A stretch of DNA of 64,000 bases from Bifiguratus adelaidae. Lineage: Eukaryota; Mucoromycota; Endogonomycetes; Endogonales. Position 1 is the stretch's first letter; the number at the start of each line of letters is the position of its first letter. The translations under genes and the position numbers were made by a program. The stretch is from positions 694,051 through 758,050 of the forward strand of contig MVBO01000001.1 in assembly GCA_002261195.1 (NCBI GenBank), read 5' to 3'. Positions 1-64,000 of this stretch are shown here, piece by piece. The notes under the pieces were generated by a model, which saw only the letters and a list, made by a program, of their open reading frames with translations, was not told the DNA's origin and made no database searches.

Positions 1-1705
1 TCTTTTAAAGGTAAATGCATGGTGTGCGATGCTTGGGCTCACCGTCGACATGTAGGATAAGCCACAGCCTGGAAGTCATAGAGGAGCAGAGACGCGGCCG
101 AAAACACAAGAAGAGATTGAAGCGTAAGTGGGCCGTGCGGATCGTCAGTTGGTGGGCTGACATGTTTTTGATACAGCAATGTCGGGAAAGCTGCCCTGTA
201 TGGGATTTACTTTGACGACGCCGAGTATGATTATACACAGCATTTGCGAGAAGTCGGGCAGACGCCTGACGCTGTGATGTTATCGGCTAAAACGACAAGA
301 ACTCCCAAAGAGCGACCAAGTGGGATAAAGTTTGTGGATGATGACAAGGTAATCGGTTCTCTGTGTACGATGAGACTAGTGTAGGTCGTCTGACGCATCG
401 CATGGACAGCCTCTTCCCTACAGCCAACCCAACGATATTGTAATGCCGCCAGAAGTGATGGCGAGCGAAAAGGAAATGCAGGTTGGAATGCTTGCTCAAG
501 AAGCCATGCCCCAAGGCTTACAGCCTGATATGGATCCACGGCTGCGTGAAGTCTTGGAAGCGCTTGAGGATGATGCCTATGTGGAGGAAGGTCTCGAAGA
601 AGATTTCTTTGCAGAGCTCAACGCCGAAAGCGAACCTTATGAGCCTGAACAGGATTACGACGAGGGATGGGATAGTGAGGGCGAAGAAGGCTATGCGGAT
701 GATCAAGATGAAAGCTGGGAAGACGCTTTTCGACGCTTTCAAGCCGCGCAAAAACGACAAAAGCAACCTGATGACGATGAAAAGAGCGACCTCAAATCAC
801 AATCCACTGGGTTTTCCATGTCCTCCTCAGCCATGTTTCGAAATGCCAAGTTGACGCTCTTGGATGATCAATTTGAGCGTATGGAAGCCCTCTACGAGGA
901 CAGTGAAAATGAGGAAGAGGAATCGGGAGCTGAATCTCAAGACGAACCTGGCCTGCAGGATCGTGAAGATTTTGAGGCCATTCTCGACGACTTTCTCGAA
1001 AAGTACGAAGTGGTGGGCAAAAAGATGGTACCTCGACTGGAGGGGGATTCTTCAGCTGCCAAATTGGAGACGATACGACAAGCCCTGCTTGAAACCCACA
1101 TCTCAGAAGGTGGCGACGAGAACGAGGCACGCGACTCCATTTTGGACTCTATTGACGTTGATCACCGGTCAAATCGCCAAGAGGAAGTGATGCCGGAACG
1201 TCCACTTCAGAAGCGGGTCGATTGGGATGTACAGAGCGTACTGAGCACCTATTCCAACCTTGAAAACCATCCGCGCATGATTGAAGAACGCGGACGGAAA
1301 CCCAAAATCGTGGTTGATCCAAAGACGGGCATGCCGATGCTCATAGAAAATGGCAAAAAGACACGGATACGCATTCGAGACGACAAGAGAGGAGAACAAG
1401 AGGAAGGTAAAGAAGCAGACGAGGACGAATCAGAACAGGAGGATAACATCCCAAAAGGTAAGCTGTCATGGCTGATGTGACCGACTGTTCACTCAATACC
1501 CCGGTTAGAAAATCTCGGTGCTGCTCGGCCGGCCAAGGAAACGCCAGAAGAAAAGAAGGCACGTAAGGCTACCATCAAGGAAACCCGTAGCCAACGACGC
1601 AAAGAAAAGAAGAACCTCAAGGAAGCCTTCAAGAATGAAAAGACGAAGCAGGTCCGCCTTTTGGATGCTCAGCGAGGTCAATTTGGCTTTATCCCTATCG
1701 CCTAA
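1..1705 (+). CDS. LTV1: LTV1, 40S ribosome biogenesis factor (5' truncated by window edge)
   Basis: LTV1 accompanies pre-40S particles and acts in small-subunit maturation and export. The conserved block near the N-terminus reads ALYGIYFDDAEYDYTQHLR, which is diagnostic. It is followed by the acidic middle (445-1200, rich in E/D) and a basic C-terminal helix ending in QRRKEKKNLKEAFKNEK, both typical of the family. At least four exons are visible. One intron lies at about 123-169 (donor gtaagt, acceptor ttgatacag), one ends at 423, and one lies at about 1458-1509. The start codon is outside the window. The stop is TAA at 1703-1705. The exact donor of the intron ending at 423 is uncertain, because only a donor near 405 (gtaggt) keeps the reading frame. 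Confidence 0.88.
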
Positions 1706-1846
1706 GCCATGACGATGTAACGTCGGATGGCGTATTCATGTGTACATATGCATTCTCATTTGCTAGACGTTGCATTCTCTATAAACACGCTTCTTCACCT
1801 CCATCCACTGCCCATTGAACTACTCCCAAAATTGCGTCTTTCAGGC

Positions 1847-2707
1847 ATGGTCTTATACTTTACGAGCAATGGTAGGTAACCAATGGACGATCGCCTTGAC
1901 TCACACTGACTCTTTGCTAGTGGTGGATCCAGCAGCCACGATATACATGGGCAAAGACAAGTTTGAAAGTAGGAGAGTTGATGTGCAAGTGAGCGATCAC
2001 TGAACCTGTCACAGACGAGGACTTGATCAAATATGGGTTTCCCGAAGACGTGTGGTTCCACGTTGACAAACTCTCCAGTGCACACGTCTACCTCCGACTA
2101 CAACCTAACCAAAGCTGGGAAGCGATACCCGAAGCCCTAATACAGGATTGTGCGCAACTGGTCAAGGCCAACAGTATTGAAGGCAAGTGAGTCGAGGATT
2201 CGGTTCGGGCGCGGTTAACGTGTGCTTGTAGGGAACAAGAAGGACAACATAACGATTGTATATACACCGTGGTCCAATCTGAAAAAGACGCCCGGGATGG
2301 AGACGGGTCAAGTCACCTTTCATCAACATAAAAAGGTAGGTGTCGCCTGTGTTGATCTCCGTTCACGGATGCTGAACCCCTTTGACTCCATAGGTGAAAA
2401 GGATACACGTGGAAGAACGTGTCAATGCGATTGTCAATCGCCTCAACAAGACGAAAAAAGAGAGTTACCCCGATCTCCAAGCCGAAAAGATTCAGCGCGA
2501 GAAAAAGGACCGAGCGATGGCTCGACAAGCCGAATCGGCGGAGGTAAGTGGCTGCGAGGCAGAGGACAGGGTTAACTGGAGTAGCAAGAGCGTATACGAA
2601 AAGAGGCCGAAGAAAAGCACAAGGCCAAACGGGACATTGATAACTTGTTTTCTGCCAACAATATGCGGAGCAATGAAGATGGTTTCGATGAAGACGATTT
2701 CATGTAA
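1847..2707 (+). CDS. JLP2: CCDC25/Jlp2-like NFACT-R domain protein
   Basis: This is the fungal orthologue of human CCDC25 and yeast Jlp2, a small NFACT-R (DUF814) protein with a basic coiled-coil tail. The N-terminus MVLYFTSN, then [39 protein letters not shown] and [11 protein letters not shown] are near-identical landmarks of the family. The C-terminal half is charged and helical, ending in DGFDEDDFM. There are at least five exons. The first intron begins just after codon 8 (gtaggt) and the last is near 2545-2584. The start is ATG 1847, at the expected conserved N-terminus. It is convergent with the next gene, with 71 bp between stops. The molecular role in fungi is poorly defined; NFACT-R domains bind RNA in other proteins. 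Confidence 0.9.
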
Positions 2708-2778
2708 AAAGATACACAATTTGACACAGAAAAGAAACAACACAAAACATACCATCAAAGATCCCCTTGGTGAGCTAT

Positions 2779-3745
2779 TTACGCGGAGGCTTGAACTTGT
2801 GCTGCCCCGGTGAGAGGAGCTCCAGCGTCAGTCTTGGGTTTGGCATTCTCTCTCTCGGTAGCCATACGAATCAGGTTTTCCCAGGGCTTGACCATGGATG
2901 GAGGAAGACTCTGCTTGAAGCGTTCTTCCTTCATCCATTCCAAACCATGTTGCAAAATGTTTTCGGCGCGATGGGCTCCACCTTCAGTCGTACCAATGCA
3001 GGCGTGCAGGGTAGCCCGCTTTTGGTCCTTGAAATATGCAGCGCGATGAAGGATATTGTTGTTGTAAAAGATGGTTTGACCCGCCTTAAGATGGACTTGG
3101 ATCTTGTCGGGCATATCGTGGGAAAGGGGATCATGCGTCGTCACCTCTCGCTCACGCTGCGTACGGACTCGGCTGTGAGAACGAGGAACGACAAACAAGC
3201 ACGATTCATCGTACAGAGCAGTATTCCATTGGGTGCCGTAGTGGGGAATCTTAAGTTTCTCAGTTTCGTCGGCGTCCGAGGTCTCGGGCGGGATAGCATC
3301 TCTATGCCATGTGAGCTCATAGTCGCTTTCCAATGGATTGACCAGCAGATTGAACAATTCTACCAACAAAAAGAGTGATTTAGCAGGCTTGTGACGGACG
3401 CAGCCTATCCTATAGATGCTCACCTAGTTGCAAATCCTCGGGCTTGACATCGAGAATATCGCACACCGCATTCATCAATTCGGGAGAGCCATACCACTCC
3501 GCAAAGACGGGTTCACCAAGGTCAGGATTCATACAATGTTGAATACCCCAGACATCGGTGCCTTCGGTCCATGGAGGAAATTGTGTACCCACCAGACGTC
3601 GGTGCTTCCATTCGCCGTTTCGTGCCTTCCCCGCCACACGTTCACACGCGTCCCGCAAAGGCTGCATCAACTCGGGTTTCACTAAGCCATCCACAATCAC
3701 ATATCCATCTTCATCCAAGCGTTTCTTCAAGTCGCTCACCATCAT
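2779..3745 (-). CDS. Phytanoyl-CoA dioxygenase family protein (Fe(II)/2-oxoglutarate oxygenase)
   Basis: A predicted 300-residue PhyH-family oxygenase. The start MMVSDLKKRLDEDGYVIVDG is the family's typical entry helix and strand. The iron-binding triad is visible: TWHRD (His-x-Asp) after the intron, and ILHRAA for the distal His, followed by the 2-oxoglutarate-binding Arg (DQKRATLH). There are two exons; the intron is 3360-3423 (gtgagc...gttggtag). A longer frame opens at 3817, but a TATATAAA box lies about 45 bp upstream of the 3745 ATG (minus strand, about 3790-3797). I therefore use 3745 (or the next ATG, 3742). Substrate unknown; fungal members act on diverse small molecules. No targeting signal is obvious. 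It is divergent from PCC1 across 118 bp. Confidence 0.85.
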
Positions 3746-3787
3746 AAAGCTTATCTCCCACAACACGTTGTGCCGCGCGCCGTACCC

Positions 3788-3798
3788 CTTTATATAAG
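3788..3798 (-). promoter_or_regulatory. TATA box for the PhyH-like gene
   Basis: On the minus strand the sequence reads cttatataaagg about 45 bp before the chosen ATG at 3745. That is a good position for a core promoter with a short leader. It supports the shorter start over the frame opening at 3817, which would place the ATG upstream of the box. Confidence 0.5.
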
Positions 3799-3863
3799 CA
3801 TCCCTCGGATCACCCATTCACCGTCACAATCGGAACGGACATCCGACGGTTTGCTTGGGGAAC

Positions 3864-4218
3864 ATGCATGGCATGTAAGGACTAGTGCGTTTTGTTTAGG
3901 CTAGTGCTCACACACCTTCATACAGGCACCTTGTCATTCCATTTCCCAACGAACGGTTGGCTACCATTGCCAAGCAGGCGTTAGCGGTGGACAAGGAATT
4001 AAGAGCGGATCAAGTAGAGAGAACACTCTCGGTGGATGGCTCCAGGTTGATTGCGTGAGTAGTTCCGGACATGCGGGGATACGCGCAGCCCAGACTAAAA
4101 TACGGTTAACATGCTCAGAGATTATCAAGCGACGACGCCTCGGGTCCTCAGAGTCTCTGTGAACGCATTTATGGAGATGCTCGTCATGGTCACACGCACT
4201 ATGGATGCGTTTGAATAG
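3864..4218 (+). CDS. PCC1: Pcc1, EKC/KEOPS complex subunit
   Basis: A 79-residue protein matching the Pcc1/LAGE3 family, the dimerisation subunit of KEOPS, which makes tRNA t6A and affects telomeres and transcription in yeast. Visible landmarks are HLVIPFPNERLATIAKQAL, then a VDGSRLIADYQA strand, then RVLRVSVNAFMEML, matching the family's beta-hairpin and C-terminal helix. Three exons join in frame: 3864-3874, 3926-4054 and 4119-4218. The first exon encodes only four residues. The gene is too fragmented to show as one open frame. The start is at the only ATG compatible with splicing into HLVIPFP. Confidence 0.82.
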
Positions 4219-4244
4219 TAGATGTCATATGATACACGGGATGC

Positions 4245-5312
4245 CTATAATACATCATGGAGGGCCATGTGGGCAAATGAGAGGATTCGGTCAGTGCCTT
4301 CAATGGAGGGCGTCGCTTTCCGCGCAAGCTTTTGTTTCACAGCATCTGGTATATGAAAGGTACCTAATAAGGGCTGGAGCTGCAAGAGCCGATGTGGATG
4401 GGATGGGTGGCTTTCTTGGGGAACGTGGGTATTGAAGTAGTCAATGGTTTGAGAGATTTGTTGATGGGCTTGAGCGAGAAGCTGTGGGATTTCGATGCGC
4501 TCCATGTCAGAGACGGCAGCGCGAAGATGGGTGTCAATGTAATCATTAATCTTTTGTAAGAAGTGCGGCGTGGCGGTCTCAAAGCAGGCTAACGCAATCG
4601 TTTCTACCGTTTCGGCTGGCATAGGATAGGCGAATTGGCGAGGACAGAGGTTGTTCATGGCATCCCGAATGAAGACAGCGAGCGTCTGCTTGTCAAGTGC
4701 CTTGGCTCGTCGATTCCACACCTCAGGCAAGCGGTCCTCAATAAACGCTAGGTATGCCATGTCGCGCAATTAGTCTTTATCGGGAAGCATGCAGTCCATT
4801 TTGGTATACGCACCTTCGATTCCGCCTTTGAGTTGGCCCGTCAAGATGTCGGCGTCCACAGACATGCAATCGTCCCACTTGTCGAGGTCGTCTACGTTGA
4901 GCTGGATGAGATCGATGCATGACCTCGCGGTACTTGTGGATAATTCGCTGACCAGGCCATCAAAGTGGTCAAAGTAGAGGTGTGAGACCATGTACTGCGC
5001 GAATTGGGGCACGTCAAGATGAGCAAGTCTACCACGCTTACGATCCATGTTGGTCGTTGCGTTGTCGAATGCTTCCATTTGCTCCTCCTTTGTCAATGGC
5101 GCCTTTGAATGATCGTCGGAGATTTCAATGGGGTGTCGAGTCGCTTTGGTGTTTGAAACAATGACCTTTCCTGTCGGCATCGGATCTGGCAAAAGTAAAG
5201 GCTCATGCTCATAACTACCCAAGGATTGCAAGCTAAACTTGTACATGGGCAGTCCCTCCACGAGAAGGACTGCGCACATAAGAGCAAGTGGGACAGGTGG
5301 CCATGAAAGCAT
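4245..5312 (-). CDS. Secreted protein of unknown function
   Basis: Two abutting frames join through a hidden 66-nt intron (4748-4813: donor gtgcgt, branch GACTAAT, acceptor acctag). This gives one 333-residue protein that would otherwise look like two genes. Residues 1-20 (MLSWPPVPLALMCAVLLVEG) form a clear signal peptide. The mature part has no membrane span or GPI signal. The C-terminal half is helical, with few cysteines. A TATAAAG element about 43 bp upstream (minus strand, near 5355-5361) supports the start. I do not recognise the family. An extracellular or vacuolar location is inferred from the signal peptide only. Confidence 0.72.
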
Positions 5313-6043
5313 GACCCTTCACGTTATTGTCCCAAAAGAAAAGGACGAGCAAGTCTTTATAACATGTACAAAAGGAACTCGAAACACCTGAGCCTCGCAT
5401 GAAGCGGTCGGTGATTAGGCAATTTTTACTCTTCCCATTTCCCACCTCTCGTAACAATGGTATGCCTGACCGCATCCGTTCTCTAAGCGAACACTGTATT
5501 TGGCAGCAATACCTTCCAAACTAAAGCGGCTTGGATAGCCATGATTTGAATTTGGATGCAGACGCATCATCATTTCATAAACAATGGCCAGGTGTTTTGA
5601 TCCAATCATGTGGAAACACGTACGGTATTGCATGGGCATGGACCGTTTGGAATGTTTGCCCCAATGTCGATGGACATCTTTCGCCGGCAATCGATCCGAG
5701 CGCAATCCAGGGAATCTACTCAAGGAAAACCTTGTTCAAGGTCCCCCATTCTTGGCATGTTTTCAATCGGTGTGTGATTTGCAGAGAGGAATTTTGGCCG
5801 TCCGTGCCAAGATATGGAACACTGGGTGGCTGGATGTCGTCGGGGACCGTCAGTGCCAAGGTGCTTGCCGTTAGGAAATTTCACATGAGCAAGAGACAAG
5901 CGTTGTCCCAGTCGGACGCTAAAGCGCATCATGTCATGCCCACCCTTTGTGTCACTGCGACAACTTCACATGTTTTTGGAAGTCCTTTCCCCATAAATGT
6001 CAAACTCTATAAATCTGTATGTGGAGACGGCCAGTGTCAGACC
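5313..6043. other. Divergent intergenic region, secreted protein / P450
   Basis: About 730 bp between two divergent starts. The frame of the P450 exon 1 stays open upstream to 5531, but that stretch has no P450 similarity and sits above a TATAAAT box at 6008-6014. I read it as promoter rather than an N-terminal extension. Nothing else is recognised. Confidence 0.5.
6008..6014 (+). promoter_or_regulatory. TATA box for the P450 gene
   Basis: TATAAAT lies 36 bp before the ATG at 6044, within the sequence ctctataaatctg. It supports the start at 6044 over the in-frame upstream ATG at 5531. Confidence 0.45.
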
Positions 6044-8252
6044 ATGAATTATCTAGCTGTCCCACAGGACGCACTCATCAAGGTGCTGTCCCATCTCACC
6101 GTTCAGAAAGCGTATGCACACACGCTCAAGATCATGTCCAAGTCGCGCTCTGCTAAGCTTTCCGCGATTGTTGGTACTTTTGGGGTCGCGTGGCTATTGA
6201 AAAGAGTAAGACATGTCAGCCCCCCATGAGCGTTCACTAAGGCTTTGTATCTACAAGGTCTTTTACATCCTCTTCTTTGATTCTCGTCGCAATATTCCTG
6301 GTTCTCTTGTGGACAGGATCATCTACAATCACAATTTTGCTGTGAAAGGTCTCCGTGGCAAAATGTAAGGGCATGTCTCACCGTAGTGACCGTCGAACCA
6401 TTGGAACGATCGTATTCACGCGCGCACTAGCCATGAGTTTATTGATCAGCAACACAACAAATATGGTCGCATCGTTTATGTCGGTGAGTGCCTGAAGGTT
6501 TTAACAGTGTATCGATGGTGTTCTTTTCAGCTCCCGATATTATCTCCGTGGATGATCGAAAGCTCGTAAAGTACATCATCTCGCAACAAGACTTTCCCAA
6601 GAGCGAAGTCTATGAGAACTTAAGGTTGCAACGCACGACTTTGAACTTGTTTAATGTACTGTAAGTGCGCGTTACCTTGCTCCCTTCCGAGTCCATGGCA
6701 TTGATACCACGTCCGTATAGCGACCGTGATTATCACAAGCACATTGTGAGTATGGCATTTGACGAAAATGGCCTACCTAACTCATGCCTCTGCCATAGCG
6801 TCGGTCGCTGGCTCCAGCGTTCGCCTTGTCATACCTCAATTCCTTGGAGCCCATGATTCAATCCTGTATTGATGTGCTCATCAAGGTCCTCAACGAACGT
6901 ATCGACCAGTCTCCCAGCGGTGTAGCGGTCGTTGACATGTGGCAGCTTATCACGTACCTGGCTTTGGTAAGCCGATCCACCGTATTCAACACCTAGGTTG
7001 ACTTCTCCTTCACTATAGGACACGATTGGAGAGACTGCTTTTGGATTCTCCTTCAACATGGTCGAATCGGGCAAAAAGCATCCACTTTCCGATGCCATTG
7101 AAAAGTGTCTGCGAAACTGTACCATCGTAAGCCTGCCTTGATCATCTCCTCATGCCCATAATCGCTCATGTCTTTGCCTAGGCAAACATTATTCGGATAT
7201 TACAATATGTACCTGGTATTGATAAGCACGAAAACTACTTTCGGAAGGTAGGCAATAGTTGTGACATTGCACCTGTTGTGACGACCCTCCCGGAGGAAAT
7301 GACAGCGATTTTGAATCGTCGAAAGGCTTTCCCTAGTGGCCGACGTGACATTTTACAAATCATGATCGATACCCAGTCGCGAGAGGATGGTATGACAGAC
7401 GAACAAATCATTCAGGAATCCGCCATGTTTCAGTAAGCACACGGAATTGGCACGCTTCAGAGCGCGCCTACTGATGGATCTTGTTCGCAGCGTGGCCGGC
7501 TCCGAAACCTCGTCCAATACCATCAATTTCGGTTTGATTTACTTGGCAAAGCATCGCAAATGGCTCGAGGCACTGCAGCAAGAACTGGATGAGGCATTTC
7601 CCACGGCCGAGTCGGTACATGCCATGAGACACGAGAATCTCAAAAACTTGACTATCTTGAATGCGGTCATCAACGAAACGATGCGCTTACGACCGGTAAC
7701 TATGGTCGGTATCGCGAGACAGACTCCTGAAACAACGACGTTGGGGCCTTATGTTTTGCCAAAGCACGTAAGTGGCCTCTGCAGTAGGGCAGATATATGC
7801 AACACCGCTCAAATGTGCTTTGACTTAGACGCAAATCATTGTCAACTATGCCAGAATGCAACGTGACAAGGAATACTGGGGCGAGGATGCGAACGAGTAC
7901 AATCCGGCGCGATTCCTGGGCGATTGGCCTTCTGATGCGTTCCGTAAGTCACATTGCGCATTTAGGATACGCCATGGCTAATGTCGGGCAAGTGCCTTTC
8001 AGCGCCTCCACACGCTCATGCATTGGTAAAAAGTACGTCCATGGATGGTATCGCCACCATTGCTAACAACCATTTAGCTTTGCACTATTGCAAATGCGTC
8101 TCACACTGGCACACATCATTCGGCGGTACAATCTGGATATTGTGCCTGGGCAAAATGAGAACGACCTCGTACAACACATCACGGTACATGTACGGGGCAC
8201 GAGCTACAAAATGGCCATTTCCCGTCGTGATGGCCTTTCCGAGAATCTCTAA
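6044..8252 (+). CDS. Cytochrome P450 monooxygenase
   Basis: A microsomal P450 spread over about 11 short exons. After a hydrophobic N-terminal anchor (SAIVGTFGVAWLLKRVF) come the usual elements in order: the RSLAPAF C-helix region, the I-helix oxygen-binding AGSETSS, the K-helix ExxR as ETMRLRP, a PxRF segment (YNPARFLGDWP), and the heme-ligand loop with the invariant Cys (STRSCIGKNFA). Inferred splicing gives the loop as F-R-A-S-T-R-S-C-I-G, so the usual first glycine of FxxGxRxCxG is Ser. It resembles zygomycete-type P450s (CYP509-like), but the family assignment is a guess. Substrate unknown. Neighbours do not suggest a metabolic cluster. Confidence 0.85.
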
Positions 8253-8673
8253 TCACTCCATGGTCCCTCCGTCCCTCCAATCTTGTATATGTGTCTACGC
8301 CTCTTTTTCATTGGATCTAATGTTGTCTGCTTGTTTCCAGCCAATACAAACTTGTCGCAGAGTAATATTCATCATTGACCTCGGGTCCCAACGAAGTAGA
8401 TCATGTGGATCCCGGAATAAACGAATTGGCCAGTCTAGGTGCCATTACCAATCATGATCGAGAGTGGTATAATGATTAATCTGTGGCGGACAATGACCAT
8501 TGGTAGACGAATGAATGACAACTGGTGGTAGATTTCTGCATTGAAATGAAAATGGATCACGCTATGCCTGGGACTTTAGTCGGCGTATGCATTCGACTGT
8601 TGAGGCGATGCCTCGCAAACGCTATAAAAAGGTACGCAAGATTGAGGTTACAAACCACCTATAAACCAACAGC
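8253..8673. other. Intergenic region
   Basis: About 420 bp. Only a TATA element near the downstream gene was recognised (8623-8630). No open frame here resembles a protein. Confidence 0.5.
8623..8630 (+). promoter_or_regulatory. TATA box for the GPI-anchored protein gene
   Basis: TATAAAAA within gctataaaaaggt, 44-51 bp before the ATG at 8674, with a plausible short leader. Confidence 0.55.
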
Positions 8674-9276
8674 CATGAAGTCCTTGAGCGTTTGCATTTT
8701 GTTGGGTCTTGTTGCTCAAGCCATCGCTTGCGCCAATATTGCAGTGTAAGTCATTGCAGACACGATTTCCATACCCTCTTCTCACTCGACTAAATGACAG
8801 ATACAATCTTTGCACATCTACCGGCAATAACCAACTCAATGCTTGTGGTGCAACTGATTATGGATGCAAATGCGCTGCTCAAAAGGTGATTTTGGGCTGC
8901 TACGACGATTGCCCCGACGACGAAACCATTCAAAGTGAGATACATCACCAGGTCTTGCACCTATCTTTCCAATGCTGATCCCCTCCCCTCCCACCTAGGT
9001 CAAAGACCTGTCCAAGCAGCCCAAGTGCAAATCTACTGTGGCCAAGCAGGCATGGACACAAGTCTCCCATCCGGCACAGCAGCTCCCATGTCGACGACCT
9101 TTGTCCCTTTTGCTTCGAGCGCCAGCCCTCTTCAAACCGCTAGTGTCCATCAACAATCTGCTTCCATGAGTGGAAGTGCCTCTGCTTCTCAATCCTCCTC
9201 TTCTACCAGCGCTGGCGCTAGTCTATCTGCTCTAAGTGTCTTAAGCTTTGCGTTAATGCTTTTCGCACTCTTGTAA
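8674..9276 (+). CDS. GPI-anchored, Cys-rich, Ser/Thr-rich cell-surface protein
   Basis: Three exons (8674-8745, 8801-8934, 8999-9276) encode a small surface protein. Residues 1-19 (MKSLSVCILLGLVAQAIAC) are a signal peptide. The next ~70 residues hold about eight cysteines (YNLCTSTGNNQLNACGATDY, CKCAAQKVILGCYDDCPDD), conserved in many fungal 'GPI anchored serine-threonine rich' proteins. A Ser/Thr/Ala-rich stalk follows, then a hydrophobic tail (SLSALSVLSFALMLFALL) typical of GPI attachment. The role is unknown; cell wall or plasma membrane display is inferred. It is not a canonical eight-Cys CFEM domain by spacing. Confidence 0.8.
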
Positions 9277-9334
9277 TTTCCCCGCATTCAATAATGAGCA
9301 CGTGAACTTTCTAGTCTTGCCTCTCTTTCACACA

Positions 9335-10433
9335 ATGTCAACTCAAACACACGCAGAAGATGAACTAGACGATGAGCTCTTGGACGGTGAGTGCTAGGAT
9401 GTACGACAATGCGCGTGTATTCATCTAGACTAGGTGTTCTTGATGAGTTCACCTCCACAAGCATTTCCGAGGCCCGTCCGGCTACATCACAACCCACCAC
9501 GTCGGGCCCAAAACAGACCACGATCAGCCAAGCTGAACAACATAACAACGACCGGCAAGGTGGCAACGCCACCGACCAAGATTTAGACAATTTGTTGGAC
9601 GATGACTTTGCCAAACAACTGGCTGCCGGTATGGAGGAACTCTTTCAGGACATGGACGAAAAGGACGATGTGAAGGCGGCTTTCGAAAAGATATGGGCAA
9701 GTTTCGATGAGCAAGCCAGAGGCGATGTGCCTGCCGCGCCCGAAACGTCAGCCACCGGACCGTCCATTCGATCTGGCAAATCGTTCCAGGATACCATCGC
9801 CGAGACAATGAGCAAACTTAAGAACTCATCCGAGGAAGTCGATGTAAGTCAACCATGTCTCTGCTGCGGATGAACGCTAACTCTTTCTCCAGAATTCTAT
9901 CAAATCCTCCGACGATCAAACGGACGCATTCATGGCCGAAATGCTCAAACAACTCGAATCTCTGGGTGGCGAAGGCGGAGAGGAGGGCGGCGATTTCCAG
10001 CAGATGCTCGAGCAAATGATGGAACAAATGATGAGCAAAGAATTACTCTATGAACCCATGAAGGATCTCAAGGACAAGTATCCGGCTTGGTTGACTGAGA
10101 ATGCGCCGCCTAAAACACCGGCAGACGAGTATGCGCGGTATGAGCAACAATTTGATTATGTCAAAACGATCGTGGCGAAATATGAAGATCCAAGCTACGA
10201 CGATAAAGATCCGACCAAGGCCAAGGAAATCGTTACGCTCATGCAACAGGTCAGTCTTATTTGAGCAGGTGTCGTGAGTGTTTCAAGCTAATCTTGATAT
10301 TTCGCCTTTCGACATACAGATGCAAGATTGCGGTCAACCTCCAACGGGTCTCATGGAAGATTTGGCACCTGGTCTAGATCTCGGCCCAGATGGGATACCA
10401 AAACTGCCGGACGGAGAATGCAGTGTCATGTAA
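9335..10433 (+). CDS. PEX19: Peroxin 19, peroxisomal membrane protein receptor
   Basis: PEX19 is the cytosolic, farnesylated chaperone that delivers membrane proteins to peroxisomes through PEX3. The acidic N-terminus (DELDDELLDGVLDEF) is the PEX3-binding region. The middle has LDDDFAKQLAAGMEELFQDM and the Met-rich DFQQMLEQMMEQMMSKELLY helix that binds clients. The protein ends in C-S-V-M, a clear CaaX farnesylation box. There are four exons; the first is 9335-9386 and the next begins at 9434. The last intron (about 10250-10320) precedes QDCGQPPTGLMEDLAPGLDL. Length and domain order are normal. Confidence 0.93.
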
Positions 10434-10744
10434 AACGTTCACTTAGACCAATGGGCTTATGCACAATAATGTAATATACTTTCAAACATATTGCAGAGAT
10501 ACTGAACAGTCTACATGGACACGCAAATTTCAATTCTATGTGTGTGCACTCATCTGTCAGTTTTTTGTGTTCTTGCTCATGGGACATTGGACAAGGACAA
10601 AAGAGATTGGGATAAGGATCAAGCAACGGATATCTGTAAGGCTCGAAATTGACGTCATCGTAAGGTCTCGGTAACGCCAAACACAAGTTCCCATGAAATC
10701 CCGGCACCCATACCGAAGGTCGCGGGATTGGCAACTACCTGAGC

Positions 10745-11965
10745 CTAGGCAGCGGCAACACCGCCGTAGCGATATTTTTCCAATTGAGCGCGCTTCTCCT
10801 CCTAAAATGACGGAATGAGATATTGGGTTACGATCCAAACATGAATACATACCGGCGATATTTCATTATCATCATATACCAGAATGGAGTTGTCCGTCTT
10901 CTTTTTCGCGGCTGCGACTGGGCGTATTGCAAAAGATACGCCAGAACCAGGAAGATCAGTGACAGGAGCATCGCTCGTACTCCCTGGTATGCCATTAACA
11001 CTTGCCGCTTGCATATCTGCAGGTGGAGCAGATACATTAGAGGCCTCTACGGGTTGATAACTCTCGGGGGTGTGGACTTGAGGCACAGCCAGGGCTGTCG
11101 TCGGCGTAGAAGCTGGGCTATAAGGTGAGCTGGCGGGCGGAGGCGTTCCGGTGAATGGTGGAAATGGAGGATGCGCTGGTTGTCCTGGAATTGCTCCTGG
11201 CGCTCCTGGTGGTGGCACACCTGGTGGCGGAATGCCCGGTGCACTAGGCCAAGAGGCTCCATATGGCATGGGAGGACCCGGAGGACGAGGCTGGTAGAAT
11301 TGACTGTATTGACCAGGAAATGCAGGCGGAAATCCGGGAGGTGGCAGGCCAGGAGGCGGAGCATACGCAACAGGGGCAGCTGCATATGTCTGAGCATAGG
11401 ATTGTGATTGAGGCTGTTGTGGCTGCCATTGCGCTTGTGCAGGAGAGTTGCTGGCGTCGGTCCTCGGTCGCTTGTTTGGATTTCTTGCGGCCTCATGCGC
11501 TATGAGGTCCTCTTCAGGAATGCCTGTCATGCCGAAGATTTCGTGCGTTAGCGCGCTCTCTCTTCCTGGAATGGCATTTTGAACACTACAGGACGTCAGC
11601 GAATATTATTGAGACAAGCTCCAGCATCTCTGTTCGTACGTAAGGACTCACATTGATATTCTCTCCTTATGCACTTGTTGAGCATGTACAACCATTCCTC
11701 CTGCTGTTGTCAGCCTTCTCGCTGCATAAATAAGAAACAATGAGTACATGGCACTAAACGATCAGGAAAACACAACACTTACGGCAAAAGGGACATTTGA
11801 AATGCTTCGCCTACAGGAATAACAGGTCAGAACATTGCACACATCGTCCTGGAGAACAACAACACTCACCCGTTGATGATCCAGCAATACCTTCTCATCA
11901 TCAAATTCTCTCTCACAATACCAGCACCAGGGTTTAGACTCCTTAGACTTCTTCTTCTTGCCCAT
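10745..11965 (-). CDS. BuGZ/ZNF207-like zinc-finger protein
   Basis: The N-terminus MGKKKKSKESKPWCWYCERE is the hallmark of ZNF207/BuGZ, with a first C2H2 finger and, after an intron, AKHFKCPFC beginning the second. The block QNAIPGRESALTHEIFGMTG also matches the family. The centre is a Pro/Gly/Gln-rich low-complexity region (about 11070-11400) like the phase-separating part of BuGZ. The C-terminus holds NEISPEEKRAQLEKYRY. In animals BuGZ stabilises Bub3 at kinetochores and concentrates tubulin; fungal roles are less clear. The last exon begins right after ttttag and ends at 10745. It is divergent from the MAU2-like gene across about 70 bp. Confidence 0.85.
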
Positions 11966-12034
11966 CGTAAGTGAAAGCTGTCAGACAAGTTCGTTTCGTC
12001 GAAGTACTTTTGATGACGACATCAAATTGTACGA

Positions 12035-14791
12035 ATGTTCATGAAATTCGTTTATCCTTTTATGGAATCACTTCGCGCTCTTTCTCTACAACGCGTCTGC
12101 GGAGCCATGCAATCCAACGTTGCATGGTCGCCAAACATGGTATTACAGCAACAGCAAATGCTTGCTATGATGCAGACGAAGCAGTATTATGCCTGCGAGC
12201 AGGATGTTGCACCGCCTTATAAGCGACAGAGAGCATATATGCCTGACTGCGGACCACCCGACCAGTTCGGCATGCCAAAACAGCAAGGAGCGTTTGAGGC
12301 GCAGTACGAGCAGCAACAGTCCAGTTACATGACGCCCAATCTTTACGACCACGCGGTGCCCCCATCAGTCGGCATACAGAGCGCTCCTACCCCAAGTGCG
12401 AATCCTTATGAGTATCCGGTAGCGGTTCCCTATCATTCACCTCCACAACAGAAAATATCACCTGTGCATATGCTCATTGCATTTGCGAACGACTATCTCA
12501 CCAAGGCTCGTGCAGTTGCACCTTTTATCGTCGTCGCAACAAGGGACGATTCCAAGTGGAGTCAAGATCAGGCACGTCGAAATTACAACCGTCTCATCAT
12601 TGGCGCCATTGGCATGCTTGAGCTCGCTCTGAAAAAAGGCCCACTACCAGAAGAAGACAGCAAGATTCGCTTGAAACTTGCTGAAATTTTGTCAGAAAAT
12701 ACTCGAAACTACAGTGAGGCCATTGCTCATATCGAGAAGGCGGTAAGTCTGCCACAGTGACCGGCACTCGGAAAGATTGACTAAATGCATGCTTCGACAC
12801 GTTCAGCTCATTGTTTCTGCCAAGGTAAGGTTACGCAAAATATCCCATGTGCTAGAGATATTGATTACTGCGACAGCAAGTTCCGCTGATTAGCTGTCAC
12901 TTGCGGGGTTTAGAACTTCATGCAGAGGTTCTTTTAAAGCAGAAAGACACCAAGAAGAACATGAAGATGTCTATAGGCATATTGAAGAAAGGCTCGCAGA
13001 TAGCTAGAGAGTAAGTGTGACATGGGATAATTCCACGATCCATTTACCTGATGAATCCTTCAGGCGGACAATGAACGCATGGTACCTGCGAATCCTAGTG
13101 AAGATGGCAGATATACATGCACGGTTAGGAGATTATCATGCAGCCTCAGAAGCCATACGCGAAGGCAAAAGGCTTTCAGAGTGCGAAGGATGTGTCGGGA
13201 TTCAGGTAAGGTGAATGTTGGGGCGCTTCACAGCAAGTTCAATATGACTGTCTCAGTATTGCTTGAAAGCCATCCTTGTGCGATATGCCGCACAATTCTC
13301 TGACTACAGAACTCTCGATACCATAATTGCTGGCTTTCAATCTGACCAAAAGCTGTTGCAAGCAATGAACAGCGAAACGTCAGACAACATGTTACCTGTG
13401 CGTTTGCAGCATTATATCCAGATTATGATCACGATATGGCAATTGCACATTGGCGAGCAAGCCAAGGCTGTGCAGACGCTCAAGGATCTGCAAGCAAGCT
13501 TGCAGCAGCATCGCACGTCTAGCCAAGACAATTGCGGTACCTTGCAGGTAAGCCTGAATAAGTAATTCGGGAATATACGCTCATAACATTTGCGAATGAT
13601 AGCTTGAATATCGCAGCCAAGATCATCCTGGGGAACCAACTGGAAGCACTCTCATTCAGTTCAACTTTCCTTCCGGTGTCGAATTGTACGCTTTTGGTCA
13701 TCTTCTGTCTGGACTGTGTACGAGAGCAAACACAACTGTGCCTCATACCCGGAGCTATCTCATTGAAGGTCTCAAGAATGTTGATAGTTACATTTATGTC
13801 GTGAGAGGTAAGATCGATATCAATAAGGGTACGGGTGCTAGGATCTGATAGCAGGATAGACCCCACTTCGCTGACTTCCGCCGTGCGGTTTATGAAGAGT
13901 TGCATTGCCCTCAAAGCTCGCATGTTCCTTGAATTAGGATATGTCGAACTGTCGCATTCACTGTTTGATGCCTCGGAAAAGGTGAGAACAAGGCTAGGGA
14001 AGTCGCCAAGTAATATTCATCTTATGCTAAATCCTGGCTCAGTCTCTGCGAGCTTTTGTACACTGGCTCCAAAAATTCGACATGTGGCAGGCTTATCGGA
14101 GCAAGGTTCTGCTACTAAAAGGCATGCTTTCGCAAGCCCGTGGACAGTTTGATACTGCCGTAGTTTGTTTTGAGCGCATTCCAAACGCAAGTATATCATT
14201 GACATGTTATGGCATATTGAATGTTCACACTGATTAGATCACCAATAACATCGACTTAAAAACACTCGCATTGGTGTGTACGGTTCTGGTGCAAAGCGCC
14301 AATTCGCTCGACGGCTTGGCGGAGGTAAGCTTAATTGTCATATGATTGCTTTTGAAGTACATTAATTGATTTTCTTCAGATCTCGAGCGCCTTGCAAATT
14401 CAAAGTTCAAACACAAGCTCGTGTACAGCGAAATGCCTCTCTGAGTATGTGATGGCATTGCATACGTACAGAAGCAATCAAATACTACAGACCAAGTAAG
14501 GCATTCTCGAACTTGTGAGTGTGGAACTCATTTTGCCTTTACAGGGGACACTTGTTATCTGCACTGTCGCTTGCTACAAAGAATGACAATACCCGCCTTC
14601 AGTCGCTTATCCTCGGCCTACTGGGACTTGTGTATCTTCTGTTGAAGCAAGACCAAGCGCAGTCAATGTTGAACGGAGCTTATGTACTAAGCAAGGCAAG
14701 CAAGGACGAGCTTGGGGTATCAGTTTATGGCAAGATCTTAAAGGAAATGAGTCAAGATACGAACACAAACCAAACACAACAAAATCTTTGA
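12035..14791 (+). CDS. MAU2/Scc4-like cohesin loader subunit
   Basis: A helical, TPR-type protein encoded by about ten exons. After a Gln/Tyr/Pro-rich N-terminus come TPR-like helices: HMLIAFANDYLTKARAVAPF, GAIGMLELALKKGPLPEEDS, KLAEILSENTRNYSEAIAHI, ISCHLRGLELHAEVLLKQKD, RILVKMADIHARLGDYHAAS. The C-terminus (GHLLSALSLATKNDNTRLQS, LLGLVYLLLKQDQAQSMLNG) matches the end of the cohesin-loading-factor family (Mau2/Scc4), which recruits Scc2/NIPBL to chromatin. Start uncertain: ATG 12035 opens the frame, and 12107 (MQSNVAWSP) is an equally good choice. Other TPR proteins are possible; the assignment rests on the helix pattern. Confidence 0.65.
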
Positions 14792-15002
14792 AATTGGAAG
14801 TATATTTTGCATCATAGCGTTGCGCGGATAGAAGGAACAGTGAAAAGTGAACAAAACGTGTATACTGTACAGTAGAAAATAGCATCTGGCTGAATTTATT
14901 GCATTCGCTTCACACAGCACACTATTGCAGGAATTGATTGGTATCAGCTATATGGCGATATCCTCGGCGGTGACATGTATCGTCCATTTGGTTAAATGTC
15001 CT

Positions 15003-16480
15003 CTAACCTGCAGAGAAATCGGCAGAAAACTCAGACATGCACCATCCGCATAATAGGATTCCAAATGCAAGGAACCAACCATACACTCCACGAGTTCTTG
15101 CTCCGCTGGATGTGCCGGCATTGGTCGCACTGGATGCATTTGCAGAGTATGCCAATGAATAGACTTCACCTGTGGAGTCTGAGCTGACAAATAAAACACC
15201 GTCCGAGCGGATAGCCAATCCCACCGGTCGGACACACGATGATCCGGTGCTGGAACTACAAAGACTTGCGTTTTGCTCGCCCCACATATCCAAGACTTGT
15301 CCTGTGGGTGTGACTGGGCGGGAAAATGGCACATGCACAACCTTGAATCCAGTGTATGGTGACCGGTTCCAAGATCCATGAAAAGATACAATGGCATGAC
15401 CTGTCATGCTGCAAGGCAAGGAGCCTTGTCCACCGCAACCTGTTCCATTGTAGAATATCACATCCAATGGAGCGGAATGCGCCTGCATAGCGACAATAGG
15501 TTGTTCATTGTTGGATGTATTTCGACACCAAGCATCTGTTTGCGTGCCCTGTGCGAGTGGCCATGCCCATTGACCGCCTTTACCCAATGCCTTTGTAGTG
15601 TATTCGGTGAGATTGTACTCTGTCCTGCTTAAATGTCAGTCCCTATCGCCAAAATACCATATTGGGCTTACCAGCAATAAGGATATCCCATATTCCGATA
15701 TCCATTCATGCCCACGGAAGAGTTTCCCAACAGGTTAAACTCCTCCGCCGGATTGTCATTGTGTATATCTCCGCCCAGATCAGAGCGATTCAATTGATCC
15801 GCTCCGTTTTCTACTCCAAACACATTGCCATCGGCGTCTAAAGCCAGGCCGACCTCGTTACGTAAGCCGTCCGCAAAGACGTGTGCCTGTTGAAAGTCGT
15901 AACCACCACTCGCCAGCGCGCTCGCATTCGACAAATCGACCACTCGCACTCGGGCCCGATCAGGGTTCGGATCCACGTTTGTTCCACTGCCGACTTGGAC
16001 AAACAAGGCTTGATCCGATTCACGTATAAGGATGGTCCGCGTCGAGTGGCCGTTGACTTGAGAAGCATTGACGATATTGTACACGACCGGCTGACCTTGA
16101 GTTGTAATTTTGGATCGGCTACCGGGCGTATAAGGCCATCGCCATACATTGGTGGTACTCGTGGCATAAATGTAATTGTTGGAGAAGGCTAGCCCGTGAG
16201 TGAGATTTTGACCTCCTGGGACCACTGTGTTATCGATAATGGTCGCTCGAGACGTGCCATTGTTCCAGAGCGCAACCACCGAGTTTTGATCTGCCACGAG
16301 TGTCAAGAGGTCGCCAACAGGATCAAAGACGATGGATCGTACACGGGGCAACTCATCAGCGAAGAGAGCAGATGTGTAGATTTCGGTAAGTGATAAACTG
16401 CCGGTATTCAATGCAGAGATAGCGTATAAAAGACAGCTTGCCGCAAAGGCGAGCCAGGTTCCTGTGTTCCGCATGACCAT
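15003..16480 (-). CDS. Secreted glucose/sorbosone (PQQ-type) dehydrogenase
   Basis: A secreted six-bladed propeller of the soluble quinoprotein glucose/L-sorbosone dehydrogenase family. Residues 1-23 form a signal peptide (MVMRNTGTWLAFAASCLLYA). The family core is visible: VGSGTNVDPNPDR, VFADGLRNEVGLALDADGNV, VENGADQLNRSDLGGDIHND, NMGYPYCW and HGSWNRSPYTGFKVVHVPF. One intron near 15633-15672 splits the chain. The C-terminus has an Ala/Ser stretch followed by a hydrophobic segment (GVYGWFLAFGILLCGWCM), so surface anchoring is likely. The reaction would be sugar oxidation to the lactone or acid outside the cell; the cofactor is inferred from the family. The ATG at 16474 is an alternative. A TATATATA tract lies upstream near 16563. 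Confidence 0.85.
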
Positions 16481-16666
16481 CGCTCCGTTACTGTAATACT
16501 TAGTCCACCGATCAGCTTGTATAACGAAATCCGTCCGAATGCTTGCGCTCTATTGCACTCAGTATATATACACAAGTCTATGCGTCCGTGGGACGCGAAA
16601 AAGGAAGAGATCCACTGATGACAATGTGCATGATACAACCCCCACATGAAATCCAAGAAAGGAAAT

Positions 16667-18567
16667 TCACGCTTTACTCCAAAATGCCTCCTTTCCACCT
16701 TGTCTCCACTTGTAGTAGACAATGATCACCGAAGCAAACAGTGCCATGGCACCTGCATATTCTATGGCCGGTAAGTATATGGCTTGCAAAACACCGTTGG
16801 CATGTTGTGACGACGAGTCCACAATCGCTCCAACCGCGGGTGTACCTGGCGGGTGACGAGAGTTCAGTGGATGCATGGGATACGCTTTCCTCCAGAAAAC
16901 TTACCAAAGAGATTGCCAAAAACATTGGCAGTGTATACAAAGCTAAGGCCTTTTTGGAGGTTCTCCGTGCCGACGACATCCGCCACAATGATGGGCATAA
17001 TAGACACATAACTTCCGCCGCTCCCGCCATATACAATTGCGAAAAAAAACAAGAGCGCAAGTGGCGCTTGAGCAGACAATGCCCATATTATGGAACAGGC
17101 GAGTCCAGAAATGGTGGTAATGACGGTGAGGGTATTGATAGGACCACTGCGCGAGGCAATCGTTAGAGTTGGGGACAAAACACATGTGGTTAGATTACCC
17201 ACAATCGATCGGAAAGATGACCGGTGGCAATCCTTGCAACGGCATTTGTACCACTCATCACCGCCACAATAATGGATGCGGTAGATTGAGAGATTCCAGC
17301 GGACACCGCGTACGCTGTTGCGAACTGGTAAACACAATGCTAGTGCGGCACCACATTCCACGATTACTCACTCGGAACCAGAAAATAAGGCGCTATGCAA
17401 CCGGGTAATGTCAGTGTATTATTTCAATGCCAGGTCAGTCAGCACTCACCAAAGTATCCAAAACTGACAAATAGATTGTAAACCATTAGGATGTAGATCT
17501 CCTTGCACAGGAAACGCTTATCCAGAAATCTGCTTGTGGCATTCCTTCGAGGGTTGTTACGAGGGTTGTTGATGGCAACACTGAACGCTAGCACGCTAGA
17601 GCATACTTTTACTCAATAATAATGATCATAGTATGCCGTATCCTTACCCAAATCCAATGACTGCCATGTAACGGAGCGCATTACGGTATCCCCATCCAGT
17701 AATGAACCAGTGAATGAGCGGACTGAGCGCCAATCCTCCAAATCCACTTCCACTCACAGCAATGCCGATAGCCAAACCTCGGTACTTTACGAACCATTGC
17801 GTTACTACCGCGGTGGTTGGGGTATAAATGAAAGCCGCGCCGAAGCCGAAAAGGAAGCCTTGAGTAATATATAGTTGCCACAACGCTGTATTAAAACTTG
17901 CTAGGATGAGTGCGATCGGAACAATGAAGACTCCCACGAGCATGGTGAGTCGAAAACCGATTCGATCCACGACAGGTGCGACGAGTAACCCGAGGGAAAG
18001 CATAGCAGCTGCGGCCAGTGTGCCTACAAATGAGATTTCGAATTGATTGGTTTGGGTGGGATAGACTTCGGTGAGGTATCTGAACATGTTGTCAATGGAC
18101 ATAATTACATAGCTTGCGACTTACACTTGTTGATAGACGCCCCAGCTTAGTATAGTCCCAAATATGTATCCATTCACTAGAAATGCCGAGAGCACCGAAA
18201 ACCATCCGCGGGGAGAGTCGGTCTCTCCCTTGTACAAGATTGCGGGTGTTTCATCGGCTTTACCTTCTTCCACTTCGCCTGTTCCCGTCACCGGTGTGGC
18301 GATCTCCACTGCGGAGAAATCCATTGGGAGAGTTGCTGACACTGAGGATGATATTCTCTCCATCTTGCTGCAGAAAAAATCGAGCGGAGGAACGTTATCG
18401 TCTACGTCATTTAGGCATTCTTGTGTTGTATTGGGGTGGAAGTCCGGATTGACGACAATAGCGTTGGACGTGCGATTTTCACGATTGGGTGACGATTGAG
18501 GAATGTTCAATGTCTTGCATCCCTCAAGGACGACTTCAGAACTTGATGCCTCCATGTTAGCCTTCAC
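16667..18567 (-). CDS. MFS transporter, monocarboxylate porter-like
   Basis: A 12-span major facilitator of the fungal monocarboxylate-porter (MCH/SLC16-like) group, in about seven exons. A long polar N-terminus (~125 residues) precedes RGWFSVLSAFLVNGYIFGTI and SWGVYQQ, the usual TM1 signature. Later segments include LLVAPVVDRIGFRLTMLVGV, LGFGAAFIYTPTTAVVTQWF, KYRGLAIGIAVSGSGFGGLA and IIVAVMSGTNAVARIATGHL. The protein ends KWRQGGKEAFWSKA. These motifs match carriers of short organic acids, although several fungal relatives transport other solutes. It lies directly upstream of the sugar dehydrogenase on the same strand. An ATG at 18555 is an alternative start. Confidence 0.82.
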
Positions 18568-18802
18568 ACGCGATGATTGGTATCCGAATGTGATGTAACT
18601 CTATGATAGACCAGCCCACGTTATAGCCATAGCTATTGCTCCACAAATTTTGTATCGTGCGCCAAAGCAACAAGACTTGATCGAATAGAATGCCAACGAT
18701 GAAGGCCACAAGGCTCAGTGATACGCCAATGCAAGAAAGAGAGAGAGTGTCTGTGAAGGGGACTACCGTGCCTTCCATTTATGGGCTCGGCCCTTCATTC
18801 AT

Positions 18803-19087
18803 TTAATTCATTTGTCTGTTTGCGGTCGCTCGGTAGAACATTGTTCCTTGTACAATGTCGGTCGTGAGAGATAGCGCGGGATTGTGGTCGCCTTTAAGGT
18901 ATTGGTCTAAGAATGTGGCATCTGAGCATTCAGGTATGGGGCGTGGGCGTTCCATTTGCTATCGAAGTAAATGGTAATGCAATGTGTCAATATGGCTCAT
19001 GAGATGTAGATCACTGACTTGTGGGAACGTACCTTGAGATTTCTGCAACTGACTCTTCAATCGCTTGATCATAGCATCATCTCCCAT
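18803..19087 (-). CDS. Small hypothetical protein (74 aa, two exons)
   Basis: The frame becomes continuous only after removing a 60-nt intron (18959-19018, donor gtcagt, acceptor cgatag). It starts MGDDAMIKRLKSQLQKSQ and continues ERPRPIPECSDATFLDQYLK to a stop at 18803. The product is short, polar and has no signal peptide or membrane span. Placement between divergent genes and clean exon phases suggest it is real. I do not recognise the family, and it could be chance. Confidence 0.4.
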
Positions 19088-19208
19088 CGATCGCTGATCG
19101 CGTGCGCGATCAATGCTTCTCTCCGATAATTTTACTTTCCCGCGCCTTCCCTGCGGAAAATGTTACACTCCAAATGAGGAAATCTTGCACCATTACGCCT
19201 TTCGGTTA

Positions 19209-20399
19209 ATGGACAAGCGACGTCGAGAGCGTTCGGGCACGCCTGAGCCAGACTCTGAACGTTACAAGTCGAGGCATGACTCGCGCGACAGAGCAAAAAG
19301 TTCAAGCAAGGATCGCCGGAGTGCGCGATCTCGCAGTCCGAAAAGTGCATCCCCACCTTATCGACGAGACTGGACACCTACACGGTCAAAGCACGGGAAT
19401 TCGCGCCGAAGCTCAAGGGAGCGGTCTAGAAGGGATCGCTCACACGATCGTCGAGGGCGTTCAAGGTCGTGGTCACCCCGTCGCGGCACCAGTTCGCGTA
19501 AACGTTCCCGTTCACTCTCGCCAGACAGTGGATCCTCCAGTGATAGTTCAGGCTCTGGCAGTGATACACATCATCGACGCCATCGACACCATCGGGAGCG
19601 GAGAAAGAGTCAAGATCGCGATCGCAAAAAAAAATCGAAACATAGGCATAGCCACAAAAAAGATCGCAAGGTGAGTGTTGTGGCCCGTTGTGTTATCGAT
19701 TGACTTGCTTATCTGGCAATCAGAAGAAGCACAAGAAGGAAAAGAGAAGTAGTCATGTTGCTTCGTATGAGTGGGGCAAATATGGAATCATTTACGAGAA
19801 TGAGTAAGTAATCGCATCGAATGTCATGTTCCAGCTTTGTAATGACACCGCATGTCTTCCCAGCATCTACTCGAAGGAACAGGTATGTTAAGCACATGTA
19901 TGTCGAAACATTTAATCTCATTAACACGTTATCTCAGGAATTCCAAGCTTGGCTCGTTGAGGTTAAGAAGATGAATCCCGAACTCATCACCCCCGCAAAA
20001 TCCAAGGAGCTCTTTCAAGGCTTTATTGAAGGTAAGCACGAGCCATGGAGAGCAGGCCGACAAGATATGTAACGTCTCGATGCAGATTACAACACAGCGA
20101 CGATGCCACATGAAAAATACTATAACCTGGAGAAATGGGAGGCACGACAACGCGCATTGCGCATGGGAGAAAAACCACCTCCAGATGATGACACCATCGA
20201 TTTGAGAAAAGACGAAGAAGCCTTGAGGTCATCTCATCGTCAACAATCAAACAAAACCCCTCCAACGACGATGTTAAGCAATACGCAATTGGAGGATCTA
20301 CGGCGAATTCAGAATGAGCGTGTTATGGGTGATCGCATGCGAAAACTGGGCATGAAAGTCAAGGAAGGGTTCGGCGTACGATATGAATCGGAATTCTAG
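19209..20399 (+). CDS. RS-rich nuclear protein with conserved C-terminal WGKYG domain
   Basis: The first ~150 residues are an Arg/Ser/Asp-rich low-complexity domain (RS and HRRH repeats, SRSRSPKSA-like runs) as in splicing-associated proteins. After an intron comes a conserved block: SYEWGKYGIIYENDIYSKEQ, FQAWLVEVKKMNPELITPAK, KELFQGFIEDYNTATMPHEK, YYNLEKWEARQRALRMGEK. This block resembles a widespread eukaryotic family that includes plant style cell-cycle inhibitor 1 (SCI1)-like proteins. It is followed by a charged helical tail (LEDLRRIQNERVMGDRMRKL). The start MDKRRRERSG at 19209 begins the RS domain; an upstream in-frame ATG at 19113 would add a Cys-rich stretch that looks non-coding. A role in RNA processing is inferred only. 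Confidence 0.75.
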
Positions 20400-20440
20400 A
20401 CTGGCATTTGTATAAATCAACATACATTCGCATGCTCCCT

Positions 20441-21426
20441 CTAATGTTTCCCATCAAGCTGAGGCTTGACAATCTTGTCGGAGGCATCCGCTACCCTCCG
20501 ATCCATTTCATTTTCCGTGGCAACTGCCTTATCCCGCAAATCGCCCACCTGTGCTTCCAGTGACTTTTCGGCTGCTGTCGCTTGTTGAGCGAATTCGCGA
20601 GCCTGCAGTTGGAGCGATTGCTTCACACCATTGGCCGATTCCTGAATCTGCTCTGTGGTCTGATTAAGACCGCCCTTGACTAGCCTCAAAGCACCCGAAA
20701 CAGCATCTCGGCTTTGACTCCATACTTGTTGGCCCGATGCCCGAGCGTCTTTCAATGCCGGAAATCGTCCCTCTAGCTCTGATTCGTAGATGCCAACCTT
20801 GTGAGCGACGCGGGAGGTGGTTTGAGGAAGGAAATAATAGGAAGTGGCTGTTGCCAGAGCGAAGGAAAATGGAGCTCGCATGAAAATGTTACCTATAGGA
20901 TCGCTTGTAAGCTAACATATCCTGAACGAACGTGCAATAACCTACGTCGACGAGCGATGATCGTTCCTGCCAAGCCAGCGACACCGACATACAATAGACC
21001 CGGAAGAACAGTCTCTTCTGGAGCCACTGTTTGACGAATATTGTCTATACCCCGTTTGAGCTACCAGAAAAGTCAGACTGTATGTTGTAATCACCTACCT
21101 CGTACGCGATGTTCAATGCCTATCCAAACATCGGTTGCATTCTGTATTTGACGCTATGAACAAAAACAGGATCCCATCAGCACCATTTTGTGATTAAACA
21201 GTAGAAGTGCACACGCACTTGTGTCTCTGCGACGGTATCCTTTGCAAACTTTTCACTGCGAGCGACTAACTCATCCATGCGAGTCGGTTGCTCCGTGAGG
21301 ATCAATCTTGGTTTAGGTTCATCGTAAATGGACTGCATGGAGCCAGAGTCATGGTCAGTCATTAGATACTCCTTTCGTCAGCCTATCTACCTTTTTTGTT
21401 GGATTCTCGTGGGGTGGAGAAGCCAT
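20441..21426 (-). CDS. MICOS complex subunit, ApoO family (MIC26/MIC27)
   Basis: The inner-mitochondrial-membrane block PGLLYVGVAGLAGTIIARRR, then FMRAPFSFALATATSYYFLP, is the ApoO/MIC26-27 signature, followed by an amphipathic helical tail with many Gln/Ala. MICOS holds crista junctions. About five exons. I start at 21426 (MASPPHENPTKK). A 62-nt intron with a CTAATGAC branch site joins it in phase to SIYDEPKPRLILTEQPTRMD. A simpler start at 21362 lies inside that intron and is possible but weaker. It is divergent from BUD22 (113 bp) and convergent with the RS gene (41 bp). Confidence 0.8.
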
Positions 21427-21539
21427 GGTGTGAAGGGAGCTCAGGTAACCAAGCCAAGCTTGTTGACTTCAAAGTGCACGAAATCACGTGATCGAACTTC
21501 CCTTTTTGGGTTTTTCGCTTGCTTTTTTCGCGACATTGA

Positions 21540-23031
21540 ATGGATCGAAAAGCCAACTTACGGTGGAGAATTAACCTTCTGGAAGCAAAGGTAAGGCTCA
21601 TTGAACCAAGAGTGGAGTAGAGAGCATGTATATGACGGTATTATAGCTTGGAAAGCAGGCGAAATTGCCTCGGGCGAATACGGCTGCCAACAAGAAACGT
21701 TCTCATGCCAAAGCCCACGGCGAAGACAATAATGGCGCAATCACCGAAGAACAGCTCAAGGAACAACTTCAGGAGCTCTTGCAAAGACAGCTTGAGCGGA
21801 AAGTAGTAGGTGTTTTGCGCATAACGTAGGTCTGCTGTTTCTTATGCCTGTGCAAGCATCATGCTCGGATAGAATTTCGAAGAGCCTTGAAAAAGGCAAA
21901 GACATTTATCATTCAAAGACATGTCAAGCATTTAAAACAAGCGCAACAGTATGTGTGGAAGGTGAATCTGTGCGTCACAGACTCATTTAGACATTATTAG
22001 CACGCTGAAGGCCACAGACGACACATCCACACAAGAGAAGAAAATCGCAAGATTTAGCAAGGAAATTGAACAACTGAAGGTGAGCGACGGGAATTGGAAC
22101 CTGTGTACGGTGGATGACCAATCCATTCCCTCAGCATATCAATTTGGAGGGCTTGGCCAACCAGGTGCTTCTGGATCAAGTCGCCTCCGCCGAGAGTCTA
22201 TCGTCTTCAAAACTATTACAGAATGCCTTGATGCAACAACAAAGTCAGAAAAACAGCCAGAGCCCAGCTCAGGAAGATAATTCATCTTCTACGGATGCTA
22301 CAGAGACGCATGTTCGTGAATTGCTAATCAAAGCAAGCAGCGTACAACAAGCGATTCAATCCACAATCGCGTCACTGTCATCTATCATTCAGGAAGAAGC
22401 TGAAGCTCTTTCAGACACAAAGGATAACATGACACCCGAACCTTTGGCCGAATCCGCTGATGATGTCACCCAGACGATACCCACAGACCAAATACCCGAC
22501 GACACCTCTCCAACCGATCCAGCGAACGGTCAAAGTCATGCGGAGAAACCACCCAAAAAGGCCAAACAAAAGACACCTACAAAGGCGGTCAAGCGTACGC
22601 AGGGTATAGAAAGTGACTCTCTCTTTATGGACTCCCTAAAGGAGGATGACGAGGAACCCAAGCCCAAGAAGAGCAAAGATGAACGCTATTATGCCAACAA
22701 TAGAAACAAGAAACCGGAGAAAGAACCTGTCAAGAGGAACCGGGCTGGTCAACGAGCACGACAGCAGTACGTCTTAGATAAGGGGTAACCACAGCTCACT
22801 TACACAACATGACCTAGGAAATGGGAAGAACTCTACGGCAAGGATGCCAAACACATTCAATTACAGCGCAAGGAAAAGAAGGAAAGGAAGGAGCGCTACA
22901 ATCCACCACCGAAAGCCGTACCCAATGATCCTACCCTTCATCCCAGTTGGCAAGCAAAGAAAGCACAGAGTGAAGCCATATCCAAAGCCCTCAGTGGCGC
23001 TCCTGCTAAAAACAAGATTGTCTTTGATTGA
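21540..23031 (+). CDS. BUD22: BUD22/SRFBP1-like ribosome biogenesis protein
   Basis: BUD22 is needed for 18S rRNA processing in yeast. The product starts MDRKANLRWRINLLEAK, then LERKVVEFRRALKKAKTFI typical of the family's N-terminal helix. A long acidic/Ser-rich linker (22280-22560) is followed by basic stretches. The conserved C-terminus reads KWEELYGKDAKHIQ and LHPSWQAKKAQSEAISKAL, ending in KIVFD. At least five exons with short introns; the last acceptor precedes KWEELYG near 22819. It ends at 23031, 129 bp before the copper ATPase start. Confidence 0.82.
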
Positions 23032-23160
23032 ATGTATCAAATGTCATGTAACGCCCAATCCCTCTTACATTCCAATCCTTGCGTTCAACGCGTTTAAGAG
23101 CCGATTTGGTTTCGCCAATTTTTGGTCGGCTAATTCTCCTAATCGGCGGTACCACTGACC

Positions 23161-26100
23161 ATGGAGGTTACTCTGCCAGTGGTTGGCATGACGTGCCACT
23201 CTTGCGTCAATGCTGTAACGGGTGCCTTGGAGGATATACAGGGTGTGACAAGCGTGCATGTGGACTTGACAGGTGGAAAGGCAAGCTTCGCTGCAGACCG
23301 TGCAGACTTCGACGTCGATGTCGCCATTAGGGCCATTGAAGATGTTGGTTTTGATGTTCCGGAGGAATATCGTCAAGCGACGGTACGTCTACCGGTGGTT
23401 GGTATGACATGCCAGTCTTGCGTCCAATCAATAACCGGCGCCATTGTGGATGTGGACGGAGTCGAAGAGCTTAAAGTGAGCCTTGAAAAGAACGAAGCTG
23501 AGGTCCGGCTCAAGTTGCTTCGGACCAATGTACAAGTCAAGGATGCCATAGATATTCGCGGTTTCCAAGTGTTGGATCAATCGCCACAGATATCGGATAT
23601 GATAACCATCACCATTGATGTTATTGGGATGACTTGTCACTCATGTGTCAATTCCATCACTTCTGCTTTACAAGCGCATCCTGGAGTGTCGGATGTTCAT
23701 GTGTCATTAGAGAAGGAAACGGCTAAAGTCACCTACGATGCATCTAAAACGAATCCTCGGGTCATTTGCACAGCCATCGAAGACTGCGGCTTCGACACAG
23801 TCTATGTCTATGACGATCAAGGCGACGTACAAGCATCTACACCTATCGCAACCATGACTCTGACACCAGCAGCCGATATCAAGTCACATGATGATCAAGC
23901 TACCACAGCGACACTCAAAGTCACTGGTATGACCTGCGCTTCGTGCGTTGCTTCCATAGAGAGAGCGTTGAAAAAGCGGCCGGAAATTGTCTCTGTCAAT
24001 GTCAACCTCCTAGCCGAAATGGCAACGATTCGATATATTGAAGAACCCAGTGGGATACTGGACGGTATCATTCAGCAGATTGAAGACATTGGGTTTCACG
24101 CAGAGAAGCAAGATGCTGATGGTCAAGACAAGGCTCAACTTAAAATTTTCGGCATGACATGCGCGAGCTGCGTGAATTCAATTGAACGAGGTGTCAAGCA
24201 AGTTGCCGGCATAAAGTCCATCAACGTCAACCTTATGACGGAGTCAGCATATGTGGAATTCGACAGTAGCATTGTTGGCCTTCGCGACATTGTGGAACAG
24301 ATATCAGATCTCGGTTTTGATGCGCTGGTCTCGGACAACAGCGCTAACGCACAAATCGAATCCTTGTCCAAAGTCAAGGAAATCAAAGAATGGAAAGCAG
24401 CTTTCATTCAGTCATTGCTTTTCACCGTACCTCTCTTCTTTCTCGCCATGGTGTTGCCGATGACCAATCTCGGCATGGAGATGATGCATTTGGAGACGCC
24501 CATCAAAGGTCTGTATTGGACCGACCTTGCCCAAATCATCTTGTGCGTTCCGGTGCAATTCGGCGTTGGCAAGCGGTTTTTTGTTGCGGGTTACAAGTCG
24601 TTGCGGCATGGATCTCCTACCATGGATGTCTTGGTGATGATATCGACAAGCTCCGCATTTTTCTTCAGCGCTTTTGCGATACTGTATTCCGTCGTTTCGT
24701 CACAGCATCAAAAACCGACTGTCTTTTTTGAAACGAGTGCCATGCTCATCATGTTTGTGACCTTAGGAAGGTATCTCGAAAACTTGGCAAAAGGACAGAC
24801 ATCAGTAGCTCTGAGCAAGCTGATGAGCTTGGCTCCATCCTCTGCCACACTATTAATTGTTGATGAGGAGACTGGCAACGTTATTGGAGACAGATCTATT
24901 CCAACCGAATTAGTCAAGGTTGGCGATCTGTTACGCCTTTTACCCGGCGACAAGATCCCTGCCGATGGTGTGGTTGTTTCCGGTTCCTCTACTGTGGACG
25001 AATCTATGATCACTGGCGAGGCGGTGCAGGTCAGCAAAACAAAGGATTCTCGTGTCATCGGAGGAACAGTGAATGGACTCGGTTCAATTACGTTTCGAGC
25101 TACTCAAGTTGGCAGTGATACCGCACTGGCAAAGATCGTCAAGCTGGTAGAGGATGCTCAAGTCAGCAAGGCTCCCATTCAAGGATTTGCCGATGTTATT
25201 GCCGGATATTTTGTTCCCGCCGTCATTGGCTTGGGGTGCATCACATTCGTCATCTGGACCATCGTGTTCCACGTCCTCAGTGCGAAGAACAAGGCGCTCT
25301 TGCCCGACATATTTCAACCCGATGGCGAGGATTGGTTCTTTGTCTGCTTGAAGCTTTGCATCAGTGTCATCGTTGTGGCATGTCCGTGTGCCCTAGGTCT
25401 GTCAACGCCTACAGCGGTCATGGTCGGGACTGGTGTTGGTGCTGAAAACGGCATTCTCATCAAAGGTGGTGGACCACTCGAAGCTGGACACAAGGTCGGA
25501 AAGGTGGTCTTTGACAAGACGGGTACTTTGACTCGCGGCGTGATGGACGTACACAAAGTCTGCGTCTGGCCGGAAACTGAGGGACTCTTCACTTCGAATC
25601 AGCTGCTACTACTAGCAGGAGCAGCTGAAAGCAGGAGCGAGCATCCTGTCGGTCGCGCAATATCTAGGCAAAGCCTGGCAGTCTCATCACTACAAACAAC
25701 CGAAGAGTATGCGACGGTCACCGATTTCGCCAGCATTACGGGCAAAGGGATTGATTGTCATGTTGCCATCCACAATAAATCAGTTTGGCAAGGATCCGGC
25801 CAAAAATACAACGTGCTCGTCGGAAACGCTGCCTACGTTGTCAAGGATCGACGTATTGCTATCAATCGTAACCAGCAGCTGGCCATGGAGGAGGAGCAAG
25901 TATTGGGCCACACTTGCGTGCTGGTGGCCGTTGATGAATCCCTGGTAGGCTACATTGCGCTCGCCGATACGGTCAAGCCAGAAGCTCGTGTAGTAGTCGA
26001 AACATTGGCGAGAATGGGCATTCCTAGCGTAATGGTCACTGGAGATCAAGAAGCAACGGCAAGAAACATTGCAAATCAGGTCGGCATTTCTGAAGTTCAT

Positions 26101-26739
26101 GCTGGCGTGTCGCCAAATGGCAAAACCATTCTCGTCAAATCGATGCAGGAAACACAACAGCTTGCTGTCGAACAAACATCCAAATACCCAATCTATAGAC
26201 GATACATTCGTAGACGGACACTTCGGCCGTATGTTGCCATGGTGGGCGATGGTATCAACGATTCACCGGCGCTGGCTGCGTCCAACTTTGGCATCGCTTT
26301 ACGAAGCGGTACAGACATTGCCATGGAAGCAGCCGACGTCGTACTGATGCGGGACGACCTGTGTGATGTCGTGGCTGCCATCGATCTCAGCCGAACAATA
26401 TTCCGGCGCATCAAAATCAACCTTTTCTGGTCATGCATCTACAATGTGACAGGTATACCGCTCGCCATGGGTCTTTTCATACCTTGGGGATACCACATAC
26501 ATCCAATGATGGCTGGCATGGCAATGGCAGCCTCAAGTGTCAGCGTAGTGCTCAGCAGTTTGGCTCTTAAAGGGTGGAGAAAGCCAGATTGCACGGGAAT
26601 TGAAACGCAGGCAGGTGGAGGAAGATGGTGGAAGCACATTTTCACACGGCATCCATATCAGCCAGTCGCTTCGGACGAAATGTCTGTGGTGCGCGAGGCA
26701 CCTGGGGAGGATTTGGAGTTGGGCCAAATCTCACTGTAA
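23161..26739 (+). CDS. CCC2: Copper-transporting P1B-type ATPase (CCC2/ATP7-like) with five metal-binding domains
   Basis: A single-exon 1192-residue pump. Five heavy-metal-associated domains precede the membrane part, with GMTCHSC near residues 9-15, GMTCQSC near 81-87, then GMTCHSC, GMTCASC and GMTCASC. The ATPase core is complete: the TGEA actuator motif, the CPCALG ion-binding motif in the sixth helix, DKTGTLT phosphorylation site, SEHPVG nucleotide-binding motif, and GDGINDSPAL hinge. The last pair of membrane helices and a short acidic tail follow. In fungi this Golgi pump loads copper into secreted oxidases and ferroxidases. Unlike its neighbours it has no intron. A stretch before the hinge (QTSKYPIYRRYIRRRTLRPY) is basic and lineage-variable. 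Confidence 0.96.
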   Translation: MEVTLPVVGMTCHSCVNAVTGALEDIQGVTSVHVDLTGGKASFAADRADFDVDVAIRAIEDVGFDVPEEYRQATVRLPVVGMTCQSCVQSITGAIVDVDGVEELKVSLEKNEAEVRLKLLRTNVQVKDAIDIRGFQVLDQSPQISDMITITIDVIGMTCHSCVNSITSALQAHPGVSDVHVSLEKETAKVTYDASKTNPRVICTAIEDCGFDTVYVYDDQGDVQASTPIATMTLTPAADIKSHDDQATTATLKVTGMTCASCVASIERALKKRPEIVSVNVNLLAEMATIRYIEEPSGILDGIIQQIEDIGFHAEKQDADGQDKAQLKIFGMTCASCVNSIERGVKQVAGIKSINVNLMTESAYVEFDSSIVGLRDIVEQISDLGFDALVSDNSANAQIESLSKVKEIKEWKAAFIQSLLFTVPLFFLAMVLPMTNLGMEMMHLETPIKGLYWTDLAQIILCVPVQFGVGKRFFVAGYKSLRHGSPTMDVLVMISTSSAFFFSAFAILYSVVSSQHQKPTVFFETSAMLIMFVTLGRYLENLAKGQTSVALSKLMSLAPSSATLLIVDEETGNVIGDRSIPTELVKVGDLLRLLPGDKIPADGVVVSGSSTVDESMITGEAVQVSKTKDSRVIGGTVNGLGSITFRATQVGSDTALAKIVKLVEDAQVSKAPIQGFADVIAGYFVPAVIGLGCITFVIWTIVFHVLSAKNKALLPDIFQPDGEDWFFVCLKLCISVIVVACPCALGLSTPTAVMVGTGVGAENGILIKGGGPLEAGHKVGKVVFDKTGTLTRGVMDVHKVCVWPETEGLFTSNQLLLLAGAAESRSEHPVGRAISRQSLAVSSLQTTEEYATVTDFASITGKGIDCHVAIHNKSVWQGSGQKYNVLVGNAAYVVKDRRIAINRNQQLAMEEEQVLGHTCVLVAVDESLVGYIALADTVKPEARVVVETLARMGIPSVMVTGDQEATARNIANQVGISEVHAGVSPNGKTILVKSMQETQQLAVEQTSKYPIYRRYIRRRTLRPYVAMVGDGINDSPALAASNFGIALRSGTDIAMEAADVVLMRDDLCDVVAAIDLSRTIFRRIKINLFWSCIYNVTGIPLAMGLFIPWGYHIHPMMAGMAMAASSVSVVLSSLALKGWRKPDCTGIETQAGGGRWWKHIFTRHPYQPVASDEMSVVREAPGEDLELGQISL

Positions 26740-26901
26740 TTTTCCGCATACCTTGACGTGTACATTGCTGTTACTTCTATACCTATTGTCCATTCCGAAT
26801 AGATGCTCCATGTTTCTGTGCAACGAAGTGATATTTCGCGTGACGACACGCATTTTGGCGCGTGCTTTAAATGGACCTGGTCTTACTTTATTTTAACGTC
26901 C

Positions 26902-28291
26902 ATGGATACAGAGACTGCCAAGAAGCCAGTAAAGAGGCGGCGGACAGCTGTCAAACAACAAGAAAACAAAGTGACTGAGCGTAAGTCTTTAACGCTCCTG
27001 GCTTCATGACCGGAACGCGGGTTGCTAATGAGTGTATTGTCTTTCAGCTTCCGAATACGGTATGTTTTCGTCGACAAGACCTTGACATGGTCTCACACCA
27101 CTTCAGAAACACTTCGGTTGGAAAATATACGGAGAAATAGGGAAATCCTAGAGTCCCTGGATATCGCCCAGGCGGCAAACCAACTTCGCGAACACATACC
27201 GACCAAAGCAGAAACCATCAAGTAAGCCAATGCATTTCAGGGAGGATCCGTACGTTAACAGCACGGCAGGAAAGAAATCAAAGCTCCGGCGAAGCCAGCC
27301 GTGCAACGCCATGTACGAGCGCAAGGTATGTGGACGGTTTTCGTAGAGTAGCCTGGTGCTCATCACTTTCCGACAGCCACATTAAATGCCATACCCCGCC
27401 GCCGCGAATCTCATCGATTACGCGGTTTTGCTCCACCACCAGAACCCACCGAGGAAGAGCTAGCTGAACAACTCAACGAACTAGACTCCGGTGATGGAAA
27501 ATTGCTGGATGCAGATGCCCATTTCCCTCCAGAAGTTCGGGAAAAGGCCATTCGGGTAGAAGGTCATTTCAATGCTTGGATCAATCCGGAACTGATCACC
27601 AAATACGGGTTTGCTTCTAACGCGGCTGAAGCCTGGGAATCCAATGGCGGAGGCAAATTCTCATTCAAAGACCCCCTTGGCACAGGAAAGAAATCGGGCA
27701 AAGGACCTAGTGCAAAGGTAAATCTTGACGTACGCCTCGCAGATGGCTAATGCAATGGTATCTTTAGGCCGCGGCGCAAATGCTTTTCAAAAAGAATCCC
27801 AATGCCTATTTCTATCGTCATACCGAACCAGGCGTGGTAAGACTTCTCTGTGACACCTTGTTATCGATTATAACTTAATGTGTACGCTTTAGGAGCAGTG
27901 GACAGGTGATTGGACGGAAGAGGAAAAGAACCTTTTCTTGCAGGTATGCGATGTGAATGGACCCTTTTGTATAATCTGCTGAGTATTCATTTACTTAGCT
28001 TGCCAAAGAATATGGTTGTGGAGACAAGGTAAGTTGATCGGTGACCGAATCCGATGGATGACTTAACCATCATCAGTGGGGTCTCTTTGCCAGCTATATA
28101 CCACACCGCGTAGGATATCAATGTTCCAATTACTATCGTCAGTGTATCCTCCCCGAAGGCGCGATCTTTGATCCCAACTATCAGGCAAGTCCACCAAGCA
28201 TGCACTCTTCGCGTACTCATGTTTTCCATAGTATACCAGTTCCGGTAAAGCCATTTACATTGGATCTCGGGGCTCGCATAGATCAGAATGA
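26902..28291 (+). CDS. SANT/Myb-domain nuclear protein
   Basis: Reconstructed from about ten small exons. The N-terminal part (PSEYETLRLENIRRNREILE) and the PRRRESHRLRG motif resemble the N-terminal extensions of WDR76/CMR1-type chromatin proteins. A Myb/SANT domain near the end carries the three spaced Trp/aromatic positions: DWTEEEKNLFLQLAKEYGCG, then DKWGLFASYIP, then RVGYQCSNYYRQCI. The intron after K of ETIK uses acceptor cacggcag to keep frame. The intron 28185-28231 begins GCAAGT (a GC-AG intron). The product then ends at 28289-28291 after YTSSGKAIYIGSRGSHRSE. DNA binding is inferred from the SANT fold; target unknown. Confidence 0.68.
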
Positions 28292-28400
28292 AGAACATGT
28301 ATTTGTAATTACGGATGCGTACCATTAATGCTAAATGACACACGTCCCAAAAAGTACATCTCTTGTTTCGGACGTTTCGCTGACACCTTGGCATGCCGTC

Positions 28401-29135
28401 ATGAAACGGAGCATTTCCCTGACGACCACTTCGGTGAGCGATCATACAACCATGTAGACCCCTCTTACTCACACTATATATCTAGACAGGTGTACCGGCT
28501 ATAGTGCCACGAACCAAAAGTCCACCTCGGGCCCGAAGTCCTCTAGGCCAACTTGCACGACACAGTCCACTTTTCGCGTCCGCTTTTGATCATGACGACA
28601 CGTCAAGCGAGGCTACGTCAGTGCCAGAGCTACAGCTCGAAGAATTAGCGGTATTTGGGGAGCTAGAGTATGTAGAGATTCGAAAGCGAATGTCCGAACT
28701 CGAGGTACGTGTCTGAAGCTTGTCGGGCAACCTACGCGATGATTGACCTTGTTTTAGAATACATCTGCCAAGCTTGCAGAGGAAAACGCGTTGCTTAAAC
28801 GCGTCATAGATCAGCAATTAGAGCAGATACAGCAGCTCAATGAGACATGCAGTGACTTAAATCAGAGCATTGTCGTGCTCAAAACCGCGGTATCTGTGCA
28901 AGATCACGCCCTATCTGAATCTCAATCTCGCCTGTCGCTCCTGAACGATACGAATGCTGTTGTTGAGGACGACGTTCAACCGAAAACTCCTGCTGACATA
29001 CCCAGGATGTCCTCTTCCGAGTCGACGCTGAATTGCCCAGCTAATCACAGTGGCATGAGTGCCGCCGAGATACATACCAAACATCTAAAAACTTACAAGG
29101 CAAGCCAAGCATCCAAAGTGACTGAGCAAAGCTGA
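28401..29135 (+). CDS. Coiled-coil protein of unknown function
   Basis: Three exons: MKRSISLTTTS joins in phase to TGVPAIVPRTKSPPRARSPL through an intron ending atctag, and a second intron follows RKRMSELE. Residues ~70-140 (NTSAKLAEENALLKRVIDQQ, LEQIQQLNETCSDLNQSIVV) form a strong heptad coiled coil. The ends are Ser/Pro-rich and disordered. No signal peptide or membrane span. No family recognised. The frame could be read without exon 1, but no ATG is available downstream before the coil. Convergent with PGS1. Confidence 0.6.
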
Positions 29136-29269
29136 TCCGTTCTATAGATCTTTATTTGCGTACACTTGATGTTGCTGATCAACATCTTCTGCTCAATGTT
29201 TTATATGGGTATATAGTTCAGTGCAGATGCGAGCTAGACTGTACATTATTCCATGCTGCTGTAACTTCT

Positions 29270-31085
29270 CTAGAGCATATCTCTAATAATTCTTGCGGTA
29301 ATCTTGACCAAGAAGGGAACCTTTCTGTCTGGCCTTTTAAATAGTTTCTCGTCGACCTGTTCCGAGTATGTATGAAGGTTGGCCAATTCCTAGGGAACGT
29401 CTTTAGAGCTGGCCCTTGTAGGGTATTGATCCTCTTACCCGACCAAGGGATTCCTGGAGTTTTGCATTATCCGTGACCATGATCACTTGTGCTTCCAAAT
29501 CCCGTTCACTGGAACGATAACCAAAGTTGGGAGAGCCAACCAGCGTCATGGCGGGGTTCTCCATTCCTGGCAACTGCAACCACAATCCTAATTGTTGTTA
29601 GGCCAGTGCATATATGCGATCAGATCGATGGCATTACCTTTAGCATGATATGTCCATCCCGGACGAGTGTATTCGGATATCTTGATGGAATCTCCCTTAT
29701 TCAATTGTCTAGTCGCTTGGAAGAAGTCATGTTCAATGGATGTGTAGGCATCGGGCAGATATTTCGAGACGCCTTTGGAGCCGTAGAACCCATTTGCCTA
29801 AAGTTGCCTCAGTTCACGTTGCACAATAGCAAGCCACGTCGTACCTTTGGTGAAGCTGTCAAAAAGTGAAACTTGGCTCGTGTTGAGAGGATTTTTGACT
29901 TCAGTTCCTTTGTGAAATTGAAATAACCAGACGTGAGATGAATCTTCCATGATTGAGATGCCTCTGCGTTGGAGCCTGCAGCATCACAAATCTCCAGTAG
30001 CTTGAAAATTGCTTGCTCGTCTTGTCGTATACCAAATGGACCCATTTGAACGACAGGTAGAACTACTGTATCCGAAGAAGCGATGTCATTTTCTTGTTGA
30101 CGCTTCATCCATTGGCGAATGAATTCAGAAACGCGCGACCGCGCAACCGCTTTGAAGGCCGTACTCTCTTTGATCGGATCCGGAGTGTGCTGCATTTCCA
30201 ATTTATACGAGGATGCGTCGAAGTCTGGAATAAGACGGTATGAAAAGGAGGAAACCACTTTTAGTAACTGCAAGAAATAGGAGGCCATGGTGGGATTTTG
30301 TCGGTATAAAATATATCGATCTTGTCGGTTTGTAAAGTAATCGGTGCTCATGTTTGCGCTATCCAATATTGTTTAGCTATACGATCCATGACCTGCGCGT
30401 ATCCTAGTCTTACCCACTCAGCATGACATCGTTGTCCACACCGTAAATCTTCAAATGCATCAATCCGATGCCTTCATTGAACCGTTGAGGTAAAAGCTTC
30501 TTAAGCCATCCACTTAAATCAGGTGTATGATATAGATGGATGTGCACTCTGGACGGGAATTCTTGTAATAAAGGCAACACTAGCGAGGCCGAACTTTTGC
30601 CCTCGGTCAATCTCGTGCCTCGCAAACCATCAATCAATATGGAGCATTCCAGGCTTGAGTTTTCGCGCATAGCTTCGGCAATTGTGTCCACCTGCAGCGA
30701 CCACAATTACAAGACCTATCTGAGCATGCGCTTTCGGCCTAGGGTAAATCAACCTACGAGATCTTTTTCCTTTGCTCCAATGTAGAGTGCCGCGAGGTAT
30801 ATCCGTTCTTTCGCAGATCGAATCTGGCTCTACGATAGCATATTATTCAGTAAATGCGAATGCAAACGTAAGGTCGCTTGCCTTCAATGTCGCGTAGAAG
30901 TCAGTAGGCTCAGTAATGGTAGTGACATGTTTCCCTTGTACCCCAATAGCAGGCGTGATCGCCCGTAATTCACGAAAGTTTTGAAACGTCGTCACCGATC
31001 GAGGTTTCCCAAGAGCGATAGGCCTCACATTGGTCAAATGCAACCGCACCAATGGGCGAGACAAGGCGCTCCACTTTGTGAACAT
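29270..31085 (-). CDS. PGS1: Phosphatidylglycerophosphate synthase, mitochondrial (PGS1)
   Basis: PGS1 makes phosphatidylglycerophosphate from CDP-diacylglycerol and glycerol-3-phosphate, the first committed step of cardiolipin synthesis, in mitochondria. The N-terminus MFTKWSALSRPLVRLHLTNV is Arg-rich without acids, a good presequence. Both phospholipase-D-type HKD motifs are present: HLKIYGVDND (followed by SGANMSTDYFTNRQDRY) and YHAKGLWLQLPG with GSPNFGYRSSERDLE downstream. The last exon (ELANLHTYSEQVDEKLFKR... IIRDML, stop at 29270) was found by splicing donor gtaagag to acceptor ttccctag. It supplies the family's C-terminal helix. About seven exons. Start codon 36 bp from the HRQ1 start on the other strand. 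Confidence 0.9.
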
Positions 31086-31121
31086 ATTGCGCAGTTCCGA
31101 ACCCAATTTGGCACTTCTCTC

Positions 31122-34100
31122 ATGCCGCGCAAACGCAAGAATGTCACACCCACAGATAATGTGCTGAATGAGGAGACAGTGGAGCGTGGAGACAAGACAG
31201 AGGGCATGCCACAAGGGGCAGAGGCAAACGATATGGCTGTAGGAGGAGATAACTTTGAAGGAGACGCGAAACCGCGCGCCAAAGTGAAGCGATCGAAGAA
31301 GAGTCCACCTATCACACCCTGCGACATTTCAGACTGGCCTCTATACTTCAAAAACCTGCAAAAGACCTTTAGGGCTCTCAACACAGTGTATACGTTCTTC
31401 TCCAAGCGCAAGTTTGTGGCCATATCATTTGAAAACATCAAGTCGTCTGTCGAAAACCTCACTCAAAGGTACACGTCCTGGTTGCATCGATCGATCGCTC
31501 TAACATTATATTAGGGAACTGATTATCGATGATATGGCGGCTATCAAGCAACTATGTCCATTACTCATCAGCTTTTCGTACGTTGACAAGGACGAGCTCA
31601 ATGTACATCTTGACAAAGACCTTCAACCCAAGAAGCGCGAAAAGAAGAAGCCTGTTGGTAACCCTTTCGTGTTGCTTTTTGAATTCCACGATGGAGATCC
31701 AGAGCCACACATTCATGGGTGAGTCAGAGCTGAAGAGCACCTGTGAATAGCGTCTCACGATCTGCAGCAAAAAAGAACACATCCAGGATATTCACAGCGG
31801 GTTTGCGGCTCCAATGTCGCGAGTCAAGGTAACAAAGATGATCGAAAGGCGGAATGACAAGTTTGACCAAGCGGTGGTGGCTTTCCTGGCTGTATGCAGA
31901 CAAACAGTGAGTAGTTTGGCGGCCGATTCGCAGAATAAGGCTGATGCAAACATGATATTACTCCAGCAGTTGGATCCGGAAAAGCATCTAACTGAAAGCG
32001 CCGTAGATAACATCCCAGCTCAGCCCATGCTGGAATCCATTGATTCACCTCCTCTTGGTGACGGATTTGTTGATCGAGATAGACAATCCTTGGCAGCTAT
32101 ATTAGAAGAGGTACAAGAGGAGGAATTTTACAGCTCTCAGATAGTAGAGAACGGTCGGCGTACTTTCCCAATCAAGGAAGCTGTGTATGGTATGTGAAAT
32201 GTTGGTTGTACACCATCTGCTAACCCATCTTTCCTTGCAGGCGAGCTAGACCATCCATTATCGCCACAATTGGCAGCAGCACTAGAGCAAAGTAAAAAAA
32301 TCACACGCGTCTACTCTCATCAAGCGAAAGCCATCAACGATCTGCGGGCTGGACATAACGTCATCGTTTCCACATCCACGGCGAGGTAAGTCATATAGAA
32401 AGGCTTGCCAAATGCAGATCGGTCCTGTAACGCACTTTTAGTGGTAAATCATTAATCTATCAAATCCCGGTTATTCAAGCTCTCGAAGCGGACAGAAAGG
32501 CGAAAGCAATGTACATATTCCCGACCAAGGCGCTGGCGCAAGATCAAAAACGCTCAATGGCACAACTTCTGAGCTTGATACCAGGATTGTCCGATGTCCT
32601 TGCAAGTATACTGATGTCTTCACGATTTCATTGTCTCATTAATGTAGATTGGCACATTCGATGGCGATACACTTGCACGCGAACGCAATGAGTTGAGGGA
32701 AGAAGGAAGCGTGATATTCACCAACCCTGATATTCTACATGTCACTGTACTGCCTAATGCACATCAATGGCGTCATTTTCTCTCTGCTTTGAAATATGTA
32801 GTCATAGACGGTAAGTGCACAGTGCAAGGATTGCCATACCCAATTACTAACCATGGGATATCTAGAATTACATTACTACAACGGTCTATTCGGTTCGCAC
32901 GCTGCTTTGATAATGCGCCGGCTGATACGAATGTGCGAAAAGTACGGCAACACGGACGTGCGATTTGTGTCTTGCAGGCGAGTCTCAGCAACCATTGGAT
33001 GTTTCTAAAGTAATACCTGAACACAGTGCCACAATCGGTAACCCCGAGAATGTGAGTTGATTCTCCGCTAGGCCGGAGCAAGCACACGCCTACACTTGGC
33101 TAACATTTTCGCAGCACATGCGGCAGATCTTTGGGCTGGAAGATGTGGCTCTAACCTCAATTGATGGGTCACCTTGTGGTCAGAAGGTAACGATATCGAA
33201 ATGTCAATGCAATGGTTTAAGCTTAATTTGCGCCAATAGCAATTTATCCTTTGGAATCCACCTCATGTTGATGAGCGAGACACATCGCAAGGCCGACGAG
33301 GGACCATTGGTGAGGCGGCCAAGCTACTCGAATTTCTGATATCGAAGGGGATTCGCACGATTGCGTTTTGCAAGGTTTGTGGTTTCTCCCGTCGCCCTAG
33401 CATGTTGTTTTACATTCTTCGCTTGGCTTTCGTAGGTTCGCAAGACTTGCGAGGTCCTCATGAAACAAATGCGAGTCAATCTTCAGAAAGGCCAAAACGC
33501 GCATCTACTACGCACTGTTATGTCGTATCGGGCCGGATACACTCCCGAGGTTTGCGTTCAGGCAGTATTTCGGGATATCTTCTAATCATGCGATTTAGGA
33601 TCGCAGGCAAATAGAAAAGCGTATGTTTGCCGGAGACTTGCTTGCTATCATTGCCACGAATGCATTGGAGTTGGGCATTGATATTGGATCTCTCGGTATG
33701 TTGGGACCTGCTACATTGCAAACTGAAAGTTGAGTTGACGCGTGCGATCTTAGATGCCGTGCTCATGGTTGGGATGCCATGGTCCATCTCTGCAATGGTA
33801 AGCTCGCCCATCGCTTTCCGGATTCTGACTGAGACCTACTTTCAAAGTGGCAACAATCGGGAAGAGCTGGGAGAAGAAACAGAGACTCCATGACTTTGCT
33901 GATTGCGGAAACACTGGCCATTGACCAACACTACATGGTAAGGTAAATACAATAGCCATATTCCAGAGGTGACGCTCGTTGCAGAATCACCCTGATGACC
34001 TGTACTCACGGCCGCACGCTAATATCAATATTGACTGGATGAACCCACTCGTCATAGAATCGCATCTACAATGCGCAGCTGTCGAACAACCAATTCACAT

Positions 34101-35456
34101 AGATTATGACCGTAAATTCTTTGGGGATCGGGCCGAAGAAATCTGCAAAGAACATCTACTTTTCAACCCTGAGCACCAAGTGAGTATATTGCATTGCACA
34201 TTCCACTCTTGATGCTCAACCATTGCTTGCTTCGCAATAGGTCTACCATTGCAATCCGAAGCTACTGCCCAGCCCGGCCAAACATGTGAATATCCGAAAT
34301 ATTAACGAAGAAGTCTTTGCCATCGTGGATGTGACAAACGACAGGAACTTCGTTTTGGAGGAACTGGAAGCGTCTAGGGCTCTGTTCACCATCTATGAAG
34401 GTATGTGATCTTTCGCTGAAGTATGGACTACTTGTCTGATTACATTCTAGGAGCCGTGTTTATACATCAGGGCATATCCTACCTAGTCGAGGAAACAAAT
34501 ATAGACCAGCGATGGTCAAAAGTCCGGATTACAAATGTTGATTGGACAACTCGACAGCGCGATTATACTGACGTAGATGCTAAAACCGCTACGAAGAGCG
34601 CCCGGATAGGTGACAGCGGGGTGATCTACCATCACGGGCAACTGCTGGGTAAGCATGAGTGATCTTGCCTCTGGATACTATCTAACAATGATTTTAGTGG
34701 CGTCTCATGTGTTTGGATATTTCAAAGTTGATCCAAAAGGACGCATTCTAGATTCTGTAGAGGTCAACATGCCGCCGATAATTCGGAAGAGCAAGGGAAT
34801 CTGGGTTGATGTGCCTATTCAAGCGGTGCGACAGATTGATGAAATGGGTATCGACCTCATGGCGGCAATTCACGCTGCTGGTAACTATAAGGGAATTCTC
34901 TGAGTGAAAGGCAACATTGATCAATCGTGGCAGCACATTCCCTCATGTCTTTATTGCCGATTTTCTCGTATTCTGTTCTTGGCGATCTGAGGACGGAATG
35001 CAAATCGCCCCTTGCGACCAGACCCCGCCCTGCCCGGTATGTTCATCCACGGATGACCTTGCCGTGCTCCTAGGTACTGACAACATTCTAACAGGATATC
35101 ATTGTATGAGCCCAATCCATGCGGTATCACAGTGAAAACATTTCAATTCTTTCCAGATCTGCTGACGAAAGCTCTGGAGACCATCCAGGCGTGCCCATGT
35201 AAAGACGGGTGTCCTGAATGTGAGTAGAGGCGCGACTGTACCTCGCGGAAACTTATTATTCTTAGGTGTCCATTCCACGATTTGTTCCGAAAGTAACTCC
35301 TTGTGCAGCAAAATGGGGGCGGTCATCATTTTACATATTCTCCTCAACCAACCACAGCAAGCGCTAGAGGATTACATTGAGAGACACACAAGCGTCCATG
35401 AAGCTCTCGTAGGCGTGGATTTGGATGCATTAGCAGATCTGGAGGAATTCGAATAG
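31122..35456 (+). CDS. HRQ1: HRQ1, RecQ4-family DNA helicase with MZB/DUF1998 domain
   Basis: Hrq1 is a 3'-5' DNA helicase of the RecQ4 type that acts in crosslink repair and telomere maintenance. Motifs in order: basic N-terminus MPRKRKN, SYSH-type Q-motif region (RVYSHQAKAINDLRAGH), Walker A TASGKSLIYQ split by an intron, MYIFPTKALAQDQ, DELHYY as the DExH box, SATIGNPE (motif III), LLAIIATNALELGIDIG and QQSGRAGRR (motif VI). The C-terminal DUF1998 metal site is clear: CPCKDGCPEC then V-H-S, a Cys and NSLCSKMGA. About seventeen exons, several under 100 nt. All splice phases I followed keep one frame to the stop at 35454-35456. Confidence 0.92.
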
Positions 35457-35544
35457 ACGTTTGATGTCAATGTATATACTTAGGTGTTGATGTAAGTTAC
35501 AAATCGGAATTTACAGTGAGGAAGAAGTAAGACCCATGGGATGA

Positions 35545-36929
35545 CTATTTCACATTGACTTGCGGCCGCCTAATCTTTGTAGGTATCATAGACTTGCCCC
35601 CAGGCCGTAATGGTCCTCCTAGTATATAGTCAGTACCTGCAGCGCAATCCTCTTGTATTCTTGAATACCTTTTATCCCGCTTGGCATGGGCCCGATGTCA
35701 CTTTGCGCCCTTGCTAGACTTCTTACAGGCGGTTGGAACAAATTTTGACTATATTTGATAGTTGCGTTGTCAAGTGGACCCGTTGATGGCTCCTCTTTGC
35801 TGTCCGTTTCCACCCTCCTAGATGCTAGCGTTCTGACCGGAGGTTGCAGCAGCTTCGAGCTGTATTTCAACGTTTTGGTTTCAGACGGACCGGCCCATTG
35901 CTCCTCCCTGCCGTCCATTTCCACCTTTGTAGGTGCTAGCGTTCTTACAGGCGGTTTGAGCAGCTTCTGACTGTACATGGTTGTTCTGTTCTCGGGTGGA
36001 CCCGTTGATTGCTCCGGTTTACCATCCGTTTCTATCCTCCTGAGCTTGTCAATGTGGTGCTCATTGCGAATAGCTCCATTGCTGAAGCTGGTTAGGCGCA
36101 ACGGCGGCGCCCTGATGCCGATAGCTACGTTAGAAGATGCCTCGTGTGTTCTTTTCCTCCGTGGGGTCCCATCCCCGATCTTGCGGGATTCTGGTACGAA
36201 TAGTGGATTTGGTTGCACTTCTGAGAAGAGATCGCTGTTCAAAGAAAAGCTCCTTTGAAGCGGTTGTGCTACTCGTCTTCTGGGCGATTTGGGAATTATG
36301 ATTCGCTTCGGAGGGCTCTGAAGGACTGGAACATAGCGCGAAGAGAAAAGCGGACGCTGTTGGATAAATGAAGCGGAATTAGTGGCGTTGTTCTGATTGT
36401 CGTTGCTGGTTTGTGCTTCGTTCTCAATAAGGACCGTGGATGCCTCTGAGTCGACACTAGTATTGGACGCAGAGGACGACAAAAGTGGGTCATCCGCCTG
36501 CTTGTTCTGCATTTGTATCATGTCAGATGAATCTTGGGCCGGCTTTTGATAGGTCTTGTGCCGAGTGACAGCAACTTCTGGTACACGCTGGGAAGCAAAT
36601 GACAATGTTGGACATGTTAGTGAGCGCGAAAGTGCGGCGCCGCGCTCAAACGGTCGGCTGATGACTTTGGGCGGTTGTATAGCTAGTCGTACTGGTGGAG
36701 ACAAATTTGCGGTGGCTAGTCTCCGTAGCTGAAACCGGCGTGGTGGTGGATTATCGTTCTTGGGCTCTTCGATCGTGTGATTCTCCTCCATCTCCCCGAA
36801 GTCTTTGAAGGCCGCCCTTTTCGGAGTTGATGACGCGGCAAATCTGAATCTAGTGGTAACGCTTCCGTCCATATCCATCGATAAGTCCGGTTCTAGATTC
36901 CTTAGTCGAATAGATACAGTGGGAGACAT
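35545..36929 (-). CDS. Disordered protein with three 37-residue repeats
   Basis: A 444-residue Ser/Pro/Arg-rich protein with no signal peptide or membrane span. It starts MSPTVSIRLRNLEPDLSMDM. The C-terminal third holds three tandem repeats (see repeat entry). The single large exon reads into a stop at 35619. A 50-nt intron (35619-35668) with a TACTGAC branch site switches the last 25 codons to a strongly basic tail (PLRPGGKSMIPTKIRRPQVN) ending at 35545; I prefer that form. Many SP/TP and basic motifs suggest a cell-cycle or cytoskeletal substrate, but no family was recognised. It is divergent from mL49 across 200 bp. Confidence 0.66.
35709..36041 (-). repeat. Three tandem 111-bp (37-residue) coding repeats
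   Basis: The units begin RRIETDGKPEQSTGP, TKVEMDGREEQWAGP and RRVETDSKEEPSTGP. Each continues to YSxxLxxPPVRxLA. Each unit is exactly 37 codons. The core YS-(Q/S)-(K/N)-L-(L/F)-(K/Q)-PPVR-(T/S)-LA is the best conserved, as if it were a short binding motif in triplicate. Confidence 0.9.
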
Positions 36930-37129
36930 TTGTATACAACGGAAGAAAGAAGAGCTTCGTGTGTTATAGCGAAGCGTCAGCCTATAGTAACGCGTTGTAC
37001 CAGAATTTCCTTTAAAGGAAAGACACCGCGTCATAGTAGCCCTAACCCAAAACAACAAACACGTGATTTCTCGCTGTGGCTTAGCATTGAAGATCTGAAG
37101 GCACCCGGAAACGAACACTGCATACTGAC

Positions 37130-37482
37130 ATGCTCGCATCAGGACGGCGATTGTACTCGACGGCAGCGGGTGTCGTAGACCAGGTGCGATATCCCTACTT
37201 TGTGCGAAGAACAGCCGGGAATGCTCTTCCAGTATATACTGAATTGAAGAATGGCAAGACGAGGCGAGAAACAATTATTCGTCGCATTGAGGGAGATGCC
37301 GAAGTAAGTCTGGGTCACTATTTGGAACCATGTCTGATATGTCGGACTAGAAACTTCGTCATGATCTGATGGCATCGTTCGAAGGTGTCGCCGTGCAACG
37401 GAATCCACGAACCAACCACCTGATAATAAAAGGCTGGCATACTGCCGAGATACGGGAATGGTTAGCCAGTAAGGGTTTTTAA
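37130..37482 (+). CDS. IMG2: Mitochondrial large ribosomal subunit protein mL49 (Img2)
   Basis: A short Arg/Ser-rich presequence (MLASGRRLYSTAAGVV) leads into YPYFVRRTAGNALPVYTELK and NGKTRRETIIRRIEGDAE, the Img2/MRPL49 core. After a 49-nt intron comes KLRHDLMASFEGVAVQRNPR and the typical end HLIIKGWHTAEIREWLASKGF. Two exons, about 100 residues, as expected. Yeast Img2 is required for mitochondrial genome integrity through mitochondrial translation. Confidence 0.9.
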
Positions 37483-38588
37483 CAGTCTAGAGCATAGAAG
37501 GCGAGACTACTTTCCGGGAACCGCCAATGAAATCGCGCTTTTCAGTCATTGTACATAGACATTCAAAATGGAGAACATCGCAACACAAGGCCATCCATTT
37601 CACACTATCGTGCACAATGCGCCTGCTAATTGTCCTTTATTTTGTTTGGCCATTTTGAGCTACATTCAGGCGATAAAAGGCCGGTTGCTGCATGAAGCTT
37701 TTTGGGACGTTACGAGCAATGCTATACAAACACGCTCGTTTCTGCGACCTGAATAATAATGAGTCCAATGTAAGGATCAATAGCCATGCTTACATATGTT
37801 CGCTATGCCGGCCAGTCTATCTTTACAGTCACGATATTGACCGACAACTCGCTGACATATCCGGTTAATGCACTATGACTTACAAGAGTTTGAAGGTCCA
37901 GTGGACGACTGGTAAACATAGTACGATCACTTGGTTTCTTCTCTAGGGTGAAGCGGTGCTGGCATCTGAGGACCATGTTGTCCAACATAGCGTCACCAAA
38001 GAGGAAGGCGAACGTCTTGGTAAGGCAAACTCTATGACCTTTATATGGCCGAGCATCTATCCAATTTTGTGGTAATCTTGGTGGACCAACGCATCCAGCA
38101 ACCTTACACACCCCATGATCATGTCGTTGTATGTGCTTTAAGTATGCTCCTAACCGACGGCGGATCAGTCGGCGGTCGCTTAAATCGCACTCACAAACGG
38201 CGAAAGGACGATGGCGAGCCCAGCGGTGGCGTTTCGGAATATTGCACGTAGACCAAGTCTATCTTCATGTCCGTCCATTCGGACCACGAGCCACGTCTCG
38301 GTCCTATAGAGTGCTGTGAGAGCGCAGAGTTGTCCTCCACGAAGGCAAGAAAATGAAGATATTTCCTTGCTCTCTTCTTGCCTGTCTTCTTACACATTGA
38401 CACGCCAATTTGACCAAGGTCGTATGACATGAGATCTTCCCCCATGATTTTGCGAAGCTGTGCGACACATCTATAGAAGTGTACAATATATAGAGCTGCT
38501 CTAATACTAGTAATGCCACTTGGACCTTGAGACATAGTAAAGTATTCAGGAAATGTTTGAATCCGCTTGAACACATTCTAATATTACA
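37483..38588. other. Gene-poor interval with unassigned coding-like frames on both strands
   Basis: No recognisable family. On the plus strand 37568-37756 is open (MENIATQGHPFHTIVHNAPA...) and 38045-38251 is open (VVILVDQRIQQPYTPHDHVV). On the minus strand a frame of about 150 codons (38262 down to 37803) has no ATG but reads smoothly, including VCECDLSDRRLIRRRLGAYL and HIQRHDH. These could be exons of one orphan gene or relics of an inserted element. I could not build a full model. Confidence 0.4.
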
Positions 38589-39289
38589 ATGATACATTCG
38601 ATTAGAACACACAAACGTACGAAAACTGTTTTTGAGTCAAGCATCTCGAATGTAGAGCAGAGTGCGTTTATCTTTGCTTTGGATAAAGTAGTAAAAGGAT
38701 ACCAACAAAACCAAAGACCGTACCTGGAGGCCAATGCTAACCCCTGCCCTTTGCCTATTGGGTTCATGACAGGGCCTCAAGAAGACAGACTCCGAAGAGC
38801 TTCCCCAAAGTGGATTATTATCTCATCGACCTCGAGTATATCTTTGATCACCAAGGCCATACCTGGATAACGACCGAGAAAGACGCAGGTATATCAACTC
38901 AAATGGCATAACCGACACAGGTACGCTCCCGAATCTGTTGGGAGGAGATGATGGTTGCTTGCTGCAAGTAGCACCTCCTTATATATGGACAGAGCTTTGG
39001 AACTATGTTATGGAATTTGGGACGGCGAGGTGAACGCGAATGCCCACCACAATCACTGGTAGATACAAATATGATCTATTGAAAACATTAAGCTTTACAG
39101 GAAGCTCCTGAGGTATTCAAACAGCGAAAACTTTGGCCGCTGGTAATGAGTTGGAAAGCGGTCAAAATTTTGGCAAAGGCCGGCCAAGATTGCACTAGGC
39201 AGTTTTCTGTGCGCGGGATATGGCGATTGCAAGGTGTCTGCTTTGAGAAAGAAACTGGTTGCACTTGCGAGCGCTTTCTGCAAGTTTAG
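38589..39289 (+). CDS. Hypothetical protein, five-exon orphan model
   Basis: Five exons join with consistent phases to a 162-residue protein: 38589-38719, 38773-38888, 38921-39029, 39101-39142, 39199-39289. The first intron has a perfect TGCTAAC branch site. The second would be only 32 nt, which is unusual here and weakens the model. Protein-like stretches include KVDYYLIDLEYIFDHQGHTW, LQVAPPYIWTELWNYVMEFG and FSVRGIWRLQGVCFEKETGC. No signal peptide or known domain. A competing minus-strand frame covers 39095-39433, so the call is tentative. Confidence 0.35.
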
Positions 39290-40546
39290 TTCACCTATCA
39301 ACAGTGTCAAGCATTTGCTAATCTCCCCGGATAAGCACTTTAGGTCGTCGCACTCAATGACGACGCGATGCCATTGAATACTCAAAAGACACGTCGAACA
39401 TTCCAAAATAGGTAAAGGAACAGAAAGCTGCACTCCCGTTGCGCTTTATCTCACATGCTCTCGAGAAACGTCTCCCACATTGTAATGATGTAACGTATTT
39501 CATCTTTTACAGACATGACATTACATTCTATGCGACTCTAGTGTCAATTCCTGCTAGGAAGAGTGAAAAGCAACATCGCTTACCGGTTCCATAGCGATTC
39601 TTTTGATGCCAATTGCTCCTCTCAAGTGCCAGGCAGTGCTTGGATGTCCATCCGTTGACCCTTTCTTGGACCCGATGAGCTAGCTACTTGTCAATCTCGT
39701 TGACCCATTGCTAGTGAAATAGGTGGTTCGTTTGATTGAATAGAAATCCGCGTTGCCCTGTTTATCCTACTCTCTGCAAACTTTGAGTCATAGGGAGTAC
39801 ACCTGTACAAGCAGATGAGATTCAATGGGCCCAGGAGGTCGTTATTCTCATCATAATGGGCAAGTCTATCTTCAACTTAACAATGTCAAACAATGGGACA
39901 AAATTTGAACGATTGGCAACGTAGGTTCGACGAGGTAGGTGAAGGGAAGGTTGGAATCTCGACAGGGAGCAAGGATGAGCAATGGTAAAAAGGTTGACAA
40001 CAGCCCGGCTACATTGGCTCAGCGTTGGTGTGTTTAGCGTCGCAATGTTCGAGTATTGGAGAATGGCCCTAGAGCTGCCATTCCCTGTAAAGGCGGACAG
40101 AGAAGAAATGTGACTCATGTTCACTCGTAACCAGTTGCGCAAGCTTCGTGCGTTTCGAGATTGAGCGTGAGTGGGTCTTGAAACGGTCAGATACGCTAGG
40201 ATTGCGTTTCTTTGACAAAAGCAGGATCCTACACTCATCTATTTGTATTGTCGCTTGCCTGAACTCTATGCAGCAGAGATATGCGAGTTAGAGCGGAAAG
40301 CAGTGACTACATGGACAAGTGCACTTCATGCACCGTTGCTCAAGCAAGCACGGTATACCGAAGCATGTGGTATACCGGCGAGGATAAGCAACGATAACGG
40401 CGACGTTAGCCACATTGGCATTGACAACACGGTGCTGGCATGAGAAGACTTTGCATGACTGAGCTCCTGGATGTTCTTTATCCAAATTGTGGTGTGTATC
40501 TGGACTATATACTTACGCATCTCACTTGCATCTCGATTTAAGTGCC
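39290..40546. other. Interval without a confident gene
   Basis: On the plus strand an ATG near 39981 opens a 43-codon frame with a hydrophobic segment (WLSVGVFSVAMFEYWRMALE). A later exon-like frame (40243-40443) reads PELYAAEICELERKAVTTWT. They could be spliced from a donor inside PFP|gtaaag, but the intron would be long. On the minus strand 39822-40238 is open for 138 codons with no recognisable features. I see no repeats or mobile-element signatures. Confidence 0.35.
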
Positions 40547-41034
40547 ATGGATATGGGACAGGATCAAGATACCACGGAAGGCAACCCCATAGACATGTTC
40601 AAGACCCAATATCAGATCCGTGTTGTAAGCCAATCAAGCATGAAAAGAGTCATTGCTCAGATCTTGTCCAAATACAAGGTGCGTATTTCGCGAGATCGTG
40701 AACTGCCGCGCTGATATTGACTTTAGGAGGATAACAATTTGACCTGCCTGTTGTGGGGGCAAGGAAGGGCAGTGGGCAAAGTGGTAAGCATAGCCGAAAT
40801 CGTCAAGCGCAATATATCGGCTTTGCACCAATATACGTACCTGGACTCGGCGTCCTCACAGGAAGACCGGTCCCGCTCGATACCCCGCTTGTACATATTC
40901 CTCTCTACGGTACCCCATCCCTCACTTAAGGACCAGTGCGGGTAAGTGTTTGAAGAAATGTGCATGCGTTTGACAAATTAATCATCGACACCTACAGATA
41001 TCAGCAATCGCCTATACAAGCAATTGCTTCGTAG
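40547..41034 (+). CDS. Alba-domain protein, probable RNase P/MRP subunit (Rpp25/Pop6-like)
   Basis: Three exons encode a small Alba-fold protein. Landmarks are QYQIRVVSQSSMKRVIAQIL (first strand and helix), then LTCLLWGQGRAVGKVVSIAE, matching the G-x-G-x-A-(I/V)-x-K signature loop, then IVKRNISALHQYTYLDSA. In eukaryotes this fold occurs in the Rpp25/Rpp20 pair of RNase P and MRP and in stand-alone RNA-binding Alba proteins. The GQGRAVGK loop favours Rpp25. The start at 40547 excludes an upstream in-frame ORF portion that is not conserved. Confidence 0.75.
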
Positions 41035-41131
41035 GGCCCAGCACATCGAAAGATATAATTATGTTCAGAACATCTTACATTCCGTCTATTCAATTGCTTC
41101 GGAATTACGACAAACGTATATACACGACGGT

Positions 41132-43376
41132 CTATGCTGAAACACTCTCCTCCATGTCGTCTTCAGGGTCCTGCCAGATATCCGAACCGTTCGATAGATG
41201 TTGCCCACTGTGACTGGATGTCGACGAAGGCCAGAGGTCCCGCTCGACAATATCAAGCGCATTCTCAATCTCGTCGTACGCGGCGTCATTTGCAGAAGCA
41301 TCTGCACTTGGGATGCTTTCGTCCCGATCAGATTCTGTATCATAGGATTCGGCATTGTGATAAAGCTCGTAGACTTTGTATAAGAACTCCTCGCGCTCAG
41401 ATTCTAGAGCCTGTATCTTTGCGCTCAATGTTGCTATAGCGTCCCTTTCTTGGGTGAGCAGAGCCTCCATCTGTTGAGTCTTTTGCTTGGACTGGGCCAA
41501 TAAGCTTTCGGCGTGTGAGCGAGAGTTGATTTCCTTCGCTATGACGCCCTCGAATTGCCTTTAACGTGTCTTAGTTTTCCACAGGAAAGTTGATGCTTTT
41601 CGTAACCAAGAACTTACATGGCAGAATATGCAAAACGTTGCTTGATGCTTGCCAGTTCCAAGTTGTAATTACTCCGATTCTCCAACATCTTCGTGCAGAG
41701 TAATTAGTTTCGCCTCTCCACAGACAAATCACCACGTACCTGTTGATGCATGACATTATTGGCTGCGCGCATAAGTTTGTACTGCTTGATCGCGTTCTCA
41801 TAGCGCGCCATGAGCTTGTCCATGGGCAAATCGGTCTGCACAAATTTTGCATCTGTACTTTTGGTTTCTCTGGACCGTGGATTGCCCAACAATTGCCGGA
41901 GCTGAAGACAAGGCTCGTTAGATCACCTGATAAGCAAAATTGGATCTTACCTTGGCGTTTTCAGCTAACGTGTCATCCAGTGCTGATTTGCATTCATTCA
42001 ACTCGTACTCCGTTTGTTTCAGCTTGGACTTGGCATGCATGAGGCTAGCGCATTCTTGATGTAGCTTCTCAATCATTGCCTCCTGCTCTGATATGCTGCT
42101 CAACATGCCATCTACCCTTGCGGCATCCGTTGACCCCATAACTTCTTCTATACATTGCCGGCTCTCCAACAAGAGCTTATTACTTTCCTCGAGCTCCTGC
42201 CTCAATGCCTGACTGTCTGCGACTGCTGTCGTGTACCACTCCTGCGGTACTTTGTCTCGATTGATCTCCGCGAGCATTCCATTCAGACCTTGAAGTCGCT
42301 GTTGATCCTCTTCGTGCTCGGATTGGAGCTTCTTGTTCCTGGCCAAAAGGTCCCTGTATTCTTGTCGTAGTGCGTTAAGCGCCAGAGTTTTGTCATTCAG
42401 CGAAGTCGTGAGACTGGTCAGACGTTCATTGAGTTCATGATTTTGTCGATCCAAAAGTTTGTGACGATCTTCCACCTCTTCTTCTTTGCGATTTGTCTGC
42501 TCATGTTGCTGGTTCAAACTAGCAAGTCTGGCTGTACACTCGGAGAGCCGGGATGATAGTTCGGCTATCGTCAAATCCCGGTCGTAGACATCATTTTGGA
42601 GCTTCTGCAATTGCTCTGTATTTTGGATATACTGTTCTGATTGCTTGTATAGCGTGTCTGGATCCCGAAACGGGGAAGGTCTGTTAAATGGCGGAGGAAG
42701 CATTTTCTCCAGATCATTTGGACTTGGCGATGGAACGGAGCGATTAGGCGGAGTGGATATAGGTAACTGGAATTGACGGTTCTTGATGGTGCTTGCATGC
42801 TGAGATCTAGTTTCGTAAAACGAGGAAAACAATCTAGGCTTGCTATTTCCATGTTCGCTTCGCGAAGGTAGAGCCGTCAGAAAAGGGTTGCGTACGTCAT
42901 TGTGGGCTGCCTTCGGCTTCGTGGGGTCAACAGGAGCTTCGCTCGGCAGTTTGAGCTACACGAGCACATGAGCTGACGCGTACGACAATGGAAAACTCCA
43001 TGGACTTACTTTTTGCGCAGCCCGCTGTGATGGTAAAGCTGGTTTCGGTACTGGGAAGCGATTTGCTGTGATATTCTACAGCGAGATTAGCCGGGGTATG
43101 GTCAACAATAGGTGAGTACCCTACCTTGCTCTCATTCACGGTCTTTAATCGTGCCGATTCTGCTATGTATTTCCGTTTCTTAGTTTGGGGTTCAATGCTA
43201 TCCATGCGTTCAGGGATATTGAGCGATCGCTGCTGTAGCGGCAACGGACGTTCTTTGAGCATTTTGCCGCGAGTTTTCTCTCCCATCTGTAAGTCGTTTC
43301 CCGTTTTCAGCCTCAATGTCACGAACAAGTCATCAAGTACCTTTTCCTCACGCCATTGCTTGAGCTTATGCTCCAT
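41132..43376 (-). CDS. Long coiled-coil protein of unknown function
   Basis: About seven exons. The N-terminus MEHKLKQWREEKVLDDLFVT is followed by a basic, Pro-rich, disordered region (KPALPSQRAAQK, FPVPKP-type motifs). A coiled coil then runs over some 400 residues (42660 down to 41400; e.g. LNERLTSLTTSLNDKTLALN, QALRQELEESNKLLLESRQC). It ends in an acidic tail with DIVERDLWPSSTSSHSG. This layout fits spindle or microtubule-associated scaffolds, but I cannot name the family. It is divergent from the kinesin-like gene (283 bp between starts), which may be coincidental or a regulatory pair. Confidence 0.65.
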
Positions 43377-43659
43377 TGGAAGTGGCTATATGCGCAAAAG
43401 CCAGGAAAGAGTACCAGAATGACTCCTCTATTATAATATACTGAGCAAGTCTTATCAGTATAGCAGGAGAACATCACGCTGCGAAGTCTTACCTTGTTCC
43501 GTGCTGCAGCAAAGAAGCGAGGAAGATATCGCGTCGACACAGTTCCCGAAAAGGAAAGTCCTTCCTGAGCGCGATTTTCGTGTTCGCGTTTTTGCACCGT
43601 TCACGACTCCGCAGCCGTAAGCCGACGGCAAAGCACGACCATTGTGTACAAAGTCCGCC

Positions 43660-46600
43660 ATGAAAGTCTCGCACCTAGAAGCGCAGCTTCTGGTGCACTC
43701 ACCTTCCGCCAGCCATCTCAAAGAAGACATTGAATTCCAAGCTCAAACATCATTAACGTGTGGAGACAATGTGAAATGCGTGCTGATAAAAGGTATGTCT
43801 ACCCTTCAGGCACTGTCCTTTCTCGGATTGCTTACCTATATTAGACCTACGAAGTGACAAGGAAGCTAGGTATAAGTCGACATCCAGCTCTGCATTGCGC
43901 CCTAACTTTTATTTCACGGCAGTAAACTTTACTTGGACAAATGTATCGCACTTCCCCTGGCGAACGGCGGCTCTCCTATGAGAGCGACTGCAGCTGATAT
44001 TGTGAACAGATGCTTGACGGGTGAGGCCAGAATCGCTAGCTGAAGCCAGAAATTGAACTGCTAACAATTTGGATTGACAGGCTACAATGCGGCCTTGTTC
44101 GTATTCGCCATGGGAACATTTCGCTACGCCAAGTACAATCGGTACGTTTTCTCGGTATAAAAATTTTCATACACTGAACAACGAACATCAGCATGGACGC
44201 CGTGATAACCACATTAGAGCTGCTTAGTAACAGGCTGAAGAGCGATACAAGATCGATAAGCATATCCTATAGGTAAGTATTGCCGTACCAGCCGCCCTTC
44301 AAGCATGGTTATAAACAGATTATCCAGCTTTTTGGGCATCAGCGACAAGAAATGTGTGAACCTACTCAACGATAGAATCGTTCAAGGTGAGCAAAGCGTA
44401 AATGGCGTTTCTCGAGATCGCGATTTCATCTATAACCCTGCGATCGTTGTAGCTGCTGACATCGTCGCTGAAGGAATTGAGCACACTCTCGAGAGTGTCG
44501 ATTCCGTTGATTCAATAATCGACAAGGTCAAGTTAGGCAGCAGCATGCCTTTTGCAGTATCCATCAGGCTGGAAGGAAGTGGAGAAATGAAAGATGGAGG
44601 ATTCATTGGAAACATTATAATGGTAAGGTCTCTGGGCCACTGATTCAAGATCACTGATCAGGCATTGATCGCGATGCTTAGTTCGATCTCGGCTCCCCTC
44701 GTTTCGATACAATGTCAATTTTACCTGCTGACATAAGCCAAGCAATTTCGAACGCGCCTGCTTTGCACTCTTCCTTTGCACATTTCGCCTCTCTTTGTCA
44801 ACACATCTCGCAACCCGGTTATATGGGCGATTTGCCTTATGAAAAGACCATATTTACAAGTTTGGCGGCAGGTAGGATAGCCTGACGAATGGCTTGACTC
44901 TGCATGTCATTAACATCGTCTCGCAGACTATGTAGGCGGCTCTGGAAAGTCGTACATAATTGGTCATGTCGAGGTTCGTCGACTTAAATGACGCTTCGGA
45001 TGCCAGTGCTGATATTTTGTAGGGCATGTCGCAACTTTCCTCGTCAGAACTAGCGTTGTTTACGGAGCTTCTCAGCTTAATGAGGAAAATCAAAGTTCGG
45101 GAAGTGCCAAATGTCGTGGATAAACGGGTCGATCACTTGGAGAAGAAGTACCGCTACTACAAAGAGCAATATTGGACGCTTCACGATCAATCAGCCGAGC
45201 ATGTCAAGATTTACGAACGCAGCGAAAAATCTATGACTCTGAAACTATCAAACCTAAACGCACAACTACAAGAAGTCTCCGCTTCGCGATCGAAATTAGT
45301 CTCAGAAAAAGAGGTTATGATAGCCAGCCTCAGAGCGGAATTAAGTGAACTCGAGAGTGAACGGCAATCCAAACAAGAAGAGGTAATTATGGACATTTAG
45401 CTATCGGTCGCCAGAGCTTAATTGATCATAGATGGACATTTCTATATCGGCTGTGACGACTGGTGCGCAGTACAAGATTGCCGTACTCAAGATGGAATTG
45501 GTGACAGCCAAAGAAGCCATGCGAGAACTTCGTCTGGCCCTGAGTGAGTTCATCGCTTTACAATAAGACTTGGCAACCATAATGACCTGTGTCCTTAGGT
45601 GAATCCGACGACGATCGTCATGATGCTCTTATTGATAAAGAACGGTTGGCAGAGGAGGATCGAAAATACGAGGTAATATCTCAACTCGCGCGAGGGTACT
45701 TGGATGTTTGTGCGCTAAGGGAATCGCAGATTGACTTGGAAGAACTGAAGGAGAAACTCGCTGAGCTACAGGGCCGGTACACCAGAAGTCGCGAGATGAT
45801 TATTGAGCTTAAAGAGAAGCTTGGAGAAGCTTCAACGAGTGGAGAGCTGCTCAATGAAGAAATCAGCAAGTTGCAAGCCAACCGATCCTTCAAACTGCCC
45901 CCACAAGCTCCTCGTTCTATACAATTATCTAAATCATCGGCCAAGCCAATGGTAAGCTTCGCATTTACGTAGTTCTGCTCTCTTACATTGAGCCTCGTTA
46001 GGACACTTCCCGAGAAAATATCCCAGTTTCAACAAAGCCAAGCAGATTACTTGCCGATCCCAAACCTGCGGTAAGAATGCTGAAAGGAATGACTAGGACC
46101 TTATCTGATTCAGTTCGCCCAACTCTTAGCGCAAGGAGAAGGAAGAACCTGTACGTCTTGGGGAAGTGATAGCAGTCAAGAAGCAGACCGTATGTTTTCA
46201 AGACGTGACAGTCTCTTCTTACGTGCACTAATGTGAATAATAGGCACCCAAAAAGACTTCCATTGTAGAAAAGGAGAAGAGTATAGTGACTGTGCAGGTA
46301 TGCTTCTTTGGCAGCCTCAATCGTATTGATGTTAATTTGTTCTGCGTTTTGCGTATTGCAGCCCGCGTCGCAGCCTGCATCCGATCCAGTACCTCCAGAC
46401 GTTATCGAAGATGTTGAACCAGAGCCAACACCCATAGCTGATTTAGGTCCTGTAAGGAGACTGGGCAAAGGACCATCCGTAAGTGTTGACAAACGCAGTA
46501 TCGAAAATTTCGGCTAAAGGTATGAGCAGAAATCGCGACAAAAGGCGCCGCCAAAACCAAAGCAGACCAAAATCGAAACCACGATTGGGTCGCTAGACAG

Positions 46601-46863
46601 GCTTAACAAGTCCCAGCCTGAGATTGAGGAGCAACAGGGAGATGAAAATAATGACACCTCATACACACTTCTGCAAAAGAAGAAGAAGAGGAAGCTCAAT
46701 ATAGCCGGCAAAGGTCGGACACTCTTCGGATTGACCGCACTCGAGGTAAGCTATTGGCAATATGTCGCCGACAATGTTATCGACGATGGACTAGGACCTC
46801 TCCAATTTCGACATTGCGCCAGCGGATGGCACGAAAGCCAAACCACCGGTGGTGATTTTGTAG
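43660..46863 (+). CDS. Kinesin-like protein with degenerate motor domain
   Basis: About eighteen short exons join into one chain: a kinesin-fold head, then a long coiled coil and a basic tail. Head landmarks: DIVNRCLTGYNAALFVFAMG matches the strand before the kinesin P-loop, ISISYRLSSFLGISDKKCVN matches the SYLEIYNE region, NIIMFDLGSPR stands where DLAGSE should be, and DLPYEKTIFTSLAADYVGGS matches the PYRDSKLTRLLQDSLGG helix. The GQTGSGKT P-loop is absent (VFAMGTF instead), as are NxxSSRSH and DLAGSE. An intron with donor gttcgt (about 44974-45024) joins GHVE to GMSQLSSSELALF, the neck side. The tail coil includes IDLEELKEKLAELQGRYTRS. It ends PPVVIL at 46861-46863. Likely a non-catalytic kinesin partner. 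Confidence 0.68.
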
Positions 46864-47039
46864 ATGTTTAATTTATTGTACATAACGCGCCGGGGTAGGC
46901 TTTGTTGATACCGTACTTTGGCCATTAATACCAAACCATCCTGTCTAACCGCTTTGCGTATGCTGGCATCCATGCTCTATTGGCTGTGGTATGTACACTC
47001 CGCGTCATTCCCCTCTATACACTTTATCTATGACATCTA

Positions 47040-48580
47040 TTAAAGTTCTGACTTCAACGCTTGATCAATAATAGCGTCGATGCTAGGAATGTCTCCCAAG
47101 ATCGCATCCGCGTGCACGAAACCTTCCATCCAGGTCAACGGCATACCTTCTCGTTTCAAATAGGCTCTAACTCTATGTGCATTGATAATTTGGTCTCTGG
47201 ATGAAAGAAAGACATGGGTGCGAGAGAAAGCCGATGCACCGTGTTCATCGATATCGTGCCTGAGACGAGCGAGCTGCTCAGGAAATAGAAGATTCTCAAA
47301 CCTGCCCATCTTTGAGTTTTGTCTCCTAGCAAAGTACAGACATGTCCTCTCACTTACCACCAGAAATACCTGCCCAGATACCAACGTATACCAACCTCCT
47401 TGGAGACGAAAAACCACATCAACAACTCAGTGGCCACGCGAGGCTTCTTGTAGACGAAATTATAGCAGACATCGGCTTCCCAGAGCATGAAACAAACAGG
47501 GTCAACCAAGATGGCGCGGCCCACTACCTGCGGCAGGGCCTTGACCATCCAACCGACAATAATGGTCCCAAAGGAATGGCCAATCCAAATGGCTTCCTGA
47601 TGAAGCCCATGTCGATCAAAAATCTTGGACACCGCAGACACAGTATCCATCATGCTAAGCGGTTTCGCAAAGGGAAATCGAAGGAGATGCATGCTGATGT
47701 GCGGGACTGTGAGCAAAAGGATAGGTTGATCAGGTGAGAGCTTGTCTGATGCGAAAAGGTGACGAAGGAAAACAAAATAAGAGATGATCCCTGTGGCCTT
47801 TCAGTAGTGTGGCCCACTAACCTTTTGCATCTTGGTCTTACCTGCGCCTATGCCGTGAATAAACACAACGGGTTTTGCTTTTGATGAGGCTCGTGGCTCT
47901 GCACCTTTCCGTAACCAATAGGTCATACCACCGAGATGAAGCTTCTGAAATCCATACGATTTGAGAAAGATGTAGAGCATATCTTCCATAATATGAATAG
48001 CCACATAGAATATGATAGATCTGGTCATACTCTCCACCGGATCTAGATTCAATCGCTGGCACCGCACTTGCGTCGCGTATCCCGGTGGAAAAAGGTATCC
48101 AGTTGTCTTTTCCAGGTGATCCAACATTTCAGTATTAAAGCTCGCCTGTTCCTCCGTCAATTGATCCAATTCGGCATTGAAGAATGCCCAAGCAAGCCAT
48201 TCCCGCACGTTGTCACGCCGTATACTGTTCATCGATGCGCCGTAGAACCACAGGGGAAAGCACTCTGTGAAATCCGTGGTGGACTTGAGACACCATTGAT
48301 AGAGCTTTCTTGCTTCTTCCGTGGACAAGATAGGCGGTTTGCGTATTCGTTGACTCTGTCTGTAGTAGTGAACCTGATAGACGGTGAACAGTGCCTCGAC
48401 GATCGCGTACAGTAGGAAACCTAGGTAAAGTCCAGAACTCTCCGCAAAGGCATGCGTCTCTTGGAACATTTGACGATAGGCGACATAGCCAAGGAAAGCC
48501 CATGAGAACCATGGAAGGAGACGAACAGGCCAGATGAGGACAAGGTATGCAAGGTAATATGTCCAAGGTTTACTACTCAT
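47040..48580 (-). CDS. Membrane-associated alpha/beta hydrolase
   Basis: Residues 1-75 carry two or three hydrophobic spans (WTYYLAYLVLIWPVRLLPWF, GLYLGFLLYAIVEALFTVYQ). A helical region follows, then the hydrolase core: PVVFIHGIGAG oxyanion loop, IGHSFGT nucleophile elbow (Gly-His-Ser-Phe-Gly), VDPVCFMLW, and a C-terminal GFVHADAILGDIP with the catalytic His. Three exons; one intron near 47740-47830 and one near 47309-47354 (the latter joins YFWW to RQNSKMGRFE). This fungal family of integral-membrane hydrolases is uncharacterised; a lipid substrate is plausible. The apparent upstream TTG codon is ignored; ATG is 48580. Confidence 0.8.
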
Positions 48581-48617
48581 AGTCAAGAGAGACCATCCTC
48601 TGTTAAGCGCATGAATA

Positions 48618-51600
48618 TTAAAAGTGCAGAAAGGATCGCTTCTCTTTGCCTTTGCGTTCCTTGTCTGCCTCTGTCCTCTTTTCTGTGCGGGTATCGTGGT
48701 GGAACAGAGAGTCTAATCCAGCAGACATTTCTCTGGAGAGTCGGTGTTCCATAAAGGTGCGGGAAGTACGCCTTGTCTTGGATTTCTGATCGGACGAAAG
48801 GAGTGTTGAAGTCGAAGGACCACGCGGGATGGCTACATGTTCTGCCCTGGCAAGATATTTCGACGAGTCGCTGTGTACGGATTGTGCGGGAGATTGTACG
48901 TGCCCATCGGGTTGGAAACTTGACGGTGTCGAGGAAATGGAACCATGCCGGGCTTCCTCGGCTCGAGATTCCAATTCTGCCTGAAGGTTTACCAGCTTGG
49001 TTTCGAGCTCCAGATTACGTTCTAGAAGACGCTTGGCTTCGTTTTTTGCATGATCCAAGTCCTCCGTATTAGCAGGTGGGGTTTGAGTAGGCTCCCGTAC
49101 AGCTTTTGGCCTTGTCGCGGCTTGCTGCTGCAGCTCCGAGATTTGAATGAGTAGACGGTCAGCATCCGCCGAGTGAGTCTCCAGTTCACCCTTAAGTTGT
49201 GCATTCTCGGCCTCCAAGGCTTTCACTTGCCCCTCAGTGCCAGCAAGTTGAGATAGCAAGGCGTCCATCTTGCGATGCTCATCCTTCTTCTTTGTCATAT
49301 CCTCCTCCCATCGAATCATTTGTTCAGCCATGCGTTCAATGTGACCTTCGGCTATTCTCAGTCTTTCAATTTCTGGCTCCATGATAGCGATCTTGGCATC
49401 CAAGTCAAATTCTTTTTTGCGAAGCGCTGCCAATACTTCATCCTGATCTTTGATGCGTACTTTTGTAGCTTGCAACTCATCTTTCAACTCCTTGTTCTCG
49501 GCCAGCAACGCTTTCCTCTCCTCTCGCAAAGTTTCTGTCTTGTTGGACACACCCTTGCTTCTGAAGGTTCGTTGTCTGTCTTGTCTTTGGGAAAAAGTTT
49601 GTAACGCCTTGTATTTCTCGTTAGCACTTTCCAGCTGTACCATCAGATCCCGTGCCGCTGAACCCATCTCTTCCGCAGAGGCTAAAGAGGTTTCCATCTT
49701 CAATCGTTCTTGATATAACAGTTTGATATGCTGGATGTGCTGTTGCCGGAGAAAGAGTTCAAAGTTCAACTCATTCCGGAGCAATAATACCTCCCGCCGT
49801 AAAGTGGCGAGCATCGAATCCACACTGCCGTCGGGAGATGAATTGACTTGGGCACCTGCAGCTGGTTTGACAGCATCCAGCGAGTCAGCTGTGTGAGATA
49901 AATCGCCCAGAGTATCGCTGCTCTCTTCGGTAACAAGCGCTTTGTGGGTATCCAAAATTTTATCAACGGAAGATTTGGTAGCGTTATCAGAGCCTGTTTT
50001 CTCCAGGTTGCCTGTAGTATCATCCGTCACTGGTGCAACCGTATCATCTGAGGTGCCGGCCGCTAAACCATTCCAGAGACATTCGACCAATGAATGCTGA
50101 TGACCGGACGCCTGATTGTCGGTTTGCGGCATAACTATTCGGGACGGAGTGTTTGTCATGTCCAAACTCATACAAGCAGCCATGATCACTGGTGGTTCGA
50201 CTTGGAAACGGTCGAGGTTGATCAACTCTGAAGAGGCGTCCATCCTTAGAAGCATGGGATGCAGCATATGTCGATCTACGGACACCTGCGAACCTGTGTC
50301 AGCCAAAATTCTCCTGTACGTCTTGAACATACCATAGCTCGCTTCCTGAAGACATCATCATCGATTTCTTCCGGCGGATCAAAACTTTTATCGGCGAAGT
50401 AGGCTGCAGGTGAATGCAAAAAGGCCATGAAGTTGCATGGAAACAATCCGTACAAACAAGTGAATAACGGTCCAGCTCTGGGATTACTTGGAGGTGCGGA
50501 GACCTTTGATACGGAAAAGTCTGATGTCGTTGAATATGTTAGTTCAAACCTCCCCTGGTTGTTAAAATCAGCACTTACCCAGCAAATCCCAACCTTCGTA
50601 CGCAGCGTTCAAGCTATTGGCTGAAATTAGATGCTCATTTGCTTGCTGTTCACTGTTCGCTTGCGTTTCGGTTGAGTTCGCATTCTGGTCATTACCTGAC
50701 GGCGGAGGGCTGTGCATGCCTCCAGCATCGAGTGTGACAATTGATTGTCGTGTCGCATGGCGTTCTTGGCTACGATGCCGTATCTGGTCCCAACAGATCG
50801 CTCGAGCATATATGTAAAAGAGCTTTGGGAGATGTTCTGGCAGTGCCGTACATATGCGAGGCAGGAGCATGATCAAGTTCGAAACAGAAATGGCAATCAG
50901 TGTGGTGGAGTGGTCAAGCTTGAGATGTATTAGCATTGATGAGAGCTCTTTGCTAAGATGACTTACCATGAGGGAGGTGAGAATAGATTGGAAAAGTGGA
51001 GTCTCTAGCATGTCATATACGTGAGTTCGCTAAGTGAAGCGCAAGCATGTCAATATCGAGAATTTGAAACGATGTGATACACGCCGCTTACCTTCTTGCT
51101 TATAAATTCGGTCAATAGATGTAGGGTTTGAAGTCGGTATCGGCTCTGTACAAAGTAAGAATTCAAAAGCACAAAGAAATCCTAGACCCCATGAACATCA
51201 TATCTGACAATGCATGACTCGAGCATGTGTAGTACCTTCGTTCTCCATCCACCAAGTTCTACAAGCACGGAAGCAAGATTTTGATACCAAACGTCTTCAT
51301 CCAAATCCAGCAATGCACGATGTGGAGGTAGAGTTTCATCAGATTCGTGGCTCATGTCCTGAGCAATGGAGACGGTTTGTTCTTTCCCCTGTTCTGTTGC
51401 AGTGGGGTTGCGGTGGCGCTTTTGAAGGTATAGCTCAAGAATGTCTTGACGGAATTTCGTGGAATTGGGATCATTCTCATCTATGAGCAGCTTAATGAGA
51501 ATTGAACGACTTTGCTCTCTCAAGGAGCGCGGAAAACGAGGATCTTGCAGTATCGGCTTCAACACCGGTGTCCACCATATCGCTACCACGCGTGTTGGAC

Positions 51601-51907
51601 CAATCACAGGCATGAGCCTTTCCAATAATCTAAGCAGTAGACTCACGCGGTCGTAATACTGGTCCACGTCCGAGGCTGCAGAAACAACGCCGATCGGCGT
51701 TGGTCCCACTTCGCCTGAGTAAAGATTCCAGAGATCTTGATTAAACTTGTCGACGCTGGCGCCTTCCCAAGGGCTACTTCCATTACCAGACCGTTGGTCC
51801 ACAAATGTCTCGATGGCTTCCTCCGCAGTGATTTGTGCGCTCTTCCCGGAATCAGGCTTAAGACTTGCGCCAATGAGGCCGTATATGTCTTTGAGGGATG
51901 TTGGCAT
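48618..51907 (-). CDS. TSC1: TSC1 (hamartin) homologue
   Basis: TSC1 stabilises the TSC2 GAP that switches off Rheb and so limits TORC1. The N-terminal HEAT-like core is visible: YYDRVSLLLRLLERLMPVIG, WYQNLASVLVELGGWRTK, TPLFQSILTSLMVSHLSKEL, SVSNLIMLLPRICTALPEHL, PKLFYIYARAICWD, then YDLFPYNFMAFLHSPA, which matches the hamartin FPCNFLDFLR motif. The C-terminal ~450 residues (50000 down to 48650) are a coiled coil (e.g. ARDLMVQLESANEKYKALQT, LEAENAQLKGELETHSADAD), the TSC2-binding part. About seven exons, ATG at 51907. Large intron-rich middle (50335-51180). Absent from budding yeast; present in fission yeast and many other fungi. Confidence 0.8.
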
Positions 51908-52287
51908 GCTTGCTATCCAACCGACACCTCAGATATGAGACAGAGTCACCCCTATGCGCAAAGTATAACGCTCCACTATGTTACAAGGCTCCACCAGCAT
52001 CCAATGAGTTCTACTTCAGGCTAGCAAGTCTACTCCCCTCTATTTGTGGCTAATGAATTAAAATTACAAGGAACCAGAAAACCACTGGTGTGTGCATTCA
52101 AGTAATCATGTATGGTTTTTGATCCCAATACTTGGTCTTGGACCTTTAAAACTTGTATGCCAGTATATGAGCTCAAAAGAGCGACTTGTCGGGCCAAATG
52201 ACGAGGCAAACACTGAAACCTGTTATTGTCAGAGTTAAGGTTGAAAATCAAAATATAAAAAATTTATAAATCATTTCTTTATGTGAA
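51908..52287. other. Intergenic region between TSC1 and tRNA-Gly
   Basis: About 380 bp, AT-rich near 52225-52280. A minus-strand 73-codon frame (52030-52251) has no recognisable features. Nothing further seen. Confidence 0.5.
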
Positions 52288-52358
52288 GCAATCTTGGTTT
52301 AGTGGTATAATTCTCGCCTGCCACGCGGGAGACCCGGGTTCGATTCCCGGAGATTGCA
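52288..52358 (+). tRNA. tRNA-Gly (anticodon GCC)
   Basis: A 71-nt cloverleaf. The acceptor stem gcaatct pairs with agattgc, with discriminator A. The D-arm holds the A-box-like tggtttagtggtata, the anticodon loop is ctGCCac, and the T-arm carries the B-box ggttcgattcc. No intron. A run of T follows within a few bases, consistent with Pol III termination. Confidence 0.95.
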
Positions 52359-52397
52359 TTTTTGGTTTCTGTTACATTTTTGATCGCTAATATAGCG

Positions 52398-52490
52398 ATG
52401 CATGAATCTGATCGTCTGAATGAAACGTCAATACCAGACCTGGGGCGGTTCTTTGATGATCAATCCTTCGCGTTCTCACATGGTGCGTGA
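52398..52490 (+). promoter_or_regulatory. Upstream ORF overlapping the flippase start
   Basis: A 30-codon frame begins MHESDRLNETSIPDLGRFFD and stops with TGA whose A is the first base of the flippase ATG (TGATG). It could be a translational-control uORF. Because the downstream gene is damaged elsewhere, it could instead be the original N-terminus displaced by another frameshift. Confidence 0.4.
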
Positions 52491-55400
52491 TGACCTATCG
52501 TCGTACGATCCTCAAGCGGTTACGCGGAGGAGATAAAGCAAAGAAGAATGCTTTTGAGAGCTTAGAAGAGGGAGACATTGAAACGACGAGCCCTCGAAGC
52601 GGTCGTAGCGTTTCATCGTGGGCTAGTGCACGAAAGCGATTCAGCAGTCAATTCTTTGGCGAGGAAGGCGAGTTTCGGCTGCGCAAGATTGACAAGGGAG
52701 CTCGTCGTGTCATTCTAAATGTACCATTGCCGCGAAGGTATCTCGATCCATCAGGGAAGCCTATACCGCGATATCCTTCGAATCAGATCCGATCCTCCAA
52801 ATATACCTTATGGAACTTCATTCCCAAGAATATCTTTGAGCAATTTCGTCGGGCTGCCAATTTATACTTCTGGTTCTTGGCGGCATTATCGCTCATCCCA
52901 TATTTCGGTGTCGGATCACCCTTCTTCGCCGTATTTCCCATATGTTTTGTATTCTTCGTTACGGCATGCAAAGATGGTTTCGAAGACTTCCGTAGGCATC
53001 AAGTTGACGCCATATACAACTCGTCTATATGTCATACACTAGAAAATCTCAATGTGAATTACGCTTCAAATTCTGCGAAACCCAGTGTTTGGTCGGAAAT
53101 CAATAGTGGGTTGTTTCGGTGCGATAGGTGGTCAACATCACATTTGCCGAAGACTGCACAACATTACCACGCTGCCGATGACACCGCACTTTCTGCTATG
53201 GAGTTGCCCAGTTCATCTATCAACCCAAACTTGGAATCAGCCTTCGTCAAGACTGAATGGCGGAACGTTCGAGTGGGTGATTTGATATTGTTACACAACA
53301 ATGACCAGGTACCAGCGGATGCTATCATACTGTCAACATCGGATAAGGAGGGTGCTTGTTTCATTGAAACGAAGGACCTTGATGGCGAAACGAACCTCAA
53401 ATCACGCCAAGCGTTAGCTAAAACACAATATATTGAAGACGTGATGGATTGCATTCGACTGCATCTTTACGTCGAATCCGAGGCTCCCAATCCCAATTTG
53501 TACGCCTATACCGGTACCATAGTGCATCTGGAGCTGCTGCCCATTGAACGTGACAAACCATCTGCACCCGATCTGGCAATGGTCGTTCGAAATCATGCAG
53601 ATCTTGAGATAGGTATACAGAATTCGGCACCCGGAGACCCACCGCGACCTCGTACGATATCAAATCAAACGGTCAATCACTGGAGGGAACAAGAGCGCTC
53701 TCCAGTGGGTATCGACAACATGCTGCTAAGAGGGCATGCCATTCGCAACACAGACTGGATCGTCGCCTTCGTCGTGTACACAGGCACTGATACCAAAATC
53801 TTGCTCAATGCTGGGAAGACTCCAAGCAAGCGAAGTCTAATGGAGAAGGAAATGAATGAAGTAGTCATTGTCATGTTCGTCATACTCGTGGTGATTTGTA
53901 TCATTTGCGCTATTGCATCCTCCTTTTTCGATAGAATGACAGAACGACATACCGGTGCTCGACTTTATGATCCTGGAGAGAGTAATCCAAGTCTGACCGG
54001 CTTCCTCATCTTTTGGGCTTCTCTTATTGGCTTTCAAAATCTAATACCTATATCCATTTACATTTCTATCGAGTTCGTCAAGACATTGCAAGCCTATTTT
54101 ATATGGATGGATCTAGGTATGTGGCACGAAGAAACTCAAACAACTTGTACACCAAAATCCTGGAATGTATCCGACGATCTTGGGCAGATCGAATACATCT
54201 TTTCAGACAAGACAGGCACATTGACGCGAAATATCATGGAATTTCGCAAATGCTCCATCGGTGGTCGCGTCTATGGAGACAATGGATTCTGGCCAGAATT
54301 TGAGGGCGCTCGAGGTGGTCGACTGCGAGACATGGAAGCAACTTCTGCTCCTCTATCCGACGCGGAGAAAGCAGCACAAGAAAAAGCCGAAAATGAACAG
54401 GCGCTTCGGCAACGTGAAGCAGTGTTCTGCGAGTACAAATCTGCGTTGACTAGCTGCTTTACCCCAAAATACTCCAGTCTAGATCCAAAGCAATTGACGT
54501 TTGCCGATGCGGCAGTTTTCCGAGATATGGAGATGTCGGCTCATGGTGAAGGGTTACATGGTTCCCATGACGATGATATACAGTCGTATGGTCAAGGACA
54601 TCAGGTTCGGGATTTCTTCACTCTACTGGCCATCTGTCATACGGTCGTTGTGGAGACATACGATTATGACGGCGATGGGACAACAGCCCACACGGAGCAC
54701 GATGCAAAGGACGACACCGCGCGGCCTCACTCTACGAATACGGATTCTAACGAACCACCAATGCAATCCAATGCTGATTTAGACTGCAAGACAACACATC
54801 GTACAACCACCAAGCCGGTCTCGACAGGTCCAGTACCGCACATCGAAAGCAATCCGCGCAATTCACGCAAACACAAACGCCGTTTGCGTGCCTGGTCGCA
54901 AGGAGCGCAAAAGCTGCACGAAAAGCTCCTGAGACGCAAAACTCCACGTGGCGAAAACTTAATGCCAAAGAACGAAGGTCCGCCGAAATGGTACGACCCG
55001 GCGGTTCCAACGTGTCTGCACTATAAAGCTGAAAGCCCTGATGAAGCGGCTAATTGTCGCTGCCGCGCGCGACGTTGGCTTCGCTTTCGTAACCAGAAAT
55101 GGTCCTCGATTTGTCGTCAATATCCTGGGAACTTCCTACGAGTTCGAGACATTGCAAGTCTTGGAATTCAACTCCACACGAAAACGCATGAGCAATATTG
55201 TTCGGAGACCGGCTCCGTGGAACGACATTGCGTTGTTTTGTAAAGGAGCTGACAACGTGATCATCGAGAGATTGATACCCGGTCAAGACGCATGCATAGC
55301 GGACACAGCCAGAGATATTTCAGCATTCTCCAATGAAGGATTGCGAACGCTAACATTGGCCTTCAAGACATTGACAGAAAAGGAGTTTAGCGCCTGGAGA

Positions 55401-57057
55401 TCACAATATAATGAAGCTGCAACATCCCTTGAAGATCGTGATGTGAATATAATGGCAGCTTATGAACTCATTGAGCAAGGTTTGACCTTGTTGGGCGCAA
55501 CCGTGATCGAAGACAAATTGCAGGAGGGCGTACCGAAATGTATAGAGACACTTCGGCGATCTGGCTTGAAGATCTGGGTACTTACAGGGGACAAGGTAGA
55601 GACAGCCCTCAACATTGGGTTCTCGTGCAATCTCATCGACAACTCTATGGAAATCAACATTCTCTGTGGCAGCGACAGTAAAGAGGAGGTTTTTAGCAAC
55701 TTTCGGAAGCTTGCAAATGACATCGTTAGCAGGTCCAATGGCGAAACAACGATCGAGGAGAAGAACAGCAACGAGAAAGTCGAGCAACATTCAATTGTTG
55801 GCAACGATAAGGTTGATGCGCTTGTGGTTGATGGTCCTGCCTTGAAGCACTTGTTGGACGACGAAGACAGTCGGCGAATGCTTTTACAGATTGCGTTGAT
55901 CTGCAAATCCGTCATATGTTGCCGTGGCAGTCCACTGCAAAAAGCTCTAGTAATTGAACTGGTCAAGAACGGCCATGGAGCACTTTGTCTCGCGATTGGA
56001 GACGGAGCTTATGATGTCAGCATGATTCAAGCCGCCAACGTCGGTGTTGGTATCTCGGGTCAAGAAGGTATGTTTACAACTCTTTGACAGGATTGACTTT
56101 GACCTATGGCTGCTGATTATGCCGTGGCTCAATTCAGATTTCTGGCCAATCTTCTACTGATCCATGGCGCTTGGAGTTATGCACGAATATCCAACATGAT
56201 CATTACGTACTTCTACAAAGAGGTTGTCTGGGTATTCCCTACCTTCTGGTTCCAAATCTTTTGCGGATTCTCTGCGAATCTCTTTTACGATTACTCTCTC
56301 ATCTCCTACAATATCATTTTTACCCTTGTACCCGTCATTGTCTTGGGTAAGTCATGAACTTTGCTATGTAATGTGTTCAATCTCGATTCATTTGGGTATA
56401 GGTTGCACTGATCAGCCCGTGACGACACCATTTATTTGGCGACAACCACCCTATTATTCCGTGGGTCTTCAGCATACATTATACACCAAACGTCGCTTTT
56501 GGTATTATTTTTTGGAGGGATTGTGGCATTCTTTAATTATCTTCTTCACTTTCTACGGTATCTATTCATCTTCGATCCCTAATCGTAATGGATATCCAAC
56601 AGCAGGGGCCGAATTCTCTACAGCTGTCGCTTGGACAGCCATTACGGTAGCCACTCTTATCCCTGCTTGGTGCTCTTATTACTGGACCTGGTGGACCTAC
56701 TTTGGCATCTTTTTCTCGCTTGGTACGACAGGGATCTGGATATTTGTCTACGGCAACTTCCCTATCTCCTCTCTATTCACCATTGGTATCGCGATAGCCC
56801 ATGAGGCATCCTTTTGGGTTGCCTGGGTGTTTTCCGTCGTCCTTTGCTTTTCCATCCGTTTCGTCTTTACCTACGCGCTACGCTGGTATAGACCGCGTCC
56901 TCTCGAGATCTGTCGGCAGCAAGAAAAGAGGGACCGCTCAAAGCAAAAGCAAGTTGCGTGGAAATCTTTTCGAGGGCAGTACGCACCAGGAATTGGAGGA
57001 TGGCTACATGCGAGCCTTGTTTGTATGAACACGTGGATGCCTTACAACATTGAATAG
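52490..57057 (+). pseudogene. P4-type phospholipid-translocating ATPase (DNF-like flippase), probably decayed
   Basis: Clear aminophospholipid flippase: an N-terminal polar region, KYTLWNFIPKNIFEQFRRAA, DLDGETNLKSRQAL, PISIYISIEFVKT, DKTGTLTRNIMEFRKCS, the nucleotide domain with YKAESPDEAA and FCKGADNVIIERL, IEDKLQEGVP, then TM7-10 (e.g. NIIFTLVPVIVLG, EASFWVAWVFSVVLCFSIRF). Three lesions were found. A +1 frameshift at about 55051-55056 interrupts SPDEAA/VAAARDVGFAF. The hinge motif GDGAND reads GDGAYD (Tyr at 56010-56012). After GQEG the intron donor at 56068 has no usable acceptor before MAADYAVAQFRF (56106), and part of the motif is missing. Both halves otherwise remain long open frames (52490-55243 and 55041-56087), so decay is recent, or the assembly has errors. 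Confidence 0.75.
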
Positions 57058-57099
57058 TATTTCATGTACACTACACATATGACGACTACATCATAAACA

Positions 57100-59090
57100 T
57101 CAAGCTTCTTCTGCCTCTTCTGCATGTCCCGTGAGTATTGGCGATTCTAGAGAAGATTTACGACCCCAACGAGGACTCCCATAAGGGGAGGTGCCAGGTG
57201 ACATACTTTGACGATTCAATCCTTTGGAGGAATGCACAGGCGTCGGCGCCTGAGGAGGCAAACTAGTCGAAGATGGGCGCGCTGTCGGATAAGGATAAAG
57301 TAAACCGCCAATGCTTATGCTCTGAGTTGATAGAGGGCGACTTTTTCGGTTCTCATTGATAGAAAGCCTATGAGGATGTATGGACGACCGTTTTTGAGTA
57401 CCATGTGACGAGAACCTAGTAGCGCGTTGGACTGGAACAGAGTGAATCTGAATGGGCGACGACGAGATGGAGTGAGACCATGAGGACTGGCTAGAACGGT
57501 GATCATCATAGTCTCGTAAAATGGCTAAAGTCGGCGGAGTGAGTAGATCACTTTCCACAATGCTCGACTCCCGATGATTGGTGTAACGCAGCATGCGGGG
57601 AGACATTGAGGATCTCTGGATGGTAGAATAACGATGATGCTGGGCTTTGAGCAGCTGAATTTCGTGGTGATCACGGTCCTTGATACCCACATCATCCTTG
57701 TCAAAATTACCATCGGACCCAACCCTAGCGATGCATGACTGATGTCTTGCTAAGCCGGCATGTTTAACTTGTGATTCTTCCCAATGCTTGGATCGTCGTT
57801 TCTCATACTCGTGAGAAGGAGGAATTGGCTTGCGCCTCGGTTCGCTCAGAGATCGTTGCGGAACAATAGCTGCAGCAAATGTATAAGGTGGACTGTCGCG
57901 CGCAGTTGAGCCTGACAAAACGGAAGGTGTCTTTTCCTTCTCGTTGTTCAATTCAAATGATGATTGCTTCAGATGAGGAACCGAATGTCCCAGCTCAAGT
58001 TGGGATTCATCCCGAGGAATGCCTTGCTTGGCATCTCGCTTCTCGTCGAAGGATATTGATGGTGTAGAGATGTTGATGGCCAGTTCTTCAATCATGAAAT
58101 CCTGCCTGGGGATGCGATCCATGTGCTCCATCTTCTCCAGCATGTTTGCCGCAAAGCTCCTTGGCGACAATTTCGCCGGCATTGAGCCGACGGAAGAGAG
58201 GTCACCCTCATTCGGCTCTGCACGTTCACGTAGCTTGCGGCGGAGGGCAAAACTTTCTTCTTTGCTGACTGCGTAGAGAGATAGCGCGGTAATGACTAAG
58301 AAAACGATAGAAGCTCCAAGCATGGACGGGAACCAGCCGGCGGTCACGGATGTGCATGTTTGCGGCAATTGCAGCTCACAGACAGTCTTGATGAAGTTGT
58401 ACTGATGTATGGTATAGCCATAGCCCGCGCAGAGGAGTATAAGAGCGCAGGAGTAGATTAAGGATGCCAGGCGATACCAGACGAATTGGGGACGACGCCT
58501 CACCCAGTAAGATGCCAACAAGCCAATGGCGAGGAAAACGGTGGCAACCAACAGCAATACTGGCTTGGCATAGTCTGCAGTGGGGAGTAGGTTGTCTAAG
58601 GTCACACCTGTAGCCGAGTTTGAGATCACTTGCTGAAAATCTGTGCCAAGTTAGCGACAACCAAGTCAAGGAGGCAACAAACCATACCTGGATGATACGT
58701 CATGGTTTGGTTGGAGCAAGCATATCGCCCAGGATATTGCCAGCAATGCTTCCAAACACCAAATGTGACAGCCTCAGGCACAGAAGCTGAATTGCTACTG
58801 GTTTGTCCAGCCTTGAGCTCCACTTTATAGATGAAGGCATGCCCATATACATAGTGAGATGTGTCATAACTCTCTGCCGTTTCAACCCAAACACCGAGGA
58901 GCAGAAACAACAGAGCAGAAAGAGGTCCGACAATGCGCAAGGTTGGCAAGATGTAAGAATGCACGAAGTCCAAGACATGCTGCACGAAAAGTCTCAAAAG
59001 CGTGTACGAATGGACGACCCGCTCAGACATTGACTTGCGGCGCCGAAATGGATCATGACGATAAGGCCACTTTCGAGGAAAGATGGACAT
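57100..59090 (-). CDS. Four-span SUR7/PalI-like membrane protein with long cytoplasmic tail
   Basis: Two exons. TM1 is ILPTLRIVGPLSALLFLLLG. A Cys-containing extracellular loop follows (GVWKHCWQYPGRYACSNQTM), resembling the claudin/SUR7-PalI motif. After the intron come three spans: PVLLLVATVFLAIGLLASYW, YRLASLIYSCALILLCAGYG and MLGASIVFLVITALSLYAVS. The remaining ~380 residues (58270 down to 57100) are a Ser/Arg-rich disordered tail. PalI/Rim9 proteins act in the fungal pH-sensing pathway and SUR7 proteins mark eisosomes; which applies here is not decidable. The start is ATG 59090; an in-frame ATG at 59294 would add residues without obvious features. Convergent with the flippase (42 bp). Confidence 0.72.
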
Positions 59091-59988
59091 GATCTGTATC
59101 CTGATGCGAAAATGATTGTGTAGGGCGATGTCACGAGAGTATGGCAGTGATTGCAAATGAGAGGAGGGTGTGTGAGAGAGGAAAAGAGGAGTATCCCAGT
59201 CGTGAGCGCACTTGACCATACTCAATATCTTGCCTAAACACCCCTTTGTATCACCGACAACATTCCCTCCCTGGATGATCCATTCTAGAGACAATACTTA
59301 AGGACGACGATCCTTGGCATACAAGGCCAAGCCATTGTCCACGTTGTGTAACGATACCCTCACGTGGCGAAGCCAATGGCATTCATCCCCTTTATAGCAA
59401 TGCTGAAATGACCTCGAGACATCTCAGGGGACTACTGTGTCATGGACCAAAAGGGGACACCTTTCCCATCCATACGAGTGTCCGCGCCGCGCGATCACAA
59501 GTGCCCGGCAGAATTTCATTTCTGTGCGACCATCCATCTATTACAATCAGCTAACTTGAGGTAGTCGTCTTGGCCTCTCTCTTCCTCTTCGCGCATGGAA
59601 TTTCCTATACCTAGATACGCAGAACCAGAAGAAGCCTGATCTACCGAACATAGAAGAGTCTATCTCATGCTCATTCCCAATGCAACTGTACTGTTTGCTT
59701 GGTAGTCCTTATTTAAACGTTACACTGCAATGCTTTGGGTTGTACAGATGATGTCAGGCGTCAAAGAAACTTCCAGTACATCCATTGGTTCAGCAACATT
59801 AATGCAAATAGTATTGTGGGAAAGGGATGGGCCTGAACCAAAAAGTAATAGGACTTGGCGGACAATGCATGCTACTTTGGGACATTGGTCGAAATTTCGG
59901 TATTTAAACTGATTTTTTTAGTGCGACCTTCGGGTATTCCAAACTCATCCACAGCTTCATTCCGCTGTTCTCTGTCTCTTCTGCCATC
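59091..59988. other. Intergenic region upstream of GH9
   Basis: About 900 bp between divergent genes. TATTTAAA elements occur at 59710-59717 and 59901-59908; the second is about 80 bp before the GH9 ATG. The frame upstream of 59090 stays open on the minus strand to 59294. Nothing else is recognised. Confidence 0.5.
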
Positions 59989-61941
59989 ATGCCTCGGCCA
60001 TGGAGTCTTACAGCGCTCGTATATTGGATAGTGGTGCTGACGAGTCCAGCGCATGCTCTACCGGAGCGTCGTTTTAAACCACACTACCGAGGCATGCCGA
60101 CATTAAACAAGCGAAGTCAAGCGCTTACCGGTAACGAAGCACCGCCGCTTAACTCACCTCGTCCGGGGGATCCAATCATCACACCCACGGGAGCGCCCGC
60201 TCCGACGGTGTCGCCATGGTACGTAGCGCCGACGACTCCAATGTTCAACTACAATGAGGCCGTACACAAAGCCCTTTTATGGTATGAAGCCCAGCGGTCC
60301 GGACCAATATCAACGCAACGTCTCGCTTGGCGGGCGGACTCGTGCAAAGTGTGTAAAGGCTCCTTTGGTGAAGACTTGAGCAGCGCATGGTATGAGGCCG
60401 CCAACACCATGAAATGGGGACTTCCGCTCTCGTGGACGATTATGCAGCTCGCTTTCAATATCTACCATTACGAGAGTGTACTCGACCAATCAAATGAACT
60501 GAATCAAGCATTACAAACGGTGAAGTGGGGCACCGATTACCTCATTAATGGACATATCAACGACACGACATTCATTGGTCAGCTAGGCATCTCGGGCATC
60601 GGAGACAATAACGACATTGACTTTTCCTATTACCTTGCTCCGGAAACGTATGAGCTTTGGATGCCACAACAGTATTGGCATCCGGCATTGTATTGTACAC
60701 CACAAACACAATGTGGTGACATTGTCGCCGCGTCAGCTACGGCGCTCAGCATCGGGTCAATTATCTTTCGGAAATACAATAGCACGTATGCCGATCAATG
60801 TCTGCAGCACGCCGAGTCACTCTACAATTTCGCCAAAGCGTACCCTGGATCATACAACATTCCTGCCAATGCCAACAACACAAACTCATCATGGTATGCC
60901 GCGGCTGGGTGGTATCCCTCGAGCAGTGTCAGTGACGATATCGCTCTGGCTGGCGTTTTCCTATATCTCAATACAAATCAATCAAGCTATCTGCAAGACG
61001 CCATTAAATACTACAACGCCAGTGACGGACAAGCCGCTTGGAGTGAAGAGTCCTGGGACTCGCAAGGTGGACATTTGCACGTTATGCTATACCAAATTAC
61101 CAATGATTCCACTTACCTTAAAAATTTCCAAACCTTTGCTGGCCAATACCTTCCGGGAACCGGACAAGCTTTCAAGCAAACTCCTCTCGGTCTTTCCTTC
61201 CCCGGTTACTGGGGTACTATTGCATTGGTTATGAATGCTTGTATGGATATGATGGTCATGGCGCGCCATTTAGGCTATCAAAACTCGTATTCGACCGAGA
61301 TGGCCAACTTCTGCACACAGCAAATCAATTATGTGATGGGTGAGAAGGGTTACGCCTATATGGTCGGTGTCAATAAGCAATATCCATTGCGCCTCAACCA
61401 CATCTCCTCTTACAATCCATTCGACGAATCGCCTTTGTACAATACTTCACTTCAGAACGTTGAAAACGACTTTTTGCAAGGTCTCACCAACAATCGGCGT
61501 ATCGCATACGGTGCTATCCCATCTGGTCCGGATCCCAATGATCATTATCAAGATGATCATGCCCTCTATCAATATTCGGAATCCACCCAAGACTCGAGTG
61601 CTGGCATCATTGGCCTGGCCGCTGGTCTTATGGACTGGTATGGTACGCAACACTTTCCGCCATACTCGGACTGTAACCTTGATCTCGGCTTCAGCCATCC
61701 CAACGCTACGCAACAGCCTCAATGGCCTTCCGATGATTGTTATCACACCTGCAATACCCAAAACTGCAACAAAGCCATCACTATCTTTGGTACTCAACAA
61801 CATGCCATAACAGGAACAACATTGAGCACAGCATCAGCTACGGGTGCATCCATCAGTGCAAGTGGTGCAGGCACGCTCGACCTATCTGTTGCCTCGATGA
61901 TCTCAACGTTGATCATCAGCATATGGAGTAGTATGGCATAG
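59989..61941 (+). CDS. GH9-family glycoside hydrolase-like protein, GPI-anchored, altered catalytic centre
   Basis: Intronless, 650 residues. Signal peptide (MPRPWSLTALVYWIVVLTSP), then a Pro/Thr-rich linker, then a GH9 (alpha/alpha)6-barrel core: FNYNEAVHKALLWYEAQRSG, RLAWRADSC, KWGLPLSWTIMQLAFNIYHY, WYPSSSVSDDIALAGVFLYL, and DHYQDDHALYQYSESTQDSS near the end. In active endoglucanases the second block ends YYDAGDNVKFG. Here it reads WYEAANTMKWG, so both Asp of DAGD are replaced. The usual HHR motif is not seen (LRLNHISSYNP instead), while the C-terminal Glu region (YSESTQDSSAGI) keeps a Glu. The Ser/Thr/Ala tail and final hydrophobic segment (SVASMISTLIISIWSSMA) indicate GPI anchoring. Confidence 0.82.
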   Translation: MPRPWSLTALVYWIVVLTSPAHALPERRFKPHYRGMPTLNKRSQALTGNEAPPLNSPRPGDPIITPTGAPAPTVSPWYVAPTTPMFNYNEAVHKALLWYEAQRSGPISTQRLAWRADSCKVCKGSFGEDLSSAWYEAANTMKWGLPLSWTIMQLAFNIYHYESVLDQSNELNQALQTVKWGTDYLINGHINDTTFIGQLGISGIGDNNDIDFSYYLAPETYELWMPQQYWHPALYCTPQTQCGDIVAASATALSIGSIIFRKYNSTYADQCLQHAESLYNFAKAYPGSYNIPANANNTNSSWYAAAGWYPSSSVSDDIALAGVFLYLNTNQSSYLQDAIKYYNASDGQAAWSEESWDSQGGHLHVMLYQITNDSTYLKNFQTFAGQYLPGTGQAFKQTPLGLSFPGYWGTIALVMNACMDMMVMARHLGYQNSYSTEMANFCTQQINYVMGEKGYAYMVGVNKQYPLRLNHISSYNPFDESPLYNTSLQNVENDFLQGLTNNRRIAYGAIPSGPDPNDHYQDDHALYQYSESTQDSSAGIIGLAAGLMDWYGTQHFPPYSDCNLDLGFSHPNATQQPQWPSDDCYHTCNTQNCNKAITIFGTQQHAITGTTLSTASATGASISASGAGTLDLSVASMISTLIISIWSSMA

Positions 61942-62108
61942 CGGCGATCATCGATACCCTTCCTATCTGAAAGGACAGACATAGAATATCAAAAGCTCTC
62001 TATCATGTACAAAGACTATAGTCCAATTAGTAAAATGCACGTATGGAACGCGTTTTGGCACAATGACGCGTAGTACGCGAATTTCATTTGACGCGTTTGT
62101 TTGCTGCC

Positions 62109-64000
62109 ATGCATGTGCAAGTGAGTGAAGCCTTGGCCCTTTGGAGTATGACATTGACGTGATTGTCTATAGACGCTGGAAATCAACTGGCATGATCAGC
62201 AAGCAGTGTATTCTTTAGACTTTGAATCTGTCATTTTACCTCCACAAGGGCCTGACGGACGGTATCGACTTGCGAGTGCTGGAGCAGACAGTCATGTTCG
62301 GGTATGCAGTTCATTGTGTGGATGAATGGCTCGCTTATATGCCCCTTTTAGATATGGGAACTGACGGCCAAGACCGAAAGCAAAGCAGAGGATAGCGTAG
62401 AATTGGACACGCCGCAACCGCGAACCAAGGTGCAAGTCTCGTTTCTGTCCGAGCTCAAGAGACACACGGGTCCCGTCAATGTTGTGCGATGGCATCCCAA
62501 AGGTGGGGTGCTAGCATCGGCGGGTGATGGTAGGTTTAATCGCCTGGCGGATATCCTCGAGATCTGGATCGAACTCATGCTGATAGACGCGACGCTTATC
62601 ATTTGGGAGAGGTCAGACCCAGGACAAGGGTCCAGTACGTTTGGGGAGGACACAAGCGCCAACATCGAAACCTATCGCGTGAATCAAATGCTTTTGTACG
62701 TTTGCTCTGGCATTCATTGGGACACATTTCGGTTGTTACGCATGCTAATCGACCGTACAGAGGACATCGCAACGAGATTTATGATCTCGCTTGGTCACCG
62801 GATGGACGATATTTGATCACTGGATCCATAGATAATACTGCACGCCTTTGGGACTGGACGACGCGTAAGTAGCATGTTTGAATATGTCGATGCATGCTCA
62901 CGCAACAATAGGTCAATGTATACATGTCTTTACGAATCATTCCCACTACGTACAAGGCGTTTGCTGGGATCCTCTTGCCGAATTTGTAGCTACTCAGAGC
63001 AGCGATAGGTCAGAAGTAAAGGACAAGAGCCTGGCGAGCAATTTCCTGACCCATTTTTGCAGATCGCTTCAAGTTCATTCGTACACCACATCGTCTACTG
63101 CCAAGGAATCTATCACTATCAAGAGTATGCCAAGGCAAATCAAAATCGCTGCCAACAAAGCACGCGCTGCCATAGGCAACGGCAACAGTGTTTCCATAGA
63201 GAAAGCGGCAGCTGTCAGCAAGCCCTCAAATGTTGCGAAATCCTTCCGACTATATCAGGACGAGAATTTGCTATCCTTCTTTCGAAGGCTCACCTTCACT
63301 CCTGACGGTGCTTTTCTCATTTCCCCAGCTGGTATCTGGACGAACAGCGTGCTCGAACCCAAGTCCGATAAGGAGAATGTGGAACCGGCTTCTACAGGCG
63401 ACAATACGAATGAAGGCATCAAAGAGACGCAAAGGCAGGTAAACACGGTGTATATTTTTGGCAGGAATGGCTTGGACAAGTGAGTGAAGTGTTAATGGCA
63501 AATTGCATGAATGAGGCTAATCTATGTTGGTCAGACCACCTATCGCACATCTGCCCAATCACCGCAAGCCGCCCATCGCTGTTCGCTGCAATCCCATCAA
63601 ATACACTCTCCCCCAATCGTCCGATACCCTACCGCTCTATACTCTTCCCTACCGATACCTTTACTCCGTCGCAACGCTGGATGCGCTCATCATCTATGAC
63701 ACCCAATCAACAACACCCACTTGCTTTCTTTCTGGGCTCCATTATTCAAGTCTGACAGACATGGCATGGTAAGCGCATCGCAGAGTGAGTGAAACGAACA
63801 AGCACTTATCACATAATAGGTCACCGGACGGCTCTACATTGATTGTATCATCCACCGATGGATACTGTTCAGTCCTTTACTTTGCTCCCAGTGAAAGACT
63901 CGAGCCTTGCGAGCCCGTCCCCATACCACAACAGCAAACCACTCCTCTATCTTCAGCATCCTCTACGTCAACCAAACCTGCATCCGTCATCCCACCAAGC
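62109..64000 (+). CDS. CAC2: Chromatin assembly factor 1 subunit B (CAF-1 p60/Cac2), 3' truncated by window edge
   Basis: CAF-1 deposits H3-H4 behind replication forks; this subunit is a WD40 propeller. The start [20 protein letters not shown] and [15 protein letters not shown] form blade 1, [20 protein letters not shown] blade 2, [20 protein letters not shown] with DNTARLWDW blade 3, and [20 protein letters not shown] blade 4. The typical insertion and [19 protein letters not shown] follow. The window ends in the variable Ser/Thr-rich region. About nine exons here; the first encodes only MHVQ. The family's C-terminal end is not in the window. Confidence 0.9.

Follow-up and report, generated by a model that had tools for sequence, protein, structure and literature searches.

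BZG36_00222 of Bifiguratus adelaidae encodes a kinesin-like protein with a probably non-catalytic N-terminal head, a predicted coiled coil and a basic tail

The gene BZG36_00222 of the root-associated fungus Bifiguratus adelaidae (Mucoromycota, Endogonales) was identified by protein search at positions 43660-46863 (+) of the window, i.e. the stretch of 64,000 nucleotides analysed here, which is part of an 18.6-Mb genome. Profile alignment confirmed that the head of the encoded protein has collinear sequence homology with the kinesin motor domain. Judged by its motifs, with P-loop, switch I and switch II all broken, the protein is not a catalytic kinesin motor; it joins the pseudo-kinesins, a known informal kind in which kinesin homology is kept and the nucleotide motifs are lost. 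The explanation that we favour, with about even confidence, is that BZG36_00222 is a catalytically dead, dimerising and probably nuclear kinesin-like protein, which would supply the non-motor subunit of a dimer or serve as a structural spindle adaptor.

In the splice model, the gene (43660..46863, +) consists of 18 exons and 763 codons, from the ATG at 43660 to the TAG at 46861-46863, without any in-frame stop, and its 17 introns (46-64 nt) are all GT-AG. The deposited protein counts 760 residues, being 3 residues shorter through a different acceptor at exon 6. The model of about 18 exons given in a preliminary description of this DNA is therefore in agreement with the deposited annotation, which is identical but for these residues. 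The interval delimited in that description, 43660..45120, corresponds to the head, the stalk and tail being encoded downstream, and the three segments which it had quoted as typical of the fold are present, in order, within one spliced frame. Across the head the coding frame is free of stops; the two alternative frames contain 27 and 17. Its codon log-odds, after training on 12 own kinesins of the genome, was +0.12 bits per codon; none of 1000 shuffles exceeded -0.14, and the introns gave values of -0.37 to -0.60. The stop-free frame is partly obtained by construction because the exons were picked as open; this choice does not affect the codon use or the agreement with the independent annotation, which speak for a gene under constraint. 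BZG36_00222 is thus an intact gene whose frame is open and coding-like. A second copy was not found in the genome, the sole match beyond its own exons (E 0.38) concerning stalk residues 404-485.

The homology of the head was analysed by hhalign with a profile built from the head sequences of the genome's other kinesin loci, of which 13 were recognised. This number, grouped from 40 genome matches, is a lower bound, and the gene models, made with a spliced aligner for which a kinesin-5 assembled by hand was the seed, have approximate ends. Without any hand alignment, columns 48-320 of the profile were aligned with deposited residues 56-331, encoded by the intron-interrupted segment 43930..45085 (+). 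The score was 42.8 (P 8e-5) for the whole protein and 39.5 (P 9e-5) for its first 345 residues, collinear across 248 columns; from residue 341 onward it was 13.4, i.e. no score. With a profile made from 7 of the 13 kinesins, the values were 44.3 (P 5e-5, residues 73-309) and, for the first 345 residues, 40.0. The best of 300 shuffles of the 345-residue head reached 26.5 and 25.0, and the best of 57 real pieces, cut from 48 further reading frames of at least 150 codons in the window, reached 23.7. As positive controls, the own kinesins K10 and K13, each left out of the profile in turn, scored 255 and 391. The search against kinesin profiles advocated in the preliminary description thus aligns residues 56-331 with the kinesin head, above every shuffle and every real piece, and the proposal of a kinesin-derived head devoid of nucleotide-binding motifs is upheld by this score together with the broken motifs described below.

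Other searches gave fainter signals. With the 13-kinesin profile in HMMER, the separation was narrow (10.2 bits for the head versus 6.2 for the best of 2000 shuffles). A Pfam-A scan of the protein gave no kinesin family at E<=10, and the protein stayed below the cut-off of PF00225, which serves detection and does not define the superfamily. A phmmer search of the PDB highlighted KCBP at E 0.33 only (residues 255-363). Pairwise Smith-Waterman comparisons with the 13 kinesins, with 200 shuffles each, gave z values of 7.4 for K3, 5.2 for K4, 2.3 for K14 and 1.5 for K6. The score was reached by none of the shuffles for K3 and K4, by 1 to 5 for K1, Kx, K8, K5a and K14, by 14 to 22 for K7a, K5b, K7b and K6, by 56 for K10 and by 104 for K13. 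Viral contigs were also scanned for kinesins that could enrich the alignment, and none was confirmed.

Structure prediction, also proposed in the preliminary description, gave results that depended on the input. With the kinesin alignment as input, AlphaFold2 produced a kinesin fold, residues 241-330 being at 41-74 pLDDT per block; this test is partly circular because the input alignment consists of kinesins and had no shuffled control. The kinesin fold appeared only under these conditions: the lone sequence gave a pLDDT of 39 and no kinesin match, with some helices and strands at the same places as in the guided model. In the explanation favoured here, the N-terminal head derives from a kinesin head and has probably kept much of its fold.

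The P-loop, which reads YGQTGSGKTY in kinesins, is replaced by AMGTFRYAKY at 44107..44136 (+); in two alignments GQTGSGKT becomes GTFRYAKY, with the first glycine and the lysine retained. The switch I site (NxxSSRSH in kinesins) is found as GSSMPF at 44536..44553 (+), SSRSH being changed to SSMPF and about 14 preceding residues being absent; this placement comes from one alignment, the others putting the gap elsewhere. Four alignments agree on the switch II site, DLGSPR instead of DLAGSER at 44685..44702 (+), in which DLAGSE is reduced to DL-GSP. In the other kinesins of the genome, GxxxxGK[ST] is kept at 13 of the 13 loci, and SSRSH with DLAGSE or DMAGSE at 12. The preliminary description had admitted that a P-loop exon could have been overlooked; GxxxxGK[ST] is absent from every + frame of 43400-45400, and no such exon has therefore been missed there. 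A GGSGKS sequence in exon 8 was considered as a relocated P-loop and rejected, since it aligns with a GGNSKT stretch and the first glycine is missing. Out of 58 columns conserved in at least 10 of 11 canonical own kinesins, 17 are kept in BZG36_00222 versus 36 in a divergent kinesin-10; K10 and K13 were excluded by choice when the columns were selected, and the count comes from a single MAFFT alignment that puts the P-loop and switch I at other positions than the alignments above. In the structure alignment, the row of locus L009 reads through an intron.

Loop 12 and helix 5 form the tubulin-contact strip of kinesins. The alpha4-L12 region is likewise described as their tubulin contact in the trypanosome work (PMC10987093). 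In BZG36_00222 the counterpart of this 22-residue kinesin stretch, LPYEKTIFTSLAADYVGGSGKS at 44832..44952 (+), has its basic residues replaced, PYRDSKLTR becoming PYEKTIFTS. Judged by sequence, the kinesin ATPase has almost certainly been lost, and it is doubtful that the head binds microtubules in the ordinary way. The head would thus be unable to bind or hydrolyse ATP in the kinesin manner, and its usual tubulin-contact strip is altered. The acidity of the head was dropped as an argument against microtubule binding: the 355-residue head has a net charge of -4, the same as the active own kinesins K4 and K14, and residues 56-331 have a pI of 5.2, own K5b lying likewise below pI 7.

Downstream of the head, a coiled-coil stalk is predicted at residues 347-542 (45131..45879, +), with a break at 470-474, from AlphaFold2 helices and matches to SMC coiled coils; these matches are to the generic coiled coil only. 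The ten-residue pLDDT means between 351 and 540 were 61-86 with the kinesin alignment and 47-77 with the lone sequence. The preliminary description had attributed to the protein a coiled-coil tail of its own, and this stalk is in agreement with it. Dimerisation, as homo- or heterodimer, would take place through this region of about 200 residues. Residues 543-760 (45880..46860, +) form a basic tail (pI 9.8, net +12), predicted to be mostly unstructured (pLDDT mostly below 50) and without match among PDB sequences at E<=10. It includes the short motif KKKKRK (46677..46694, +), a putative nuclear localisation signal which resembles the classical consensus. We infer that the basic tail probably brings the protein into the nucleus.

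The kinesin family of BZG36_00222 is unplaceable from its sequence. In the tree its end branch measured 10 changes per column, versus 3.69 for the next longest, no supported set contained the protein, and the nearest row by path was kinesin-3; by this measure its divergence greatly exceeds that of the genome's other kinesins. The pairwise scores likewise lean towards kinesin-3, and then kinesin-4. Concerning the labels of the latter, K3 is in agreement with solved structures, KIF1A being the best, and K4 is less firm, its best structure match being an unnamed kinesin-like protein followed by KIF7 and KIF4. K8 and K10 are based on matches, in two pieces for K10. The remaining family labels are our own judgement, including that of L018, which we take to be the kinesin-14-like locus. 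A shared intron was considered as a tie with kinesin-4, one of the 8 head introns (phase 1, at the GYN glycine) coinciding with an intron of the kinesin-4-like gene; it was dropped because 45% of 20000 random trials already hit one or more of the 84 distinct intron positions of the own kinesins.

Searches across 5.8 billion proteins returned only the BZG36_00222 protein itself. The scored candidates were the top word-sharers, 7995 and 7996, plus 134 in another search, and divergent orthologues may be missed because shared 5-residue words are required. With a single protein returned, orthologues sharing few words being able to escape, and a branch too long to be placed, the separate fungal lineage imagined in the preliminary description is not supported. 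Its term 'undescribed' fits only in part: UniRef already names the protein 'Kinesin motor domain-containing', and pseudoKinesin-21, an orphan group of kinesins restricted to fungi, has been named in print (PMC5076506). This group is compared here by description as fungal orphan kinesins, the source passage being silent on motif loss. Among the titles and abstracts listed from open-licence literature, none dealt with kinesins of Bifiguratus or Endogonales. Smy1, another divergent fungal kinesin (PMC2867816, PMC5076506) known here by description, is placed in kinesin-1 (PMC5076506). In one published survey, 166 of 1624 kinesin-like sequences were reported as set aside for being too divergent, and the tree set was without Cos2 (PMC2867816).

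Among the systems compared, the closest architectural parallel would be trypanosome KIN-B rather than Vik1/Cik1. KIN-B, an orphan kinesin of the trypanosome chromosomal passenger complex, is described as devoid of P-loop, switch I and switch II and of many residues in alpha4-L12, and a parallel coiled coil joins it to an active kinesin, KIN-A (PMC10987093). According to this description, it has, like BZG36_00222, a dead N-terminal head followed by a coiled coil (PMC10987093). The two organisms are remote and KIN-B, in contrast, has a known partner; the likeness is one of architecture and not of shown descent. Vik1 and Cik1, the parallel advanced in the preliminary description, also have a non-catalytic kinesin-like head and partner the kinesin-14 motor Kar3, and the dead head of Cik1 is reported to restrain motor diffusion and to be needed for processive movement of Cik1-Kar3 (PMC4338441). 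As an architectural parallel they are poor, since the motor homology domain is C-terminal in the Kar3Vik1 entry (PDB 4etp), whereas the head of BZG36_00222 (56-331) is N-terminal to its coil (347-542). Furthermore, BZG36_00222 has no special affinity to the kinesin-14-like locus of its own genome (pairwise z 2.3). Vik1 had no row of its own among the 50 rows listed, which proves nothing. In Costal-2 and KIF26/VAB-8 the head is N-terminal. These animal proteins, compared by description, are kinesin-like and non-motor, as is proposed for BZG36_00222: Cos2 and VAB8 are described as very divergent kinesin-like proteins (PMC2867816) and KIF26A as without motor activity (PMC10585591).

That BZG36_00222 is a decaying pseudogene or a wrong gene model seems very improbable. 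The absence of any homologue in the protein searches, the extreme divergence and the selection of exons for openness are what such a gene could present, but 763 codons in 18 exons with no stop, GT-AG at every junction, kinesin-like codon use in the head beside introns at -0.37 to -0.60, and an independent annotation which agrees save for 3 residues argue against it. Just as improbable is a coiled-coil protein unrelated to kinesin and resembling it by chance: the collinear alignment across 248 columns exceeds 300 of 300 shuffles and 57 of 57 real pieces, the part beginning at residue 341 scores 13.4 only, and lone-sequence AlphaFold shares part of its helices and strands with the guided model. 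These results outweigh, in our opinion, the lack of a Pfam kinesin match, the lone AlphaFold model without kinesin match and the pairwise scores against several own kinesins that lie within chance (reached by 104 of 200 shuffles for K13 and 56 of 200 for K10).

In a narrower version of the favoured explanation, the protein could be the obligate non-catalytic partner of one particular active own kinesin, on the Vik1/Cik1 principle of a head used as footing or for regulation and with N-terminal heads. We consider this tentative and rather doubtful. Kinesin loci with a P-loop number at least 13 in the genome, a coiled coil is predicted in BZG36_00222, KIN-A/KIN-B is described as such a pair with N-terminal heads (PMC10987093), and the requirement of the dead Cik1 head for Cik1-Kar3 processivity (PMC4338441) gives a precedent; against it, the footing of the head on microtubules is doubtful because the L12 strip has lost its basic residues, and the inactive KIN-B head alone likewise failed to localise to the spindle (PMC10987093). 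A homodimeric scaffold without motor partner, whose head would be a plain protein-binding domain in the manner of Costal-2 or KIF26, appears unlikely. It is compatible with the loss of both the nucleotide motifs and the L12 strip, with the strong divergence in the tree and with the long stalk and tail, but no motif for known partners and no Pfam family above cut-off were found, the tail has no PDB match and the stalk matches only the generic coiled coil.

The dimerising non-motor subunit or adaptor is favoured because the architecture of KIN-B and the function of the dead Cik1 head both point to it; the role of BZG36_00222 would then be that of a non-motor half of a dimer, or of a structural spindle adaptor, like KIN-B beside active KIN-A. 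By analogy, it might even be an independent fungal subunit of the KIN-B type, paired through its stalk with an active kinesin so as to form a single-headed motor of the nucleus or an adaptor on the spindle, seen so far in one early-diverging fungus; we advance this as a conjecture with a rather low probability. Budding yeast, animals and trypanosomes are known to have dead kinesin heads that remain important to the cell; a convincing example from an early-diverging fungus would point to repeated reuse of the kinesin head as a passive part. BZG36_00222 seems to have lost nucleotide binding and, with it, the usual contact with tubulin, and such proteins can evidently escape a standard domain search.

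Several observations were made on the other kinesins and on the neighbourhood of the gene. A second odd kinesin, L021 (G000:C218:391657-392522), is kinesin-10-like, KIF22 being the best PDB match for both of its pieces; it retains the P-loop GSPGSGKS, SSRSH being replaced by SPKTH and DLAGSE by DLARPE. Two genes of this one genome, L010 and L012, which we take to be kinesin-5-like, have three head intron positions in common. Kinesin genes were also met on contigs filed as bacterial genomes (L022-L044; e.g. DYPS01, 'Desulfosporosinus'), several of them open in ciliate code 6 only, and these are probably eukaryotic contamination. In the window, coiled-coil reading frames at 41132-43376 (-), transcribed divergently from BZG36_00222, could code for a partner; the distance between their likely ATG and that of BZG36_00222 is 283 bases, so that a shared promoter is possible. 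Further along, a 578-aa reading frame at 48618-50354 (-) matches Cnn_1N (centrosomin motif 1) at E 5e-4, below the Pfam cut-off, and a tRNA-Gly(GCC) is located at 52288-52358 (+).
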